From the NCBI RefSeq assembly GCF_002917925.1, contig NZ_PPFE01000004.1:62001-126000 (forward strand): 64,000 nt of DNA, written 5' to 3'. The notes under the pieces are model-generated. The model searched no databases and was not told the DNA's origin. It saw nothing but the letters and a program-made list of their open reading frames with translations. Shown here piece after piece: positions 1 to 64,000 of the stretch. Both the position numbers and the translations under genes were made by a program. Positions within the stretch are counted from its first letter, which is position 1. Each line of letters begins with the position of its first letter. Origin of the DNA: Roseovarius confluentis (lineage in GTDB: Bacteria > Pseudomonadota > Alphaproteobacteria > Rhodobacterales > Rhodobacteraceae).

Positions 1-149
1 TACTGGGCACCGGCGGCGGCGCAAGCCTCTTGCATTGCGCCCGCGATCATCCGGGCGTGATCGGCGCTTTCCAGCTGGCACGGCCCGGCGATGACGGTGA
101 GCGGCGCGTCGTTTCCGACGCGCAGGTCTGCGATTTCAACTGTTTTCAT
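1..149 (-). CDS. kdsA: 3-deoxy-8-phosphooctulonate synthase, N-terminal part (window edge)
   Basis: Only the first 49 or so codons are present; the gene runs off the left end. The visible protein starts MKTVEIADLRV and contains PLTVIAGPCQLES, the characteristic N-terminal strand of KdsA, which condenses arabinose-5-phosphate with phosphoenolpyruvate to make KDO-8-phosphate. It begins 3 bp after the kpsE stop codon, so it is almost certainly cotranscribed with the capsule export genes kpsT-kpsE. KDO is both the lipid A-proximal sugar and the linker sugar of group 2-type capsules, which fits this position. The family could be confused with DAHP synthases, but the GPCQLES segment favours KdsA. 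Confidence 0.85.
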   Translation of the reverse strand, partial: MKTVEIADLRVGNDAPLTVIAGPCQLESADHARMIAGAMQEACAAAGAQ

Positions 150-152
150 GTC

Positions 153-1805
153 CTACGACGAAACCTGTTCCTTGAGCACCGATGCGGTCAGCGACAGCAA
201 CAGGTAGATACCGCCGAAGATCAGGAACGCAAGCAAAGTGTTCTCGAACTTGCGCGGATAGGAGGGATCCTGCGAAGCGACGGGTTTCACCGCGACTGTC
301 AGGTAGCGGACTTGCTTGTTCGCCTCGATCTCGGACTGGCGCTTGGTTTCCAGCGCGGATTGCAGGACCATGTCGGAGGTGGCGAGATCGGCCTGTGCCA
401 TCTGGATCTCGGCAGCCTGGCTGGCGAGCGAGGCGTTTTCCTCGGTCGCCTCGGTCAGGCGGGCGTTCTGCTTGGCGAGTTCTTGCGACAGGACCTCGAC
501 CTCGGAGCGCAGGGCCTCGACCCGGGCGGTGTTGGGGCGGGAGTTGGCCAGCTGGGTGTTGAGCGCCAGCTGCTTTTCCTGCAGCTGCAATTCGACGTTG
601 CCGATGAGTTGGCGGATGTTGGCGATCTCGCCTTCGGGGTCGAGGATCGAGCCTTCCTGCAATTCGACGAGGCGGCGCTGGGCGGCGCGGCGTTCATCCT
701 TGGCCTCTTGCAGCGCGGCCTCGGCGGTCTTGACGGCATCGAAACGTTTTTCCTGGCTGAGTGCGTCGACGCGTTCCTCGGCGTATTCGATCAGCTTCTC
801 GGAGAACTCCTGGCTGGTTTCGGGGTCGGCGGTGGCGACCTCAAGCCGGATCACGCCCTCGGTCGGGTCATAGCCGAGGTTCACGTATTTCTCATAGACC
901 TTGTAGGCGTCCTCGTTCGTTGCATCGGGCTCGAGACGCTGGATCGGGTCGATCTCTTCGCCGCTGAACATCGCCTTGAAGCCCACATCCTCGTTCAGGC
1001 GCAGCATGGCATCCTTGGATTCGAGGTAGGATTGGACCGCGATTGAATCCTGCCCGGTGGCGAATTGCGAAGGCAGAAGGCCGCCCAGCCCGCCCTGGCC
1101 ACTGCCGCCGCCGTCGGCGGTGATGATCAGGAACTCGGACTTGGTGGAATACATCGGCGTGGCGATGGCATAGAAATAATAACCCGCGATCAGCGTCGGC
1201 AGCATCACGAATGCCGCCAGCCGCGACATGAGCAGCAGCATCTTCTTGCGGCGGCGCGAGGCGATGTCGCGCTGGATCTTCTGGATTTCGTGGGCGCGCC
1301 GGTCGGCCGGGCTGAGCTCGGTCGAGGGTAGGGCGATCTGGCCCACCGGCACGGTCTGGGGCAGTTGCACGCGTTCGCCGCCGGTTTCCGCGGGCAGCGT
1401 GTTTTCGCCGCCCGAGACCAGCTCGACGATGTTGGAACGCTGGAACGGGTCGATGCCGCGGGCGCGCAGGAGGCGGACCGCGTCGAAATCGGAGGTGGGG
1501 GCCAGGCCATGTTTCTGGGCCATGCGGCGAGCCATGCGCAATTGCCGGCCGGTCAGGCCTTCCTTGCGGATATCGTCGATATCCTGAGACACGGAGACCT
1601 CGCGGGTCGAAGATACTTCGCCCTCGTGCACCGGGGCGTGCTGAGTGTCGTACACTGGCGGTTGTGGGGTGGTTTCCGACGTCTGCTGCACCTCGTCTTC
1701 GGCGACGGTCTCGGGACCGGTCTCGGGGCCGGGCCCGGCGGCATGTCCGTTGCCCGACACGGTGCGGCGGATGCGGAACTTTCTAGCCTTGGGTTTCGTA
1801 GTCAT
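153..1805 (-). CDS. kpsE: capsule polysaccharide export inner-membrane protein (KpsE/RkpR family)
   Basis: A 550-residue polysaccharide co-polymerase/export protein. A long, low-complexity cytoplasmic N-terminus (about 185 residues, rich in Pro, Glu and Thr) is followed by a basic stretch (RRRKK) and a first membrane segment at about 189-213. A large periplasmic part with long coiled coil (about 345-490, many EAxxALQEAK and LAKQNARL-like heptads) comes next, then a second membrane segment near 521-541. This two-membrane-helix layout is that of KpsE/BexC/CtrB proteins, which bridge the KpsMT transporter to the outer-membrane channel. The N-terminal extension makes it longer than E. coli KpsE (about 380). 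The start at 1805 follows an AGAGG-like site and overlaps the 3' end of kpsT by 23 bp. Confidence 0.85.
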   Translation of the reverse strand: MTTKPKARKFRIRRTVSGNGHAAGPGPETGPETVAEDEVQQTSETTPQPPVYDTQHAPVHEGEVSSTREVSVSQDIDDIRKEGLTGRQLRMARRMAQKHGLAPTSDFDAVRLLRARGIDPFQRSNIVELVSGGENTLPAETGGERVQLPQTVPVGQIALPSTELSPADRRAHEIQKIQRDIASRRRKKMLLLMSRLAAFVMLPTLIAGYYFYAIATPMYSTKSEFLIITADGGGSGQGGLGGLLPSQFATGQDSIAVQSYLESKDAMLRLNEDVGFKAMFSGEEIDPIQRLEPDATNEDAYKVYEKYVNLGYDPTEGVIRLEVATADPETSQEFSEKLIEYAEERVDALSQEKRFDAVKTAEAALQEAKDERRAAQRRLVELQEGSILDPEGEIANIRQLIGNVELQLQEKQLALNTQLANSRPNTARVEALRSEVEVLSQELAKQNARLTEATEENASLASQAAEIQMAQADLATSDMVLQSALETKRQSEIEANKQVRYLTVAVKPVASQDPSYPRKFENTLLAFLIFGGIYLLLSLTASVLKEQVSS

Positions 1806-2442
1806 ACAGCCTTTTTGCCTCTTCCAAGGTGTCGAAAATATGCAGTTTGCCATCCATCAGGACGGCGGCCTCTCGCGCGAATTTCTCGAGCGTGGCGGGC
1901 TGGTGCGATACGATCACCACTGTGGTTGTACGCAGGCGTTCCCGAAGGATGTCGCCCGCGCGCCGGTTGAATTCAACGTCGGTGGAGCTGGGCATGCCCT
2001 CGTCGATAAGGTACATGTCGAAATCCAGCGCCAGCATCAACGAAAAGGTGAAGCGCGATCTCATGCCCGAGGAATACGTGCCGAGCGGCTGGTCGAAATA
2101 TTCGCCAAGGTTGCAGACATAGCGGCAGTATGCCTCGACATAGTCGGGGTCGAGCCCGTAGAGCGTGGCGATGTAGCGCGCGTTTTCCTTGGCCGAGACG
2201 CGGCTGATGACGCCGCCCATGAAGCCCAAGGGGAAAGAGATGCGGCAGCCGCGCCGGATCTCGCCCTCGTCGGGTTTCTCAAGGCCCGCCATCATCTTGA
2301 TCAGGGTGGTCTTGCCCGTGCCGTTGGGGGCCAGGATGCCGAGCGAGCGGCCAAGCTCCACCCGGAACGAGACGCGGTCAAGGATCACCTTGCGCTGGGT
2401 GCCCGTCCAGAAGGACTTGCTGACATTGTCGAACTCGAGCAT
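1783..2442 (-). CDS. kpsT: capsule polysaccharide ABC transporter ATP-binding protein
   Basis: A 219-residue ABC ATPase of the KpsT/CtrD type, energising export of capsular polysaccharide across the inner membrane. Walker A is APNGTGKTT (about 38-46), the signature-like segment is TYSSGMRSR (about 122-130), and Walker B is FDMYLIDEG (about 141-149), followed by the switch histidine in VSHQP. The TYSSGM form of the signature is typical of polysaccharide exporters. The length matches E. coli KpsT. It is the first gene of a kpsT-kpsE-kdsA transcription unit. The usual partner permease gene kpsM is not adjacent in this window; it could lie beyond kdsA. Confidence 0.9.
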   Translation of the reverse strand: MLEFDNVSKSFWTGTQRKVILDRVSFRVELGRSLGILAPNGTGKTTLIKMMAGLEKPDEGEIRRGCRISFPLGFMGGVISRVSAKENARYIATLYGLDPDYVEAYCRYVCNLGEYFDQPLGTYSSGMRSRFTFSLMLALDFDMYLIDEGMPSSTDVEFNRRAGDILRERLRTTTVVIVSHQPATLEKFAREAAVLMDGKLHIFDTLEEAKRLYDYETQG

Positions 2443-2517
2443 CCAGAAGCTCCGTCGCTGCTCTTGACCCTCGTTTAGCGAGGTTTTGTTGCGGCTGCGT
2501 TAGCCATGATCCCGTAC

Positions 2518-2547
2518 ATTATGTCGGAATTGTCCACGATGTGACAA
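2518..2547 (-). promoter_or_regulatory. candidate sigma70-type promoter for kpsT
   Basis: On the minus strand TTGTCA (2542-2547) and CATAAT (2518-2523) are separated by 18 bp, about 75 bp upstream of the kpsT start. The match to the TTGACA/TATAAT consensus is fair. It is a prediction from sequence only. Confidence 0.3.
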
Positions 2548-2574
2548 CAAATCGGGGCAAATTTGTGTGCATGG

Positions 2575-2624
2575 TAAGAAAAAACGAGGAAGCGGCGCGA
2601 AAGCCCGGGAAGCTCTCGCGCCGC
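2575..2624 (-). terminator. rho-independent terminator of the ArsR-permease operon
   Basis: A perfect 9-bp stem GCGGCGCGA (2592-2600) / TCGCGCCGC (2616-2624) is followed, on the minus strand, by TTCCTCG and a run of six T. It lies about 30 bp beyond the permease stop codon. Confidence 0.75.
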
Positions 2625-2652
2625 GTGGTCGAGGTGAAGGGGTCTTGCAGGA

Positions 2653-3681
2653 TCAGGCGACGGCGTGCCACGCCATCCCGGCCAGAACGGCGCCGGTGAA
2701 TCCGAAGCCGAAATAGGCAAAGAAAATCCGTGGCTTGACTAGCGCCCAGACGGCGATGGCGGCGGGGATGCAACTGACGCCGCCTGCGATGACGAAGCTC
2801 ATCGCGGCACCTTGGCTCATGCCTTGCGCCAGCAGGGCATCGACCAGCGGCACGGCGGCATAGCCGTTGAGGTAGGCCGGCGCGCCGACAAGCGCCCCGA
2901 GAAGGATCGTTCCGATGCCGTCGCCGCCCAGCACCGTGGCGATGGTTTCGGCGGGGATGTATTGCAGCATCACCGCCTCGATCACGTAGGCCAGCGTCAG
3001 CCATTTCAGCAGGAAGATACCGTTGTCGATGACGTTCTCGCGGAAGGTGGCGGTGCGCTCGTCTTCGGCCCAGAAACGCCAGACAGGGCTGCCTTCGAAC
3101 GGCTTCTTCGCACCGCAGCACCCGCCGGTCTGGCGGTTTTCGCGCAGGGGGTCGGCGAATAGGGGCGAGCGGGCGAGCGCCATGGTGACGAAGCCGCCCA
3201 TGAGGCCAACACCCACCGCGGCGGCGGCCTTGGCGACGGCGAAATCCCAGCCGATCGTTCCGGAGGTGATGAGGAACATGGCCGGGTCCATCAGCGGCGA
3301 GGCAAGCCAGAAGGCCATCACGGCCCCAAGCGGCGCGCCGAGCGCCAGCATGGCGGCGATGAAGGGAATGACCTCGCACGAGCAGAAGGGCGACAGGCCG
3401 CCCAGGAGAGCCGCGAGGAAGATCATGCGAACCTGCCGCCCCTCGAAGGCCTTGGCCAGCAGGGTCTCGGCGCCGGTGGCCTTCATGTAGGCCACGGCGA
3501 GGACGGCGAAGACGATGAAGGGCGCGGTGTGCAGGAGCGCGCCCGCGGTGAAGGTTACTGTCGGCCAGAATTGCGGCGGGTCAAGCACGGCCACGGCGGA
3601 GAGGATCAGCGCCAGCGCCAGCCACGCCTTGTCGAGGCTGGCCCATCTGCGGCGCAGGGTGGGGGCGGAAATGTCAGCCAT
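2653..3681 (-). CDS. ArsP/DUF318-family permease (putative metal or metalloid efflux)
   Basis: A 342-residue polytopic membrane protein of the ArsP_1 (PF03773) type, with about eight to ten hydrophobic segments. The family hallmark GLSPFCSCEVIPF is at about 95-107, and a Cys-Cys pair (GGCCGAKK) lies in the central cytoplasmic loop. Related proteins export methylarsenicals (ArsP) or Cu/Zn (SO_0444 type); the sequence does not settle which. The start at 3681 overlaps the upstream arsR-like gene by 8 bp, so the regulator and permease form one operon and are probably co-regulated by the same metal ion. An upstream in-frame extension (to 3774) lies wholly inside the regulator gene and was not used. 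Confidence 0.8.
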   Translation of the reverse strand: MADISAPTLRRRWASLDKAWLALALILSAVAVLDPPQFWPTVTFTAGALLHTAPFIVFAVLAVAYMKATGAETLLAKAFEGRQVRMIFLAALLGGLSPFCSCEVIPFIAAMLALGAPLGAVMAFWLASPLMDPAMFLITSGTIGWDFAVAKAAAAVGVGLMGGFVTMALARSPLFADPLRENRQTGGCCGAKKPFEGSPVWRFWAEDERTATFRENVIDNGIFLLKWLTLAYVIEAVMLQYIPAETIATVLGGDGIGTILLGALVGAPAYLNGYAAVPLVDALLAQGMSQGAAMSFVIAGGVSCIPAAIAVWALVKPRIFFAYFGFGFTGAVLAGMAWHAVA

Positions 3682-4030
3682 GGTCGTGGTCCTTTGGATC
3701 ATCGTGCGCGCAATGGTCCCTGTCGGCACAGCATTCGCGCAGCAGAAAGTCGGCCAGCGCGTGCAACTCGTCATAGGCGACAGCGGCGCAGATGATGCTG
3801 CGGCCCTGTTTTTCCTGCCGTACGAGCCCGGCCTGCGCCAGAATCTTCATGTGATGGGTCAGGGTCGAGCCTGCAACCCCGGCGCGTTCACCCAACTCGC
3901 CGATGCGCAGCCCTTCGGGACCGGCGCGCACGAGTGTGCGCAGCACGGCGAGACGTTGTTCGGAGCCCAGCGCGGCAAAGGTCGAGGCGGTGAGGGCGAG
4001 ATCGAGGTCGGGAATCGAGGTTTGTTTCAT
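3674..4030 (-). CDS. ArsR-family metal-responsive repressor
   Basis: A 118-residue winged-helix protein. The helix-turn-helix lies around GELGERAGVAGSTLTHHMKI (about 47-66), followed by the wing (VRQEKQGRSIICAAV). The C-terminus has a Cys-Cys pair and further Cys/His/Asp residues (ECCADRDHCAHDD, then DHDHG), a plausible metal site as in ArsR/SmtB sensors. It is the first gene of an operon with the ArsP-like permease. Two palindromes just upstream (4032-4049 and 4069-4084) are likely operators. The ligand is unknown; the C-terminal placement of the thiols resembles some As(III) or Cu/Zn sensors. Confidence 0.85.
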   Translation of the reverse strand: MKQTSIPDLDLALTASTFAALGSEQRLAVLRTLVRAGPEGLRIGELGERAGVAGSTLTHHMKILAQAGLVRQEKQGRSIICAAVAYDELHALADFLLRECCADRDHCAHDDPKDHDHG

Positions 4031-4031
4031 G

Positions 4032-4049
4032 TTTCGAGAATTATCGAAA
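4032..4049. promoter_or_regulatory. imperfect palindrome, probable ArsR operator
   Basis: TTTCGAGAATTATCGAAA is an 18-bp palindrome with one mismatched pair. It begins 2 bp upstream of the arsR-like start codon, a usual location for an autoregulatory ArsR operator. Confidence 0.45.
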
Positions 4050-4068
4050 TTAGCGTCGCTTGCAAGCC

Positions 4069-4084
4069 ATATTTCTAGAAATAT
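4069..4084. promoter_or_regulatory. perfect 16-bp palindrome, second probable ArsR operator
   Basis: ATATTTCTAGAAATAT is a perfect palindrome, about 40 bp upstream of the arsR-like gene and about 100 bp upstream of asd on the other strand. It shares the TTTC-GAAA half-site pattern with the nearby palindrome at 4032-4049. Confidence 0.45.
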
Positions 4085-4186
4085 AGAAATGACAGGCTCC
4101 GTGAACCCTGTGGAGCCCCTTTAACATCGCGCTGCACTGCGGTATGAGCGGCGCAAAGAGACCCGAACCGAAGAGGATTTCCCAAC

Positions 4187-5209
4187 ATGGGTTACAAAAT
4201 CGTCGTCGCGGGCGCCACGGGCAACGTGGGCCGCGAAATGCTGAACATCCTGGCCGAGCGCCAGTTCCCTGTCGACGAGATCGCGGTACTTGCCAGCCGC
4301 CGGTCCATCGGCACAGAGGTCAGCTTTGGCGATCAGACATTGAAAACCAAGGACATCGACGGGTTCGATTTCACTGGCTGGGATATGGCGCTGTTTGCCA
4401 TCGGCTCGGAGGCCACCAAGAAATACGCGCCGATCGCGGCCAAGGCGGGCTGCGTGGTGATCGATAACTCGTCGCTGTACCGCTATGATGCCGATGTGCC
4501 TCTGATCGTGCCGGAGGTGAACCCGGATGCGATCATGGGCTATACCAAGAAGAACATCATCGCGAACCCGAACTGTTCCACTGCTCAGATGGTCGTCGCG
4601 CTGAAGCCGCTGCATGACCGCGCGAAGATCAAGCGCGTGGTGGTCAGCACGTACCAGGCGACCTCGGGCGCGGGCAAGGAAGGCGTCGACGAGCTGTGGG
4701 ACCAGACCAAGTCGATCTACAACCCCACGGACGAAGTGCCGCCGAAGAAGTTCCAGAAGCAGATCGCCTTCAACGTCATTCCGCATATCGACGTCTTCAT
4801 GGAAGACGGGTCGACCAAGGAAGAGTGGAAGATGGTGGTCGAGACGAAAAAGATCGTGGACCCGAAGATCAAGGTCACGGCGACCTGCGTGCGGGTGCCG
4901 GTGTTCGTGGGCCACGCGGAATCGGTGAATATCGAGTTCGAGGAGTTCCTGGACGAGGACGAGGCGCGCGACATCCTGCGCGAGGCGCCGGGTATCATGG
5001 TCGTCGACAAGCGCGAGGACGGCGGATACGTCACGCCGATCGAATGCGTGGGCGATTTCGCCACCTTCATCAGCCGCATCCGGCAGGACAGCACGATCGA
5101 CAACGGCATCAACCTGTGGTGCGTCAGCGACAACCTGCGCAAGGGCGCGGCGTTGAACGCGGTGCAGATCGCGGAAACGCTGGGCAACCGGGTGCTGCAG
5201 AAGGGCTAA
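4187..5209 (+). CDS. asd: aspartate-semialdehyde dehydrogenase
   Basis: A 340-residue NADP-dependent enzyme that reduces aspartyl-4-phosphate to aspartate-4-semialdehyde, the branch point to lysine/diaminopimelate, threonine and methionine. The N-terminal Rossmann motif is VVAGATGNVGREM (about 6-18). The catalytic cysteine is Cys130 in NPNCSTAQM, and SGAGKEGVDEL follows. The length is standard. It is preceded by AGAGGA at good spacing and followed by a strong terminator, so it appears monocistronic. Two other lysine-branch genes, dapE and dapD, lie further right in the same window but are unlinked. Confidence 0.95.
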   Translation: MGYKIVVAGATGNVGREMLNILAERQFPVDEIAVLASRRSIGTEVSFGDQTLKTKDIDGFDFTGWDMALFAIGSEATKKYAPIAAKAGCVVIDNSSLYRYDADVPLIVPEVNPDAIMGYTKKNIIANPNCSTAQMVVALKPLHDRAKIKRVVVSTYQATSGAGKEGVDELWDQTKSIYNPTDEVPPKKFQKQIAFNVIPHIDVFMEDGSTKEEWKMVVETKKIVDPKIKVTATCVRVPVFVGHAESVNIEFEEFLDEDEARDILREAPGIMVVDKREDGGYVTPIECVGDFATFISRIRQDSTIDNGINLWCVSDNLRKGAALNAVQIAETLGNRVLQKG

Positions 5210-5236
5210 GCCCCTACCATCGCTGTGAAATTCCGG

Positions 5237-5275
5237 CCGCGCCGTCCTTTGCCAAGGGCGGCGCGGTTTCTTTTC
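5237..5275 (+). terminator. rho-independent terminator of asd
   Basis: An 11-bp GC-rich stem with one wobble pair (5237-5247 with 5256-5266) is followed by TTTCTTTT. It starts 27 bp after the asd stop codon. Confidence 0.8.
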
Positions 5276-5368
5276 GTGAAAAAATTTCACGGTGCGGCCA
5301 AGAACGGCGGACTTGCGCGCGTCACATGAGAGACCGATCATCCGGCCAATTATCCTGGAGTAGACACC

Positions 5369-7009
5369 ATGCGTTCGCTTTCCCTGATCATCCTTGCCGC
5401 CACGCCGTTTCCCGCGCTGGCCGAAGACTTCGCCCTGTCGAGTGACGTGGGCGCGGTCACGCTTTATCCGCAAGGCGCCACCATTACGCGGCATGTGCCT
5501 TACAGCATCCCGGCGGGTCAGCATCAGCTGATCCTGACGGATTTGCCGCGGTCGACGCCGCTCGCTTCTGTTCGCGTGGCGGTCGAGGGCGCGGCGATGG
5601 GCAGCGTCACGACGCGACGCGATTTCGTGCCGCCGCGCACCGAGAAAGACACCGCCGCGTTGCAGGCCGCCCGCGCCGAGGTGGAGCGGCTGGAGGACGA
5701 GCTGCGGGATGCCCGTGCCGCGGTCGAGACGATCCGGCTTGAGGCCGAGGCGGCGCGGGCGCGAGTAGCGTTTCTTGAGAAACTGGGCGAAGGAGAGGGT
5801 GTGACCGAACTGGACATTGCCGAATTGCGCGACCTGTCGGCGATGATCGGAGAAGAGACCTTGGCGGCGCTTCGCAACGCTCAGGATGCCGAGCGGCGCG
5901 CCGATGCGGCGGCGCGGTCGCTGGAAGATCTGGAAGAAGAGCTGGAGCGTGCGAAACAGGCCGAGGCCGCGCTCGTGCCCGAGGACGAGGACCGCGCGAT
6001 GCTGGCGGTCGCCGTCAGCGCCGAGGCCGCCGCCGATGGCGTGCTGACGGTGACCTACAACACCGACGCGGCCGGGTGGGAGCCTGTCTATGACCTGCGG
6101 CTGGATCGGACCAGCGGCACGCTGACGCTGGAACGGGGCGCCTACGTGGCGCAGTCGACGGGCGAGAACTGGCAGGCGGCGGAACTGACCTTGTCGACCG
6201 TGCGCCCCAGCGAGCAGACCGCGCCCAGCGAGGTGTGGCCATGGCTGCGCCGGATCTACGAGGAGCAGGTGCCGCAACCGCCCATCCCGCTGGCGCGTAG
6301 TGACGCCGAGTCGGACATGGCGGCGGGGGCCGCCAAGGAAGAGGCGATGGCGGTCATGCCCGAGCCTGTCGCCGCTGCCGCCGATTTCGACGGGCTGTCC
6401 GTGACCTACAGCTATCCGGGCACGGTGTCGGTCGCCACCGGGGCGGACCGGGTACGCCTTGCGCTGGGCACGCTGGAGACGCAGGCCGAAACGGTCGCCA
6501 AGGCGGTGCCGCTGAACGACCCCAGCGCGTTCCTGGTGGCGGAGTTCACCAACGACATGGGCGAGCTGATCCTGCCCACCGCAGAGGCGAGCTTTTACCT
6601 GGACGGGCGCTTCGTGGGGCAGCGGCACCTTGATCTGATTTCGGCGGGCGAAGAGGCGGAACTGTCCTTTGGCCCGATCGAGGGGCTGCGCCTGACGCGT
6701 ACGGTCGAGGACCGGGCCGAGGGCGACCGCGGCGTGATCTCGAAATCCAACCGGATCTCCGAGACGGTGCGCATCGAGGTCGAAAACCTGACCGGCGAGA
6801 GCTGGGCGTTGCGGGTGCTGGACCGGGTGCCCTATTCCGAGCAGGAGGACCTCAAGATCAACTGGGAGGCCACCCCCGCCCCGACAGCGGAGGGCGTCGA
6901 CGACAAACGCGGCGTGTTGGCGTGGGAGTTCGAGCTGGGCGCGGGCGACACGCAGGAGATCCGCCTGGAGCACACGATCCAATGGCCGGATGGCATGATG
7001 CTACGCTGA
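5369..7009 (+). CDS. DUF4139 domain-containing secreted protein (mucoidy inhibitor A family)
   Basis: A 546-residue exported protein. It has a signal peptide (MRSLSLIILAATPFPALA), then a DUF4140-type N-terminal domain starting at the VTLYPQGATITR strand. A coiled coil (about 90-200, rich in Ala, Glu and Arg) follows, then a C-terminal DUF4139 beta-rich region containing VTYNTDAAGWEPVYDLRL. MuiA-family proteins are widespread but their biochemical role is not established. The family assignment rests on the whole layout; no catalytic site is evident. It stands alone, with the convergent carbonic anhydrase gene downstream. Confidence 0.8.
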   Translation: MRSLSLIILAATPFPALAEDFALSSDVGAVTLYPQGATITRHVPYSIPAGQHQLILTDLPRSTPLASVRVAVEGAAMGSVTTRRDFVPPRTEKDTAALQAARAEVERLEDELRDARAAVETIRLEAEAARARVAFLEKLGEGEGVTELDIAELRDLSAMIGEETLAALRNAQDAERRADAAARSLEDLEEELERAKQAEAALVPEDEDRAMLAVAVSAEAAADGVLTVTYNTDAAGWEPVYDLRLDRTSGTLTLERGAYVAQSTGENWQAAELTLSTVRPSEQTAPSEVWPWLRRIYEEQVPQPPIPLARSDAESDMAAGAAKEEAMAVMPEPVAAAADFDGLSVTYSYPGTVSVATGADRVRLALGTLETQAETVAKAVPLNDPSAFLVAEFTNDMGELILPTAEASFYLDGRFVGQRHLDLISAGEEAELSFGPIEGLRLTRTVEDRAEGDRGVISKSNRISETVRIEVENLTGESWALRVLDRVPYSEQEDLKINWEATPAPTAEGVDDKRGVLAWEFELGAGDTQEIRLEHTIQWPDGMMLR

Positions 7010-7029
7010 GGCGGTTCGCGGCCCGAAAA

Positions 7030-7067
7030 GCCGCATGCGCCGCCCACGCGGGCACGGTGCATGCGGC
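7030..7067. terminator. hairpin between convergent genes, possible bidirectional terminator
   Basis: A perfect 9-bp inverted repeat, GCCGCATGC (7030-7038) and GCATGCGGC (7059-7067), lies between the DUF4139 gene and the carbonic anhydrase stop codon. There is no T-tract, so intrinsic termination is uncertain. Confidence 0.35.
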
Positions 7068-7076
7068 GCGCGGCAG

Positions 7077-7727
7077 CTAGACCGGGACGAAACCTTTTTC
7101 CTCGGGCATGTAGTGCTCGATCACGCCTTCGCCGATATCGTGCCAGAGGCCGTGCAGGGTGAGGTTGCCCGATTCGATGGCTGCTGCCACGAAGGGGAAG
7201 GTGACGAGGTTTTCGAGGCTGACGAGCACGGCCTGCTTTTCCAATGCCGCCACGCGTTCTTCGGTATCCTTGATCTTTTTCACGCGTTCGTAGCCGGGGC
7301 GCAGGATATCCATCCAGCGGCCCACGAAGCTGGTCTTGTCGTTGAGTTCGGGCGCCTCGCCCGAGCACATCGCGTCGCAGCCGCGCACGCCGCCGCAATT
7401 GGAATGGCCCAGCACGATGACGTGCGCGACCTTTAGCGCGGTGACGGCGTATTCCACCGCCGCCGAGGTGCCGTGCTGCTGGCCGTCGGGGGTGAAGGGC
7501 GGCACGAGGTTGGCGATGTTGCGGTGCAAAAAGAATTCGCCCTGGTCGGCACCGAAGATGGCGGTGACATGCACGCGGCTGTCGCAGCAGCAGATGACCA
7601 TCGCGCGGGGGTGCTGGCCTTCTTGCGCCAGGTGGCGGTACCAGGCCTGGTTGTCCTGGTATTTCGTGGCCTTCCAGCCCTTGTAGCGTTGCACGAGATA
7701 GCTGGGGAGCGGGCGGACTCTCTTCAT
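7077..7727 (-). CDS. beta-class carbonic anhydrase
   Basis: A 216-residue zinc enzyme interconverting CO2 and bicarbonate. The beta-class ligands are visible: the CxDxR motif in CCCDSR (zinc Cys at about 47, Asp49-Arg51 dyad) and the HxxC pair in LGHSNCGG (His108, Cys111). The length and the QGEFFLHRNIANLVPP segment are typical of proteobacterial beta-carbonic anhydrases. The ATG at 7727 was chosen because the upstream extension to 7838 shows no family similarity and runs into the promoter region shared with the divergent small gene. It is read convergently with the DUF4139 gene. Confidence 0.92.
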   Translation of the reverse strand: MKRVRPLPSYLVQRYKGWKATKYQDNQAWYRHLAQEGQHPRAMVICCCDSRVHVTAIFGADQGEFFLHRNIANLVPPFTPDGQQHGTSAAVEYAVTALKVAHVIVLGHSNCGGVRGCDAMCSGEAPELNDKTSFVGRWMDILRPGYERVKKIKDTEERVAALEKQAVLVSLENLVTFPFVAAAIESGNLTLHGLWHDIGEGVIEHYMPEEKGFVPV

Positions 7728-7879
7728 GGTGGCGCCTTTGGATCTGTCACGGTTCCTAACGGTGATAATCTGGATTCTAGAAGAATTCGAGATAGAAATT
7801 GGTCGGCGGCAAACCAATTCAAAAGGCTTTGCCGGCATGGTCGGCCCTGCCGAGGGGGCATGGAAATGTGGGAAAAACC

Positions 7880-8260
7880 GTGGAAAGAATTACTCTTTTG
7901 AACCAGACCGAGGTCGTGCAGCTGGACCAGGGGCGGTTGGAGCAGCTTTACCTTCAACTCGGCGAGGCCGGAGCCGAGGATGTCGTCTGCCGCGCACTGG
8001 AAGAAGTGGCGGTACGCCTGTCGCATACCGAGCGGTGCTTTCGCCGCAACCAGGTACAGGACATGCGCAAGAGCGCCCGGAGCCTGATCGCCATTGCCGA
8101 GCAGGTCGGGATGAGCAAGCTGGCGGGCGTGGCACGGGACGTGACGCTGAGCATCGACCTGTGTGACAAGGTAGCGGTGGCGGCCACGCTCGCGCGGTTG
8201 CTCAGGATCGGCGAGAGCTCTTTGCATGAAATCTGGGACGTGCAGGATTATTCTGTCTGA
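7880..8260 (+). CDS. small protein of unknown function (all-helical, possibly degenerate HPt-like)
   Basis: About 126 residues from a GTG start. A GTG at 7868, better placed after a GAGGGGG stretch, is an alternative, so the start is uncertain. The sequence looks entirely helical and has no signal peptide. One segment, VQDMRKSARSLIAIAEQVGM, resembles the core helix of histidine phosphotransfer (HPt) domains, but the phospho-accepting histidine is absent. I do not recognise a named family. It is divergent from the carbonic anhydrase gene and about 65 bp upstream of the aminopeptidase operon. Codon use is like the neighbours, supporting a real gene. Confidence 0.6.
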   Translation: MERITLLNQTEVVQLDQGRLEQLYLQLGEAGAEDVVCRALEEVAVRLSHTERCFRRNQVQDMRKSARSLIAIAEQVGMSKLAGVARDVTLSIDLCDKVAVAATLARLLRIGESSLHEIWDVQDYSV

Positions 8261-8325
8261 GGCCTTGCAGGTGCGGCGCTTAAGGCTAGGCTGAGCGGGA
8301 ACGAAACCATCCCGGGACATGCGCC

Positions 8326-9705
8326 ATGCCGCTTGAGTTTGCACCGGACGGGGCTGATGCCCTTCCGCTTCACGTGATCGAACAGGACGCGCTGGAGGAT
8401 TGGCTGTCAGGCCAGTCCGCCAATGTGACGACATGGGTGAATGCGGCGGGATTCACCGGCGGGCTGGGCCAGTCGCTGCTGTTGCCGGATGGTAATGGCG
8501 CGCCGGAGATGGCGTTGGCAGGCTATGGTACCGAGGCAGCACGCAGGCGGGGGCGGTTTCACCTTGCCGGGCAGGCCGCGAGCCTGCCCGAGGGGGTCTA
8601 TCGTCTGGAAGGGCTGGCGCCGGAGCGGGCCGCGGAAGAGGCGCTGGGCTGGCTGTTCGCGGGATATGCCTTTGACCGCTACAAGGATCAGAAACCCGCC
8701 AAGGCGACGCTGGTGGCCCCCGAGGGGGTCGATGCGGCCCGGCTGGAGGCGATTGCCGCCGGCGAGGCGCTGACGCGCGACCTGATCAATACGCCGGCCT
8801 CGGACATGGGGCCGGTGGAGCTGGAGGCGGCTTGTGCTGACCTTGCGAAGGAGCAGGGTGCGGAGATCGAGGTCATCCGCGGCGAGGCACTACTGGACGA
8901 GAACTTCCCGATGATCCACACGGTGGGCCGCGCCGCCGATCAGGCACCCCGGCTGATCGACATGCGCTGGGGCGGAACGGGGCCGACCCTGACGTTGGTG
9001 GGAAAAGGTGTATGTTTCGACACCGGGGGGCTGAACCTGAAGCCGGGCGCAAGCATGGGCCTGATGAAGAAGGACATGGGTGGCGCGGCGACGGTGCTGG
9101 GATTGGCCCGTATGATCATGGCGCTGAAGCTGCCGGTGCGCTTGCGGGTGCTGATCCCGGCGGTGGAAAATTCCGTCAGCGGCAATGCATTTCGCCCCGG
9201 CGACATCCTGACCGCACGCAATGGCATGACGGTGGAAATCAACAACACCGACGCCGAAGGGCGGCTTGTGCTGGCAGATGCGCTGAGCTTTGGGGCCGAG
9301 GATGAACCGGACCTGATGATCTCGATGGCGACGCTGACCGGGGCCGCACGGGTGGCGGTGGGGCCGGATATCGCGCCGTATTTCACCGATGACGGGGTGC
9401 TGTCCGGCGCGCTGGACGCGGCGGCGTTGGAGGTGGCGGACCCGGTCTGGCGCCTGCCGTTCCATGAGCCCTACGAGGCTATGATCGAGCCGGGCATCGC
9501 CGATCTGGACAACGCGCCCAAAGGCGGGTTCGCTGGCGCGATCACTGCCGCGCTGTTCCTGCGGCGGTTCGCGGGTGGCACGCGATACGCGCATTTTGAC
9601 ATATACGGCTGGAGCCAGAGTGCTGCGCCGGGCCGTACCAAAGGCGGGGTCGGTATGGGTGCACGGGCGCTGCTGGAGGCCTTGCCCGAGGTCCTGACGC
9701 TGTGA
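8326..9705 (+). CDS. leucyl aminopeptidase family protein (M17)
   Basis: A 459-residue cytosolic aminopeptidase with two metal ions. The C-terminal catalytic domain contains GKGVCFDTGGLNLKPG (about 226-241), KKDMGGAATVLG and the signature NTDAEGRLVLADAL (about 307-320). The N-terminal domain is divergent, as in the shorter M17 proteins of alphaproteobacteria, so the exact substrate preference is uncertain. It heads a four-gene unit; its stop overlaps the next start by 4 bp (GTGA). Together with the following NlpC/P60 gene it forms a peptidase pair that is plausibly concerned with cell-wall peptide recycling. Confidence 0.9.
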   Translation: MPLEFAPDGADALPLHVIEQDALEDWLSGQSANVTTWVNAAGFTGGLGQSLLLPDGNGAPEMALAGYGTEAARRRGRFHLAGQAASLPEGVYRLEGLAPERAAEEALGWLFAGYAFDRYKDQKPAKATLVAPEGVDAARLEAIAAGEALTRDLINTPASDMGPVELEAACADLAKEQGAEIEVIRGEALLDENFPMIHTVGRAADQAPRLIDMRWGGTGPTLTLVGKGVCFDTGGLNLKPGASMGLMKKDMGGAATVLGLARMIMALKLPVRLRVLIPAVENSVSGNAFRPGDILTARNGMTVEINNTDAEGRLVLADALSFGAEDEPDLMISMATLTGAARVAVGPDIAPYFTDDGVLSGALDAAALEVADPVWRLPFHEPYEAMIEPGIADLDNAPKGGFAGAITAALFLRRFAGGTRYAHFDIYGWSQSAAPGRTKGGVGMGARALLEALPEVLTL

Positions 9706-10556
9706 CAGACCGCCGGCGGCTGCATTCCAACGGCCGCGTGGCCGATGCGGGCCTTTTGGGGCAGGTCGAGGCGGAGTTGTTCGTGGAAGGCGAAGACCGG
9801 CAGGTGATCGTGCCTGTCACGCCAATCCTGTCGGAGCCGGAGGGCAAGCGCGAGCGTGAACTGGTCTTTGGCGAGGGTGTGCGCCAGCTGGAAGAGCGGG
9901 ACGGCTGGGTCTTTGGCTATGCGCTGCGCGATGGGTATGCGGGGTATATCGCGGCCGGTGATCTTGCCTTGCCGAAAGGGCCGCCGAACCATGTGGTGCA
10001 GGCGCGAATGTCCTATGCGCTGGGAGAACCGGATTTCAAGGCGAAGACCGAGCATCTTGCGCTGAGCCTTGGGGCCTGGGTGAGCGTGACCGGAACCGAG
10101 GGGCGCTGGGCCGAGATCTTGGCACCGGAGGGCCGGATGTACGTCCCGGCGGTGCATTTGCGCGTGGTCCGCGCGGTCGAAGCCGATCCAGTGGGCGTGG
10201 CAGAGCGGCTTGTGGGCACGCCCTATGTGTGGGGCGGAAACTCGGCGCTGGGGATTGATTGTTCGGGGCTGGTGCAGGTCGGGTGCCTGGCCTGCGGCGT
10301 GGCCTGCCCCGGCGACAGCGACATGCAGGAGGCGGAGCTTGGTGAGGCGCTGCCCGAAGACGCGCCTTTGCAGCGTGGCGATTTGCTGTTCTGGAAAGGG
10401 CATGTGGCATGGGTGGTTGACCCCGAGACGATCCTGCATGCCAATGCGTATCACATGGCCGTCGCTTATGAGCCATTGCAAGACGCCATCGCGCGGATCG
10501 AGGCGCAGGGGGACGGGCCGGTGACGGCCCGCAAGAGATTGGAGACAAAGCCATGA
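9702..10556 (+). CDS. NlpC/P60-family cysteine peptidase (C40) with SH3-like N-terminus
   Basis: A 284-residue protein starting at a GTG that overlaps the aminopeptidase stop by 4 bp. The N-terminal half reads as two SH3-like segments (about 1-150), for instance LEERDGWVFGYALRDGYAGYI. The C-terminal NlpC/P60 domain has the nucleophile Cys187 in GIDCSGLVQ, His234 in WKGHVAWV and a third polar residue, His246, in ILHANAY. Such enzymes cleave D-gamma-glutamyl-diaminopimelate or related bonds in peptidoglycan peptides. No signal peptide is visible, which favours a cytoplasmic recycling role alongside the M17 aminopeptidase. Confidence 0.88.
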   Translation: MTDRRRLHSNGRVADAGLLGQVEAELFVEGEDRQVIVPVTPILSEPEGKRERELVFGEGVRQLEERDGWVFGYALRDGYAGYIAAGDLALPKGPPNHVVQARMSYALGEPDFKAKTEHLALSLGAWVSVTGTEGRWAEILAPEGRMYVPAVHLRVVRAVEADPVGVAERLVGTPYVWGGNSALGIDCSGLVQVGCLACGVACPGDSDMQEAELGEALPEDAPLQRGDLLFWKGHVAWVVDPETILHANAYHMAVAYEPLQDAIARIEAQGDGPVTARKRLETKP

Positions 10557-11515
10557 GTGACCCGTTCTTTCAGCCCGTTTCCGGGTTCGAGCTGCCGCGT
10601 TTCGCCGGTGTGCCGACCTTCATGCGGTTGCCGCATCTGCTGCCGGATCATGCGCGGTATGGCGACGTGGATGTGGGGATCATCGGGGTGCCTTGGGACA
10701 GCGGAACGACGAACCGCCCCGGGCCACGCCACGGGCCGCGGCAGTTGCGCGATGCGTCCACCATGATCCGGGCGCAGCATGCGGTGAGCGGCGTGCGGCC
10801 GTTCGAGGCGCTGAATTGTGCCGATCTGGGCGATGTAGGGCCGAACCCCGCTGATATCGCGGACAGCATGGAGCGGATCACGAACTTTTACCAAGGCGTC
10901 GTGGATGCCGGGATCACGCCGCTGACGGCGGGGGGCGATCACCTGACCAGCCTGCCGGTGCTGCGTGCGGTCGCCAAAAACGGCCCTCTGGGCATGGTGC
11001 ATTTCGACAGCCATACGGACCTTTTTCACAGCTATTTCAACGGCCAGATGTACACCCACGGCACGCCCTTCCGCCGCGCTGTGGAGGAGAGCCTGCTGGA
11101 CCCCAAGCGCGTGGTGCAGATCGGGCTGCGCGGCAGCATGTACGATTCCGAGGACCGCGATTTCGCCCGCGCCGAGGGCATCCGGCTGATCCTGATCGAG
11201 GAGTTCTTCGAACGAGGCGTGGCCGACGTGATGGCCGAGGCGCGTGAGATCGTGGGGGATAAGCCCGCTTACGTGTCCTACGACATCGACTTCGTAGATC
11301 CGACCTTTGCGCCCGGGACCGGCACACCCGAGGTGGGCGGTCCGAACTCGTACGAGGCGTTGCAGGTCTGCCGGGAACTTGAGGGCGTCAATATCGTGGG
11401 CGCCGACATGGTCGAAGTGTCGCCGCCGTTCGATGCCAGTGGGAACACGGCCTTTCTGGGCGTGTCGATCATGTTCGAGATCCTGTGCGTGATGGCCGCG
11501 GGACGCGCAAAATGA
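10553..11515 (+). CDS. speB: agmatinase-family ureohydrolase
   Basis: A 320-residue member of the arginase/agmatinase fold, with a binuclear Mn site that releases urea from a guanidino compound. Metal-ligand motifs are GGDHLTSLPVL (about 126-136), HFDSHTDLFH (about 149-158) and SYDIDFVDPTFAPGTGTPE (about 241-259). DSHTD replaces the commoner DAHxD, but the ligands are kept. Agmatine is the likely substrate; guanidinobutyrate or guanidinopropionate cannot be excluded, because these enzymes share the motifs. The start overlaps the NlpC/P60 stop (ATGA), and the stop overlaps the methyltransferase start, so all four genes are translationally coupled. Confidence 0.85.
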   Translation: MSDPFFQPVSGFELPRFAGVPTFMRLPHLLPDHARYGDVDVGIIGVPWDSGTTNRPGPRHGPRQLRDASTMIRAQHAVSGVRPFEALNCADLGDVGPNPADIADSMERITNFYQGVVDAGITPLTAGGDHLTSLPVLRAVAKNGPLGMVHFDSHTDLFHSYFNGQMYTHGTPFRRAVEESLLDPKRVVQIGLRGSMYDSEDRDFARAEGIRLILIEEFFERGVADVMAEAREIVGDKPAYVSYDIDFVDPTFAPGTGTPEVGGPNSYEALQVCRELEGVNIVGADMVEVSPPFDASGNTAFLGVSIMFEILCVMAAGRAK

Positions 11516-12372
11516 GTGCGATCGTCAATACCGAGCAGGCCGAGCATTGGTCGGGCAAGGCGGGCGAGGTCTGGGTGCGTGAACAGGCAATGTTCGATGG
11601 GCTGATGGCGCCGGTGCTGGACTTGTTGCTGGCGCGGGCAGGACTGCAAACCGGGAGCCGCGTGGTCGATATCGGCTGCGGCACAGGCGCTGGGTTGATC
11701 GCCGCGGCGGAGCTCGTGGGCGAGGGCGGCCACGTGACCGGGCTGGACGTGTCGGAGCCGATGCTGGAGCTGGCGAAAGAGCGGCTGGAGTCAGAGGGCG
11801 TGACCAATGCGACCTGTCTTTTGGCCGATGCGCAGGTGCATCCGTTCGGCGACATGGCGGCGGATCACTTGGTGTCGCGCTTTGGCGTGATGTTCTTTTC
11901 CGATCCCGTGGCAGCCTTTGCCAACATGCGGCGCGCGTTGAAACCGGGCGGGCGCATGACCTTCGTGTGCTGGGCCGGGATGGACGGCAACCCCTGGTTT
12001 CGCATCCCTGCCGAGGCGGCGAAGGCCGTGGTGGGCGCGCCCCCACCACAGGACCCGCGTGCGCCGGGGCCGATGGCATTTTCAGAGGCGGATTACGTGC
12101 GGGATATTCTGGGGCAGGCCGGGTTCGAGGGGATCGGGCTGACCACTGAAGAGATCACGCTGATGCCCATTGGCGACCTTGAGCAGAACGCGACCTTCGC
12201 GTCACGCGAAGGGCCCGCCGGGAGGATCGTCAAGGACATGGGCGGTGGTCGCAAGGACTATGCCGCCGTGGCGGCGAAGCTGCGCGAGGCCTTGAAAGCG
12301 TTCGAGACCCCGGACGGCGCGCTGCGCATTCCGGGGCGGGTGCATGTGGTCAGCGCGACCGCAGGCGGTTGA
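11512..12372 (+). CDS. class I SAM-dependent methyltransferase
   Basis: A 286-residue protein with a Rossmann-type methyltransferase core. Motif I is VVDIGCGTGAGLI (about 51-63), with a following acidic residue in VTGLDVSEPMLELA and RRALKPGGRMTFVCWAG downstream. The closest general type is the UbiE/Methyltransf_25 group acting on small molecules; the substrate is unknown. The ATG at 11512 overlaps the ureohydrolase stop by 4 bp. The last 23 bp overlap the 3' end of the convergent transglycosylase gene. Confidence 0.85.
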   Translation: MSAIVNTEQAEHWSGKAGEVWVREQAMFDGLMAPVLDLLLARAGLQTGSRVVDIGCGTGAGLIAAAELVGEGGHVTGLDVSEPMLELAKERLESEGVTNATCLLADAQVHPFGDMAADHLVSRFGVMFFSDPVAAFANMRRALKPGGRMTFVCWAGMDGNPWFRIPAEAAKAVVGAPPPQDPRAPGPMAFSEADYVRDILGQAGFEGIGLTTEEITLMPIGDLEQNATFASREGPAGRIVKDMGGGRKDYAAVAAKLREALKAFETPDGALRIPGRVHVVSATAGG

Positions 12373-13696
12373 GCACCTCGCGCGAGGCGTAGCCGTCGAC
12401 CTTCATGCCCGCGCTTTGCTGGAAGCCCATGATCGACTTGGACGTGTTCGGCCCGATGATGCCGTCGATCTTTTCCAGCGGATAGCCCATCTGCTTCAGC
12501 CGGCGCTGGATTTCCTTGCGTTCCTCGAAGCTGACGGGGGTATAGCCGCGCGGCCAGCTGGCCTGGATCGCGGGGCCGCCCTTGATGCGGTCGGACAGGT
12601 GCCCGACGCCGATCGCGTAGGCGTCGGCATTGTTGTAGCGCTTGATCACGTCGAAATTGGAAAAGACCATGAAGGACGCGCCGGCAGGCCCCGCCGGTTG
12701 CAGGATGCGGGCCGAGCCATAGTCGCGCACCGGGCGGCCATCGACGCCGACGACGCCCTGCGCGGCCCATTGCGAGGGCATCCGGCTCGTGTTGCCGAAG
12801 CGGGCGCCATTGGGCACGCGCACTTCGACGCCCCAGGGCATGCCCTTGCGCCAGCCGAAACGCTTGAGATAGGCGGCGGTGGAGGCGAGCGCGTCGGAGG
12901 GATCATTGGACCAGATGTCGCGGCGCCCGTCGCCAGTGAAATCCACGGCATAGGCTTCATACGATGTGGGAATGAACTGCGTATGGCCCATCGCGCCGGC
13001 CCAGGAGCCGGTGAAGTTTCGCGGCGTGGTGTCGCCGTTCTGCAGGATCTTCAGCGCGGCCATTAGCTGTTTCTCGAAGAAATCGCCCCGGCGGCCGTCG
13101 AAGGCCAGCGTCGAGAGCGCCTCTATCACGGGGATGTCGCCCATGCGGGTGCCGTACTTGCTTTCCAGGCCCCAGACGGCGGTGACGACCTCGGCCTCGA
13201 CGCCGTAGGCCTGTTCGATCCGGTTCAGGGCGCGGCGGTGGCGGCGCAAGGCGTTTTGGCCCATGCCGACACGTTCGGGCGAGGCGGCGCTGTCGAGGTA
13301 ATCCCAGATCTGGCGTTTGAACTCGGCCTGGTTGCGGTCTTTCGAGACCACGTCCGCGTTATAGTTGATGCCGCGGAAAGCGGCGTCGAAGACCTGCGCC
13401 CTGATCCCGCGCGACAGGGCGCGACCGCGGAACGAGCGGACCCAATTGTCGAAGGCGGGGTTGGAGACGCGGGTGACCTGCGCCTCGCCTGTGCTTTCGC
13501 TCAAGGCTTCGGGGCGCAATTTCGGGCGAAGGGACTTGGTCGAGACGGCGACCCGTGTGACCTGTGGCGTCGGCGTGGCCGCCTGTGCCGCTGCGGGCCG
13601 TACGACGGGCCGGATCGACGATTCGAGGGCCGTGGCCGCCGCGCCGCCGGACAGAAGGGCAGCGCCCAGAACTGGAAAGAGATACCTGACAAACAT
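12350..13696 (-). CDS. lytic murein transglycosylase (MltB family) with peptidoglycan-binding domain
   Basis: A 448-residue exported enzyme that cleaves the glycan strands of peptidoglycan non-hydrolytically. A signal-peptide-like N-terminus (MFVRYLFPVLGAALLSGG) is followed by a Pro/Ala-rich linker and an SLT_2 domain (about 80-370). The catalytic Glu is at about 178 in VWGLESKYGTRMG, with GAMGHTQFIPTSYEAYAVDF downstream. A PG_binding_1 domain forms the C-terminus (about 395-445, QMGYPLEKIDGIIGPNTSKS). The start at 13696 has a GGGGCG site; the upstream 19-codon extension was rejected because it would bury the signal peptide. It converges with the methyltransferase gene. Confidence 0.9.
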   Translation of the reverse strand: MFVRYLFPVLGAALLSGGAAATALESSIRPVVRPAAAQAATPTPQVTRVAVSTKSLRPKLRPEALSESTGEAQVTRVSNPAFDNWVRSFRGRALSRGIRAQVFDAAFRGINYNADVVSKDRNQAEFKRQIWDYLDSAASPERVGMGQNALRRHRRALNRIEQAYGVEAEVVTAVWGLESKYGTRMGDIPVIEALSTLAFDGRRGDFFEKQLMAALKILQNGDTTPRNFTGSWAGAMGHTQFIPTSYEAYAVDFTGDGRRDIWSNDPSDALASTAAYLKRFGWRKGMPWGVEVRVPNGARFGNTSRMPSQWAAQGVVGVDGRPVRDYGSARILQPAGPAGASFMVFSNFDVIKRYNNADAYAIGVGHLSDRIKGGPAIQASWPRGYTPVSFEERKEIQRRLKQMGYPLEKIDGIIGPNTSKSIMGFQQSAGMKVDGYASREVLNRLRSR

Positions 13697-13793
13697 TGCT
13701 CGCCCCTTTTGGATGGGTTTGATTGGAGCATAGCCTGAAACAGAGTGTTTCAAAAGTGTTCAATGATGGGGCCGGGCGAAGTGTCGCCGTTCT

Positions 13794-14483
13794 TCAGGCC
13801 GTGTCGCAGGTCATGGCGGCAAGGCATTCGCGCAGTAGGATCGCGCGGCGGGGGCGGAAGGACGCGCCGGTCAGTTCCAGCCCGTGCATCCGGTCGAGGC
13901 GGAAGGCGCGGAAATCGCCGCGCAAGTGGCAGAAGGCCAGAAGGCAGAGCGAGGATTGCATGAGGACGACCGACAACGGGTCGACCTCGCGCGTGGTTTC
14001 GCGGCCCTCGGCGTCGGAATAGTCGAAACGGATGGTCTTTTCCTCCCACGTGGCGCGGCGCAGGCGGGCGGTGTCGACGCCGGATTGCGGCAGAGGGGTA
14101 AAGCGGCGGGCCGAGAGCACGGCGTGATCCAGCCGGTGCGCCTGGGCCTGCGGCAGGCGGGCGCGCAGCTTGGCCAGCGCCGATTGCGCGGCTTCGGCCA
14201 AGGTTCTGTCGCCCACCTCTTCGACCTCGCGCAGGCCCAACACAAGCGCCTCGAGTTCGTCCTCGTCAAAGTTGAGCGGGGGCAGGGCGGCGTCCTCAAT
14301 CAGGCGGTAGCCGAAGCCCGCCGCACCGTCGATCACGGCGCCAAGACCGCGAAGGGCGTCGATGTCGCGATAGATCGTGCGAGCGGTCACGTCGAGCCGG
14401 TCCGCCAGCGCCTGCGCCGTGGCGGGGGGCGGCACGATGCGTAGGGCCTGCATCAATTTGAAAAGGCGTTCAGTCCGGGTCAT
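13794..14483 (-). CDS. YafY-type transcriptional regulator (HTH + WYL domain)
   Basis: A 229-residue DNA-binding protein. The N-terminal HTH_11 domain (about 1-60) contains QALADRLDVTARTIYRDIDAL, and the C-terminal WYL domain (about 130-229) contains the IRFDYSDAEGRETTREVDPLSV strands. WYL proteins bind ligands such as nucleic acids or nucleotides and regulate varied pathways, including DNA-damage and defence functions; no target can be named here. It is divergent from the antiporter gene, which it could regulate. Confidence 0.85.
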   Translation of the reverse strand: MTRTERLFKLMQALRIVPPPATAQALADRLDVTARTIYRDIDALRGLGAVIDGAAGFGYRLIEDAALPPLNFDEDELEALVLGLREVEEVGDRTLAEAAQSALAKLRARLPQAQAHRLDHAVLSARRFTPLPQSGVDTARLRRATWEEKTIRFDYSDAEGRETTREVDPLSVVLMQSSLCLLAFCHLRGDFRAFRLDRMHGLELTGASFRPRRAILLRECLAAMTCDTA

Positions 14484-14655
14484 GGCGCGGAGTATGCTGC
14501 CACATGGTGACAAGATTTGTCAGCATAGTTTGGCCGCAGGCGACGCGATGAACCTGTCACGGCAGCGAAATCTTTCCAGTGTCGTCTTGAATTGGGACGG
14601 AGCCTGCTCAGATTCGCTGCAACGCGTCTGATGCGCGGGATTGGAGTTACCTGAA

Positions 14656-15609
14656 TTGGATATCGTCTTCGTGATCGCCGGGCTTGCAGGCCTGATCCTT
14701 GGCGGTGAATTGCTGGTGCGCAACGCGGTGCAACTGGCGCGGGGGATAGGCGTGTCGCCGCTTGTGATCGGGCTGACCATCGTGGGGTTCGGCACCTCGG
14801 CGCCGGAACTGGTGACCAGCTTGCAGGCGGCGTGGGTCGGTGCGCCGGGGATCGCGCTGGGCAACGTGGTGGGCAGCAATATCGGCAATACGCTGTTGAT
14901 CGTGGGGATTGCGGCCTTGATCTCGCCCATTCTTGTGGCGCGGCGGGCACTGGCGCGGGACGGGGCCGTGATGCTGGGCGCGACGTTGGTCTGTGCGGCG
15001 CTGGTAATGAGCGGCGAGATGGGGCGCTTGGCCGGGCTGGGGCTCGTGCTCGCGCTGGCGGGCTACCTGGCCTTTACCTTCATGGCAGAGCGCAAGGGGC
15101 CGACGGCGGCGGGCGAGGTGTATGCCGCGGAAGGCGATTTGTTGCCCGAAGCGCCGGTGCGGGCGGGCCGTGCGGCGCTGGGGCTGTTGATCGGGCTGGT
15201 TGTTATCCTGGCCGGGGCGCGGTTCCTGGTGTCCGGGGCCGTGGGGCTGGCGCAGATGCTGGGGATGAGCGACGCGGTGATCGGATTGACCGTGGTGGCA
15301 ATAGGCACGTCGATGCCGGAGCTAGTGACCTCGGTGCTGGCGGCCCGCAAGGGGCACGGCGAGGTGGCGTTCGGGAACATCATCGGCAGCAACATCTTCA
15401 ACATCCTCGGCATACTGGGGGCGACGGTCTTGGTGGTGCCGATGGCCGCACCCTTGCCGATCACGGGGGTGGACCTGGCCGTGTTGGTGGGGTCGGCGGT
15501 GGTGTTCGTGGCGTTCGCCTTTACCGGCGCGCGGATCGATCGGCGTGAGGGGGCCGTGCTGCTGGCGGCCTACGCTGCTTATATTGTCTGGCTGTTGGCG
15601 AGCATCTAG
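14656..15609 (+). CDS. calcium/sodium antiporter (CaCA family, YrbG-like)
   Basis: A 317-residue inner-membrane exchanger with about ten hydrophobic segments and the internal duplication of the CaCA family. The first alpha repeat contains GFGTSAPELVTS followed by VGSNIGNTLLIVG. The second contains AIGTSMPELVTS followed by IGSNIFNILGILG. The TTG at 14656 was preferred over the TTG at 14641 because GGAG (14643-14646) lies 9 nt upstream of it; both are in frame. It probably moves Ca2+ out in exchange for Na+ or H+. Confidence 0.88.
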   Translation: MDIVFVIAGLAGLILGGELLVRNAVQLARGIGVSPLVIGLTIVGFGTSAPELVTSLQAAWVGAPGIALGNVVGSNIGNTLLIVGIAALISPILVARRALARDGAVMLGATLVCAALVMSGEMGRLAGLGLVLALAGYLAFTFMAERKGPTAAGEVYAAEGDLLPEAPVRAGRAALGLLIGLVVILAGARFLVSGAVGLAQMLGMSDAVIGLTVVAIGTSMPELVTSVLAARKGHGEVAFGNIIGSNIFNILGILGATVLVVPMAAPLPITGVDLAVLVGSAVVFVAFAFTGARIDRREGAVLLAAYAAYIVWLLASI

Positions 15610-15610
15610 C

Positions 15611-15696
15611 GGCGTTTCCGGGGCAGTTATGAAAATGCATTGTTTTCTGCGTTCGAAGAGGCAGCGAAAAGCGTTTCAATTCATCCCGGAAACGCC
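15611..15696. repeat. 12-bp perfect inverted repeat filling the gap between convergent genes
   Basis: GGCGTTTCCGGG (15611-15622) and CCCGGAAACGCC (15685-15696) bracket a 62-bp AT-richer spacer that itself holds GAAAAGCGTTTC. The right arm abuts the rnr stop codon. The element fits exactly between the antiporter and rnr 3' ends; it could be a terminator for both, or a small inserted repeat. Confidence 0.5.
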
Positions 15697-17988
15697 TTAG
15701 CGACGCTTGCGTGAGACCTTGCGCTTGGTCTTGTCGGACTTGTGCTTTTCGCGCGCCAGCTTGCGCTTGGGGCCGCCGCGCCCGCCCTTGGGCTTGCCGC
15801 GTCCCCGCCCCTTGCGGGGCGTGTCCGAACCGCCGGGCGTGATCGTCTTGCCGTCGAGCCGCACGAGGTCGAGCGCGAGACCGCCGGTGACAGGTGCCGC
15901 CTCGCTGAGGCGGACGACGACGCGCTGACCGAGTCCGATGACCATGCCGGTGTCGGACCCCATCAGGGTGCCGCGGTCGCGGTCGAGGTGGAAATACTCG
16001 TTGCCAAGCGCGCGCATCGGGATGAGGCCGTCGGCGCCGGTCTCGTCCAGCCGGACGAAGGCGCCGAACTTGGCGATGCCGCTGATCCGCCCGGTGAATT
16101 CCTCGCCCACGCGTTCCGACAGGAAGGCGGCGAGGTAGCGGTCATTGGTGTCGCGCTCGGCCATCATCGAGCGGCGCTCGGTTTCCGAGATATGCTCGCC
16201 GATGCTTTGCAGGCGCTCCTCGTCGGATTTCGACAGGCCGTCCTCGCCCCAGCCATGCGCCGATATGAGCGCCCGGTGTACGATCAGGTCGGCATAGCGC
16301 CGGATGGGCGAAGTGAAATGCGCGTAAGATTGCAGGGCGAGGCCGAAATGCCCGAAGTTGGAGGGTGCATAATAGGCCTGCGTCATGGAACGCAGGGTGG
16401 CGAGGTTGATGACTTCGACGTGGTCCGTGCCCGCCGCCCCGTGCAGTAGCTGGTTAAGGTGAGCTGTCTTCAGCACCTGGCCCTTGGCAAGCGTCAGGCC
16501 CGCGGCCTCGGCCACCTCGCGCAGGGTGTCGAGTTTCTCTGGCGGCGGTTCCTCGTGGACGCGGAAGAGGAGCGGGGATTTCTTGGCAATCAGCGTCTCG
16601 GCGGCGGCCACGTTGGCCAGCACCATCATGTCCTCGATCAGCTTGTGGGCATCCAGCCGGTCGGCGAAGTTGACGGAGGTGACCTTGCCTTCGTCGCTGA
16701 GCACGACCTTGCGTTCGGGCAGGTCGAGGTCGAGCGGTTGGCGGTTGGCGCGCGCCTCCTGCAGGGCGGCGAACGCCTCGTAAAGCGGGTTTATGACCTC
16801 GTCCGTGAGGGGGCCGCATTTGTCGTCCGGGTCGCCGTCGCGGGCAGCCTGTACCTGCTGGTAGGTGAGCGAGGCGGCGGAGCGCATCAGGCCGCGCACG
16901 AAGCGGTGGCCGATCTTTGTCCCGTGGGCGTCGACCTGCATGCGCACGGCGATGCAGGCGCGGGGCACGCCTTCGTGCAGCGAACAGAGATCGCCGGACA
17001 GCCGGTCGGGCAGCATCGGCACGACGCGATCGGGGAAATAGCTGGAGTTGCCGCGCTTGCGGGCCTCGGCATCGAGGGCCGAGCCGGGGGTGACGTAGCA
17101 GGCGACATCGGCGATGGCGACCCAGATGACGTGCCCGCCCTCATTTTTGGGGTCGTCGTCGGGATGGGCCCAGACGGCATCGTCGTGGTCGCGGGCGTCG
17201 GCGGGGTCGATGGTGACGAGCGGCAGGTCGCGCAGGTCTTCGCGGCCCTTGAGGCCTTGCGGTTTCTGTGCGTCGGCCTCGGCGATGACGTCATCGGGGA
17301 AATCGTCGGGAATGCCGTGCTGATGGATGGCGATGAGCGACACGGCCTTGGGCGCGGTCGGGTCGCCCAACCGGTCCAGGATGCGGGCCTGCGGCAGGCC
17401 CATGCGTCCCTTGGGCCCGGCCTGTTCGGCCTCGACCAACTCGCCATCCTTGGCGCCGCCTGTGGCGGAGGGTGTCACGGTCCATTCCTTGCCGTCGCCC
17501 TTGTCGATCGGCAGGATGCGCCCGCCCTCGGCGGTTTTCTTGAAGATGCCCAGCACCTTGCGCGGGTTGGTCCCGATCCGGCGAATGAGTCGCGCCTCGT
17601 AGTGATGCGCCTCGCCCTTGACCTCTTGCAGGCGGCCCAGGATGCGGTCGCCGGGGCCGAGCGCGGGATCGCTGGCGCGGGGGATCAGCAGGACGACCGG
17701 TTCCACCCCCTCGCCATGCCATTCCAGCGGGCGCGCCAGCAGCTCTCCATCGGGGGTCTGGTCACTGACTTGCAGCACGCTCACGGGTGGCAGCTTGTCG
17801 GGGTCGCGATAGGTTTTCTTGCGCTTTTCCAGATGCCCCTCGGCCTCGAGCTCCTTCAGGATGCGCTTGAGGTCGATCCGCGCCGCCCCCTTGATGCCGA
17901 ACGCCTTGGCGATGTCCCGCTTGGAGGTCAGGGTCGGATTGTCCGAGATCCATTGCAGGACCTGTGATTTGGAGGGCAATTCGCTCAT
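15697..17988 (-). CDS. rnr: ribonuclease R
   Basis: A 763-residue 3'-5' exoribonuclease that degrades structured RNA. In order there are an N-terminal winged helix (QVLQWISDNPTLTSKRDIAK), OB/cold-shock domains, the RNB catalytic domain with acidic residues in TIDPADARDHDDAVWAH (about 260-276), a C-terminal S1 domain (GRISGIAKFGAFVRLDE), and a Lys/Arg-rich tail typical of RNase R. The start at 17988 (MSELPSKSQ) was chosen over the upstream 18054 because the extra 22 residues are unlike the family. The adjacent DUF2064-dapE pair upstream is on the same strand but 150 bp away. Confidence 0.95.
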   Translation of the reverse strand: MSELPSKSQVLQWISDNPTLTSKRDIAKAFGIKGAARIDLKRILKELEAEGHLEKRKKTYRDPDKLPPVSVLQVSDQTPDGELLARPLEWHGEGVEPVVLLIPRASDPALGPGDRILGRLQEVKGEAHHYEARLIRRIGTNPRKVLGIFKKTAEGGRILPIDKGDGKEWTVTPSATGGAKDGELVEAEQAGPKGRMGLPQARILDRLGDPTAPKAVSLIAIHQHGIPDDFPDDVIAEADAQKPQGLKGREDLRDLPLVTIDPADARDHDDAVWAHPDDDPKNEGGHVIWVAIADVACYVTPGSALDAEARKRGNSSYFPDRVVPMLPDRLSGDLCSLHEGVPRACIAVRMQVDAHGTKIGHRFVRGLMRSAASLTYQQVQAARDGDPDDKCGPLTDEVINPLYEAFAALQEARANRQPLDLDLPERKVVLSDEGKVTSVNFADRLDAHKLIEDMMVLANVAAAETLIAKKSPLLFRVHEEPPPEKLDTLREVAEAAGLTLAKGQVLKTAHLNQLLHGAAGTDHVEVINLATLRSMTQAYYAPSNFGHFGLALQSYAHFTSPIRRYADLIVHRALISAHGWGEDGLSKSDEERLQSIGEHISETERRSMMAERDTNDRYLAAFLSERVGEEFTGRISGIAKFGAFVRLDETGADGLIPMRALGNEYFHLDRDRGTLMGSDTGMVIGLGQRVVVRLSEAAPVTGGLALDLVRLDGKTITPGGSDTPRKGRGRGKPKGGRGGPKRKLAREKHKSDKTKRKVSRKRR

Positions 17989-18087
17989 GCAATGGCACCT
18001 AGCACGAAGGTGGGGTGCGTTCCATGCGAAGATTGCCGACGCGGCCCGCCGCACCTTCTTTTTCTTGCCGGAAATACTCTCGGGGGT

Positions 18088-18106
18088 CTGGGGGTGAAAC
18101 CCCCAG
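18088..18106. repeat. short hairpin in the rnr upstream gap
   Basis: CTGGGGG (18088-18094) and CCCCCAG (18100-18106) form a perfect 7-bp stem with loop TGAAA, about 100 bp upstream of rnr and 35 bp after the DUF2064 gene. Next to it is GGAAATACTC, which recalls the GGAGTATT motifs of the 55-kb repeat. It may be a terminator or a repeat relic. Confidence 0.35.
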
Positions 18107-18141
18107 CCGGTCGACGCGGGCCTTGCCCGTGGCGAAACCGG

Positions 18142-18723
18142 TCACAGTGCTTTCAGGTCCTCGATCGTATCCACGTCCTGCAACGTATCGACAAGACCGA
18201 TGCGCGCGCCCGGCAAGGTCTCCCTGCTGTCGGCCAGCGCATGTTCGGTGGACCACCGGACGCCTTGCAGGAAATTCGGGGGAACGGCGCTGGTGCGTTT
18301 CATCCCGATCAACCAGTAGCCGCCATCGGGGGCCGGGCCGAAGACCGCGTCCTGCCGTTCGAGCGTGGCAAAGGCGCGGGCGATGTGAGCGCGGGTGATG
18401 CCGGGAATGTCGCCGCCGACGATGCAGACCGGGCCGGGCGGGCGGGTCCGCATGACTCGGGCCATGCGGGCACCGAGGTCGCCGGGGCCCTGGGGTCTGC
18501 GCTCAAGATCGGCAGGCCAGGCGCGGCTGGTGAGGCCCGCAACGTCCGGGGCGACGGCCAGCACGAGGTTCCAGCGGGGATCGCGCAGGCGGCGCAGCAG
18601 GCCGGCGGTCTGGTGGCGGACCCACCAGGTTGCGTCAACCGTGCCGATATCGCGGGCCAGGCGGGTTTTCACCCGGCCCGGGCGCGGGTCTTTCAGCATG
18701 ACGACAAGCTGTCGCCGGATCAC
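18142..18723 (-). CDS. DUF2064 / TIGR04282-type glycosyltransferase-like protein
   Basis: A 193-residue protein with a GT-A-like fold. Family motifs are KTRLARDIG near the N-terminus, [10 protein letters not shown] in the middle and [15 protein letters not shown] further on. Members are annotated as (arsenosugar biosynthesis) glycosyltransferases, but most have no known function. The GTG start at 18723 overlaps the dapE stop by 4 bp (GTGA), which decides the start; the longer upstream reading frame lies inside dapE. Coupling to dapE appears to be positional rather than functional. Confidence 0.8.
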
Positions 18724-19877
18724 GCGAAATAGTCTTTCAAAACGCGAGCATAGATTGCCTTGAGCTGTTCGATCTGAGCCACCTCGACCCGCTCGTCGAC
18801 CTGGTGCATGGTCTGACCCACGAGGCCGAATTCCACGACCGGGCAGTGATCCTTGACGAAGCGCGCGTCCGAGGTGCCGCCGCTCGTGGACAGGACGGGC
18901 GTGACGCCGGTTTCGGCCTCGACCGCGCTCGACACGAGCTTTGACAGAGGGCCGGGCGGGGTGAGGAAGCTTTCGCCGGAGTTCTTGACCTGCATGTCGC
19001 CGCGCACGCCGAACTCGGCGCAAACGTCATCGAGTTCCGATTGCAGCCAGTTCGTCAGGCTGTTGCCGCTATGGGAATCGTTGTAGCGGATGTTCACGGT
19101 CATGCGTGTGGACTCCGGGATCACGTTGGTCGTCGGGTTGCCGGTGTCGATGGTCACCACGGCCAGCGTCGAAGGGTCGAAATGGTCGGTTCCCTCGTCC
19201 AGACTGTGCGACGACAGGCGATCCACCAGCCGCGCCATTGCCGGCAGCGGGTTGCAAGCGCGGTGCGGATAGGCGGAATGGCCCTGCACGCCGGTGAGCG
19301 TGATCCAGGCGGACAACGAACCGCGCCGGCCGATCTTCATCATCTCGCCCATGGTTTCGGGGCATGTGGGTTCTCCGACAAGGCAGGCGGTCATTGCCTC
19401 GCCTTCGGTTTCCATCCAGTCGAGCAGGGCAAGCGTGCCGTCGCGTGCATCGCCTTCCTCGTCGCCGGTGATGGCAAGGATCACCGCGCCTTCGGGAGGC
19501 GTGTCGCGGACGAAGTCGATGGCGGCGGCTGCGAATGCGGCGACGCCGGATTTCATGTCGGTGGCCCCACGGCCCCAAAGTTGGCCGTCGCGAATCTCGG
19601 CGCCGAAGGGATCGGCGGTCCAGGCTTCTGCATCGCCCACCGGCACCACGTCGGTATGGCCGTTGAAGCCGAAGCTGCGGGTGGCCTTCTTGTCGCCCCA
19701 GCGGGCGTAAAGGTTGGCGATGCCGTTGCGATCCACGCGGGTGCAGGAAAAGCCCGCGTCGGCGAGCAGGCGCTCAAGCAGTTGCAGCGCGCCGCCTTCC
19801 TCGGGGGTGACCGAGGCGCAGCGCACCAGTTGCGCGGTCAGGTCGACGGGGTCGGTCGGGGCGGAGTTTTGCAGCAT
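18720..19877 (-). CDS. dapE: succinyl-diaminopimelate desuccinylase
   Basis: A 385-residue M20 metallohydrolase that removes succinate from N-succinyl-LL-diaminopimelate in lysine and peptidoglycan precursor synthesis. Metal-site motifs are [14 protein letters not shown] (about 70-83), [14 protein letters not shown], and the acidic residues in [10 protein letters not shown]. The length is standard. dapD, the preceding enzyme of the succinylase branch, lies about 3.3 kb to the right in this window. The downstream DUF2064 gene is translationally coupled. Confidence 0.95.
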
Positions 19878-20054
19878 TTAGGGTTTCCTGTGACGTTTCG
19901 ACAGACCTAGCCTGCACGGTTTGTAACCGCAAACCCGCGCCCGGAAAAAAGTTTGTCCTCGGGGCATGATCGATGACGGAAATTCTTAACAAAGCGAAAG
20001 AAACGTGTTAGTTGATCCTTAATAAATGACCCGAGGCAGGGCAAAAGAGCAGCT

Positions 20055-20067
20055 GGGCAAATTGCCC
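20055..20067. promoter_or_regulatory. 13-bp palindrome upstream of the Hint gene pair
   Basis: GGGCAA-A-TTGCCC is a perfect palindrome 108 bp upstream of the chosen start of the first Hint gene, in the roughly 300-bp gap after dapE. ACGTGTTAG and CACGTTAG half-repeats flank it. It may be a regulator site; nothing else was recognised in the gap 19878-20174. Confidence 0.3.
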
Positions 20068-20174
20068 GACACGTTAGCAGGCACAAAAAAACAAGCCGCG
20101 ACGTGTCAGACCGGACCACCGGAAAAGCCGATTCTTGGCGTGTGCTGACCTTGGACGTACATGAGGTGGGCAGT

Positions 20175-21761
20175 ATGGTCAGGGGCGTTGAAATCCCTAT
20201 AGACGATCGTGCGTCGGCGGTAGAAATGGCCGAGACGATCTTTGGTGACGGTGTGCAGGTGGTCAGCGCCTCTTACACCGGTGACAAGGACTCTTCGGGG
20301 ATCTACACACAAGGCAATTCGATCTCGCCGGGGGTAATGCCGTCGGACACCGGGGTGATGTTCTCGACCGGGGACCTGAATGGGTTCACCAATTCGACCT
20401 GGTGGTGGTCGAACGATTCCAATCAGTCCAGCGAGACATCGACCAGTTCCAACGGTCCCAACAACGACCTGATGTTCAATGCGGCGGCGGGGGCGCCCAC
20501 ATACGACGCCTCTTTCCTCGACGTCGATTTCATCCCGACCGGGGACGTGATGACGATGCAGTTCGTCTTTGCGTCGGAGGAATTTCCCGAGTACGCGACC
20601 GGCGCGTTCCAGGATTTCGTCGGTGTTTGGATCAATGGCACACAGGTTCCGCTGAGCGTGGGAGACGGGGATATCGACCCCAACAACCTGAACGCCGGGT
20701 CGAACGCGAACCTTTTCGTCGACAACACCTCGGACCAGTACAACACCGAGATGGACGGTTTCACAGTCACGATGACGCTGACGATCCCGGTCAATTCGGG
20801 CGACGTGAACTCGATCCGGATCGGGATCGCGGACGTCACGGACGCCAACTACGATTCGACGCTGATCATCGCGGGCGACAGCGTGCAGACGACGCTGGTG
20901 GCGCAGGATGATGTGTCGAACCTGTTTCCGACAGGCGCGAAGACGTTGGATGTCCTGGACAACGACGTCAACAACACCAGCGGCGCACTGACAATCACGC
21001 AGATCAACGGTCAGGACGTCGTCGCGGGCAGTACTGTTACGCTGGCCACGGGCCAGACGGTGCTGCTGAACGCGGACGGCACCATCACGGTCGTCGGGGA
21101 CGGCGACGTCGAGGAAGTCAATTTCACCTACACGGTCGAGAGCACGAACGGGCAGAGCGACACGGGCTTTGTCACGCTGAACTCGATCCCGTGTTTCGTG
21201 CGCGGGTCGCGTATTCTGTGCGAACGCGGCGAGGTGCAAGTCGAAGACCTGCGGGTGGGAGATCTGGTGGCGACACGAGACGACGGCCTGCAACCGCTGC
21301 GCTGGGTCGGCCACCGCGAGGTGGCGGGTGCCGGACCCTATGCACCGATCCGCATCTTGGCGGGCACGTTTGGCGATCATGGCGAACTTTGGCTGTCGCC
21401 GCTGCACCGGGTGCTGATCCGCGACAGCCTGGCCGAGCTGCTGTTCGGCGAGCGCGAGGTGCTGGTGGCGGCCAAGGACCTGGTCAACGACCGGAGCGTC
21501 CGGCGCATCGAGGTCGAGAGTGTGGATTACTTCCATCTGCTGTTCGACCGCCACCAAGTGATCGTGTCCGAAGGGTTGCCGACCGAGAGCTTCCTGCCCG
21601 GATCCCAGATCAAGAACAGTTTCGAGGCAGAGGTGCTGGAAGAAATTTGCACCCTTTTCCCCGAAATCAACCCGGAAACCGCCGAGGGGTACAGCCCTGC
21701 GGCACGACGGATACTGCGCGGCTACGAGGCGCAGATCCTGTCCAAGAAATGGGCGGCGTGA
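20175..21761 (+). CDS. choice-of-anchor L protein with C-terminal Hint domain
   Basis: A 528-residue protein without a classical signal peptide. The N-terminal part (about 1-240) matches the choice-of-anchor L pattern: GVEIPIDDRASAVEMAETIF, SYTGDKDSSGIYT, GVMFSTGD, FASEEFPEYATGAFQDFVGV. It is followed by a VCBS-like beta segment and then a Hint_2 domain from about residue 340. The Hint domain begins with CFVRGSRIL (candidate nucleophilic Cys), then GDLVATRDDG and SPLHRVLIRDS (block-B His). Such Hint domains cleave the peptide bond before the Cys. The ATG at 20175 with GAGGTG at good spacing was preferred to the GTG at 20103. The next gene starts 3 bp downstream. Confidence 0.82.
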   Translation: MVRGVEIPIDDRASAVEMAETIFGDGVQVVSASYTGDKDSSGIYTQGNSISPGVMPSDTGVMFSTGDLNGFTNSTWWWSNDSNQSSETSTSSNGPNNDLMFNAAAGAPTYDASFLDVDFIPTGDVMTMQFVFASEEFPEYATGAFQDFVGVWINGTQVPLSVGDGDIDPNNLNAGSNANLFVDNTSDQYNTEMDGFTVTMTLTIPVNSGDVNSIRIGIADVTDANYDSTLIIAGDSVQTTLVAQDDVSNLFPTGAKTLDVLDNDVNNTSGALTITQINGQDVVAGSTVTLATGQTVLLNADGTITVVGDGDVEEVNFTYTVESTNGQSDTGFVTLNSIPCFVRGSRILCERGEVQVEDLRVGDLVATRDDGLQPLRWVGHREVAGAGPYAPIRILAGTFGDHGELWLSPLHRVLIRDSLAELLFGEREVLVAAKDLVNDRSVRRIEVESVDYFHLLFDRHQVIVSEGLPTESFLPGSQIKNSFEAEVLEEICTLFPEINPETAEGYSPAARRILRGYEAQILSKKWAA

Positions 21762-21763
21762 CA

Positions 21764-22834
21764 ATGGGCTGGATCGGTCTGCGAGATCTCAATGACGGTT
21801 GGTTCAAACCGGACCCGCGGCTGACGGATACCGGCGCGGACCGGGTGTTGCACCGCGGCAGCCTGGTGGTCGAGACCCGCATCTCGGCCCAGATCCGGCC
21901 GCAGACATTGCTGGCGTTCCGTCGGACGTGGCCCATGCCCGGTTTGTTCACGATCCAGGCGTTGCCGCAGGGCGGGATCGTGCTGGTGAACGCGCAAGGC
22001 GACGATATTTGCCATGCGACCCTGCCGCTCAAGGGCGACGGGCGGTTGGACATCCTGCGGCTGACCTATTCGTGGGACAGCGCCGAAGGCTGGGCGCGGC
22101 TGACGCTGGAGCGGCCCGAGACTGACCAAGTGGAGAGTGTCGCGCTGAATGCCACCTTGCCGCTACCGGTGGACGATCTGAACGCCATCTTCGCGCATGG
22201 CTGCAATTTCGAGGTCGACGAGGAGGTCGTGTTCCTCGCGCTTTCGGACAAGATCGAGCCGGTGGGGCCATTGCCCGCACTGACATCGCAGGTGCCGATC
22301 ATGACCGATCGCGGGGAGCGCCCGGCGGGCGAGATCCGGCGCGGCGATGTCGTGGTGACGGACGATGGCCAGCGCGTGCCGGTGTTGCAGGTCGTCAAGC
22401 GGACTGTGCCCGCGCGCGGCAGTTTCCGGCCCATCCGCCTGCGGGCGCCCTATTTCAAGCTGACCAAGGACATCGTGGTCTCGCCGCAGCAGCGGCTTGT
22501 GATGCATGGCAGCGAGGTGGAGTACATGTTCGGCCGCGAGGCGGTGCTGGTGCCCGCGCGGCACCTGGTGAATGACCGCTCGGCGTTCAAGGCCAAGGGG
22601 CCGGACCTGGTGACCTATCACCACCTGCTGTTGCCGGGTCACGAAGCGGTGCTGGCGGCGGGATGTGCGCTGGAGAGCCTTTACATTGGCCGGATGCGCC
22701 GCAAGCCCGAGGCCATCGCGGCAAGTGTGCTGGCTACGTTCGACCGCAATCGTCTGCCGGAACACGCCAAGCCGGTCTGGCCGGTGCTGAAACCGTTCGA
22801 AGCGGTGACGCTGGCGACAAGCCGCGCGGCCTGA
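21764..22834 (+). CDS. Hint-like domain protein, probably inactive paralogue
   Basis: A 356-residue protein starting 2 bp after the previous stop, so the pair is cotranscribed. The N-terminal half is a beta-rich domain of unknown role. The C-terminal half aligns with the Hint domain of the upstream gene (PIMTDRGE, RRGDVVVTDDG, REAVLVPARHLVNDRS). However, the block-A Cys is missing (SQVPIMT where CFxxGS is expected), and the block-B His is replaced by Gln (SPQQRLVMH). It is therefore expected not to self-cleave. It may be a partner or regulator of the active protein, or a decaying duplicate. Confidence 0.75.
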   Translation: MGWIGLRDLNDGWFKPDPRLTDTGADRVLHRGSLVVETRISAQIRPQTLLAFRRTWPMPGLFTIQALPQGGIVLVNAQGDDICHATLPLKGDGRLDILRLTYSWDSAEGWARLTLERPETDQVESVALNATLPLPVDDLNAIFAHGCNFEVDEEVVFLALSDKIEPVGPLPALTSQVPIMTDRGERPAGEIRRGDVVVTDDGQRVPVLQVVKRTVPARGSFRPIRLRAPYFKLTKDIVVSPQQRLVMHGSEVEYMFGREAVLVPARHLVNDRSAFKAKGPDLVTYHHLLLPGHEAVLAAGCALESLYIGRMRRKPEAIAASVLATFDRNRLPEHAKPVWPVLKPFEAVTLATSRAA

Positions 22835-22847
22835 ACCGCGCGGAAGG

Positions 22848-23180
22848 TCAGTCGTAGAAGGGCGTCATCTGGGCAACGATCACAGCGTTTTCATCCAGCG
22901 CGCGCTGCATCAATTCCGTCTCGTCGTCGCTGATCTCGTGGCCTTCGGCCAACCGCTCGTCGAGCGTGCCATAGCCGGACACGTCAAGCGGCGCGGTGTC
23001 GGCCTGTTTCAGGATCGCCACGGTTTCGCGTACCGCCTCGGCCTCGTCCACGCCGGAGGCATAGACCACGAGTGCAGCGCCCGTGGCCTTTTCCGGCAGG
23101 CCGTCGCCCTGCTTGCGGCCGATCTCGACCAGCAGGGTGAAGACTTGCTGGGGTTTCTTCTTGTCAGGGTCTTTGGCCAT
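22848..23180 (-). CDS. conserved hypothetical protein downstream of dapD
   Basis: A 110-residue soluble, acidic protein (MAKDPDKKKPQQVFTLLVEIG...). The pattern VFTLLVEIGR, then AALVVYASGVDEAEAVRETVAIL, suggests a small alpha/beta fold. I do not recognise a named family. It lies 32 bp after dapD on the same strand and is probably cotranscribed with it. The ATG at 23180 was chosen because the longer frame overlaps dapD with no supporting similarity. Confidence 0.65.
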   Translation of the reverse strand: MAKDPDKKKPQQVFTLLVEIGRKQGDGLPEKATGAALVVYASGVDEAEAVRETVAILKQADTAPLDVSGYGTLDERLAEGHEISDDETELMQRALDENAVIVAQMTPFYD

Positions 23181-23212
23181 GAGGACCTCGTGCCGGGCGT
23201 GCCGCGCAGGGA

Positions 23213-24040
23213 TCAGTCGCGCAGAAGTTCGTTGATGGCGGTCTTGGAGCGGGTCTGTTCGTCCACCCGCTTCACGATCACGGCGCAATAGAGGTTGAGG
23301 TTGTTCTTGGTCGGCATCGAGCCCGACACGACGACCGAGTAGGGAGGAACCTCGCCCATGAAGACCTCGCCAGTTTCGCGGTCGACGATCTTGGTGGACT
23401 TGCCGATGTAGACGCCCATGCCCAGAACCGAGCCTTCGCGCACGATGCAGCCCTCGACGACCTCGGACCGGGCGCCGATAAAGCAGTTGTCCTCAATGAT
23501 CGTAGGGCCGGCCTGCATCGGTTCCAGAACGCCGCCGATGCCGACGCCGCCCGACAGGTGCACGCCCTTGCCGATCTGCGCGCAAGAGCCGACGGTGGCC
23601 CAAGTGTCGACCATCGTGCCCTCGTCCACGTAGGCGCCGAGGTTCACGAAGGAGGGCATCAGCACCACGCCGGGCGCGATATAGGCCGATTTGCGCACGA
23701 TGCAGTTCGGCACCGCGCGAAAGCCGCCTTCTTTCCATTCGGTGTCGCCCCAACCCTTGAACTTGCTGTCGACCTTGTCCCACCAGGTGCTGCCCTGCGG
23801 GCCGCCGGCCTGGGGTTCCATGTCTTTCAGGCGGAAGCCCAGAAGCACGGCTTTCTTGGCCCATTGGTTGACGTGCCAGTCGCCGTTCTCCTGACGCTCG
23901 GCCACGCGCAGTTTGCCGCTGTCGAGGGCGTTGAGCGTATCCTCGATCGCCTCGCGGGTTTCGCCGCCTGTGCTGGGCGTGATCTGATCGCGGTTTTCCC
24001 ATGCGGACTCGATGGCTGTTTCAAGCTGTGCGTTGGACAT
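23213..24040 (-). CDS. dapD: 2,3,4,5-tetrahydropyridine-2,6-dicarboxylate N-succinyltransferase
   Basis: A 275-residue left-handed beta-helix transferase using succinyl-CoA in the lysine/diaminopimelate pathway. The hexapeptide-repeat core is visible as [34 protein letters not shown] and beyond, with [14 protein letters not shown] and [14 protein letters not shown]. The length matches E. coli DapD (274). It works one step before the aminotransferase, and two steps before DapE, which is encoded 3.3 kb away. The start at 24040 (MSNAQLE) matches family N-termini. Confidence 0.96.
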
Positions 24041-24157
24041 CTCTGGCGTGCTCCCGTGGCAGGTCGTGTTGTGCTGGAATGCCCTATACGGGTGGACGGG
24101 AAAGATCGCAATGCGGCGCTGCGCCGGGCCTTCACCGGCGAAAGCGCAATGGGAACA

Positions 24158-24190
24158 TTAAAAAGCGGGCGCCGCTCTGGGGGCGCCCGC
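24158..24190 (-). terminator. rho-independent terminator of the SH3-domain gene
   Basis: A perfect stem GCGGGCGCC (24165-24173) / GGCGCCCGC (24182-24190) is followed on the minus strand by a T-run (24158-24164, TTTTAAT as read). It sits 27 bp past the stop codon. Confidence 0.75.
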
Positions 24191-24216
24191 CGGACTGCAT
24201 CTTGAATTCGTGGGAG

Positions 24217-24816
24217 TTAGCGTACGATGTAGACCACGCGACGCTCGGCCGGTTCGACCAGCACGGGCACGCCGTTCACGTAGGCGTAGCGATATTCCGA
24301 GTCCGGAACTGTGCGCAGGTCCACGACCTCGGGCAGGGTGGCGCCGGTTACAACCTCGCCGTCGAGGTAATAGGGGTCCATCGGGTTGTCGCGCACGTAG
24401 ACCACTTCGCTTTGAACCGGGTCGATCGGACCGACATAGCTGTCGGCCAGCGGGGTGATGGTGCCGCCGGCATCGACAGTATCGGCTTCGCTGTATTCGT
24501 AGGTAACGGTCGGCAGGTTCATGGCGCTGCGGTTCTCGATAACGCGGACCGAGCCGGCATCGGTGGACGCGGCGAGATAGTCGCCATAGGCCCAGCCCTG
24601 GGTGCCGTTATAGCTGACCTCGCACCACGAGCTGGCTTCGATGCAGCCCTGGATGCTGACGGCGCCGGCATTGGGGATGACGTCGATCACGGGCTGTGCC
24701 GGGCTGGGACCCGCGCGCAGGTTCAGGTCGGTCACGGCGGTCGCGTCGACATCGGCCAACGCGGCGCCCGCGCCGATGGTGCTGACAAGGGTCAGGCTCA
24801 GAAGTCGCTTTTTCAT
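24217..24816 (-). CDS. exported SH3 / DUF1236 domain protein
   Basis: A 199-residue exported protein. A signal peptide (about 1-21, MKKRLLSLTLVSTIGAGAALA) is followed by an SH3b domain (about 22-85, TDLNLRAGPSPAQPVIDVIP ... WCEVSYNGTQGWAYGDYL). The C-terminal segment, YVNGVPVLVEPAERRVVYIV, is the DUF1236 pattern. Two Cys in the SH3 domain may form a disulfide. It probably binds cell-wall material in the periplasm; no enzyme activity is indicated. It is monocistronic, with its own terminator. Confidence 0.8.
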   Translation of the reverse strand: MKKRLLSLTLVSTIGAGAALADVDATAVTDLNLRAGPSPAQPVIDVIPNAGAVSIQGCIEASSWCEVSYNGTQGWAYGDYLAASTDAGSVRVIENRSAMNLPTVTYEYSEADTVDAGGTITPLADSYVGPIDPVQSEVVYVRDNPMDPYYLDGEVVTGATLPEVVDLRTVPDSEYRYAYVNGVPVLVEPAERRVVYIVR

Positions 24817-24939
24817 GGGTAGTCCTCCTCACTCACATAATCTGCCGTACGGACGGGATGTCCGTCGGCGCTCTGAAGCCTCAACGCCGTGATTTCGGAG
24901 AGTGTTCCCACGCGGCCCGGCACCGTGGGAAAACGGGCG

Positions 24940-25866
24940 TCAATCCGCCGATAGCGGGTCCGGTGCGAGGTTGCCGCCGCAGACAAGTACCGCGACCCGT
25001 TCATCTTTGTCGGGCTGGTACGCACCGCTGATCAGGGCCGCGAGCGCGGTGGCCCCGGCGGGTTCGACCAACTGTCGGGCGTCTTTCCAGAGCGCGTGCT
25101 GGACGGCGGTGATGGCGTCGTCATCCACGGTCACGGCGGTCACGCCGTTCTGCTGCGCGAGGTCAAGGCAGATCGAGCCGATGCGCCGGGCGCCGAGCGC
25201 GTTGGCGGCCACGCCCGAGACCTCGACATCGACGCCTTTGCCCGCCTTTAGCCCGGCGTTCAGCGCAGCGCAGGTTGCAGGTTCGACGGCCACGACCTTG
25301 CGACGCCCGTCGAGCCAGGCCAGTGCGCCGGCGATCAGGCCGCCGCCGCCGACGGCGATCAGGACGGTGTCGGCCTTCAGTCCCTGGTCCTCCCACTCGG
25401 CCATGCAGGTGCCCTGGCCGACCACGGTGGCGGGGGCGTCATAAGCATGGATCTGCATCGCGCCGGTTTCGGCCTCGTATTCCTTTGCCGCATCCAGCGC
25501 GTTGGAATAGGCGCCTTCGACCAAGTGCAGGTCGGCGCCCTGGTCGCGGATCAGCGCGATCTTGGCGGGGCCGGCCATTTCAGGCACGTAGATGCGGGCG
25601 CGGTGGCCCAGCTTGGCGGCGGCATAGGCCACGGCCGCGCCGTGGTTGCCACCCGAGGCCGCGACCAGCCCGGCCTTGGGAACGTCCTGTGACAGAAGGG
25701 TGTTGAAGGCGCCGCGCGGCTTGAAGCTGCCGGTATGCTGAGTGTGCTCCAGCTTGACCTCTATGGGGTGGTCCAGGCCGAAACCCGACATCTCGGCCGC
25801 AGGGGTGCGGCGCAGGTGCGGGGCGATACGGAATTTCGCGGCGGCGATCTCGGTTTTCCAGTCCAT
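24940..25866 (-). CDS. threonine/serine dehydratase (PLP-dependent)
   Basis: A 308-residue fold-type II PLP enzyme. The PLP lysine is in TGSFKPRGAFNTLL (about 46-59), with the SGGNHGAAVAYAA substrate loop and the glycine-rich phosphate site VAVGGGGLIAGALAW. There is no C-terminal ACT domain, so it resembles the short catabolic threonine dehydratases or related serine/threonine deaminases rather than biosynthetic IlvA. Hydroxyaspartate ammonia-lyase or racemase activity is possible in this family. It is divergent from the LOG-family gene. Confidence 0.85.
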   Translation of the reverse strand: MDWKTEIAAAKFRIAPHLRRTPAAEMSGFGLDHPIEVKLEHTQHTGSFKPRGAFNTLLSQDVPKAGLVAASGGNHGAAVAYAAAKLGHRARIYVPEMAGPAKIALIRDQGADLHLVEGAYSNALDAAKEYEAETGAMQIHAYDAPATVVGQGTCMAEWEDQGLKADTVLIAVGGGGLIAGALAWLDGRRKVVAVEPATCAALNAGLKAGKGVDVEVSGVAANALGARRIGSICLDLAQQNGVTAVTVDDDAITAVQHALWKDARQLVEPAGATALAALISGAYQPDKDERVAVLVCGGNLAPDPLSAD

Positions 25867-25954
25867 TTCAACCCCTTTCGCACGCGCCCGTGGCTAGGCA
25901 AATCGTGCGGAACCCTATACGCCTGAGGAAACGAACCCAACAGGGAAGTGCAGG

Positions 25955-26773
25955 ATGAAAGACGACCGCAATAGCCAGTTCCGGGATGCGCATTCCGACC
26001 GCAGCACCGCTGCCCAAGTGCCCGACACGCCGCAGACCCGTGCGCCGGCGTACAGGCTGGCCTTTGCCGATGACGATTTCCTGTGCCGTGATGAGCTGCG
26101 ACCCGTGCGGTTGCAGCTGGAATTGCTGAAGCCCGAGATGATCCTGAACGAACGCGGCATCGAAAGCACGGTTGTCTTGTTTGGCGGCGCGCGCATTCCC
26201 GAACCGGCCGTCAAGGACACCGCGCGCACCGAGACGCTGGCGGGCCTGTCACGCTTTTACGACGAGGCGCGCAGTTTTGCGAAGATACTGACCGAGAAGT
26301 CGATGCAGAGCTATGGGCGCGAGTTCGTCGTGGCCACGGGCGGCGGGCCCGGCGTGATGGAGGCGGGGAACCGGGGCGCTGCCGATGCGGGCGGTACGTC
26401 GATCGGGCTGAACATCGTGCTGCCGCACGAGCAGGCGCCGAACGAGTACGTGACGCCGGGGTTATGCTTCAACTTCCATTACTTTGCCATCCGCAAGATG
26501 CATTTCCTGATGCGGGCCAAGGCAATCTGTTGCTTCCCGGGCGGCTTTGGCACGCTGGACGAGATGTTCGAAGCGCTGACGCTGATCCAGACCGACCGGA
26601 TGAAGCGGGTTCCGTTCCTGCTGTTCGGCGAGGAATTCTGGCGCAGGATCATCAACTGGGAGGCCTTGTCGGACGCGGGCACGATCAGCGCCGAGGACCT
26701 GGACCTCTTTCAGTTCGTCGAGACCGCCGAGGAGGCGGTGAAGATTATCGACGACTGGTACGAAGAGCTCTAG
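25955..26773 (+). CDS. LOG-family nucleotide-binding protein
   Basis: A 272-residue protein of the Rossmann-like LOG (formerly lysine decarboxylase-like) family. Hallmarks are [18 protein letters not shown] (about 127-144) and [17 protein letters not shown] (about 190-206), the PGGxGTxxE motif. LOG enzymes release cytokinin bases or cleave nucleotide 5'-monophosphates (PpnN-like). It has an N-terminal extension of about 70 residues compared with minimal LOG proteins. The stop overlaps the convergent apt gene by 4 bp. Confidence 0.85.
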
Positions 26774-27309
26774 TCGCCCTCGAACGCGCAGAGCGCGTGG
26801 ACATCCATGCCGAGCGCTTCGAGCCGGGCGCGGCCGCCGATATCGGGCAGGTCGATGACAAAGGCGCAGCCGACGATCTCGCCGCCAAGCCGTTCGATCA
26901 GCCTGATCCCGGCCTCGGCGGTGCCGCCGGTCGCCAGAAGGTCGTCGACCAACAAGACCTTTTCGCCCGGGGCGATGGCGTCGTCATGGATCTCGACGAT
27001 CGCCTCGCCGTATTCCAGTTGATACTCCTCGGAGATCACGGCGCCGGGTAGCTTGCCCTTCTTGCGGATCGGCACGAAGCCCTTGCCCAGCTGGTGTGCC
27101 ACCGCGCCACCCAGGATGAAGCCGCGTGCCTCGAGCCCCACGACCTTGTCGATCTCCATCCCAGCATAGGGGTGCAGCAGCTGATCCACCGCCAGCCGCA
27201 ACCCGCGCGGGTCTGCGAAGAGCGTGGTGACATCGCGGAACATGATGCCTTCATGCGGGAAATCGACGATGGTGCGGATGTAATCCTTGACCGTTTTCGC
27301 GTTGGGCAT
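26770..27309 (-). CDS. apt: adenine phosphoribosyltransferase
   Basis: A 179-residue purine-salvage enzyme that makes AMP from adenine and PRPP. The PRPP-binding motif is [17 protein letters not shown] (about 121-137), and family segments include [16 protein letters not shown] near the N-terminus and [18 protein letters not shown]. The length is standard. The start at 27309 ([10 protein letters not shown]) matches homologues; the upstream in-frame extension was rejected. It converges with the LOG gene, which may act in the same nucleotide-salvage area. Confidence 0.95.
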
Positions 27310-27498
27310 GGCTGTATCTCCGGTTGGGCCTGTCCGTCTTTGCGTTTGGCGCAACTGGCGCAAAATCGCAAGGTTTGGCTGAGATCGGCGGGGTATTGAC
27401 GCCCAAGGAATTGATTTACAAGAGGGTTTGCCAAGGCTGCATATGCTTTGTATATACTTTGCGATACCGGTGACGGAAAACGCAAATCAGGAGCTCGC

Positions 27499-27666
27499 GT
27501 GGCCAAGAGTGACGACAAGAAAGCCGGGAAGAAAGACAGCCAGCTGATCCTGCGGCTGAACAAGGATGACCGCGACAGATTCATTGAACTGTGCAAGGAA
27601 ATGGACACCAGCGCGGCGCGGGAAATCCGCGGGTTCATCCGGAAATTCATCAAGAAGAACGGCTAG
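27499..27666 (+). CDS. small ribbon-helix-helix-like protein
   Basis: A 55-residue basic protein starting at GTG 27499, preceded by AGGAG with 6-nt spacing; that site decides the start. The sequence SQLILRLNKDDRDRFIELCKEMDTSAAREIRGFIRKF has the strand-helix-helix pattern of Arc/MetJ (RHH) DNA-binding proteins. No toxin gene is adjacent: the downstream neighbour is a convergent LysE exporter overlapping by 4 bp, so there is no antitoxin pairing. It may be an autonomous regulator. The upstream gap (27310-27498) is AT-richer and must contain promoters for this gene and apt. Confidence 0.7.
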   Translation: MAKSDDKKAGKKDSQLILRLNKDDRDRFIELCKEMDTSAAREIRGFIRKFIKKNG

Positions 27667-28286
27667 GCCCGGCGCAGGGCGGCTGTCATGACGCCCATGC
27701 CCACCAGCGCCGCGCCGCCGCCACGGGTGAGCCAAGTGATGACGGAGGGCCGCCCGATGGTTTGACGCAACTTGTCGGCAAGCAAGGCGTATGCCAGTGC
27801 ATTTATCCAGGCAAGGGCAACGAAGGTAGCAACCAGGATGGCAAACTGCGGCGCTAACGCATTGTCAACGCTTACGAATTGCGGGACGAAGGCTATGAAG
27901 AACGCGATCGACTTGGGGTTCAGCGCGGTGACGGCGGCGGCGTGCCAGAAGACGCCCCGCGCGGGTTTCGCGCCGGTTGCCGTGTGATCCAACCCCGTGC
28001 TGGGCGGGCTGCGCAATAGTTTGACCCCGAGATAGACGAGGTAGGCCGCACCAATCCATTTCAGGACCGTAAACAGCGTGGCCGAGGCCAGAACGAGCGC
28101 ACCGAGCCCCAGAAGGGACGCGGTCATCGCGATGAAATCGCCAAGGGCGACGCCGGTGGCGCTGGCGACAGCGACGCGTTTTCCCTGGCTGAGCGCGTAG
28201 GACAGGACCAGCAGCACGGTCGGGCCGGGGATCAGCAGCAGCGCGATGGTGGCCGCGACGAATGTCAGCCAGAGGTCTAGGGGCAT
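27663..28286 (-). CDS. LysE-family translocator
   Basis: A 207-residue inner-membrane exporter of the LysE/RhtB superfamily, with about six hydrophobic segments. The N-terminal segment LLLIPGPTVLLVLSYALSQG carries the PGP motif of the family, and GAAYLVYLGVKLLRSPP follows. It exports amino acids or related metabolites; the substrate cannot be inferred. It lies 14 bp downstream of mtnP on the same strand and is probably cotranscribed with it. Confidence 0.87.
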   Translation of the reverse strand: MPLDLWLTFVAATIALLLIPGPTVLLVLSYALSQGKRVAVASATGVALGDFIAMTASLLGLGALVLASATLFTVLKWIGAAYLVYLGVKLLRSPPSTGLDHTATGAKPARGVFWHAAAVTALNPKSIAFFIAFVPQFVSVDNALAPQFAILVATFVALAWINALAYALLADKLRQTIGRPSVITWLTRGGGAALVGMGVMTAALRRA

Positions 28287-28300
28287 CGGGTTAAACCTTT

Positions 28301-29173
<873 letters not shown>

Positions 29174-29241
29174 GGGTGTCCTTTCCGCTTTGCCACAGCG
29201 AATACCGTGCGGCGCGGAAATTCAACCCTGTAACGACGGTA

Positions 29242-29430
29242 TCAGGCGCCGGCACCCAGCGTGCAGAGATCGCCGCGACCGATTAGCGAGGTGACCATGC
29301 GGCCCCGCTCGGTGTCGCGAATGGCGAAGCCGTAACCGCGCAGACGGAACTTCCATTCCCGGTCAGAGACGCAGCGTTGGCGCTCTTGCATCACGAAATC
29401 GCGGATGTCGTTTTTGGTTTCAAATCCCAT
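29242..29430 (-). CDS. small conserved-type hypothetical protein
   Basis: 62 residues with a good GGAAACG ribosome-binding site. It is basic in the middle (WKFRLRGYGFAIRDTERGRM) and predicted soluble, with two Cys. I recognise no family. It lies 68 bp upstream of mtnP on the same strand, and its own upstream region carries the repeat cluster at 29521-29681. Codon choice is consistent with a real gene, but the evidence is modest. Confidence 0.55.
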   Translation of the reverse strand: MGFETKNDIRDFVMQERQRCVSDREWKFRLRGYGFAIRDTERGRMVTSLIGRGDLCTLGAGA

Positions 29431-29520
29431 CGTTTCCTACCCTTCCACAAATAGGTTGATGAAACCGGGATAATCACGCTGCGTGGCGACAATCGTCCCG
29501 AAATGTGTCACGAAAAAGAT

Positions 29521-29649
29521 TTCTGCACATTGTGGGCGCAAGGGTTAACGGGCCGCCTGACCGTGAAAACGTGACGTCGGTATCGCATCGGTATTTCAGT
29601 GGTATCGCGACGGTGCGATTTTTGCACATTTGGCGGGTTAACGGACCGC
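29521..29649. repeat. imperfect direct repeats in the gap between the small gene and the MscS gene
   Basis: Two copies of about 30 bp share TGCACATT (29524-29531 and 29623-29630), a G-rich spacer and GTTAACGG-CCGC (from 29544 and 29637). Between them the motif GGTATCGC or GGTATTTC occurs three times (29579-29608). A third TGCACATT lies in the palindrome at 29660-29681. The arrangement, about 100 bp apart, suggests repeated regulator-binding sites or a small repeat family. I see no gene in 29431-29711. Confidence 0.5.
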
Positions 29650-29659
29650 ACGGTGTCGC

Positions 29660-29681
29660 CCGGAAAATGCACATTTTCCGG
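29660..29681. repeat. 22-bp near-perfect palindrome
   Basis: CCGGAAAATG-CA-CATTTTCCGG: 10-bp arms around 2 bp, 30 bp downstream of the MscS gene stop. On the minus strand no T-run follows, so it is not a classic terminator. Confidence 0.45.
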
Positions 29682-29711
29682 GGCATTCTCTGCGCATTAA
29701 ATGTCGCACCG

Positions 29712-31955
29712 TCAGACGTCCGCGTCGTCTTCCATGTCGAGATGAGGATCCTTGGTTTTCTTCGTGTCCTTCGCCGCGGGCTGGCTGGACCCCTCGATCG
29801 TTTTGGCCTCGTCCGCGGCGCGGTCGAGGCGCAGGTGGGTGGCGGTGCCGTCCTTGTCCTCGCCGAAGTAGACGGTTTGATGCGGGAAGGGGATCTCGAT
29901 GCCGCGCTCGTCCATGATCCGCTTGCAGATCTCGTTATAGGCGCGGCCGATGCCCCATTGCGTGCCGGGCACGGTTTTTATCCGGGCGCGCAGGACGACG
30001 GCGCTGTCGCCGAGGGCTTGCACGCCGAACCATTCGAGATCGCCGGTGATGCTCTCACCGGCTTCGCTTGCCCGCAACTCCTCGAACGCGTCGACCATGG
30101 CATCCTTGCCGTCGTTGACGTTCTCGCGGTAGGCGATGCCCACATCCGCGACGAAGTAGGAATAATCGCGCACGTAGTTCGACACCATGTCCACGGACGA
30201 GAACGGTATGACGTGCACCACGGCGTGCAGGTCGCGCAGGGTGACCGAGCGGATGGTCAGCTTCTCGACCGTGCCGGTGGTGCCGCCCAGCGTGACCACG
30301 TCGCCCACGTTGATGGCGTTTTCGAACTGGATGAATATGCCGGTGATGATGTCCTGCACCATTTTTTGTGCGCCGAAGCCGATGGCCAGGCCCAGCACAC
30401 CGGCGGAGGCGATGAGCGGGGCGATATCCACCCCAAGCTCGGCCAGCACGAACATCAGGATGATGACCATCAGAGCGATGGTGGCGGCGTTGCGCAGAAG
30501 CGTCAGCAGCGTGATCTCGCGCGATGTGGGGGCGGAGCCGAATTCCGGGTTGAGGCGATAGTCCACCCAAGACACCAGCGCCAGCCAGAGGATCGCGCCG
30601 GTCAGCAGGATGAAGGCGATGCTGACGATGGCGCCGGCGGCCCAGGTGCCGAACTCGCTGCGCATGAAGCCGGAGATGTCCCACAGGCCGATGGCGTCGA
30701 GCGCGAAGGCCAGGACGCCGATCACGATGAAGACGCGCACGACCTGGATCACGCGGCCAAGCAGCGAGTTGACACGCGGCTCGAGCGTGGGCATGCGGCT
30801 GCTGACGTTCATCGGCATGTGCATGCCGCGCACTGCGAAGCGCGACAGCCCACCGGAGAGCAGGATGCCCAGTACGATGATGCCGATCACCTGTGCCGAG
30901 TTCAGCAGTAACGGCAGGATGAGGCCGTCGGGGCGGGCGGCCACGATGACGGCGAGGCCGGCCAGATAGAGCAGCACGGGGATGTACCAATTGCGCCCGA
31001 TGAAGCGCAGGGCGCTGGGCCGCTCCTCGGGGGTGGGGCCGAGGATCCAGCCGGCGACGTCCTTGCGCGAGCGGACCACCAGGATGGCGGCCATGCCGAT
31101 GGCAATGAAGGCCAGCAGGGTCGAGATGCCGCGCCCGGCGGCATAGGAGGCCTGCCGGTTCACGATGGGGACGATCAGAAGCTGGCCGTAGCCGATCACG
31201 GAGGCAATGGCGCCGAACCACGACGACATGCGGCGGGCGGCGACGTCGGAGATGGCGATGAAGCGCAGTTCGTGGGTTGTGGGCGCGAGTACCGCGCGGA
31301 GCGCCACCTTGGCCAGCCCGACAAGCAGGAACGCGTTGAGATAGAGCGTCTGCCGTACGCCGATGACACCGGTTTCGCCGTAAAGATAAAGCGCGACGAG
31401 ATAGCCCAGGCCCCAAGCCGCAAGGACCACAAGGATGTCGATAAGCGTGGTGGCCGCGACTACCGCAAGGGTGCGCACGAAGCCCCAATCGTGCGCCTTG
31501 TCGCCCATGCGGCGATAGATCAGCTTCGCGCCGGCGCGCAGCAGGAGATAGGAACCAACGGTGACGACGATGACTACGGCGAGCGCCTGGAGCGCCTCCC
31601 ACAACACGTCGAGTTGCCCGCCCTCCAGCGCCATGAGCGTGTTGGGCAGGGCGACGACCGCACCGAAAGCGGAGCCGATGGACGTGGCGGCGGTTTCGAA
31701 GAACGACTTGGTGAAATCGGCCAACTGGCGACCGATGGAGGTGTCTTCCTCGGGATCGACGACCTCGTCGGCGGTGGTGGTTTCGGCAGCGCCGCGCAGC
31801 GACTGGATCAGTGCATCGCGCGCCTCGGGGTTTTCGAGCAGGTCAATGAGCTGCTGCGCCTCGGCGGAAGGCACGTTGGCCTCTTGCGCGCTGGCCGGCG
31901 TCAGGAAAAACAGGCCGAACGCGGCCACGAGCAGAATACGGGTCAAAAGAAACAT
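29712..31955 (-). CDS. mechanosensitive channel, MscS family (YbiO-like)
   Basis: A 747-residue inner-membrane protein with a signal peptide (MFLLTRILLVAAFGLFFLTPASA), a periplasmic helical region and about ten or eleven membrane segments. An MscS core lies in the last 300 residues: the pore-like helix ASAGVLGLAIGFGAQKMVQDI, then IFIQFENAINVGDVVTLGGTTGTVEKLTIRSVTLRD. The length and layout match E. coli YbiO (741 residues). It would open under membrane tension and protect against osmotic downshock. The tail is charged (TKKTKDPHLDMEDDADV). It appears monocistronic. Confidence 0.9.
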   Translation of the reverse strand: MFLLTRILLVAAFGLFFLTPASAQEANVPSAEAQQLIDLLENPEARDALIQSLRGAAETTTADEVVDPEEDTSIGRQLADFTKSFFETAATSIGSAFGAVVALPNTLMALEGGQLDVLWEALQALAVVIVVTVGSYLLLRAGAKLIYRRMGDKAHDWGFVRTLAVVAATTLIDILVVLAAWGLGYLVALYLYGETGVIGVRQTLYLNAFLLVGLAKVALRAVLAPTTHELRFIAISDVAARRMSSWFGAIASVIGYGQLLIVPIVNRQASYAAGRGISTLLAFIAIGMAAILVVRSRKDVAGWILGPTPEERPSALRFIGRNWYIPVLLYLAGLAVIVAARPDGLILPLLLNSAQVIGIIVLGILLSGGLSRFAVRGMHMPMNVSSRMPTLEPRVNSLLGRVIQVVRVFIVIGVLAFALDAIGLWDISGFMRSEFGTWAAGAIVSIAFILLTGAILWLALVSWVDYRLNPEFGSAPTSREITLLTLLRNAATIALMVIILMFVLAELGVDIAPLIASAGVLGLAIGFGAQKMVQDIITGIFIQFENAINVGDVVTLGGTTGTVEKLTIRSVTLRDLHAVVHVIPFSSVDMVSNYVRDYSYFVADVGIAYRENVNDGKDAMVDAFEELRASEAGESITGDLEWFGVQALGDSAVVLRARIKTVPGTQWGIGRAYNEICKRIMDERGIEIPFPHQTVYFGEDKDGTATHLRLDRAADEAKTIEGSSQPAAKDTKKTKDPHLDMEDDADV

Positions 31956-32052
31956 CGGTCGTCCAGTGCTGGTCTTCGGTTTGCAGGAGACTTAGCACTG
32001 TCACTCTTGATCGCAACCTTGACCTTGGTGGGGTGTCAGGCAGCCCGCGGGA

Positions 32053-32466
32053 TCAGGCGCGCACCACGTAGACCGAGCACTTGGCGTGGGTCACGACGTG
32101 GCTGGCCGTGGTGCCGAGCAGGTAATCCTGCACCTTGGGATTGGCGGAGTTCATCACGATGACATCCACATTGCGCTCGCAGGCAAGCTTGACGATCTGG
32201 CGGTGGATTGCGCCTTTGCGCACCACGGTTTCGACCTCGACCCCGTCAGCGGGGTGGTCCTTGATGAATTTCGCCAGTTGCTGGGACCAGTAGGCCTCGG
32301 AGTCGCGGATGTTGAGGTTTCGCTCCATCTCGGGGGCGACGGTGGCCACGATCAGCTTGGCGCCACGGCGCTTGGCCATTGCGACGGCCTCTTCATAGGC
32401 GCGGGTGTGGGTTTCGAGGTGGCGCAGGTTGACGGGGCAGAGAAGAAGTTCGGTGTCGGAAGCCAT
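32053..32466 (-). CDS. universal stress protein (UspA family)
   Basis: A 137-residue single-domain Usp protein: TELLLCPVNLRHLETHTRAYEEAVAMAKRRGAKL at the N-terminus and YLLGTTASHVVTHAKCSVYVVR at the C-terminus. The usual ATP-binding pattern G-x2-G-x9-G-S/T is weakened to GTTASHVVTHAKCS, so nucleotide binding is uncertain. The ATG at 32466 was chosen over the in-frame TTG at 32478. It lies between the MscS and rlmN genes on the same strand, but the spacing suggests its own promoter. Confidence 0.85.
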   Translation of the reverse strand: MASDTELLLCPVNLRHLETHTRAYEEAVAMAKRRGAKLIVATVAPEMERNLNIRDSEAYWSQQLAKFIKDHPADGVEVETVVRKGAIHRQIVKLACERNVDVIVMNSANPKVQDYLLGTTASHVVTHAKCSVYVVRA

Positions 32467-32542
32467 CGGGTGTTCCAAATGATGCAGTGTGGATGAAAAG
32501 GGCGGGATGGCGGGCGGCAGGGGGGAAATGAATCAGAGGGGT

Positions 32543-32562
32543 CCCCCGGCTTGGTCCGGGGG
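32543..32562. repeat. GC-rich hairpin, alphaproteobacterial palindromic repeat type
   Basis: CCCCCGG (32543-32549) and CCGGGGG (32556-32562) flank CTTGGT. It is the first of two adjacent hairpins between rlmN and the universal stress gene, and could help end the rlmN transcript. Confidence 0.5.
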
Positions 32563-32578
32563 TTTAAGAGATGCGACG

Positions 32579-32600
32579 ATCCCGGGTCAAGCCCGGGATG
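32579..32600. repeat. second palindromic repeat, CCCGGGTCAAGCCCGGG core
   Basis: ATCCCGGG-TCAAG-CCCGGGAT (32579-32599 or so) is a near-perfect palindrome of the kind dispersed in many alphaproteobacterial genomes. It lies 12 bp downstream of the rlmN stop. Confidence 0.55.
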
Positions 32601-32610
32601 ACGTGAATTT

Positions 32611-33792
<1,182 letters not shown>

Positions 33793-33869
33793 CGGATAGA
33801 TCTCAACGGGTTCGGGTTGCGCCATCATATAGGCGCGGGCGGCTGATTCCAAAACGGGGATTGCCCCCT

Positions 33870-33912
33870 CGAATAAAGACAAACCCCCGAAGCGGCTGCC
33901 CGGGGGTCGTCT
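33870..33912 (-). terminator. rho-independent terminator of rpsU
   Basis: The stem ACCCCCG (33883-33889) / CGGGGGT (33901-33907) is followed on the minus strand by TTTGTCTTTATT. It is about 35 bp past the rpsU stop codon. Confidence 0.8.
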
Positions 33913-33941
33913 TGACAATGCGTGTGGCCATTGCGGCGGTC

Positions 33942-34148
33942 TTACAGGAGACCTTCGCGCTGGGCCTTCTTGCGTGCGAGTTTGCGGGCGCGGCGGATAG
34001 CCTCGGCCTTTTCGCGCGCTTTTTTCTCGGACGGTTTCTCGAAATGTTGCCGAAGCTTCATTTCACGAAATACGCCCTCACGCTGCAGTTTCTTTTTCAG
34101 GGCACGAAGCGCCTGATCGACATTGTTGTCGCGAACACTGACCTGCAT
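33942..34148 (-). CDS. rpsU: 30S ribosomal protein S21
   Basis: A 68-residue basic protein, [20 protein letters not shown]..., with the full S21 pattern ([25 protein letters not shown] shortened here) and a Lys/Arg-rich C-terminus ([16 protein letters not shown]). It binds the 30S platform and helps mRNA engagement. It is a monocistronic small gene with its own terminator, read divergently from the COQ9 gene. Confidence 0.97.
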
Positions 34149-34273
34149 GTGGTTGTCACCACCTTTCTAGGTTAAAGTTGCATAAAGTGCAGGAAGTGGC
34201 CGTATAGCAAAGCCGTCCTAGTTTGTCTAGGCGAAGGATGCCGATACAGATCAGCACGAAAAGGAGCCCCGGA

Positions 34274-34957
34274 ATGAGTGATCCCGACGTGAAAACGCAG
34301 CTTTTGGAGGCGGCAAAACCGCATGTGGCCTTTGACGGATGGACCGAGGCCACGTTCCGCGCCGCGGCGGAGGATGCCGGAGTGTCCATGGGCGTGGCGC
34401 GCGCGGCATGCCCGCGAGGCGCCGTCGATCTGGCGCTGGCCTTTCACGAGGAGGGCGACGCGGCGATGCTGGAGCGGATGGCGCGGGAAGACCTGAGCCA
34501 GATGCGCTATAGCGAGCGGGTCGCGGCCGCCGTGCGCTATCGGCTGGAGGCGGTCGAGGACAAGGAACTGGTGCGCCGGGGCGTGACGCTGTTTGCGCTG
34601 CCGCATCACGCGGTGGACGGGGCCAAAGCGATCTGGGGCACCTGCGACAAGATCTGGGAGGCGCTGGGCGATACCTCGGACGACGTGAACTGGTACACGA
34701 AGCGGGCGACCCTGTCGGGAGTCTATTCGTCGACCGTACTGTACTGGCTGGGCGACGAGAGCGAGGGATACGTGCGGACCTGGGAGTTTCTGGACCGGCG
34801 GATCGAGGATGTGATGCGGATCGAGAAGGTCAAGGCTAAGGCGCGGGAGAACCGCGTGGTGAGCGGGCTGATGGCGGGGCCGCTGTCGGTGTTCTCGAAG
34901 ATACGCAAGCCCGCGCCGGGGCGGACCGGCGGGTTGCCGGGGCGGTGGACACGGTAG
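34274..34957 (+). CDS. COQ9 family protein
   Basis: A 227-residue protein with an N-terminal TetR-like helical part (LLEAAKPHVAFDGWTEATFRAAAEDAGV) and the C-terminal COQ9 domain (WYTKRATLSGVYSSTVLYWLGD, then FLDRRIEDVMRIEKVK). COQ9 proteins bind lipids and assist ubiquinone biosynthesis hydroxylases. The ATG at 34274 follows AAGGAG at 34261; the earlier in-frame start lacks a site. It is divergent from rpsU. Confidence 0.88.
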   Translation: MSDPDVKTQLLEAAKPHVAFDGWTEATFRAAAEDAGVSMGVARAACPRGAVDLALAFHEEGDAAMLERMAREDLSQMRYSERVAAAVRYRLEAVEDKELVRRGVTLFALPHHAVDGAKAIWGTCDKIWEALGDTSDDVNWYTKRATLSGVYSSTVLYWLGDESEGYVRTWEFLDRRIEDVMRIEKVKAKARENRVVSGLMAGPLSVFSKIRKPAPGRTGGLPGRWTR

Positions 34958-34991
34958 AACGCCGGGCGTGGTGAGTTATTTCCCACCAAAA

Positions 34992-35013
34992 GTGGGTTTT
35001 CACCCACCCTACG
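34992..35013. repeat. intergenic palindromic repeat, copy 1
   Basis: GTGGGTTTTCACCCAC followed by CCTACGT. Core arms GTGGGT/ACCCAC with 4-nt loop. The same unit recurs at 36957, 39635, 40738, 51055, 51101 and 57481. It lies about 35 bp after the COQ9 stop. Confidence 0.75.
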
Positions 35014-35052
35014 TGACATCGGATATTGGTGCGCCCGGTGACGTCTGTCGGA

Positions 35053-35073
35053 GCCTCCGGCGGGGATATTTTC
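35053..35073. repeat. GCCTCCGGCGGGG-ATATTTT motif, copy A
   Basis: GCCTCCGGCGGGG then ATATTTTC. A related copy begins the compound hairpin at 55081. The region 34958-35208 holds this and the palindromic repeat but no gene. Confidence 0.5.
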
Positions 35074-35208
35074 AGCCAGAGGAAAAGAGTGGGTCCTGCG
35101 GGCTGGGTGGCGGTGTGATCCGGCGCTGTTTGTTGCTTTTTCCGGGCGGGCTGATACCACGGATCGGATGACGGGGTTCAGGAAACGAGGCAAGCTGAGG
35201 CGATGGGC

Positions 35209-36321
35209 ATGGCGCAGGTGGTGATCCTTTGCCTGATGGCGGTGAGCGTGGGCCTAAGCGCCTGGGCCATTGCGCGGGACGTGCCGCCGGTGTGGCGCTT
35301 TGCCGTGCCGGGGGCCGTGCCGACGGAGGGGGATCCGGCTTTCGAGACGGTCTTTGAGTACGATGTCGGAGAGGGTCAGGCGCATTCGGCATCGGTCGTG
35401 GTGACCGAGGGCGGCTTTGACGTGCTGTGGTTCGAAGGCTCGCAGGAGGCGCAGGCGGATGTGGACATTCACGGTGCCGCATTCAGGCACGGGTCGGAAG
35501 GGTGGCAGGCGGCCGGGCGGGACGTGCGGATCACGCGGGCGGCGCTGGGCGAGGCGATGAACCCGCCGCAGCTGGTGGTGACGCTGGGCAATACGGTGGA
35601 GAATGAGGCGAAACGGGGCCATGTGTTCGCGACGGTGGTGTCGGTGGGGGGCTGGGCCATGGCTTCGGTCGCCGATGTGGAGATGGGGGCGGCTGGGCCA
35701 GTGCGCGCCCGCAAGCTGAACCTTTCGCCGTTTCTGAACCGGTCGCACCTGGTTAAGTCGCCGATGGTGCAGTTTGCCGACGGGAGCATGGGCTTGCCGG
35801 CCTATTTCGAGATGGGGGCGGCGCATGGGACGTTGGTGCGGTTCGGGCCGGGTGGCCGGGTGCGGGATACGGCGCGGATGACCGGGGCGGGCCAGCCGAT
35901 CCAGCCGATGATCGTGCCCTTGGGTGAGAACCGCGCGGTGGCGTGGCTGCGAGATTTCGCGCCGTCCGGGAAGCTGCTGGTGAGCCATACCGAGGATGGC
36001 GGGCAGACGTGGTCCGAGGTGGTGGCTTCGGACATGCCGAACCCGAGCGCGCCGGTGGCGGCGCTGCCGCTGGGCGGTGGGCGCATCCTGATGGCGGCGA
36101 ATGACGACCCAGGTGGGGGGGACCGGCTTCGGCTGCTGTTGTCGGAGAATGAAGGGGACAGCTGGCGCGTGCTGCGGGAACTTGAACCGAACGGGGCCGG
36201 GGCGCGATATCCGATGTTGCGGCGGCTGAAAGAGGGCGGGATCGCGCTGGTCTACTCCGTTGGCAACAAGACGGGGCTTCGGGCGCATGTGCTGAACGGT
36301 GCCTGGGTGGCGCCCCAATGA
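35209..36321 (+). CDS. sialidase-like (BNR-repeat) exported or membrane-anchored protein
   Basis: A 370-residue protein with an N-terminal hydrophobic segment (MAQVVILCLMAVSVGLSAWA) that is probably a signal anchor, followed by a six-bladed propeller-like domain. An Asp-box-type motif SHTEDGGQTW is clear (about 265-274), with a second weaker one near LSENEGDSW. The layout matches the BNR_2 predicted neuraminidases; whether it acts on sialic acid is unknown. The ATG at 35209 has GAGG 8 nt upstream, better than the ATG at 35203. Its stop overlaps the next gene by 4 bp. Confidence 0.78.
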   Translation: MAQVVILCLMAVSVGLSAWAIARDVPPVWRFAVPGAVPTEGDPAFETVFEYDVGEGQAHSASVVVTEGGFDVLWFEGSQEAQADVDIHGAAFRHGSEGWQAAGRDVRITRAALGEAMNPPQLVVTLGNTVENEAKRGHVFATVVSVGGWAMASVADVEMGAAGPVRARKLNLSPFLNRSHLVKSPMVQFADGSMGLPAYFEMGAAHGTLVRFGPGGRVRDTARMTGAGQPIQPMIVPLGENRAVAWLRDFAPSGKLLVSHTEDGGQTWSEVVASDMPNPSAPVAALPLGGGRILMAANDDPGGGDRLRLLLSENEGDSWRVLRELEPNGAGARYPMLRRLKEGGIALVYSVGNKTGLRAHVLNGAWVAPQ

Positions 36322-36869
36322 GCGGGCTGGGTGCGACGGTGGGCGTGGCGGTGGTGCTGGGCTGGGTGGTGTTTGCCCTGAGCGGGCTGGTGCTGTCGTC
36401 GTCCCTGGCTGCCGGGCTGGCGCTGGTGGCCGCGGTTCTGGTCGGCGTTTTGTGGCGCGACACGGTGGCGTTGAATGGCGCGGTGGCGGTGTTGGCGCCG
36501 TTCGGGGTGATGCTGCCGGCGTTGGCGCTGCGGCATGTGGCGGTTTCCTTGGGTTGGGACGTGCCGGGGTTTTCGGGCGTGGAGATCGCGGTGTTCCTGT
36601 GCGCCTACATGGCGTTCCTGGCGTGCGCGTTCGGAGTGATCCCGGTGGATGTGTACCGGTTTGGCTATGCGCCGTGGCCGGTTGCGGGGATGGTGCTGGC
36701 GGTGTGCCTGTACGCGCTGGTGACGGGGAACTGGTTTCTGGCGGGGGTGGCGGTGCTGGGGCAGCTGGCCTGGGTGATGGGCTGGGGCAGCAGCAACTGG
36801 TTCGACTTGGTGCTGCACGTGCTGCTGGTGCCGGTGGCGGTTGTTGTGCTGGTGCTGCGGGTGGTCTGA
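36318..36869 (+). CDS. integral membrane protein coupled to the sialidase-like gene
   Basis: A 183-residue, very hydrophobic protein with about six predicted membrane helices and few charged residues (for example MSGLGATVGVAVVLGWVVF, then LLVPVAVVVLVLRVV at the end). Family not recognised. The ATGA overlap with the upstream sialidase-like gene shows translational coupling, so the two probably work together at the inner membrane. Confidence 0.75.
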   Translation: MSGLGATVGVAVVLGWVVFALSGLVLSSSLAAGLALVAAVLVGVLWRDTVALNGAVAVLAPFGVMLPALALRHVAVSLGWDVPGFSGVEIAVFLCAYMAFLACAFGVIPVDVYRFGYAPWPVAGMVLAVCLYALVTGNWFLAGVAVLGQLAWVMGWGSSNWFDLVLHVLLVPVAVVVLVLRVV

Positions 36870-36956
36870 CGCAGGCGGCGGGCGTGAGGACGCTGCGCAA
36901 GCGGGCTTTTGCTGCCGCTGAGAATGGCTTCTTGTTAGCCCGGGGTGACGTATATC

Positions 36957-37012
36957 GTAGGGTGGGGTTTTACCCACCATCCCCGTCGCGGTGGGGTAAA
37001 ACCCCACCCTAC
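36957..37012. repeat. head-to-head pair of palindromic repeats forming a long stem-loop, copy 2
   Basis: GTAGGGTGGGGTTTTACCCA (from 36957) and its near-exact inverse GGTGGGGTAAAACCCC-ACCCTAC (36990-37012) face each other around 11 bp, giving a possible stem of about 22 bp. It lies in the 228-bp gap between the membrane protein gene and the convergent RNase T2 gene; nothing else was recognised there. Confidence 0.8.
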
Positions 37013-37097
37013 ATGGGCTGTGACACGTCCGCTTCGTCCGCAAATCGTTTTTTTTCAAGGTGTTAAAGGTTGCAGGCGTAGAATGCGAAGGCTGGCT

Positions 37098-37727
37098 TCA
37101 TCGAATCGGATCGAAAAGCGCATCGTCCAACGTGCAGTCGCGGATCACGTCGCGGCCGCAGGGGACCGGGGCGAGGTCGCGGGAGAGGCAGATGCGGGCT
37201 TCCTGGATGCGGCCCGCGCGGCAGGTGATCGTGATGCCGTCAGGCTCGAGCGTGGGGTTGGCCTTGAGAAAGGCTTCCTCGACCACGGAGGCGGGGAGCT
37301 TGACCGGGTCTTTCAGTTTGCGAAAGACCTCGGGGCGGGTGATGCGGCCGTATGCGTCTCGTGACAGGGCGTAGTAGGCGGGGGCGGAGAGGCCGGAGCA
37401 GGTGCCGTGTTTCTTCCATTGGTACCACGCCAGCCCGGAGGTGCCCATGATGTCGGCCATCTCGCCGGTCATGGCACGGGAGGGCGGGCGTTCGGCGGAT
37501 TGGCAGTGTTCGGGCCAGCCTCGGTGGTATTGCGGCCAGAGCCCGTGCAGCACCCAGCCGTGATCGCGCGACGCGTCGCATTGGGGCGAGGCGCGGTCGT
37601 CGCCTTCGAGCGCGCACCAGGTGGGCGACCAGCTGAGGCTGAGGACGTAATAGTCGAATTCGCCGGGGCGATCGGTGTCCGCCGCTGCCGTGGTGGCGGA
37701 GAAAAGCAGGGCGAAAAGCAGCCGCAT
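37098..37727 (-). CDS. ribonuclease T2 family protein
   Basis: A 209-residue exported endoribonuclease with a short signal peptide (MRLLFALLFSATTAAA). Both catalytic segments are present: CAS I as VLHGLWPQYH (His in HGLWPQ) and CAS II as WKKHGTCSGL (Lys and His). Cysteine residues typical of the fold are kept (WCALEG, QCDASR, HCQSAER, ITCRAG). It would degrade RNA in the periplasm or outside the cell. The ATG at 37727 was preferred to the GTG two codons upstream on spacing from AAAGAG. Confidence 0.9.
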   Translation of the reverse strand: MRLLFALLFSATTAAADTDRPGEFDYYVLSLSWSPTWCALEGDDRASPQCDASRDHGWVLHGLWPQYHRGWPEHCQSAERPPSRAMTGEMADIMGTSGLAWYQWKKHGTCSGLSAPAYYALSRDAYGRITRPEVFRKLKDPVKLPASVVEEAFLKANPTLEPDGITITCRAGRIQEARICLSRDLAPVPCGRDVIRDCTLDDALFDPIR

Positions 37728-37858
37728 GTTCACTCTTTCTTTTTGTGTTCGGGGCTACTATATAGCCGCCAAGTTCCCCGACAACGAGAACCCGTCCCGG
37801 CCCCCGGGACCGCCGTTTCAGGCGAGGGGAAAGATATGCGTGAAGGAGCCTTTGAGAG

Positions 37859-38626
37859 ATGTCGAAACCGTTGATGGCCAAGGCCACCGCCGTCTGGCTG
37901 GTGGACAACACCACGATCAGCTTCAAGCAGATTGCCGATTTCGTCGGGATGCACGAGCTGGAAATCCAGGGGATCGCCGATGGCGACGTGGCCGCCGGGG
38001 TGAAGGGGTTCGACCCCATCGCCAACAACCAGCTGACGCAGGAGGATATCGACAAGGCCGAGAAGGATCCGCTGCACAGGCTGAAGCTGAAATACAATGC
38101 CGCCGCCGTGGGCGAGGAAAAGCGCCGCGGGCCGCGCTATACCCCGCTGTCGAAGCGGCAGGACCGGCCGAATGCGATCCTGTGGCTGGTGAAGTTCCAC
38201 CCCGAACTTGCCGATGCCCAGATCGCCAAGCTGGTCGGCACCACCAAGCCGACGATCCAGACGATTCGCGAGCGCACGCACTGGAACATCTCGAACATGC
38301 AGCCGATCGACCCCGTGGCTCTGGGCCTGTGCAAGCAGACCGAGCTGGACGCCGCCGTGCAGAAGGCCGCCGCCAAGAAGGCCAAGGAAGGCCAGGCGAT
38401 CGACGATGACGAGCGCCGCAAGCTTTTGTCGACCGAGCAGAGCCTGGAGTCGGATGCCGAGCCGCGGATGCCCACGGCCATCGAAGGGCTGGAGACGTTC
38501 AGCCTGGGTGGGGAAGAGACCGCCGGCGAGGACGAGACGGAAAAGGAATACGACGCCGACAGTTTCTTCAACCTGCCCGATGATGACGGCGAGGATGACG
38601 AGGACGACGAGGACAACCGGGGCTGA
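37859..38626 (+). CDS. trcR: cell-cycle transcriptional regulator TrcR (DUF1013)
   Basis: A 255-residue protein with the DUF1013 pattern: AKATAVWLVDNTTISFKQIADFVG (helix-turn-helix-like), YTPLSKRQDRPNAILWLVKFHPE and GTTKPTIQTIRERTHWNISN. The C-terminus is very acidic (DDDGEDDEDDEDNRG). TrcR proteins are restricted to alphaproteobacteria and are linked to cell-cycle transcription. It is monocistronic, with a strong terminator. Confidence 0.9.
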   Translation: MSKPLMAKATAVWLVDNTTISFKQIADFVGMHELEIQGIADGDVAAGVKGFDPIANNQLTQEDIDKAEKDPLHRLKLKYNAAAVGEEKRRGPRYTPLSKRQDRPNAILWLVKFHPELADAQIAKLVGTTKPTIQTIRERTHWNISNMQPIDPVALGLCKQTELDAAVQKAAAKKAKEGQAIDDDERRKLLSTEQSLESDAEPRMPTAIEGLETFSLGGEETAGEDETEKEYDADSFFNLPDDDGEDDEDDEDNRG

Positions 38627-38654
38627 CGCCTGCCGGACATCGTTGATGACTGCG

Positions 38655-38685
38655 AACCGCGTCCGGAATCGGGCGCGGTTTTTTC
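38655..38685 (+). terminator. rho-independent terminator of trcR
   Basis: AACCGCGTCC (38655-38664) pairs with GGGCGCGGTT (38671-38680, one wobble), followed by TTTTC; the T-run is six counting the stem end. Confidence 0.85.
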
Positions 38686-38702
38686 GTGGGCGGCGCGCGT
38701 GA

Positions 38703-39602
38703 TCAGGGAGTGGGCGCGGGGCGGGAGGTGGCCAGCAGGCCCGCGCCGACGATGAACGCGATGCCGAGAGACGAAAGCGTGTCGGGGCGTTCGGTGAAGA
38801 TGAGCCAGCCCCAGAGGGCGGAAAAGCCGACGTAGGTGAAATCGAACGTGCCGATCACCGCGGGCGGTCCGTTCTGGTAGGCATAGGCGGCGCCGATGCT
38901 GCCGATCAGGATAGCGGTGGCGAGGATCGCGATGGTGCGCCAGTCGGCGGCGTCGAGCGTTGTCCATGCAGCGGTGAAGGGCGCGGCTGTGCCCGTCGGA
39001 GCAGGCAGGAGGGCGAAGGCGAGGCCGCCCGCCAGGATGAAGGCAACGTTCAGAACGGCGGAGAGCATCAGCGGGTGTTCGCCCCGGCAGCGCGTTCCGG
39101 TCATCAGCATGGCGACGGCATAGAGCATGGCCGCCAGCAGGGGCAGGAGCGCATGGGTGGACAGGCCCGAGGGCGTGGGCTTGATGATCAGGAGCACGCC
39201 GGCAAAGCCGATCGCCACGGCCAGCCAGTGGCGCGGGGCGATGGGGCTGCGGGTGGCCAGCGCGCCGAAGAGCGTGATGAAGAGCGGCGAAGTGTAATAG
39301 CCCGCCGCCGCGACGGACAGGGGCACATGCGGCAGGGCGGCATAGTAGGCGACCCACATGGCGACGAGGATCAGGCTGCGCAGGCTGGTCCAGCCGGGGT
39401 GGCGCAGCGCGAAGGCGGACCGCGCGACGAGCGCCATGAGGGCCAGCAGTACGGGCAGCACGAGGGCCGAGCGCAGGATGAACATCTGCCAGAGCGAGAT
39501 CGCGCCGGATGAGAGCTTGATGAGCGCATCGCCGAGCGCCAGGGCCGCCACCGCGAGGGTGATGACGAGGATGGCGCGGGCGGTGTTGTTCGGGGGTGTC
39601 AT
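38703..39602 (-). CDS. DMT-family (EamA) transporter
   Basis: A 299-residue inner-membrane protein with ten hydrophobic segments arranged as two EamA repeats. The first repeat includes FILRSALVLPVLLALMAL and YYAALPHVPLSVAAAGYYTSPLF. The second ends AYAYQNGPPAVIGTFDFTYVGFSALWGW. Substrates of this family are diverse metabolites. The ATG at 39602 (MTPPNNTARA) was chosen over the longer frame, which would begin inside the palindromic repeat. Confidence 0.87.
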   Translation of the reverse strand: MTPPNNTARAILVITLAVAALALGDALIKLSSGAISLWQMFILRSALVLPVLLALMALVARSAFALRHPGWTSLRSLILVAMWVAYYAALPHVPLSVAAAGYYTSPLFITLFGALATRSPIAPRHWLAVAIGFAGVLLIIKPTPSGLSTHALLPLLAAMLYAVAMLMTGTRCRGEHPLMLSAVLNVAFILAGGLAFALLPAPTGTAAPFTAAWTTLDAADWRTIAILATAILIGSIGAAYAYQNGPPAVIGTFDFTYVGFSALWGWLIFTERPDTLSSLGIAFIVGAGLLATSRPAPTP

Positions 39603-39634
39603 GGTGTGAACGGCGTGGGTCTTCGCCCAGCAAA

Positions 39635-39660
39635 GGTGGGTTATCACCCACCCTACGTGG
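39635..39660. repeat. intergenic palindromic repeat, copy 3
   Basis: GGTGGGTTATCACCCACC then CTACGTGG, in the gap between recR and the EamA gene. Confidence 0.75.
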
Positions 39661-39689
39661 GATTGCGGACAGGTCGGGTCAGGAGCGGT

Positions 39690-40283
39690 TCAGAGTGCCT
39701 TTCGCGCGTTGAGGGCCGCGGTAATGGTGCCATCATCGAGATAGTCGAGCTCGCCGCCGACGGGGACGCCCTGCGCCAGCGAGGTGAGGGTGACGCGGTC
39801 TTCTAGCTGGTCGGCGATGTAGTGGGCGGTGGTCTGGCCGTCCACGGTGGCGCCGAGTGCGAGGATGACCTCGGAAATGTTCTCCGTTTCGATGCGGTCG
39901 ACCAGCCTGGGGATGCGGAGCTGCTCGGGGCCGACCTGATCGAGCGCCGAGAGCGTGCCGCCAAGCACGTGGTAGCGGCCCTTGAAGACGGACGCGCGTT
40001 CCATCGCCCAGAGGTCGGCGACGTCCTCGACCACGCAGAGCATGCCGTTGGCACGTTTCTCGGACAGGCAGATATCGCAGGTCTCGGTGGTGCCGACATT
40101 GCCGCAGACGATGCATTCGCGGGCGGTCAGGGCGACCTGGCCCATCAGGTCCGCAAGCGGCGAGAGCAGCAGTTCGCGTTTGCGGATCATGTGCAGCACA
40201 GCGCGCCGGGCCGAGCGGGGGCCGAGGCCCGGCAGCTTGGCCATCATCTCGATCAGGGCATCGATGTCGCGGGTGGAGTTCAT
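39690..40283 (-). CDS. recR: recombination mediator RecR
   Basis: A 197-residue protein of the RecFOR pathway that helps load RecA at gaps. In order there are an N-terminal HhH ([17 protein letters not shown]), a four-Cys zinc finger ([16 protein letters not shown], about 57-72) and a Toprim domain ([15 protein letters not shown], then [19 protein letters not shown]). The length is standard. It lies 16 bp downstream of ybaB. The common third partner dnaX is elsewhere in the window (58182-59954). Confidence 0.95.
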
Positions 40284-40299
40284 GAGGGCGGGAGGCGCC

Positions 40300-40644
40300 T
40301 CAGAACGGCAGCTTCATGCCTTCGGGCAGACCCATGCCCTCGGTCAGCTTGCCCATCTCTTCCTGCGCCTTTTCGTTAGCCTTTGCCTGGGCGTCCTTGA
40401 TGGCGGCGAGGATCAGGTCCTCGACCACTTCCTTGTCGTCGGAGTTGAAGATCGAGGGGTCGATATCGAGGCTTTTCAACTCGCCCTTGGCGGAGCAGAC
40501 GGCCTTGACCAGCCCCGCGCCGGATTCGCCGGTGACGGTGATGTTGTGCATCTCTTCCTGCAGGTCGGCCATCTTGGTCTGCATTTCCTGCGCGGCCTTC
40601 ATCATTTTGCTCATGTCGCCAAGCTGGCCTAGTCCTTTGAACAT
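40300..40644 (-). CDS. YbaB/EbfC-family nucleoid-associated protein
   Basis: A 114-residue protein: [22 protein letters not shown], then [26 protein letters not shown], and a helical C-terminus. YbaB proteins are DNA-binding dimers usually encoded just before recR, as here. The start at 40644 is set by similarity. Confidence 0.93.
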
Positions 40645-40737
40645 CTGTCTCTCCCGGGGTTTGAGGGGTGTCGGGACATAGATACGGGCCGTGGGGGGTG
40701 TCGGCAAGGGGAGGGTGTGGGTTTGAGGGGCGGCGCG

Positions 40738-40761
40738 CGTGGGTTATCACCCACCCTACAT
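40738..40761. repeat. intergenic palindromic repeat, copy 4
   Basis: GTGGGTTATCACCCAC then CCTACAT, in the gap between the Hint array and ybaB. Confidence 0.75.
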
Positions 40762-40804
40762 GGTGTCGGGGCGGGTGCGCGGCGAAGCCGCCCCTCTTTA
40801 GTGT

Positions 40805-41674
40805 TCAGGCCGCGTGCATTTCCGCAATGCACAGCCGATCCCGGATCGCCTGCGGCACCAGCCGTGCGGCGCTGATACGGGGATAGGCCATTTCGTTGAT
40901 TGTGCGGTCCTCGCCGTAGAGGTCGACATATTCGCGGTAGTTACTAAAACTCTGCCTTCCGACGTAGTCTATGAAGGTCTCGGCAGGGGCGCCATTGGCA
41001 AGGATGATGTCGTGGTTCTCGGTCTCGATATGGTAGTAGTTCAGACGGTTCGGCAGCTCGGCGGTCGGCACGAGGGTAATGGTCTCGCCGTTTACCAACG
41101 CGCCTGCAGTGATCACCAGCCCGTCAAGGATCATCCCATGATCTGCCGTTACTGTCAGGTCAGAGTATGGGACGCCATGTCCAAAGGCTCCGGCGTGGAT
41201 GCGGACTGCCGCCATCGCCCGTCCCGCAATGGCCGTCGGGCGCGAGACCACGCCGATCCAGCGGACGGATGTGGCGGTGCCCTTTGCGGTGATCAACATG
41301 TCGCCAACCTGAAGGTCTTGAACATGCACTTCGCCGGTTTCCGTCAAGATATTGGTGTCGGGAGCAAAACAGGCGCCGTCAAACGTGGCGCCGTTTGCGG
41401 AGAATGTCGCCGGAGGAGACACAGGTTCCTGATCCATGAAAACAACGACGAATTGTGGGTCGCTGGCGAAGGTAAACGCCGGCCAATCCACACCGTCGAT
41501 GGCAAACGTGCCAGCGTAAGTATAGTTGGCACCCAAAGTGGTGACCGTATCACCAGTTTCAAAAGACGTGTCGGCCTCGCCGTCGTCGAGCGTTTCGGTG
41601 AAAGGTCCTTGTGGTGGTCCAAGGTACGCGTTGTTCTGATACGCGACCGTGTATGTGTACGCAAAGGTTCCCAT
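40805..41674 (-). CDS. Hint-domain protein, array member 1
   Basis: 289 residues. The N-terminal domain (about 1-115, MGTFAYTYTVAYQNNAYLGP...) is unique in the array and beta-rich. The Hint_2 domain starts at Cys in GACFAPDTNILTETG, with GDMLITAKGTATSVRWIG, the block-B His in TVTADHGMILDG, and a block-F-like IETENHDIILANGAPAETF. The C-terminal splicing residues of inteins (His-Asn) are absent, so hedgehog-type cleavage before the Cys is expected rather than splicing. No signal peptide. This is the most divergent member (GRQSFSNYREYVDLYGEDRTINEMAYP) and the last in transcription order. Confidence 0.85.
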   Translation of the reverse strand: MGTFAYTYTVAYQNNAYLGPPQGPFTETLDDGEADTSFETGDTVTTLGANYTYAGTFAIDGVDWPAFTFASDPQFVVVFMDQEPVSPPATFSANGATFDGACFAPDTNILTETGEVHVQDLQVGDMLITAKGTATSVRWIGVVSRPTAIAGRAMAAVRIHAGAFGHGVPYSDLTVTADHGMILDGLVITAGALVNGETITLVPTAELPNRLNYYHIETENHDIILANGAPAETFIDYVGRQSFSNYREYVDLYGEDRTINEMAYPRISAARLVPQAIRDRLCIAEMHAA

Positions 41675-41799
41675 GATGTCCTGCCCCTCATTTATGCAAT
41701 CGATTAGGACCAGAGCCTATTTCGGACGCGCGCGCAACGGTTCTGTCAGGTCAGTCGTGCGCGCGCAGGAATGACAAAGGGCGTCGCTTTTGACTTGGC

Positions 41800-42711
41800 T
41801 TAGGCCTGCAGCACTGCATCAAGACCTTGCACCTGTCCACAGAGACCGAGCCGGGCCTTGATCGCCTGCGGCACCAGGCGCGCGGCGCTGATGCGGGGCA
41901 GGGGCATCTCGACGATGGTGCGGTCGTCGCCGTAGAGGTCGACATACTCGGCGTAGTTGTCGAAGGCCTGCCGCCCGGCATAGTCGATGAACGTCTCGGC
42001 GGGCGTGCCTTCGGCGAGGATCATGTCGTGGTTTTCGGTCTCGACGTGGTAGACGGTAAAGCTGTCGCCGAACTCTTCCAGCGGTACCCAGTCGATGGAC
42101 GTGCCGTTCACCAAAGCCCCTGCATTGATCAGCAAACCGTCGATCAAAAGCGCATGGTCGGCGGTCAAGGTAAGGTCGCGCGACGGCAGGCCATCTCCCA
42201 ACGCACCTTCTCGCACACGTACTGGCATCAAACGCTCCGGTGCGCCAAACAGTGTAGAGACTTTCTGCTGGCCAACCCATTTCACCACGGTCGTTGCTCC
42301 ACCCGAGGTCAAGACGGCGTCGCCAACTGTCAAATCTTCAACCGGTTTCGACCCATCCGGCGTCGCGATTGCCGTTCCTGTCAAAAAACAGATCAACAGG
42401 GTCTCTGCAGTGAACGCATTCACGTCGACAAAATCACCGGTTGAAAGCCCGCCCGCCCCAGGCGTCGGAAGGTAAACAACATAAAGGTCCGGATCAGAAG
42501 TGTTTTGGTTGACGGGAAGTTTGGTCCCGGCCAGTTCGAACGTTCCAACGTAGTCGAAAATGTTTTCGATCCAATCTTCGCCGATGTCCGCAATACCGTT
42601 CTCGGTCGACGCGGGCTCGGTTAATGTTCCTGAAGCGGTCGGGTGTACATTCAACACCTCGCCAGTTAAACTATTATAAATAAATAATGATTGGACTGTG
42701 TAGACGGCCAA
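41800..42711 (-). CDS. Hint-domain protein, array member 2
   Basis: 303 residues from a TTG start with AGGAG 9 nt upstream. The N-terminal domain (MAVYTVQSLFIYNSLTGEVL ... YVVYLPTPGAGG) is shared almost exactly with member 3. Hint: LICFLTGTAIATPDGSKPVEDL with the nucleophile candidate Cys, VLTSGGATTVVKWVGQQ, TLTADHALLIDGLLINAG, VETENHDMILAEGTPAETF. The C-terminal tail, KARLGLCGQVQGLDAVLQA, is unlike its neighbours. The 185-bp gap to member 3 has room for a promoter. Confidence 0.87.
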   Translation of the reverse strand: MAVYTVQSLFIYNSLTGEVLNVHPTASGTLTEPASTENGIADIGEDWIENIFDYVGTFELAGTKLPVNQNTSDPDLYVVYLPTPGAGGLSTGDFVDVNAFTAETLLICFLTGTAIATPDGSKPVEDLTVGDAVLTSGGATTVVKWVGQQKVSTLFGAPERLMPVRVREGALGDGLPSRDLTLTADHALLIDGLLINAGALVNGTSIDWVPLEEFGDSFTVYHVETENHDMILAEGTPAETFIDYAGRQAFDNYAEYVDLYGDDRTIVEMPLPRISAARLVPQAIKARLGLCGQVQGLDAVLQA

Positions 42712-42896
42712 AGGTCCTAGCTCCTAAGCTTTATTTTTCAATCTCGACGCAATTTATCTGGCGACCTGTCCCAGTCAATGAAATTCACCGGACTGCCGCT
42801 TGAAGTCTGCACCGGTCATGCTCACCGAAGGGTCGGGACGAGCGCAGATGAACCCAGAAGAGCCGGTCCTCGTGACTGGTGCCCAGCCTGCTTTGT
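42712..42896 (-). promoter_or_regulatory. leader/promoter region of Hint member 2
   Basis: 185 bp with the AGGAG site close to the gene. The first 33 bp or so (to about 42743) are shared with the much shorter leader of member 3 (43788-43819), after which the two differ. No gene is seen. Confidence 0.4.
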
Positions 42897-43787
42897 TCAA
42901 GCGACCTTCGTGACCGCAGCTGAAAGCCTCATCTTGATGTTGCCTGGCACCAGGCGCGCGGCGCTGATGCGGGGCAGGGGCATCTCGACGATGGTGCGGT
43001 CGTCGCCGTAGAGGTCGACATACTCGGCGTAGTTGTCGAAGGCCTGCCGCCCGACATAGTCGATGAACGTCTCGGCGGGCGTGCCTTCGGCGAGGATCAT
43101 GTCGTGGTTTTCGGTCTCAACGTGGTAGACGGTAAAGCTGTCGCCGAACTCTTCCAGCGGTACCCAGTCGATGGACGTGCCGTTCACCAAAGCCCCTGCA
43201 TTGATCAGCAAACCGTCGATCAAAAGACCATGGTCGGCGGTCAAGGTAAGGTCGCGCGACGGCAGGCCATCTCCCAACGCACCTTCTCGCACACGTACTG
43301 GCATCAAACGCTCCGGTGCGCCAAACAGCGTAGAGACTTTCTGCTGGCCAACCCATTTCACCACGGTCGTTGCTCCACCCGAGGTCAAGACGGCGTCGCC
43401 AACTGTCAAATCTTCAACCGGTTTCGACCCATCCGGCGTCGCGATTGCCGTTCCTGTCAAAAAACAGATCAGCAGGGTCTCTGCGGTGAACGCATTTACG
43501 TCGACAAAATCACCGGTTGAAAGCCCGCCCGCCCCAGGCGTCGGAAGGTAAACAACATAAATGTCCGGACCAGCAGTGCTTTGGTTGACGGGAAGTTTGG
43601 TCCCGGCCAGTTCGAACGTTCCAACGTAGTCGAAACCGTTATCGGTCCAATCTTCGCCGATGTCCGCAATACCGTTCTCGGTCGACGCGGGCTCGGTTAA
43701 TGTTCCTGGGGTGGTCGGGCGTACATTCAACACCTCGCCAGTTAAATTATTATAAACAAATCCTGATTGGAATGTGTAGACGGCCAA
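42897..43787 (-). CDS. Hint-domain protein, array member 3 (mosaic of members 2 and 4)
   Basis: 296 residues, TTG start with AGGAG 8 nt upstream. The N-terminal domain and most of the Hint domain are nearly identical to member 2 (LICFLTGTAIATPDG, TADHGLLIDGLL, LAEGTPAETF). The last 24 residues or so (ARLVPGNIKMRLSAAVTKVA) and the DNA of the 3' end are identical to member 4. A crossover somewhere in the conserved block 42945-43080 explains this. The gene sits only 32 bp from member 4. Confidence 0.87.
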   Translation of the reverse strand: MAVYTFQSGFVYNNLTGEVLNVRPTTPGTLTEPASTENGIADIGEDWTDNGFDYVGTFELAGTKLPVNQSTAGPDIYVVYLPTPGAGGLSTGDFVDVNAFTAETLLICFLTGTAIATPDGSKPVEDLTVGDAVLTSGGATTVVKWVGQQKVSTLFGAPERLMPVRVREGALGDGLPSRDLTLTADHGLLIDGLLINAGALVNGTSIDWVPLEEFGDSFTVYHVETENHDMILAEGTPAETFIDYVGRQAFDNYAEYVDLYGDDRTIVEMPLPRISAARLVPGNIKMRLSAAVTKVA

Positions 43788-43819
43788 AGGTCTAGCTCCT
43801 AAGTTTTATTTTTCAATGT

Positions 43820-44713
43820 TCAAGCGACCTTCGTGACCGCAGCTGAAAGCCTCATCTTGATGTTGCCTGGCACCAGGCGCGCGGCGCTGATGCGGGGCAG
43901 GGGCATCTCGTCGATGGTGCGGTCGTCGCCGTAGAGGTCGACATACTCGGCGTAGTTGTCGAAGGCCTGCCGCCCGACATAGTCGATGAACGTCTCGGCG
44001 GCGGCGCCATTGGCGAGGATCACGTCGTGGTTCTCGGTCTCCACGTGGTAGTAGGTGACGCTGTCGGGTAGATCCTTCATCGGGACCCAGTCGATGGTGG
44101 TGCCATTCACCAGTGCCGAGGCATTGATCACCACGCCATCAAGGATCATTCCGTGGTCGCCGGTGACCGTCAGGTCGGTGTGCGGGATGCCATCGCCGAA
44201 GGCATTGGCCCTTATGCGCACCGGCTGAACGCTTGTACCGGCAAAGAGCCGGCGAACCGTCTGACGCCCAATCCATTTCACAGCCACGATGTCGCCCTTG
44301 GCCGTGCGCAGATTGGCACCAGCCTGCAGATTTTCGACATAAGTTTCACCATCGGGCGTACTGATCAAACTGCCGGGCGCAAAGCAGTATGTGTAAGGTG
44401 TCGTATCATCGAAGGTCAGGGTGGAACCTTGCAAACTGCCGTCATTCGACAGTTGGTAGACGGGATACGGAGGGCCGACAACGCGCTGGACAATGGGATC
44501 GCCACTGGGCTGCGCTGTTCCGATGATTTCAACGTCTTGTCCGGACTCGGACCAAGACAGATCGCCGTCGACCGGGGTCTGGTTGTCGTCTGCGCCGTCA
44601 CGGTTGTCCGTGATCGTGTTGCTGACTGGTTGCGCTCCGGGATAGACGGTGCCGGTCGTCGGCGCCGTTTCGCCAAGGTAGTAAAAGAACGAATAGGTGG
44701 CTGTCGCGGGCAC
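43820..44713 (-). CDS. Hint-domain protein, array member 4
   Basis: 297 residues if started at GTG 44713, which has GGAG 6 nt upstream; the GTG at 44731 has no site. The N-terminal domain (MPATATYSFFYYLGE ... VYQLSNDGSLQGSTLTF) is unique. Hint: YCFAPGSLISTPDGETYVENL, LRTAKGDIVAVKWIGRQT, TVTGDHGMILDGVVINAS, VETENHDVILANGAAAETF. The tail is shared with member 3. No signal peptide. Confidence 0.85.
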   Translation of the reverse strand: MPATATYSFFYYLGETAPTTGTVYPGAQPVSNTITDNRDGADDNQTPVDGDLSWSESGQDVEIIGTAQPSGDPIVQRVVGPPYPVYQLSNDGSLQGSTLTFDDTTPYTYCFAPGSLISTPDGETYVENLQAGANLRTAKGDIVAVKWIGRQTVRRLFAGTSVQPVRIRANAFGDGIPHTDLTVTGDHGMILDGVVINASALVNGTTIDWVPMKDLPDSVTYYHVETENHDVILANGAAAETFIDYVGRQAFDNYAEYVDLYGDDRTIDEMPLPRISAARLVPGNIKMRLSAAVTKVA

Positions 44714-44917
44714 GGGGTACTCCGTTGTCACTAATTACAGGTCATCGGGTCTGTTTCTGCGTCGGGCGGGACACATGTTGCCGGCTGATCAGAGCCAAAC
44801 CCCTCGTTTAAATATATCGCGCATGTGACCGGGCTTTCGTCAATGCCAGAAACCTTCGATACACATGACTTTTGCATGTTTTCGCAGACCATTCCGCGAC
44901 ACGTGCCGGCTTCATCG

Positions 44918-45817
44918 TCAAGCGGCCTGCCTCGCTCTGCCATCCAGCCGCATCCGGATGCTTTGCGGCACCAGGCGCGCGGCGCTGATGCGGGGCAGGG
45001 GCATCTCGACGATGGTGCGGTCATCGCCGAAGAGGTCGACATACTCGGCGTAATTGTCGAAGGCCTGCCGCCCGACATAGTCGATGAACGTCTCGGCGGC
45101 GGCGCCATTGGCGAGGATCACGTCGTGGTTCTCGGTCTCCACGTGGTAGACGATGAAACTGTCGGGCAACTCGGACAGGGGTACCCAGTCAATCGTCGCG
45201 CCGTTCACCAGTGCACCAGCGTTGATCACGCATCCGTCAAGGATCATGCCATGCTCGGCGGTCGTGGTCAGGTCCGTATGGGGCAGGCCATCGCCCAAGG
45301 CACCGGCGCGGATGCGGACGGGTTGCATGTGATGGCCGTGGCTAAGCCGGTGCAAGGTCTGACGCCCGATCCATTTGACGCGCACCGTATCGCCGCTGGC
45401 GGTCAGAATTGGGTCACCGTTGCGAAGGTCTTCGACGGCTGTGCTGCCAACCGGCGTCGTGATCAACGTGCCTGCGGCAAAGCAGGTGGCCAAGGGCGTG
45501 GTGACAAGCGTCGGAGGGGGGTCGGAGGCATAGTTCGTGGGATACCCGGACGACGTTGTCGCGGCAGTGGGGGACACGATGGTATGTCCACCAGCGCCAA
45601 AATTGGGATTATCAAAAACCAGGAACAAATCACCGCCTTCGAAATAATGGCCGGCAAAAGTTACATTCGGGGCGCCGTCAATGAGGGGATCGCCCAAGTT
45701 CCAAAACCCGTCGTCGGTTGCCGAGCTGCCGTAAACCGTAGGGTTGTCGGTTACTACGACCCGCCCTCCGTCCCCGTGGTAGGAAATCAAGCTTTCGATG
45801 TAATAGTCACGTGCCAA
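44918..45817 (-). CDS. Hint-domain protein, array member 5
   Basis: 299 residues from TTG 45817 with GAGGGG 8 nt upstream. The N-terminal domain (MARDYYIESLISYHGDGGRV, then FAGHYFEGGDLFLVFDNPNF) is unique. Hint: TCFAAGTLITTPVGSTAVEDL, TASGDTVRVKWIGRQTLHRL, TTTAEHGMILDGCVINAG, VETENHDVILANGAAAETF, tail RMRLDGRARQAA. The roughly 200-bp gap to member 4 (44714-44917) shows no gene. Confidence 0.87.
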   Translation of the reverse strand: MARDYYIESLISYHGDGGRVVVTDNPTVYGSSATDDGFWNLGDPLIDGAPNVTFAGHYFEGGDLFLVFDNPNFGAGGHTIVSPTAATTSSGYPTNYASDPPPTLVTTPLATCFAAGTLITTPVGSTAVEDLRNGDPILTASGDTVRVKWIGRQTLHRLSHGHHMQPVRIRAGALGDGLPHTDLTTTAEHGMILDGCVINAGALVNGATIDWVPLSELPDSFIVYHVETENHDVILANGAAAETFIDYVGRQAFDNYAEYVDLFGDDRTIVEMPLPRISAARLVPQSIRMRLDGRARQAA

Positions 45818-45998
45818 AACAAATTCCCCTCATTAAAGTACAGTTCGATTGTTAAAGGCGCGCTTTGTTATTTCCAATACTATTTTGAATTTTTTCAATC
45901 ATTTGGATAAAGGGGGTGTCCGGTCGGGCACCTAGCATGGAGCGGGGCACAGATTTGCGACGGCCGGTACGCGGCACATCTCGCGTGACGCACAGGCC

Positions 45999-46952
45999 CT
46001 AGGAGGCCTGCGCGATGGGAAATGTCTGGGCATGGATGTTCAAACGGTCCCGTATGCTTTGCGGCACCAGGCGCGCGGCGCTGATGCGGGGCAGGGGCAT
46101 CTCGACGATGGTGCGGTCATCGCCAAAGAGGTCGACATACTCGGCGTAGTTGTCGAACTTCTGACGGCTGACATAATCGATGAACGTCTCAGCCGCTGCA
46201 CCATTGGCGACGATCACGTCATGCTCTTCCGTTTCGATATGGTAGTAGGTGACGCGGTCCGGCAGGTCCGTCATCGGAACCCAGTCGATGGTGGTGCCGT
46301 TCACCAGCGCCGAAGCATTGATCACCAAGCCATCAAGGATCATGCCGTGGTCGCCCGTGACGGTCAGGTCGTTGTGCGGCAGCCCGTCGCCCAAAGCGCC
46401 CGCTTTGATGCGCACAGGTGCGGCGGCCGCACCAGAGAAGAACGGCAAACGGGTCTGTCGTCCGATCCATTTGACCGGCACCGCGCGGCCCTTTGCCGTG
46501 GTCACAAGGTCGCCGGCGCACAGCGCTTCTACCGCGGTTTCTCCGTCAGGGGTGGCGATCAGCGTGCCCGCGGCAAAGCAGGTGGCAAAATCGTCCGTGG
46601 AGCGCGAGTCGTAGACGATCGGTTGCGGGAAATTGAAGTCCGACACAGAGAGATAGTCCGGAACAACGATCAGCACCTGAATGATGTTCGGATCCACAAA
46701 GCTGGCCGCACCTTGAACCAGGGCCAGTTCCATCGTGCCGCCTCCGACCATGTCCACGTTCAGGGTGCCCAGATATGGCAGTTGCTCGCCCGAGACCGTG
46801 GCGACGATTTCGTTCTCCGAAAAGAACATGTCGCCCGCACCATTCCCGTCGTCGAAGGTGAAGTTTTGCACCGTGGTCCCCTCGAAGAACGTGTCGGTGT
46901 TCGTGGTGTTCACCTGGTAGGACGCGAAGCCTGAAATCTCATAAGTTGCCAT
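45999..46952 (-). CDS. Hint-domain protein, array member 6
   Basis: 317 residues, ATG start with an AAGG-type site. The N-terminal domain (MATYEISGFASYQVNTTNTD ... QVLIVVPDYLSVSDFNF) is unique. Hint: TCFAAGTLIATPDGETAVEAL, VTTAKGRAVPVKWIGRQT, TVTGDHGMILDGLVINAS, IETEEHDVIVANGAAAETF, tail RDRLNIHAQTFPIAQAS. It is the first gene of the array in transcription order; gaps between members (32 to over 200 bp) leave it open whether they form one transcript. Confidence 0.87.
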   Translation of the reverse strand: MATYEISGFASYQVNTTNTDTFFEGTTVQNFTFDDGNGAGDMFFSENEIVATVSGEQLPYLGTLNVDMVGGGTMELALVQGAASFVDPNIIQVLIVVPDYLSVSDFNFPQPIVYDSRSTDDFATCFAAGTLIATPDGETAVEALCAGDLVTTAKGRAVPVKWIGRQTRLPFFSGAAAAPVRIKAGALGDGLPHNDLTVTGDHGMILDGLVINASALVNGTTIDWVPMTDLPDRVTYYHIETEEHDVIVANGAAAETFIDYVSRQKFDNYAEYVDLFGDDRTIVEMPLPRISAARLVPQSIRDRLNIHAQTFPIAQAS

Positions 46953-47237
46953 GTGGCGCCTTTTTTTTGCCTGGGGTCATCGAAACATTTTCGCGCAGAC
47001 CGGTTGAAATGGAATGCTTGCAAAGCTGATCGGCCAATGTCGACCGGCAAAACAAAAATACTTCGGAGAGGTGTGACTTCTGCAACTGACGATGCTGGGT
47101 CATGGGCAAAGCCTGGTGGTCCGTTAGCCCCGAAAAGACGCGTTCCAGTGGGGCGTCCCAACGGTGTCCCGCCAAGCCTGGAGCGGTGGCGGGACCCCTT
47201 GGCGCAGAGGCGGCCGTCGCATGATCGTCTAGGCATA
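46953..47237 (-). promoter_or_regulatory. upstream region of the Hint array
   Basis: About 285 bp between member 6 and the acnA terminator. It contains a hairpin GTCCCGCC (47166-47173) / GGCGGGAC (47188-47195) and an eight-T tract (plus strand, 46962-46969) close to the start codon. No convincing gene; the promoter for the array is presumably here. Confidence 0.35.
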
Positions 47238-47275
47238 CAAAAAGGCCCCCGGATCAAGCTTCGGGGGCCTTTCTG
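47238..47275 (-). terminator. rho-independent terminator of acnA
   Basis: AGGCCCCCG (47243-47251) pairs with CGGGGGCCT (47262-47270), followed on the minus strand by TTTTTGTATG. It starts about 35 bp after the acnA stop. Confidence 0.85.
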
Positions 47276-47306
47276 CGATGTGGTTAGATGCGGACCGGAG
47301 GGGGCG

Positions 47307-50096
<2,790 letters not shown>

Positions 50097-50317
50097 TGGT
50101 GGATATCCTTTCACGTATGAAGGCAGGATTGTCTGGCTTGCTTCTGACCCAAACCTGAGAGTCGTTCAAGAGGGGTTTGGCGTTTATTGTATACTATTGC
50201 ACACAATTTGTGAATGTTACAGTTTTCACGCGACTCTCTCGAAACCTTGATTGGCAGTTTCATGCCGTGATGAATACTCAGAAGCGACGTCACGAACAAA
50301 CAGGTAGAGCGCCAGGC

Positions 50318-51037
50318 ATGAAAATCAGCAGACTGATCACGGGGCTTGCGGCCGTAGTGCTGTTTTTCGCGGCACCGGCGCTGGCGATGGCGCAGGCGGC
50401 GGACCGCCCCGTGGTGGTGGAGCTGTTCACCAGCCAGGGCTGTTCCTCGTGCCCGGCGGCGGACAAGTTCTTTCACAAGCTGGCGGGGCATGAGGGCGTG
50501 ATCGCGCTGTCGCTGCACGTGGATTACTGGGATTACATCGGCTGGAAGGACAGTTTCGCGAACCCGGCGTACACCAAGCGCCAGCGGGCCTATGCCAAGG
50601 CGGCGGATCGGCGGGTGGTTTATACCCCGCAGATGGTGGTCAACGGGGCCGATGACGTGGTGGGCAATCGGGCGATGGACGTGGTGGACGTGATCGACCG
50701 GCACCGGCGGCTGCCGCGCACGGTGGACCTGGACCTGATGCGGCAGGGCGAGACGGTCGTGGTGCAGGCGGAACGCCTGGTGGAGCTTGATGGACCGCTT
50801 ACGGTGCAACTGGTGCGCTACAGGCCCGAAAGCACTGTGCATATCAAGCGCGGCGAGAACGCGGGCCGGACGATCAGCTATGCCAACGTGGTGACCGAGA
50901 TGCGGAGCCTGGGCGATTGGGACGGGGCCGCGCCGTTGCGCGTCGAGGCAGAGGCCGGGGGCGATGCGCCGGTGGCGGTGCTGTTGCAGAACAAGGGCGG
51001 CGCCGGGTTGATCGAGGCGGCGGCGGTTCTGGAATAG
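50318..51037 (+). CDS. DUF1223 exported thioredoxin-fold protein
   Basis: A 239-residue protein with a signal peptide (MKISRLITGLAAVVLFFAAPALAMA). The DUF1223 core begins VVVELFTSQGCSSCPAADKF, with a CxxC motif, and continues with LSLHVDYWDYIGWKDSF and YTPQMVVNGADDVVG. The CxxC suggests a redox role in the periplasm, but no substrate is known. The start at 50318 removes an unlikely 47-residue extension. The gap 50097-50317 must hold promoters for this gene and acnA. Confidence 0.85.
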   Translation: MKISRLITGLAAVVLFFAAPALAMAQAADRPVVVELFTSQGCSSCPAADKFFHKLAGHEGVIALSLHVDYWDYIGWKDSFANPAYTKRQRAYAKAADRRVVYTPQMVVNGADDVVGNRAMDVVDVIDRHRRLPRTVDLDLMRQGETVVVQAERLVELDGPLTVQLVRYRPESTVHIKRGENAGRTISYANVVTEMRSLGDWDGAAPLRVEAEAGGDAPVAVLLQNKGGAGLIEAAAVLE

Positions 51038-51054
51038 ATTTGACCGTTGGGGTG

Positions 51055-51082
51055 TGGTGGGTTTTCACCCACACTACGCGGG
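51055..51082. repeat. intergenic palindromic repeat, copy 5
   Basis: GTGGTGGGTTTTCACCCACA then CTACGCGG; directly followed by copy 6. Confidence 0.75.
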
Positions 51083-51100
51083 AAGCGTCGACCGAGGCAC

Positions 51101-51124
51101 GCGTGGGTTTCACCCACCCTACAT
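51101..51124. repeat. intergenic palindromic repeat, copy 6
   Basis: GCGTGGGTTTCACCCACC then CTACAT, same orientation as copy 5, 18 bp after it, between the convergent DUF1223 and HAD genes. Confidence 0.75.
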
Positions 51125-51148
51125 TTGCGAATTGATATCGCGCGGCTG

Positions 51149-51850
51149 TCAGCCGATTTCCTGTACCAGCGCGGGCAACTCTCCCAGGTTTTTCACCTTT
51201 CGGAACCGCGTGGCATCTTCGGGCGCGTCGTCCACCTCGTAGCCCCAGGTCAGGTCGTGGGGGACGTGCACGCCCCAGCCGCCCGCCGCGATCACCGGGT
51301 TCACGTCCGAACGCAGGGAATTGCCGGCCATCAGCGCACGGGCCGCGCCGTCGCCGTGGCGGTCGAAGATGCGGGTGTAAACCTGAGGTGTCTTGTCCGA
51401 CACGATCTCGACCGCGTCGAAAAGGTCGCCCAGGCCGGACTGGGCCAGCTTGCGCTCCTGGTCGAGAAGATCGCCCTTTGTAACAAGAAGCACGCGGTGG
51501 GTGCCGGCCACCGCCTCGACGGCGTCTCGGGCGTGGGGCAAAAGCTCGATGGGGTGTTCCAGCATCTCGCGGCCCGCAGCGATCAGTTCGGAGATGACCG
51601 AAGCGGGCACGCGGCCGTCGGTAACGTCGATGGCGGTTTCGATCATCGACAGGGTAAAGCCCTTGATCCCGAATCCGTAATGCCCGAGATTGCGTTTTTC
51701 GGCGGCCAGCAGGTGCTCTGCCAGGTGGTGTCCGTCGACGTAATCGCGCAGGAGATCGGCGAATCTGTCCTGGGTCAGCTTGAAGAAGCGTTCGTTGTGC
51801 CAGAGCGTGTCATCGGCATCGAATGCGATTGTCGTGAGAATTTGCGACAT
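51149..51850 (-). CDS. HAD-superfamily hydrolase
   Basis: A 233-residue phosphatase-like protein. Motif I is IAFDADDTLWHNE (nucleophile Asp, DxD) at the N-terminus; motif II is in VLLVTKGDLL; motif III/IV is in ALMAGNSLRSDVNPVIAAGGWGVHV. The substrate is unknown. It converges with the DUF1223 gene and is divergent from clpS. Confidence 0.87.
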   Translation of the reverse strand: MSQILTTIAFDADDTLWHNERFFKLTQDRFADLLRDYVDGHHLAEHLLAAEKRNLGHYGFGIKGFTLSMIETAIDVTDGRVPASVISELIAAGREMLEHPIELLPHARDAVEAVAGTHRVLLVTKGDLLDQERKLAQSGLGDLFDAVEIVSDKTPQVYTRIFDRHGDGAARALMAGNSLRSDVNPVIAAGGWGVHVPHDLTWGYEVDDAPEDATRFRKVKNLGELPALVQEIG

Positions 51851-51942
51851 TGCGACCCTTGTCCAGGATGCGCCCCCTTTTCAGACGCACTCGGGAAGTT
51901 ATATAACCCGCTCACGAAACGCCATACGCGCAACGGGGATTG

Positions 51943-52281
51943 ATGCAGCATCAGGTGATCATGTCGGGCAAGGACGATGACGGCGACGGCGATGCCGCCG
52001 TGGTGGTCGATACCAAGCCCAAGACCAAGCGGCCACCGCTTTACAAGGTGTTGCTGCTGAACGACGATTATACCCCGATGGAATTCGTCGTGGCAGTGCT
52101 GGAACGGTTCTTCGGCATGAACCATGCGCAGGCGTTCGAGATCATGCTGACCGTGCACAAGAAAGGTGTCGCGGTGGTCGGCGTCTTCAGCCACGAGATC
52201 GCGGAGACCAAGGTGGGGCAGGTGATGGATTTCGCCCGGCGCCACCAGCATCCGCTGCAATGCACCATGGAAAAGGAATAA
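51943..52281 (+). CDS. clpS: ATP-dependent Clp protease adaptor ClpS
   Basis: A 112-residue adaptor delivering N-end-rule substrates to ClpAP. Core motifs are [20 protein letters not shown] and [23 protein letters not shown]. The ATG at 51943 was preferred over the TTG at 51940; an ATG at 51961 is also possible. The next gene begins 1 bp after the stop. Confidence 0.95.
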
Positions 52282-52282
52282 G

Positions 52283-53284
52283 GTGAGCACGGCATCGCGC
52301 CTGTCGCTGGCCGTGGAGGATGGCACCATCGCGTGGCCCGAGGTCGCGCGGGTGGCTGTATTTGCGCCGCGCACGGGGGCGGACCTGTCGTCGTTGCCCA
52401 AGGACCGCACGCAGATCATCACCCGATTCCGACCCGATTGGGAGGCGTTCCAGGCCGCCGGATGGGACTGTGTGCTGGAGGCCGAGGGGCGGTACGGTGC
52501 GGCGGTGGTCTTTGCCACGCGCGCGAAGGCGTTGTGCCAGGGGTTGATCGCGGAGGCCGCCAGCGTCAGCGACGGGATCGTCGTGGTCGACGGGGCAAAG
52601 ACGGACGGGATCGAATCGATCCTGAAAGCCTGCCGCGGCCGGGCCGAGGTGTCGGCGCCGCTGTCGAAGGCGCATGGCAAGCTGTTCACCATCGACGCCG
52701 GGTCTGACTTTTCCGACTGGGCGCTGGCCGAGCACATGACGGTGGAGGAGGATGGCAAAACCTTCGTCACCGCGCCGGGGGTTTTCTCGGCGGACGGGGT
52801 AGACCCGGCCTCGCGCCTTTTGGCCGACGCCCTGCCAGAGAAGCTGGGCGCGCAGGTCGTCGATCTCGGCGCGGGCTGGGGGTACCTGGCGCATCACGTA
52901 CTGCGCCGCGAGAGCGTGCAGGCGCTGCACCTTGTCGAGGCGGATCATGTCGCGCTGGACTGTGCGCGCCAGAACGTTAGCGACGCTCGCGCCGCGTTCC
53001 ACTGGGCCGATGCGCTGACCTGGGCCGCGCCGGGGCCGGTGGATGCGGTGGTAATGAACCCGCCGTTTCATATCGGACGGTCGAGCGACCCGGGTCTTGG
53101 GCGCGCCTTCATTCGGTCCGCGGCGCGGATGCTGTCGCCGCGTGGGCAGCTTTTCATGGTCGCCAACCGGCATCTGCCCTATGACGGCGATCTTTCGGCG
53201 GCGTTCGGTGAGGTGCGCGAGATCGGCGGCGACAACCGGTTCAAGATCGTGCAGGCGGCAAGACCGGCTCGCACCCGCGGCTGA
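52283..53284 (+). CDS. rsmC: RsmC-like 16S rRNA guanine-N2 methyltransferase
   Basis: A 333-residue protein from a GTG start 1 bp after clpS. The N-terminal pseudo-methyltransferase half is followed by a catalytic half with VDLGAGWGYLAHHVL (SAM motif) and the N-P-P-F-H motif in AVVMNPPFHIGRSSDPGLG. The NPPFH form is typical of RsmC/RlmG (G1207 in 16S or G1835 in 23S rRNA); RsmC is the more likely by length. Coupled to clpS. Confidence 0.82.
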   Translation: MSTASRLSLAVEDGTIAWPEVARVAVFAPRTGADLSSLPKDRTQIITRFRPDWEAFQAAGWDCVLEAEGRYGAAVVFATRAKALCQGLIAEAASVSDGIVVVDGAKTDGIESILKACRGRAEVSAPLSKAHGKLFTIDAGSDFSDWALAEHMTVEEDGKTFVTAPGVFSADGVDPASRLLADALPEKLGAQVVDLGAGWGYLAHHVLRRESVQALHLVEADHVALDCARQNVSDARAAFHWADALTWAAPGPVDAVVMNPPFHIGRSSDPGLGRAFIRSAARMLSPRGQLFMVANRHLPYDGDLSAAFGEVREIGGDNRFKIVQAARPARTRG

Positions 53285-53329
53285 GTTGCGCTAGACAGGT
53301 CCGACGGGCCATCAGGGAGAGATCGAGCC

Positions 53330-54130
53330 ATGTCCTTTTCGATACAGGGAAAGACGGTCATCGTGACCGGCGCGGCGAGCGGCGTGGGCCTCGCCATCGG
53401 GCGGCATTTCGTCGACAAGGGGGCGAACGTGATGTTCGCCGACATGAACGAGAAGCTTCTGAAGCACGAGCTGGGCGAGAACGAGGATGGCGCGAACAAG
53501 CGCTGGTTCGCGGGGGATCTGCGGGAAAAGCTGACGCAGGCGAACCTGTTGTCGGCGACGATCGACGCCTTTGACGATGTGGACGTTCTGGTGAACGCGT
53601 GGCGGCAATTGCTGCCGTCGGACCCGCTGAACCCCGATGACGACGCGGTGGAGCAATTGCTGAACCAGAACCTGATGACGGCGCTGCGGCTGAGCCAGCT
53701 GGTGGCGAAACGGATGATCAAGCAGGCGGAAGGGCAAGAGGAAGGCCCGGTGGGCTCTATCGTGAACCTGTCGTCCATTGCCGGGCGGCGGACGCATCCC
53801 GACCTGCTGGGCTATTCCATCGCGTCGGCGGCAGTGGACCAGATGACCCGCAGCCTGGCCGTGGCGCTGGCGCCGCACCGGATCCGGGTGAACGCGGTTG
53901 CTTTCGGCTCGGTCATGAGCGCGTCGTTGAAGGACACGTTGCGCGACAACAAGGACTTTCGCGAAGATATCGAGGCGCATACGCCACTGGGGCGGATCGC
54001 GGCGCCGAACGAGATGGCGGAGGCGGTGCAGTACCTGGCCTGCGACGGATCGAGCTTCATGACCGGGCAGATCATGACGGTGGATGGCGGCCGGTCGCTG
54101 CTTGACCCGGTGTCGGCCCCGGCTCACTAA
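53330..54130 (+). CDS. SDR-family protein with altered active site
   Basis: 266 residues with an SDR Rossmann fold: the NAD(P) motif TGAASGVG near the N-terminus, ADMNEKLL, and a C-terminal QIMTVDGGRSLLDP. Two key motifs deviate. NNAG is replaced by NAWR, and the catalytic YxxxK reads YSIAS, so the lysine is Ser; the catalytic Ser before it (NLSSIAG) is kept. It may lack dehydrogenase activity and act as a binding or structural protein. It lies 44 bp upstream of hemF on the same strand. Confidence 0.85.
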   Translation: MSFSIQGKTVIVTGAASGVGLAIGRHFVDKGANVMFADMNEKLLKHELGENEDGANKRWFAGDLREKLTQANLLSATIDAFDDVDVLVNAWRQLLPSDPLNPDDDAVEQLLNQNLMTALRLSQLVAKRMIKQAEGQEEGPVGSIVNLSSIAGRRTHPDLLGYSIASAAVDQMTRSLAVALAPHRIRVNAVAFGSVMSASLKDTLRDNKDFREDIEAHTPLGRIAAPNEMAEAVQYLACDGSSFMTGQIMTVDGGRSLLDPVSAPAH

Positions 54131-54174
54131 TGCGCTCGTCCGCCCGGATGGGCGGGCCCGCTGAAGGAAGTACG

Positions 54175-55062
54175 ATGACAGACATGAACGAACAGAAAAG
54201 CCGCGCAGCAACGTGGTTTCACCAGCTGCGCGACGAGATCGTCGCGGCCTTCGAGGCGCTGGAGGACAGCCAAGTAAACGGCCCGCTGTCGGACGCGGAA
54301 CCGGGGCGGTTCGAGGTCAAGCCGACCAAACGCACCAGCGACGACGGTTCGGACGCGGGCGGCGGGCTGATGAGCGTGATGCGCGGCGGGCGCGTGTTCG
54401 AGAAGGTGGGCGTGAACGTCTCGGAAGTGTTCGGCCAGCTGGGAGAGCAGGCGCAGAAGGCGATGGCGGCGCGGGGCGTGCCGGGGATGCAAGACGACCC
54501 CAGCTTCTGGGCGAGCGGAATCAGCCTGGTGGCGCATATGCAGAACCCGCATGTGCCGGCGGTGCACATGAACACGCGGATGTTCTGGACGCCCCATGCG
54601 TGGTGGTTCGGGGGCGGATCGGACCTGAATCCTTGCATCGAGTATGACGACGACACCACGCATTTCCACGACCAGCAGAAGGCGCATCTGGATCCCCACG
54701 GGGAAGATATCTACCCGGCGCTGAAGGCCTGGGCGGACGAGTATTTCTATATCCCGCACCGCCACCGGGCGCGGGGCGTGGGCGGTATTTTCATGGATGA
54801 CCGCAACACCGGCGACTGGGAGGCGGATTTCGCCCTGACACAGGATATCGGCCGGGCCTTCCTGAAAGCCTACGTGCCGCTGGTGGAAAAGCGCCGCGCA
54901 CAGGACTGGAGCGACGCCGACAAGGAGGCGCAGCTGGTGCATCGCGGGCTTTATGCCGAATACAACCTTGTCTACGACCGGGGCACCAAGTTCGGGCTGG
55001 CCACGGGGCATGATGCCGATGCGGTGCTGATGAGCCTGCCGCCGCTCGCGAAGTGGACCTGA
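54175..55062 (+). CDS. hemF: oxygen-dependent coproporphyrinogen III oxidase
   Basis: A 295-residue aerobic heme-pathway enzyme. Conserved segments include GGLMSVMRGGRVFEKVGVNVSE, VHMNTRMF, WWFGGGSDLNPCIEYDDD, YIPHRHRARGVGGIFMDD and YNLVYDRGTKFGL. The ATG at 54175 follows GAAGGAAG; the upstream in-frame ATG at 54130 lacks a site. The upstream SDR gene may be in the same transcript. Confidence 0.96.
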   Translation: MTDMNEQKSRAATWFHQLRDEIVAAFEALEDSQVNGPLSDAEPGRFEVKPTKRTSDDGSDAGGGLMSVMRGGRVFEKVGVNVSEVFGQLGEQAQKAMAARGVPGMQDDPSFWASGISLVAHMQNPHVPAVHMNTRMFWTPHAWWFGGGSDLNPCIEYDDDTTHFHDQQKAHLDPHGEDIYPALKAWADEYFYIPHRHRARGVGGIFMDDRNTGDWEADFALTQDIGRAFLKAYVPLVEKRRAQDWSDADKEAQLVHRGLYAEYNLVYDRGTKFGLATGHDADAVLMSLPPLAKWT

Positions 55063-55080
55063 GCGCGAAAAGAGTTTCAT

Positions 55081-55146
55081 GCCTCCGGCGGGAGTATTTC
55101 GGGAACAGTGAAACTGTGATCGGCTTCACTGTTCGGTCAATACTCC
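55081..55146. repeat. compound hairpin repeat downstream of hemF
   Basis: GCCTCCGGCGG is followed by nested stems: GGAGTATT (55091-55098) with AATACTCC (55139-55146), and inside it GAACAGTGAA (55103-55112) with TTCACTGTTC (55125-55134). Another hairpin TCGAGGGG/CCCCTCGA follows at about 55154-55173. It could end both the hemF and acyltransferase transcripts. Confidence 0.6.
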
Positions 55147-55208
55147 GGGGTGCTCGAGGGGCTGGCCCCTCGACGAATAATAGAGCGCGGCGCAGCCGCA
55201 CCTTTGGA

Positions 55209-56141
55209 TCAGGCTTTCTCTTCCAGTTCGCGCAGGTAGTCGGCGCCGCGCTCGGCCATAGGGCCGGTGCCATCTTTCCAGCGCCGGTGAATCCAGAACC
55301 ATTGTTCCATGTTGTCGCGCACGGCCGCTTCCAGCCGGGTATTGAATTCGCGCGTCATTGTAACCGGGTCGGAATGGGCGATGGGCGTCTCTGTGTGGAT
55401 GGTGAAGTGGAGGCCGTCAGGATCGCGCAGCCCCCAGACCGGGACCAGCAGGGCGTCGAATTTCAGCGCCATTTCGGCGGTGGCGAGGGACGTCAGTGCG
55501 GGCTTGCCGAAGAAGTCGAGCGGCACGCCGTCATGGGCGTTGAGGTCGTTCAGGATCGCCAGCACGCCGCCCGAGCGCAGGTGCTTGACCATTTGCATCA
55601 TGCCTTTGCGCCCCTGTTCGAACATCGGTTCACTGAGCGCGGCCATGGCGCGGACGTAATGCGTATTGAAGGGCCGGTTGGCCATGGGGCGGTAGAACAC
55701 GCCCATGTTGAAACCCTGTTCCATCATCGCCATGCGCGCGGCATTGAAGCTGCCGAAATGGCCGGTGACGAAGATGACCGGGCGGCCGGCGTCGCGGGCG
55801 GCACGGATATCGGGCAGGCCGGGGCCGACGACGGGCGACTTGCGGGCGTGGTCGGGGAACTCGGGCGAGTAGAGCTCCATCATGTTGCGCCCGGCGTTGT
55901 CGGGCACGCGGCGGGCCAGTGTCTCGATTTCGGATCGCGACAGGTCGGGGCGAACGAGGGCGAGGTTTTCGCGCACGCGATTGCGATAGCCCGCGAGCGG
56001 CGCCAGGATGCGCGTGGTCAGCCACGCCGCGAAGGGCACACGCCAGCGGTAGGGCAGAAGGCCGGCCATGCGGATGGGGGCCACGAGGACCGCGCCGGTC
56101 AGGCGTTCGCCGAGGGGGATTTTTTCGGGCTCGCTGCTCAT
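55209..56141 (-). CDS. LpxL/HtrB-family lipid A acyltransferase homologue
   Basis: A 310-residue inner-membrane-associated acyltransferase: YRNRVRENLALVRPDL near the N-terminus and IFVTGHFGSFNAARMAM in the centre. The catalytic HX4(D/E) motif reads HFGSFN, so the acidic residue is Asn. Later segments (FFGKPALTSLATAEMALKF, WFWIHRRWKDG) are typical of the family. It normally adds a secondary acyl chain to lipid A; here activity is uncertain because of the Asn. Same strand as the nitrile hydratase genes but not overlapping. Confidence 0.85.
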   Translation of the reverse strand: MSSEPEKIPLGERLTGAVLVAPIRMAGLLPYRWRVPFAAWLTTRILAPLAGYRNRVRENLALVRPDLSRSEIETLARRVPDNAGRNMMELYSPEFPDHARKSPVVGPGLPDIRAARDAGRPVIFVTGHFGSFNAARMAMMEQGFNMGVFYRPMANRPFNTHYVRAMAALSEPMFEQGRKGMMQMVKHLRSGGVLAILNDLNAHDGVPLDFFGKPALTSLATAEMALKFDALLVPVWGLRDPDGLHFTIHTETPIAHSDPVTMTREFNTRLEAAVRDNMEQWFWIHRRWKDGTGPMAERGADYLRELEEKA

Positions 56142-56172
56142 GGGCAGGGGATACGCCGGGGGCGGGGCTGCC

Positions 56173-56823
56173 TCAAGTGTTTTCGGGCACGAGGGCCAGG
56201 CCGGTGCCGATCATGGAGTCGCGGGTGACCAGTCTGGCCAGCGCGGCGGCGTCCATGCCATCAGTGCCTTCGGGCCGGGCGGGCAGCACGATGTAGCGCA
56301 TGTCGGCGGTGCTGTCGTGGACGCGGATTTGCGTCGTCTGGGGCAGCTCCACGCCGAATTCGCGCAGCACCGCGCGGGGTTCGCGGACCGCGCGGGAGCG
56401 GTAGGCGCGGGTCTTGTACCAGTCGGGCGGCAGGCCCAGCAGGTTGCGCGGGTAGCACGAACAGAGCGTGCAGACGATCATGTTGTGGGTGTCGGCAGTG
56501 TTCTCGACCGCCACGAGGTGCAGCGGCCCGATGTCGAAGCCCATTTCGCGCGTGGCATCGCCGGCATTGTCCATGAGCCGCGCCTTGAACTCCGGATCGG
56601 TCCAGGCGCGGGCCACCACGGCGGCACCGTTGGCCGGGGAGCGGGCATCCATGGCGTCGATCTGGGTGGCGATCTCTGCCGGTGTGAGGTGGCCCTTTTC
56701 GATCAGGAGTTCGCGTACGGCGATTTCCATGCGCTGGAAATAGGTGAGGGGGGCGTCGTTGTCCTGCCGGTAGGGGTGGCCGGAAGGCGAGAGATGATCA
56801 TGGTCGTGGTGGTCGTGCGGCAT
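56173..56823 (-). CDS. nthA: nitrile hydratase alpha subunit (cobalt type; thiocyanate hydrolase gamma-like)
   Basis: 216 residues. A His-rich N-terminus (MPHDHHDHDH) is followed by the alpha-subunit fold and the metal-binding motif VCTLCSCYPRNLLG (about 117-130). The CTLCSC form (Thr rather than Ser) is that of non-corrin cobalt enzymes, in which two of the cysteines are oxidised. It hydrates nitriles to amides, or in the thiocyanate-hydrolase subgroup converts thiocyanate to carbonyl sulfide. It is the last of three coupled genes, starting 1 bp after the previous stop. Confidence 0.9.
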   Translation of the reverse strand: MPHDHHDHDHLSPSGHPYRQDNDAPLTYFQRMEIAVRELLIEKGHLTPAEIATQIDAMDARSPANGAAVVARAWTDPEFKARLMDNAGDATREMGFDIGPLHLVAVENTADTHNMIVCTLCSCYPRNLLGLPPDWYKTRAYRSRAVREPRAVLREFGVELPQTTQIRVHDSTADMRYIVLPARPEGTDGMDAAALARLVTRDSMIGTGLALVPENT

Positions 56824-56824
56824 G

Positions 56825-57097
56825 TCAGGCCTCTTCCAGCCAATGGTCGTAGATTTCGGCATCCAAGGTATCGGTGGGGTTTTCCGCGGCGTCGCCCCAG
56901 AGTTCGGCCATGGAAAAGCGGACGCGGTAGAGGGTCTTTTCGGCTGCGGGCAGGCCGTAGGCGAGTTGCTCTGGGTTCTTGAAGCGCCCGAGGATGCGCT
57001 CGATCTCTCCGGTCTTGCCGCGCAGGTAAAAGGGCGCGCGGATGTGGCCCGGCGGGGTCATCGTCTTCACGCGGACCTTGGTGCCTGCGGACGTCAT
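56825..57097 (-). CDS. nthB: nitrile hydratase beta subunit, C-terminal (SH3-like) half as a separate protein
   Basis: 90 residues: VRVKTMTPPGHIRAPFYLRG then LYRVRFSMAELWGD and DTLDAEIYDHWLEEA. This is the C-terminal SH3-like domain of the NHase beta subunit (GHTRxPxYxRGKxG, then the ARELWG region). It overlaps the preceding gene by 4 bp (ATGA). In thiocyanate hydrolase the beta subunit is likewise split into two polypeptides. Confidence 0.85.
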   Translation of the reverse strand: MTSAGTKVRVKTMTPPGHIRAPFYLRGKTGEIERILGRFKNPEQLAYGLPAAEKTLYRVRFSMAELWGDAAENPTDTLDAEIYDHWLEEA

Positions 57098-57429
57098 TCC
57101 TGCGCCTCGCCATAGGTTGGGCCGCGTTTGGCGATTTCTTCCATGCGCTGGCCCAGTTCCTCGAGGCTGTAGACGCCCGCCTCGACCAGGTTCTGGTTCG
57201 TGGCGGCTATCCAGCGGTCGTAATAGGAGTATTTCTCGAACGCGTCCTCGCCCATGTCCTCGAGCGCGCGCCTGAGGCCGTCGACGGTGAAGAGACCCTT
57301 GGCGCCGCAGAGCACCATGAGGGCGTCGACGCGTTTTTCCCAAAGGGCGAAGTCGTGGCTTTCCATCGGGATGGGGCCGGCGGAGTGTCCGCCCATGTCG
57401 TGCCAGCGGCGTTCAGGAGTATCGGTCAT
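57094..57429 (-). CDS. nitrile hydratase beta subunit, N-terminal half as a separate protein (or accessory protein)
   Basis: 111 residues with the beta-subunit N-terminal signature WHDMGG and the helical region WEKRVDALMVLCGAKGLF, YYDRWIAATNQNLVEAGVYSLEEL. The HDMGG start favours a true beta N-half rather than the homologous NHase activator, but the two families are related and the distinction is not certain. First gene of the three-gene operon. Confidence 0.8.
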   Translation of the reverse strand: MTDTPERRWHDMGGHSAGPIPMESHDFALWEKRVDALMVLCGAKGLFTVDGLRRALEDMGEDAFEKYSYYDRWIAATNQNLVEAGVYSLEELGQRMEEIAKRGPTYGEAQE

Positions 57430-57480
57430 GGTCGCAGGTTAGGACGGCGGGGCGGGGCCTGTCCATGGGTTTGCGCGAGC

Positions 57481-57506
57481 GCGTGGGTTTTCACCCACCC
57501 TACGCG
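57481..57506. repeat. intergenic palindromic repeat, copy 7
   Basis: GCGTGGGTTTTCACCCACCC then TACGCGA. Its last bases overlap the stop region of the downstream zinc-ribbon gene (from 57500). Confidence 0.75.
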
Positions 57507-57724
57507 ATGTAGCCTTCGCCATTGCACAGCCCGCAGCGGGTGGTCTTGCGTCCGAAGCAGCCGTCGCAGCGATCATGAATGGGTTTCCCGACGCGGTCGA
57601 GCCGCCGATGCGTGGTGCCGTGGCCAAAGCAGACCTGACAGGGCGCCTGTCCCGATCCGGTGCAGCGGTGGCAGCGGCGCATCTGCGGGTGCTCTTGGTA
57701 GAGTCTGTTGAATCCGACTTTCAT
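57500..57724 (-). CDS. small DnaJ-type zinc-ribbon protein
   Basis: A 74-residue protein with four CxxC knuckles of DnaJ central-domain type: CHRCTGSG (18-25), CQVCFGHG (29-36), CDGCFGRK (53-60) and CGLCNGEG (64-71). It should bind two zinc ions. It lacks J or substrate domains, so it resembles stand-alone DnaJ zinc-finger proteins of unknown role. AAGGACC precedes the ATG at 57724. The stop falls inside the palindromic repeat. Confidence 0.75.
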   Translation of the reverse strand: MKVGFNRLYQEHPQMRRCHRCTGSGQAPCQVCFGHGTTHRRLDRVGKPIHDRCDGCFGRKTTRCGLCNGEGYIA

Positions 57725-57795
57725 GACAAGGTCCTTTTCCCCGCCATACCCCGTGAATCGGGCATTTTGAGGGCCGGATCGCGGCCAGCTCGGTG

Positions 57796-58206
57796 TCAGC
57801 CCTTCGCGTCCTCGTCGCGTGGTTTGCCGGTGTAGAGCAACAAGCCCACGCCGATGGCCATGACGATGGCGACGAAGAGTGCCGGGGATCCGATGCAGCC
57901 TTCCTGCGCTGCGGCGATGCGCTGGCCGCCTGTGGGGTCGTAGATCGTGAAGGCCGAGACGAGGAGGCTCCAGCCGACAAAGACCGCCAGCGCGCCCCAT
58001 GCGCTGCGAAAGCGCAGAACGAGGGCGGAGGCAAGGAGCAGGGCCAGCGCGGCGGGTGAGCCGAAGAGCAGGATCGCCTCTTCCCATGCCGGGACGGGCG
58101 CGCCGTCCCAGTCGGGGCGGACCTTGGCGCAGACCTCCTGCGCGCGGGCGGTGGCGGGCAGGATCAGGGGCGCGGAGAGGATCAATCCTCTTCGAAGGGG
58201 TCCCAT
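57796..58206 (-). CDS. small membrane protein, function unknown
   Basis: 136 residues with a signal-like N-terminus (MGPLRRGLILSAPLILPATARA) and about three further hydrophobic segments (AALALLLASALVLRF, ALAVFVGWSLLVSAFTIY, LFVAIVMAIGVGLLLY). Family not recognised. It overlaps the 3' end of dnaX by 25 bp and is probably translated from the same mRNA. Confidence 0.65.
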   Translation of the reverse strand: MGPLRRGLILSAPLILPATARAQEVCAKVRPDWDGAPVPAWEEAILLFGSPAALALLLASALVLRFRSAWGALAVFVGWSLLVSAFTIYDPTGGQRIAAAQEGCIGSPALFVAIVMAIGVGLLLYTGKPRDEDAKG

Positions 58207-59954
58207 TCGTCGTCCACTTCGGGTAGCGCGTCGGCCTGCGCCTCGGCGGCGATGTCCTCGGGCGTGCGGATATCGTCGATGCGGGCCTCGGGGAAGGCGG
58301 CGAAGACGGCTTGCACCAGCGGGTGTTCGCGGGCCTCGGCCTCGAGCGCGTTGCGGGCGGCGTCGCGCACCTCGGCGATGGTCTCGCCCCCGCCTTCGTT
58401 CACGACCGTGACGCCCCAGCGGTTGCCGGTCCAGGTCTGCAGGCGGGTGCCGAGACGGGCCGCGAGATCGCGGGGGGCGTTTTCCGTGGGGACGAATTCG
58501 ATGCGGCCCGGTTGGTAGGCGGCGAGGCGCAGCGAGGTCTCGACCTCGACCAGCAGCTTGACGTCGCGATGGGCGCGGATGAGTTCGACCACGTGGTCGA
58601 AGGTGGGGTAATGCGCGAGGGAGGCATCGGCCTGCGTCGCTACCGCAGTGACGCCGCCACCGTTGCCGCCGCCAGTGGTTTGCGTCGGGGCATATCCGCC
58701 GGACTGGGACGCGGGGGCGCCATGGGTTTCGCCGCCGTTGCCGCCGCTTGGAGGTGTGGGCGCGGGGCCGGTGGGCGGCCCGGAGGGAGGATTGTCGCGC
58801 AGCCGGCGCACGAGGTCCTCGGGCGAGGGCAGGTCCGCGACGTGGGTCAGGCGGATGATCGCCATCTCAGCCGCCATCATGGAGTTGGGCGCGGCGGCGA
58901 CCTCCTCCAGTGCCTTCAGAAGCATCTGCCACATGCGGGTGAGCACGCGCATCGGCAGGGCCTCGGCCATCTGGCCGCCGCGGGTGCGCTCGTCGGGGCC
59001 GATGGTGGGGTCCTCTGCGGCCTCGGGCGTGATCTTGACCACGCTGACCCAGTGGGTGACTTCGGCCAGGTCGCGCAGCACCGCCATCGGGTCGGCGCCT
59101 TCGGCATATTGCGACGAAAGCTCGGTCAGGGCGCCGGCCGCGTCGCCCTTCATCACAAGATCGAAGAGGTCCATGACGCGGCCCCGGTCGGCGAGGCCCA
59201 GCATGGCGCGGACCTGTTCGGCGGTGGTCTCGCCCGCGCCGTGGGAGATGGCCTGATCGAGCAGCGAGGTGGCGTCCCGCGCCGAGCCTTCGGCGGCGCG
59301 GGTGATGAGCGCGAGCGCGTCCTCGGCGATTTGTGCGTTCTCGTTGCCGGCGATGCGGCGCAGGAGGTCGAGCATCACCTCGGGTTCGATCCGGCGCAGG
59401 TCGAAGCGCTGGCAGCGCGACAGGACCGTCACCGGGACCTTGCGGATCTCGGTGGTGGCGAAGATGAACTTCACGTGCGCGGGGGGTTCCTCGAGCGTCT
59501 TCAGAAGCGCGTTGAACGCGCCCGTGGAGAGCATGTGAACCTCGTCGATGATGTAGACCTTGTAGCGGGCCGAGGCCGCGCGGTAGTGCACGCTTTCGAT
59601 GATTTCGCGGATGTTGCCGACGCCGGTATTCGAGGCCGCGTCCATTTCCAGCACGTCGACATGCCGGCCTTCCATGATTGCCTTGCAATGCTCGCACTCG
59701 CCGCACGGGTCGGTGGTGGGGCCGCCCTCGCCATCCGGGCCGATGCAGTTCATGCCCTTTGCGATGATCCGGGCGGTGGTCGTCTTCCCCGTGCCGCGGA
59801 TGCCGGTCATGATGAAGGCCTGCGCGATGCGGTCGGCCTCGAACGCGTTCTTGAGCGTGCGCACCATCGCGTCCTGCCCGACGAGATCGGCAAAGGTCTC
59901 GGGGCGGTATTTCCGGGCCAGCACCTGATAGCCGCTGTCTTGGGTGTCGCTCAT
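58182..59954 (-). CDS. dnaX: DNA polymerase III subunit gamma/tau
   Basis: A 590-residue clamp-loader ATPase. Walker A is GIRGTGKTTTARIIAKG, the zinc module is CGECEHCKAI, Walker B/SRC are VYIIDEVHML and VLSRCQRFDLRRI. A Gly/Pro-rich linker (about 395-450) precedes the C-terminal tau domain. The length and domains are those of full-length tau. Unlike in many relatives it is not next to ybaB-recR, which lie at 39690-40644. Confidence 0.96.
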   Translation of the reverse strand: MSDTQDSGYQVLARKYRPETFADLVGQDAMVRTLKNAFEADRIAQAFIMTGIRGTGKTTTARIIAKGMNCIGPDGEGGPTTDPCGECEHCKAIMEGRHVDVLEMDAASNTGVGNIREIIESVHYRAASARYKVYIIDEVHMLSTGAFNALLKTLEEPPAHVKFIFATTEIRKVPVTVLSRCQRFDLRRIEPEVMLDLLRRIAGNENAQIAEDALALITRAAEGSARDATSLLDQAISHGAGETTAEQVRAMLGLADRGRVMDLFDLVMKGDAAGALTELSSQYAEGADPMAVLRDLAEVTHWVSVVKITPEAAEDPTIGPDERTRGGQMAEALPMRVLTRMWQMLLKALEEVAAAPNSMMAAEMAIIRLTHVADLPSPEDLVRRLRDNPPSGPPTGPAPTPPSGGNGGETHGAPASQSGGYAPTQTTGGGNGGGVTAVATQADASLAHYPTFDHVVELIRAHRDVKLLVEVETSLRLAAYQPGRIEFVPTENAPRDLAARLGTRLQTWTGNRWGVTVVNEGGGETIAEVRDAARNALEAEAREHPLVQAVFAAFPEARIDDIRTPEDIAAEAQADALPEVDDEWDPFEED

Positions 59955-60030
59955 GCCACGCCTTTTGGGATTCGAATTTGCGGGCAGAGTAGAGGCGACA
60001 CGCGCCGGGGTCCAGCAGGGGGTGCGGGGA

Positions 60031-60423
60031 TCACAGGCTCCAGAGGATGGCGCCGGTGGCGAGGGTGGCCAGCGTCATCAGGCTTGCCAGCAGGGTGAAG
60101 TTTTTCGTGGGCATGGGCGCGGCATCGTAGGTTTCCATGCTGCTGATGGTCTTGCGGGCCTGGTTACGGGCGGCCCAGAACACGACGATGGCGATGACGA
60201 GAAAGGCCGATGCCACGGCCTTGGCGGCCCAGGTGGGCTCGAACGCGCCGAACACGGCCTTGAGGCCAATGGCGACGCCGACCGCACCCAGCCCCGTGCC
60301 CATCCAGCTGTTGAAGGTGCGCTCGTTGGCAAGGATCGTGCGGTCCGACGCCCAGTCGGTGCGATTCTCGGCCCACCTGGTTTTCTTGTCCTGCTCGCCG
60401 TGGTCGGCGTCGTCCTGTGGCAT
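60031..60423 (-). CDS. DUF202 membrane protein (YidH type)
   Basis: 130 residues. A charged N-terminus is followed by RTILANERTFNSWMGTGLGAVGVAIGL, the DUF202 hallmark, and three hydrophobic segments in all. Function unknown; members are small inner-membrane proteins. It is divergent from the YpfJ-like gene. Confidence 0.85.
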   Translation of the reverse strand: MPQDDADHGEQDKKTRWAENRTDWASDRTILANERTFNSWMGTGLGAVGVAIGLKAVFGAFEPTWAAKAVASAFLVIAIVVFWAARNQARKTISSMETYDAAPMPTKNFTLLASLMTLATLATGAILWSL

Positions 60424-60521
60424 TCCCGGCTCCTTGCGAAATTTTCGTTCATATTCAGTATATCCGAAAGAACGAAAACCGGGCTATGTTGGTTGCGGTT
60501 CATCGTCCTTGGGGGGACATC

Positions 60522-61352
60522 ATGCGGTTGAAAGGGTTTCGGCGCAGCCGGAATATCGAGGATCGGCGCCGGTCCGGCGGGGGTGGGTTGCAGCTTGGCG
60601 GAGTCGGTCTGCTGATCGTGCTGGCAATCGGGTATTTCGCCGGAATCGACGTGACGCCGCTGTTGGAAGGCGCGGGCGGACAGCAGAGCACCCCGCGCGA
60701 GATCAGCGCCGAGAACGAGGCGGCGGCGGAGTTCACGTCGCGCGTGCTGGCCACCACCGAAGAGGTCTGGGACCAGGTGTTCGAGCAGCAGCTGGGCGAG
60801 AGCTATGTGCCGCCGGTGCTCGTGTTGTACGCGGGTGTGACACAAAGCCCCTGTGGCGGGGCGTCGGGGGCGACGGGGCCGTTTTACTGCCCGGCGGATC
60901 GCAAGGCGTATCTGGATACCGAGTTCTTCGGCACGCTGTCGCGCGAGCTGGGGGCGAAGGGGGATTTTGCGGCGGCCTACGTGATCGCCCACGAGGTGGC
61001 GCATCACGTGCAGAACCAGTTGGGCATCCTGCCGGAGGTGAACCGCGCGCGGCAGCAGGCCAGCCAAGTGGAGGCCAACCGGCTGACGGTGCGCCTGGAA
61101 TTGCAGGCCGATTGCCTGTCGGGAGTCTGGGCGCGGTCGGTCGAAGGGCTGCTGGAGCCGGGCGACATCGAGGAGGCACTGAACGCGGCGCGGCGGATCG
61201 GGGATGATCATCTGCAGAAACGCGCGGGTCGGGTGCCGCAGCCGCATACCTTCACGCATGGCACGTCCGAGCAGCGGTCGCGCTGGTTCGCCACAGGCTA
61301 CGAGAGCGGCGACGTGCGGTCCTGCGACACGTTCGCAGCGGATCGTCTCTGA
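60522..61352 (+). CDS. YpfJ-family neutral zinc metallopeptidase
   Basis: A 276-residue protein with an N-terminal basic region (MRLKGFRRSRNIEDRR) and one membrane helix (GLLIVLAIGYFAGI). Its metal motif HEVAHH is in YVIAHEVAHHVQNQLG, and PFYCPADRKAYLDTEFF lies just before. It belongs to the putative neutral zinc metallopeptidase (PF04228) family. The ATG at 60522 follows a GGGGGG site. Likely membrane-anchored with a periplasmic catalytic domain. Confidence 0.88.
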   Translation: MRLKGFRRSRNIEDRRRSGGGGLQLGGVGLLIVLAIGYFAGIDVTPLLEGAGGQQSTPREISAENEAAAEFTSRVLATTEEVWDQVFEQQLGESYVPPVLVLYAGVTQSPCGGASGATGPFYCPADRKAYLDTEFFGTLSRELGAKGDFAAAYVIAHEVAHHVQNQLGILPEVNRARQQASQVEANRLTVRLELQADCLSGVWARSVEGLLEPGDIEEALNAARRIGDDHLQKRAGRVPQPHTFTHGTSEQRSRWFATGYESGDVRSCDTFAADRL

Positions 61353-61364
61353 GGGCCGGGCGGC

Positions 61365-61847
61365 ATGTCGCAGTTCGTCATATACGCGTTGCCGGTGGCC
61401 GAGGGCATTCTCGGCATCGCCCCGATGCCGGGCAGAGGCGGGCATTGGGACGACGATTTGCAGCATCTCGCCGATTGGAAGCCCGCGCTGGTTCTTTCGA
61501 TGACCACCGTGTCGGAACAGGTCAGCCACGGCCTGACGGATATGGGGGCCGAGATCCAGGACAAGGGCACGAGGTGGATCCACCTGCCTGTCGAGGATAT
61601 GGGCGTGCCTGCGCCGGAGCGGATCGAGGAGTGGCACATCGCCAGCAAGACTGCGCTGGCCGCACTGCAGGGCGGGGGGCGCGTGTTGATCCACTGTTTC
61701 GGAGGCTGCGGGCGCTCCGGTATGGCGGCGCTGCGCCTGATGGTCGAGGCTGGCGAGGACGCGGACGAGGCATTGGAGCGGTTGCGCGCGGTGCGGCCCT
61801 GTGCGGTGGAAACCGATGCGCAGTTGAAGTGGGCGCGCGCGGGCTGA
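61365..61847 (+). CDS. dual-specificity/protein-tyrosine phosphatase-like protein
   Basis: 160 residues with the active-site loop C-x5-R in IHCFGGCGRSGMAAL and an upstream region WIHLPVEDMGVPAPE that includes the general-acid Asp. It would hydrolyse phosphate esters through a cysteinyl intermediate; substrate unknown. It lies 12 bp after the metallopeptidase gene and is probably in the same operon. Confidence 0.85.
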   Translation: MSQFVIYALPVAEGILGIAPMPGRGGHWDDDLQHLADWKPALVLSMTTVSEQVSHGLTDMGAEIQDKGTRWIHLPVEDMGVPAPERIEEWHIASKTALAALQGGGRVLIHCFGGCGRSGMAALRLMVEAGEDADEALERLRAVRPCAVETDAQLKWARAG

Positions 61848-61856
61848 GGCGGGGAG

Positions 61857-61877
61857 AAATTTTTTGTGAAAAAATTT
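61857..61877 (+). terminator. AT-rich palindrome after the phosphatase gene
   Basis: AAATTTTTT-GTG-AAAAAATTT: 9-bp arms, 10 bp after the stop codon. Together with the next palindrome it may act in termination. Confidence 0.45.
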
Positions 61878-61881
61878 GGGA

Positions 61882-61902
61882 CAGAATTTTTGAAAAATTC
61901 TG
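61882..61902. repeat. second AT-rich palindrome
   Basis: CAGAATTTTT-G-AAAAATTCTG: perfect 10-bp arms around one base, immediately after the first palindrome. Confidence 0.5.
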
Positions 61903-61930
61903 TTGGCATCGAGTGATGTGGGTTTCTTGG

Positions 61931-62027
61931 GTTGTTCTGTGGAAGCCTCTCGGGGATGCGGTGCATCCCCTTTCGGCCGACGTAAATCGGACTGCGCCCG
62001 GTTTACTTGGGTGAGAGGCTGGACAAC
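61931..62027 (+). ncRNA. candidate structured RNA (three-way junction)
   Basis: Nested complementarity: an outer helix GTTGT (61931-61935)/ACAAC (62023-62027) and AGCCTCTC (61944-61951)/GAGAGGCT (62013-62020) encloses two hairpins, GGGGATGC-GGT-GCATCCCC (61952-61970) and GTAAATCGG/CCGGTTTAC (61982-61990 with 61998-62006, one wobble). It resembles no RNA family I recognise. It could equally be a palindromic repeat; the strand is not determined by sequence. Confidence 0.35.
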
Positions 62028-62187
62028 GACCTGTGTTTATTAAAATCAATAAGTTAGATGTAGTTTTGTAACCGTGTAACCGCATATGAAATGGGCAAGT
62101 GATGTAGCTTTAATTTGACTCCGTCTGCCGTCAGAACACGTCAGCTCTTATCGTTTCAGTGCTAATTGTAGAATCACTAGATGCCCG
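62028..62187. other. AT-rich gap without a recognised feature
   Basis: The composition is clearly lower in GC than the core region to the left. It has a short tandem GTAACCG-TGTAACCG. No gene or attachment-site duplicate was recognised. It may be the boundary of an acquired island. Confidence 0.3.
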
Positions 62188-62631
62188 TCACGGCAGACAG
62201 TTGTCCGGATCATCGAGACTGCCCTGCCCTTCGATGCATGAGCGGACGTCGGAAAGCACCTCTTCTGATCGCCGCAGGTCACGTCTAGTTTCCTCCAAAT
62301 CTTCCAAGGCGATCTGGAATTCTGTGCGCATATCACGAGCTTCTTCCAGAAGCATGTTGTAGTCATCGACCAGTGTATTGAACCGGATCAGCAGGCCATC
62401 GTATTCCGCGCCGCACTCGGTCAGGTTCGATTTGCATGTGAACCCTTCGTAGTTGCACTGGTAGCTTTCAAAGCACGCCGCGTCCTGGCTGACGCATTTG
62501 CCGCGGCTGGAGCACACCGTATCGCCATATCCAAGGCAGGCGGGACGGTCGCCCATGCCGCAAGAGAAGCTCTGAGCCATCGACATGGACGGTATCACGA
62601 TGATCGCGAGGAGAAGTCGCAGGATCCTCAT
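62188..62631 (-). CDS. secreted cysteine-rich coiled-coil protein coupled to the restriction gene
   Basis: A 147-residue protein with a signal peptide (MRILRLLLAIIVIPSMSMA, cut before Gln20). Eight Cys are spaced between residues 24 and 73 (for example CGMGDRPACLGYGDTVC, then CVSQDAACFESYQC), suggesting disulfides. A coiled coil follows (about 85-130, LLEEARDMRTEFQIALEDLEE) with two more Cys near the end. Family not recognised. The start overlaps the type ISP stop by 4 bp (ATGA), so it is translationally coupled to a cytoplasmic restriction enzyme. Confidence 0.75.
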   Translation of the reverse strand: MRILRLLLAIIVIPSMSMAQSFSCGMGDRPACLGYGDTVCSSRGKCVSQDAACFESYQCNYEGFTCKSNLTECGAEYDGLLIRFNTLVDDYNMLLEEARDMRTEFQIALEDLEETRRDLRRSEEVLSDVRSCIEGQGSLDDPDNCLP

Positions 62632-64000
62632 GTAGGCAGATCCAGCTTCGGCACATCTCGCACGATCTTCATCGTTTCGAGGCTCACGGTGATCACGCGG
62701 CGGAAGAGATCGAGCGGATAGGCCGGGTCGCCCATGGTCTCGTTGGCGTAGTCGTTGGCGTCGTTGACGATGCCGCTGGCCTTGTCGGTCTTGACCACCT
62801 GGCGCTCCATCACCCATTCCAGCGCGGGCTTGCCGTTGACGACGTAGTCGTAGGCCTCCAGCGGGATGTCCGTCATGGTGATGTTGGCGTTGTAGATCAC
62901 CGTGGTCTTGTCCTTGTCGCGGGCCTTGCCGCCGAACTTCATCTTGGTGACGCGGTAGAAGGCCTTGGGGTCGCCCACGTTCCACAGCGCGGGCGTGCCC
63001 TGCTTGTAGGTGACGGGGTATGGCTCCACCGTCTCGTAGTTCACGTGTAGGTTGCCAAGGCGCCGGCCGGCGTCGGAGAAGGCGCGGAAGTCGGCGTATG
63101 TCTTCACCGCAGGGACGCGGGGCAGTTCCTTGGTCAGGTTGTCGGCGTAGCGGTCGCGGTAGTCGGGCGAATGCAGCAGGCCGTAGACGTAGTAGAAGAG
63201 ATCCTCCTTGGTGATCTCCTCGCCCGGATAGGCCGCCTGAAAATGCGCCAGCCCGGCATCGGTGATCGCGTCGCGGCGCTGAAGGCCGGAGGACTGGCCT
63301 TCGAAGAGGCCGCCCGGCTCCTCATCCTGCTGGTCGTAAAGGTAAAGGGGAACGCTTTGAATTCCGTCCCTGTCGGCGAAATGAATGCTGGGCACGACGT
63401 CTGACATGAGTGCCGTGAACTCACCTCTCCCGCCGGGGCCGGACATGCAGATGCATAGATTGTCCTCATGCGCTGTCGGAAAGTATCGCGGCATCAGGTA
63501 GCTGCTCCAGTTCAAGCTCTTGTGCTTGTAGACCCAAAGCTTCTGGAACGGCCGATACATTGCAGCCTGTATGACATCGTCATGGAAATCCATATTTCGA
63601 TGACGTTCGAAGGCCTTCAACGTTGCCTGGCACCATTTGAAATTCTTGCCATCGGTATCAGCCTTGTAGGAAGTGTCTGCTTCTCGGCGCGATACCTGAT
63701 CGTTGAAGAAATGAATCTGCCCCCGAACACGGTCCTCTAAAGATTTTTTCGATGCGTCATAAACCCAGACGTCGCGATTTGTTTTCAGCCCGGCGGAGTG
63801 GGTCTCAAATAGGCCAGCCTTGTCGCCATCCTTTGCAGAAAGCGGGGCGAACTTCTCGAAGTCCTCGGTGCGCTGTGACAGCCAGTCGTGATGCGCGTTG
63901 GGCTCAACTTCCACCCACCCGCTCGTATCCGAGATTCCTCGCACATTGCCGAAGTCGCGGATGATGGCCAGCTTCTGTTTTTGGTCAAGATAGTCACCGA
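62628..64000 (-). CDS. type ISP restriction-modification enzyme, C-terminal part (window edge)
   Basis: The frame is open to the right edge (at least 456 residues), so the gene starts outside the window. The visible part is the Type_ISP_C target-recognition region: YRPFQKLWVYKHKSLNWSSY, then ITDAGLAHFQAAYPGEEITKEDLFYYVYGLLHSPDYRDRYADNL in segments, and a C-terminal QGTPALWNVGDPKAFYRVTKMKFGG region. Whole enzymes of this type (LlaGI/LlaBIII) are single polypeptides with nuclease, helicase, methyltransferase and recognition domains and defend against phage. Lower GC than the core genes. Confidence 0.82.
   Translation of the reverse strand, partial: GDYLDQKQKLAIIRDFGNVRGISDTSGWVEVEPNAHHDWLSQRTEDFEKFAPLSAKDGDKAGLFETHSAGLKTNRDVWVYDASKKSLEDRVRGQIHFFNDQVSRREADTSYKADTDGKNFKWCQATLKAFERHRNMDFHDDVIQAAMYRPFQKLWVYKHKSLNWSSYLMPRYFPTAHEDNLCICMSGPGGRGEFTALMSDVVPSIHFADRDGIQSVPLYLYDQQDEEPGGLFEGQSSGLQRRDAITDAGLAHFQAAYPGEEITKEDLFYYVYGLLHSPDYRDRYADNLTKELPRVPAVKTYADFRAFSDAGRRLGNLHVNYETVEPYPVTYKQGTPALWNVGDPKAFYRVTKMKFGGKARDKDKTTVIYNANITMTDIPLEAYDYVVNGKPALEWVMERQVVKTDKASGIVNDANDYANETMGDPAYPLDLFRRVITVSLETMKIVRDVPKLDLPT

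Follow-up and report, generated by a model that had tools for sequence, protein, structure and literature searches.

Gene organization

Six consecutive open reading frames on the minus strand, encoding proteins of 289–317 residues, occupy positions 40805–46952 of the window (the whole stretch of 64 000 nucleotides of Roseovarius confluentis DNA that was analysed), between acnA and ybaB–recR. An earlier note on this DNA had described six neighbouring same-strand Hint genes, and they are present at exactly these positions. Each gene encodes an N-terminal domain (N-domain), a Hint_2 domain starting at a Cys residue (Cys1) and a conserved tail. The N-domain comprises residues 1–101 in gene 1 (40805–41674; Hint_2 from Cys102), 1–107 in gene 2 (41800–42711; TTG start, Cys108), 1–111 in gene 5 (44918–45817; TTG start, Cys112) and 1–124 in gene 6 (45999–46952), in which Hint_2 extends from Cys125 to Thr256. 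Gene 3 (42897–43787; TTG start) resembles gene 2 save for its last 18 codons, which at the protein level are those of gene 4. Gene 4 (43820–44731; GTG start) has a distinct type of N-domain, with Hint_2 from Cys116. Genes 2–5 (41800–45817, minus strand) thus all start with TTG or GTG, and none has an in-frame ATG ahead of the Hint part. The intergenic gaps within the array are 32–186 bp. A spacer (46953–47306, minus strand) separates gene 6 from the conserved upstream neighbour acnA (47307–50114, minus strand), which encodes aconitase; over 354 columns it shares 89% identity with a Mameliella alba locus (L024). An NCBIfam search of the array proteins gave no match above any cut-off, and an Rfam search across 40700–47400 gave none at E ≤ 0.1. 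A promoter scan returned seven sites against 2.3 expected, several of them intragenic, and was set aside.

Hint domain: family, fold and catalytic residues

All six proteins matched the Hint_2 family (PF13403) with E values of 4.4e-32 to 4.7e-38 and scores of 111.9–131.3 bits, the curated cut-off being 28.4 bits. Two array proteins were modelled, and both predicted models have the HINT fold with a Cys at intein position 1. In structure searches with the full-length models the matches listed all fall on the Hint part. Against viral structures, the top matches of the gene 6 model were Hint proteins of giant viruses (several from Cafeteria roenbergensis virus, and Satyrvirus); these alignments span 230–300 columns and suggest that beta-rich parts precede the Hint there too.

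In the alignment of the six proteins the catalytic Cys and the block-B TxxH (TADH, TGDH or TAEH) are present throughout. The motif given in the earlier note holds to this extent, although the full CFxxGT is found in only four of the six (gene 4 has CFAPGS and gene 1 CFAPDT). Its description of the Hint domains as nearly identical was too strong: pairwise identity is 54–94%, with a mean of 66%. The array Hint is shorter than the canonical Hint_2 by a gap between blocks. It closes with a shared G-x-x-AETFIDY, which is followed by a conserved and confidently modelled tail of about 50–60 residues containing PRISAARLVP. The C-terminal splice residues of inteins are absent, as had been noted: the His-Asn position is occupied by Glu-Thr and none of the six has a His-Asn end. 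In the gene 6 model, Thr256 superposes on Asn145 of MchDnaB-1. Among 339 partly redundant Hint regions, position 1 is Cys in 334 and Ser in five, [ST]xxH is present in 335 and the His-Asn pattern in none. The residues preceding Cys1 are mostly Thr, Pro or hydrophobic in 298 distinct ends, with Tyr or Phe at position −3 in 48% and Tyr, Val, Thr or Phe at position −1 in 63%. Since the array Hints retain Cys1 and TxxH but have lost the residues that end an intein, the predicted chemistry of the array proteins is N-terminal self-cleavage of the hedgehog/BIL kind, without splicing.

N-terminal domains

Genes 2 and 3 share an N-domain (87% identity). By profile comparison, in which a reversed-profile control gave at most 1.6%, the N-domains of genes 6, 1 and 5 belong to one family (97.5% for genes 6 and 1, 94.3% for genes 6 and 5, and 84.1% for genes 5 and 1). 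The domain of genes 2 and 3, for which the profile is thin (genes 2, 3 and one database copy), is linked to them through gene 5 (86.1%) and through an intermediate cluster (95.3%); its direct comparison with genes 6 and 1 is weak (13.4 and 17.7%). The N-domain of gene 4 gave 1.0–5.7% against the other array N-domains and has a single link to them, by way of an intermediate cluster (86.7%). Single linkage at phmmer E < 1e-3 places 282 of the N-domains shorter than 260 residues in one group. By the profile comparison the N-domains of genes 1, 2/3, 5 and 6 look like one divergent family, with that of gene 4 apart. The earlier note had counted five different N-domains; the comparison does not support five unrelated ones.

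Within 11 arrays the mean identity of the N-domains is 24–33% and that of the Hint regions 57–79%, which bears out the description of a conserved processing part with a varying payload. No array N-terminus resembles a signal peptide by eye, in agreement with the earlier note.

Passenger composition and proposed export

The 326 N-domains of 60–259 residues contain 0.55% Lys, 0.16% Cys and 8.5% Asp, with a median pI of 4.05; 287 of them are free of Cys and 201 free of Lys. The composition shifts at Cys1, the Hint and tail having 1.6% Lys, 7.1% Arg and a pI of 5.1. The RTX parts of three RTX–Hint proteins in the same genome are similar to the N-domains (0.97% Lys and no Cys), unlike four cytosolic controls (5.7% Lys, pI 4.9).

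Related arrays carry unrelated payloads, which supports the swapping of payloads proposed earlier. In Nioella (L083 and L096) both an M10 serralysin-RTX protein and a lamin-tail domain are joined to the array-type Hint and tail. Serralysin-RTX proteins normally end at the M10/RTX C-terminal region; in the Nioella member the Hint follows directly after that region. The protease gene is uninterrupted in one locus (L083:2536–4830) and has an in-frame stop in the other (L096:9764–12058).

RTX repeats (PF00353) were not found by Pfam in the six array proteins; they are present in three other Hint_2 proteins of the genome. The genome has three PrtD-type ABC genes above the cut-off, each with a nearby HlyD gene, all away from the array. 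No exporter gene was found beside the array, and tblastn searches of the available flanks of relatives with two ABC/HlyD pairs gave no HlyD and only partial ABC matches of 31–40%. A comparison of the array tail with 12 canonical Hint_2 tails, those of the RTX–Hint proteins included, detected no relation (0.4%) and so gives no support for a common export signal. The case for type I export rests on the composition, on the RTX–Hint and serralysin–Hint relatives and on the genome's exporters.

Recombination within the array

An alignment of genes 2 and 3 that takes in 30 bp of upstream sequence has 96.9% identity over 873 columns. At its 3′ end, however, gene 3 departs from gene 2: its final 18 codons agree with gene 4 in 18 of 18 residues and 12 of 12 fourfold-degenerate sites, compared with nine of 17 residues and two of six such sites for gene 2. 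That gene 3 ends as gene 4 does points to unequal exchange through the 3′ part that the genes have in common.

Gene 6 was compared with the leading gene of the Mameliella alba array (L024:8001–8960). Identical residues number 116 of 124 in codons 1–124, 88 of 96 in codons 125–220 and 55 of 92 in codons 221–312; for the fourfold sites the values are 57/61, 51/60 and 10/23, respectively. For acnA of the same two genomes, 775 of 920 residues and 288 of 438 fourfold sites are identical. Codons 1–220 of gene 6 differ from the tail (Fisher, 4e-6) and from acnA (1e-7), and identity drops from 88–97% to 70, then 68 and finally 58% towards the end of the gene. The tail of gene 6 is nearer to its own neighbours (72 of 89 residues with gene 5 and 72 of 90 with gene 4; 65–68% at fourfold sites). 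The Mameliella tail matches one of its own neighbours in 70 of 92 residues, and its identity with neighbours at fourfold sites is only 34–62%, so homogenization there is weak. By these identities gene 6 is a mosaic, Mameliella-like in codons 1–220 and like its own neighbours in the tail. The pattern suggests replacement of one half, the other having been either shared in the recent past or held under unusual constraint.

Mosaicism of this type is not the rule in the sequences compared. Among eight pairs with N-domain identity of at least 80%, two of which are paralogues within one genome, the Hint is clearly lower in two (94/75 and 92/75) and agrees within eight points in the other six. The converse is seen in L024:14395 and L047:11251 (N-domain 47%, Hint 85%). 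Judged from these alignments, genes of the array have recombined in their front parts independently of their back parts.

Arrays and acnA in relatives

The best 80 of 431 relatives from named genomes were assigned to 76 loci, mostly in Rhodobacteraceae, with some in Halomonas, Salinicola and others. Array size was counted in these related genomes. Together with the window they make 77 loci, of which 19 have co-oriented runs of at least two Hint genes, 14 of at least three and 11 of at least four. Among these best 80 of 431 the longest run has 12 Hint genes (Nioella, L025; 13 open reading frames including one partial by another listing). A 428-residue protein of Nioella ostreopsis (L075:454–1740) contains Hint_2 three times over and looks like the product of a fusion inside an array.

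In 15 of the 76 loci (best 80 of 431) the first Hint open reading frame is preceded by a co-oriented acnA at a distance of 18 bp to 1.3 kb. Runs of at least two genes occur in ten of 16 acnA-linked loci (window included) and nine of 61 others (Fisher, 0.0003), a comparison within the best 80 of 431 in which the loci, coming from related genera, are not independent and acnA may be missed where flanks are short. In genomes searched for the array subfamily, acnA followed on the same strand by the first subfamily gene, at an estimated 0.7 kb or less, was found in seven of 11 other genomes with subfamily genes (G127, G133, G135, G162, G189, G216 and G249). The 11 genomes and the 76 loci may have species in common. 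The remaining four (G063, G068, G141 and G169) lack the link, although the G141 contig stops 2.3 kb past acnA. The ybaB side is not conserved: in the 11 genomes ybaB is close to neither acnA nor any listed Hint gene on the same contig, with the one exception of G135, in which about 13 kb separate it from a second Hint run of two genes (contig C23).

Distribution of Hint_2 and the array subfamily

The domain set is not unusual as such, contrary to the earlier note: the R. confluentis genome has 23 Hint_2 matches and each of 35 genus mates searched has 6–20. The same search gave no match in 24 genomes of other families. Of 241 genomes sampled across the class, the R. confluentis genome among them, 12 gave a match, ten of them above the cut-off. 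The array subfamily itself is rarer: it was found in its own genome and one of 39 other genomes of the genus (E ≤ 1e-40), and in 11 of 198 genomes of the family, its own included (threshold 1e-45). The array contig carries two further array-type genes, each standing alone (C20:41353 and C20:343384).

Within the window, two Hint_2 matches lie outside the array (20103–22834, plus strand). The first is a protein of 552 residues that has CFVRGS together with a Big_9-like part; the protein directly after it has a Hint in which SQVPIM replaces the Cys motif and SPQQR the one with the block-B His. Three further Hint_2 proteins of the genome (L021:6991–7488, L022:7587–8153 and L023:7471–8133) have 165–220 residues and almost no N-terminal part; with no Cys at the start of the Hint, they are apparently Hint-only and inactive.

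Array-type Hint genes are also present in the Gammaproteobacteria Halomonas and Salinicola (L063, L064, L085, L093 and L097). Four of these five loci have their own N-domain cluster, shared with Roseovarius L051, and transfer of such genes between classes is possible. Gene 5 had no tblastn match in 50 697 phage records, and a plasmid DNA search with gene 6 and the spacer gave two partial matches, both in Antarctobacter.

In the available text of one study, Hint_2, together with RTX, is over-represented in fast-responding marine Rhodobacteraceae (PMC12487129). The literature searched gave no function for Hint_2, and its titles and abstract openings, covering part of the listings and few subscription papers, did not mention tandem Hint_2 arrays.

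Interpretation

About half of our confidence goes to the reading that the array encodes exported, self-processed exoproteins with recombining passengers. Each gene would specify a precursor consisting of one small acidic beta-rich passenger, the Hint_2 domain and the conserved tail of about 50–60 residues. Cys1 of the Hint, aided by TxxH, would carry out an N-to-S acyl shift. Since there is neither an Asn nor a +1 nucleophile, splicing would not follow; the thioester would be resolved by water or another nucleophile, which would free the passenger at its own C-terminus. We infer export as well as cleavage, the route perhaps being type I secretion as for the RTX and serralysin relatives, and the passenger would act extracellularly. 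Members may recombine in the shared 3′ half, with neighbours exchanging ends and the array growing, and by way of that half the passenger part may move between genomes at the acnA site.

The same precursor could be used differently. The Hint might be a cytoplasmic cap, an intracellular cut before Cys1 baring an export signal at the passenger's C-terminus, with self-cleavage thereby gating secretion. The serralysin-RTX member, with its Hint directly behind the M10/RTX C-terminal region, and the mostly Thr, Pro and hydrophobic residues ahead of Cys1 are consistent with this, but extracellular cleavage fits the same facts and the small N-domains have no recognized signal; we regard a cap as rather unlikely. 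Alternatively, the thioester might be passed to an external nucleophile as in hedgehog proteins, fixing the passengers to a surface amine, glycan or lipid, with the tail acting like the adduct-recognition region of Hog. Loss of the splice residues with Cys1 and TxxH intact would suit such ligation, and the conserved, confidently modelled tail sits where Hog proteins carry an SRR/ARR in the available text of PMC2362128. Passengers almost free of Lys and Cys would moreover escape self-ligation, yet this poverty is equally typical of exported acidic proteins, and the Hog model (PF01079) is unmatched in all six at E ≤ 1. We judge ligation rather unlikely.

An array without special function would be a cluster of ordinary paralogues, the tandem duplicates and mosaics being by-products of a fast-evolving family and some Hints perhaps inactive. 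The many Hint_2 copies in all 35 genus mates, the degenerate Hints elsewhere in the genome and the sporadic subfamily (one of 39 other genus genomes and ten of 197 other family genomes) agree with this. Intact Cys1 and TxxH in all six and in nearly all 339 Hint regions, an acnA address that recurs across many genera and a front half of gene 6 nearly unchanged in another genome make it improbable. An interbacterial toxin array, with N-domains as effectors that the Hint sets free in the manner of polymorphic toxin systems, had also been suggested and found no support. Pretoxin HINT modules do exist (PF07591, matched below the cut-off by one of ten related proteins) and the payloads vary, but they lie on the N-terminal rather than the C-terminal side of the Hint, the 32–186 bp gaps are too small for immunity genes, PADLOC matched none of the six, no Pfam toxin family was found in them and one beta-rich N-domain family dominates; we consider this very improbable.

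The exoprotein reading remains the one preferred. A bolder version, which we hold to be doubtful, would have the near Lys- and Cys-free passengers exported and attached covalently to the surface or matrix via the Hint thioester, with recombination in the 3′ half and movement at the acnA site reshuffling the display: a bacterial counterpart of hedgehog processing and a self-loading combinatorial surface display. Because the arrays combine a single cleavage module with a single chromosomal address and passengers that can be exchanged, they allow cleavage, export and passenger function to be tested separately. If active, the Hint would also offer a thioester-forming module of natural origin, with which proteins could be released or tagged without splicing.

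Comparison with known systems

The array proteins belong to the HINT superfamily by fold and by the catalytic Cys at position 1, as found in both models. They are not inteins, which have a C-terminal His-Asn, a Cys, Ser or Thr at +1 and a C-extein; the array has Glu-Thr. The structure 2lwy we take to be a type A BIL. In the available text of PMC4031507, type A BILs carry a C-terminal His-Asn, and type B BILs have an N-terminal Cys and no similarity to intein block G. The His-Asn of type A is missing from the array proteins, which agree with this definition of type B in having no similarity to block G and in their N-terminal Cys; in contrast to BILs, only a short tail follows the Hint. With respect to hedgehog Hog, weak sub-cut-off matches to its model occur only in other Hint_2 proteins of the genome. 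To our knowledge, cholesterol transfer as in Hog is not known, and is not expected, in bacteria. Polymorphic toxin/CDI PT-HINT systems have a toxin domain after the HINT and an immunity gene, neither of which was found here, and PF07591 was unmatched in the six. Type I substrates of the RTX/serralysin kind are like the array in passenger composition and, in Nioella, as a passenger on the array-type Hint; they differ in having RTX repeats, the array proteins having none and ending in the Hint tail. Like other Hint_2 proteins, several of which have RTX repeats in this genome, the array proteins place a C-terminal Hint behind exported-looking N-terminal parts, and they differ from these in a shorter Hint, a tail type of their own and tandem arrays beside acnA.
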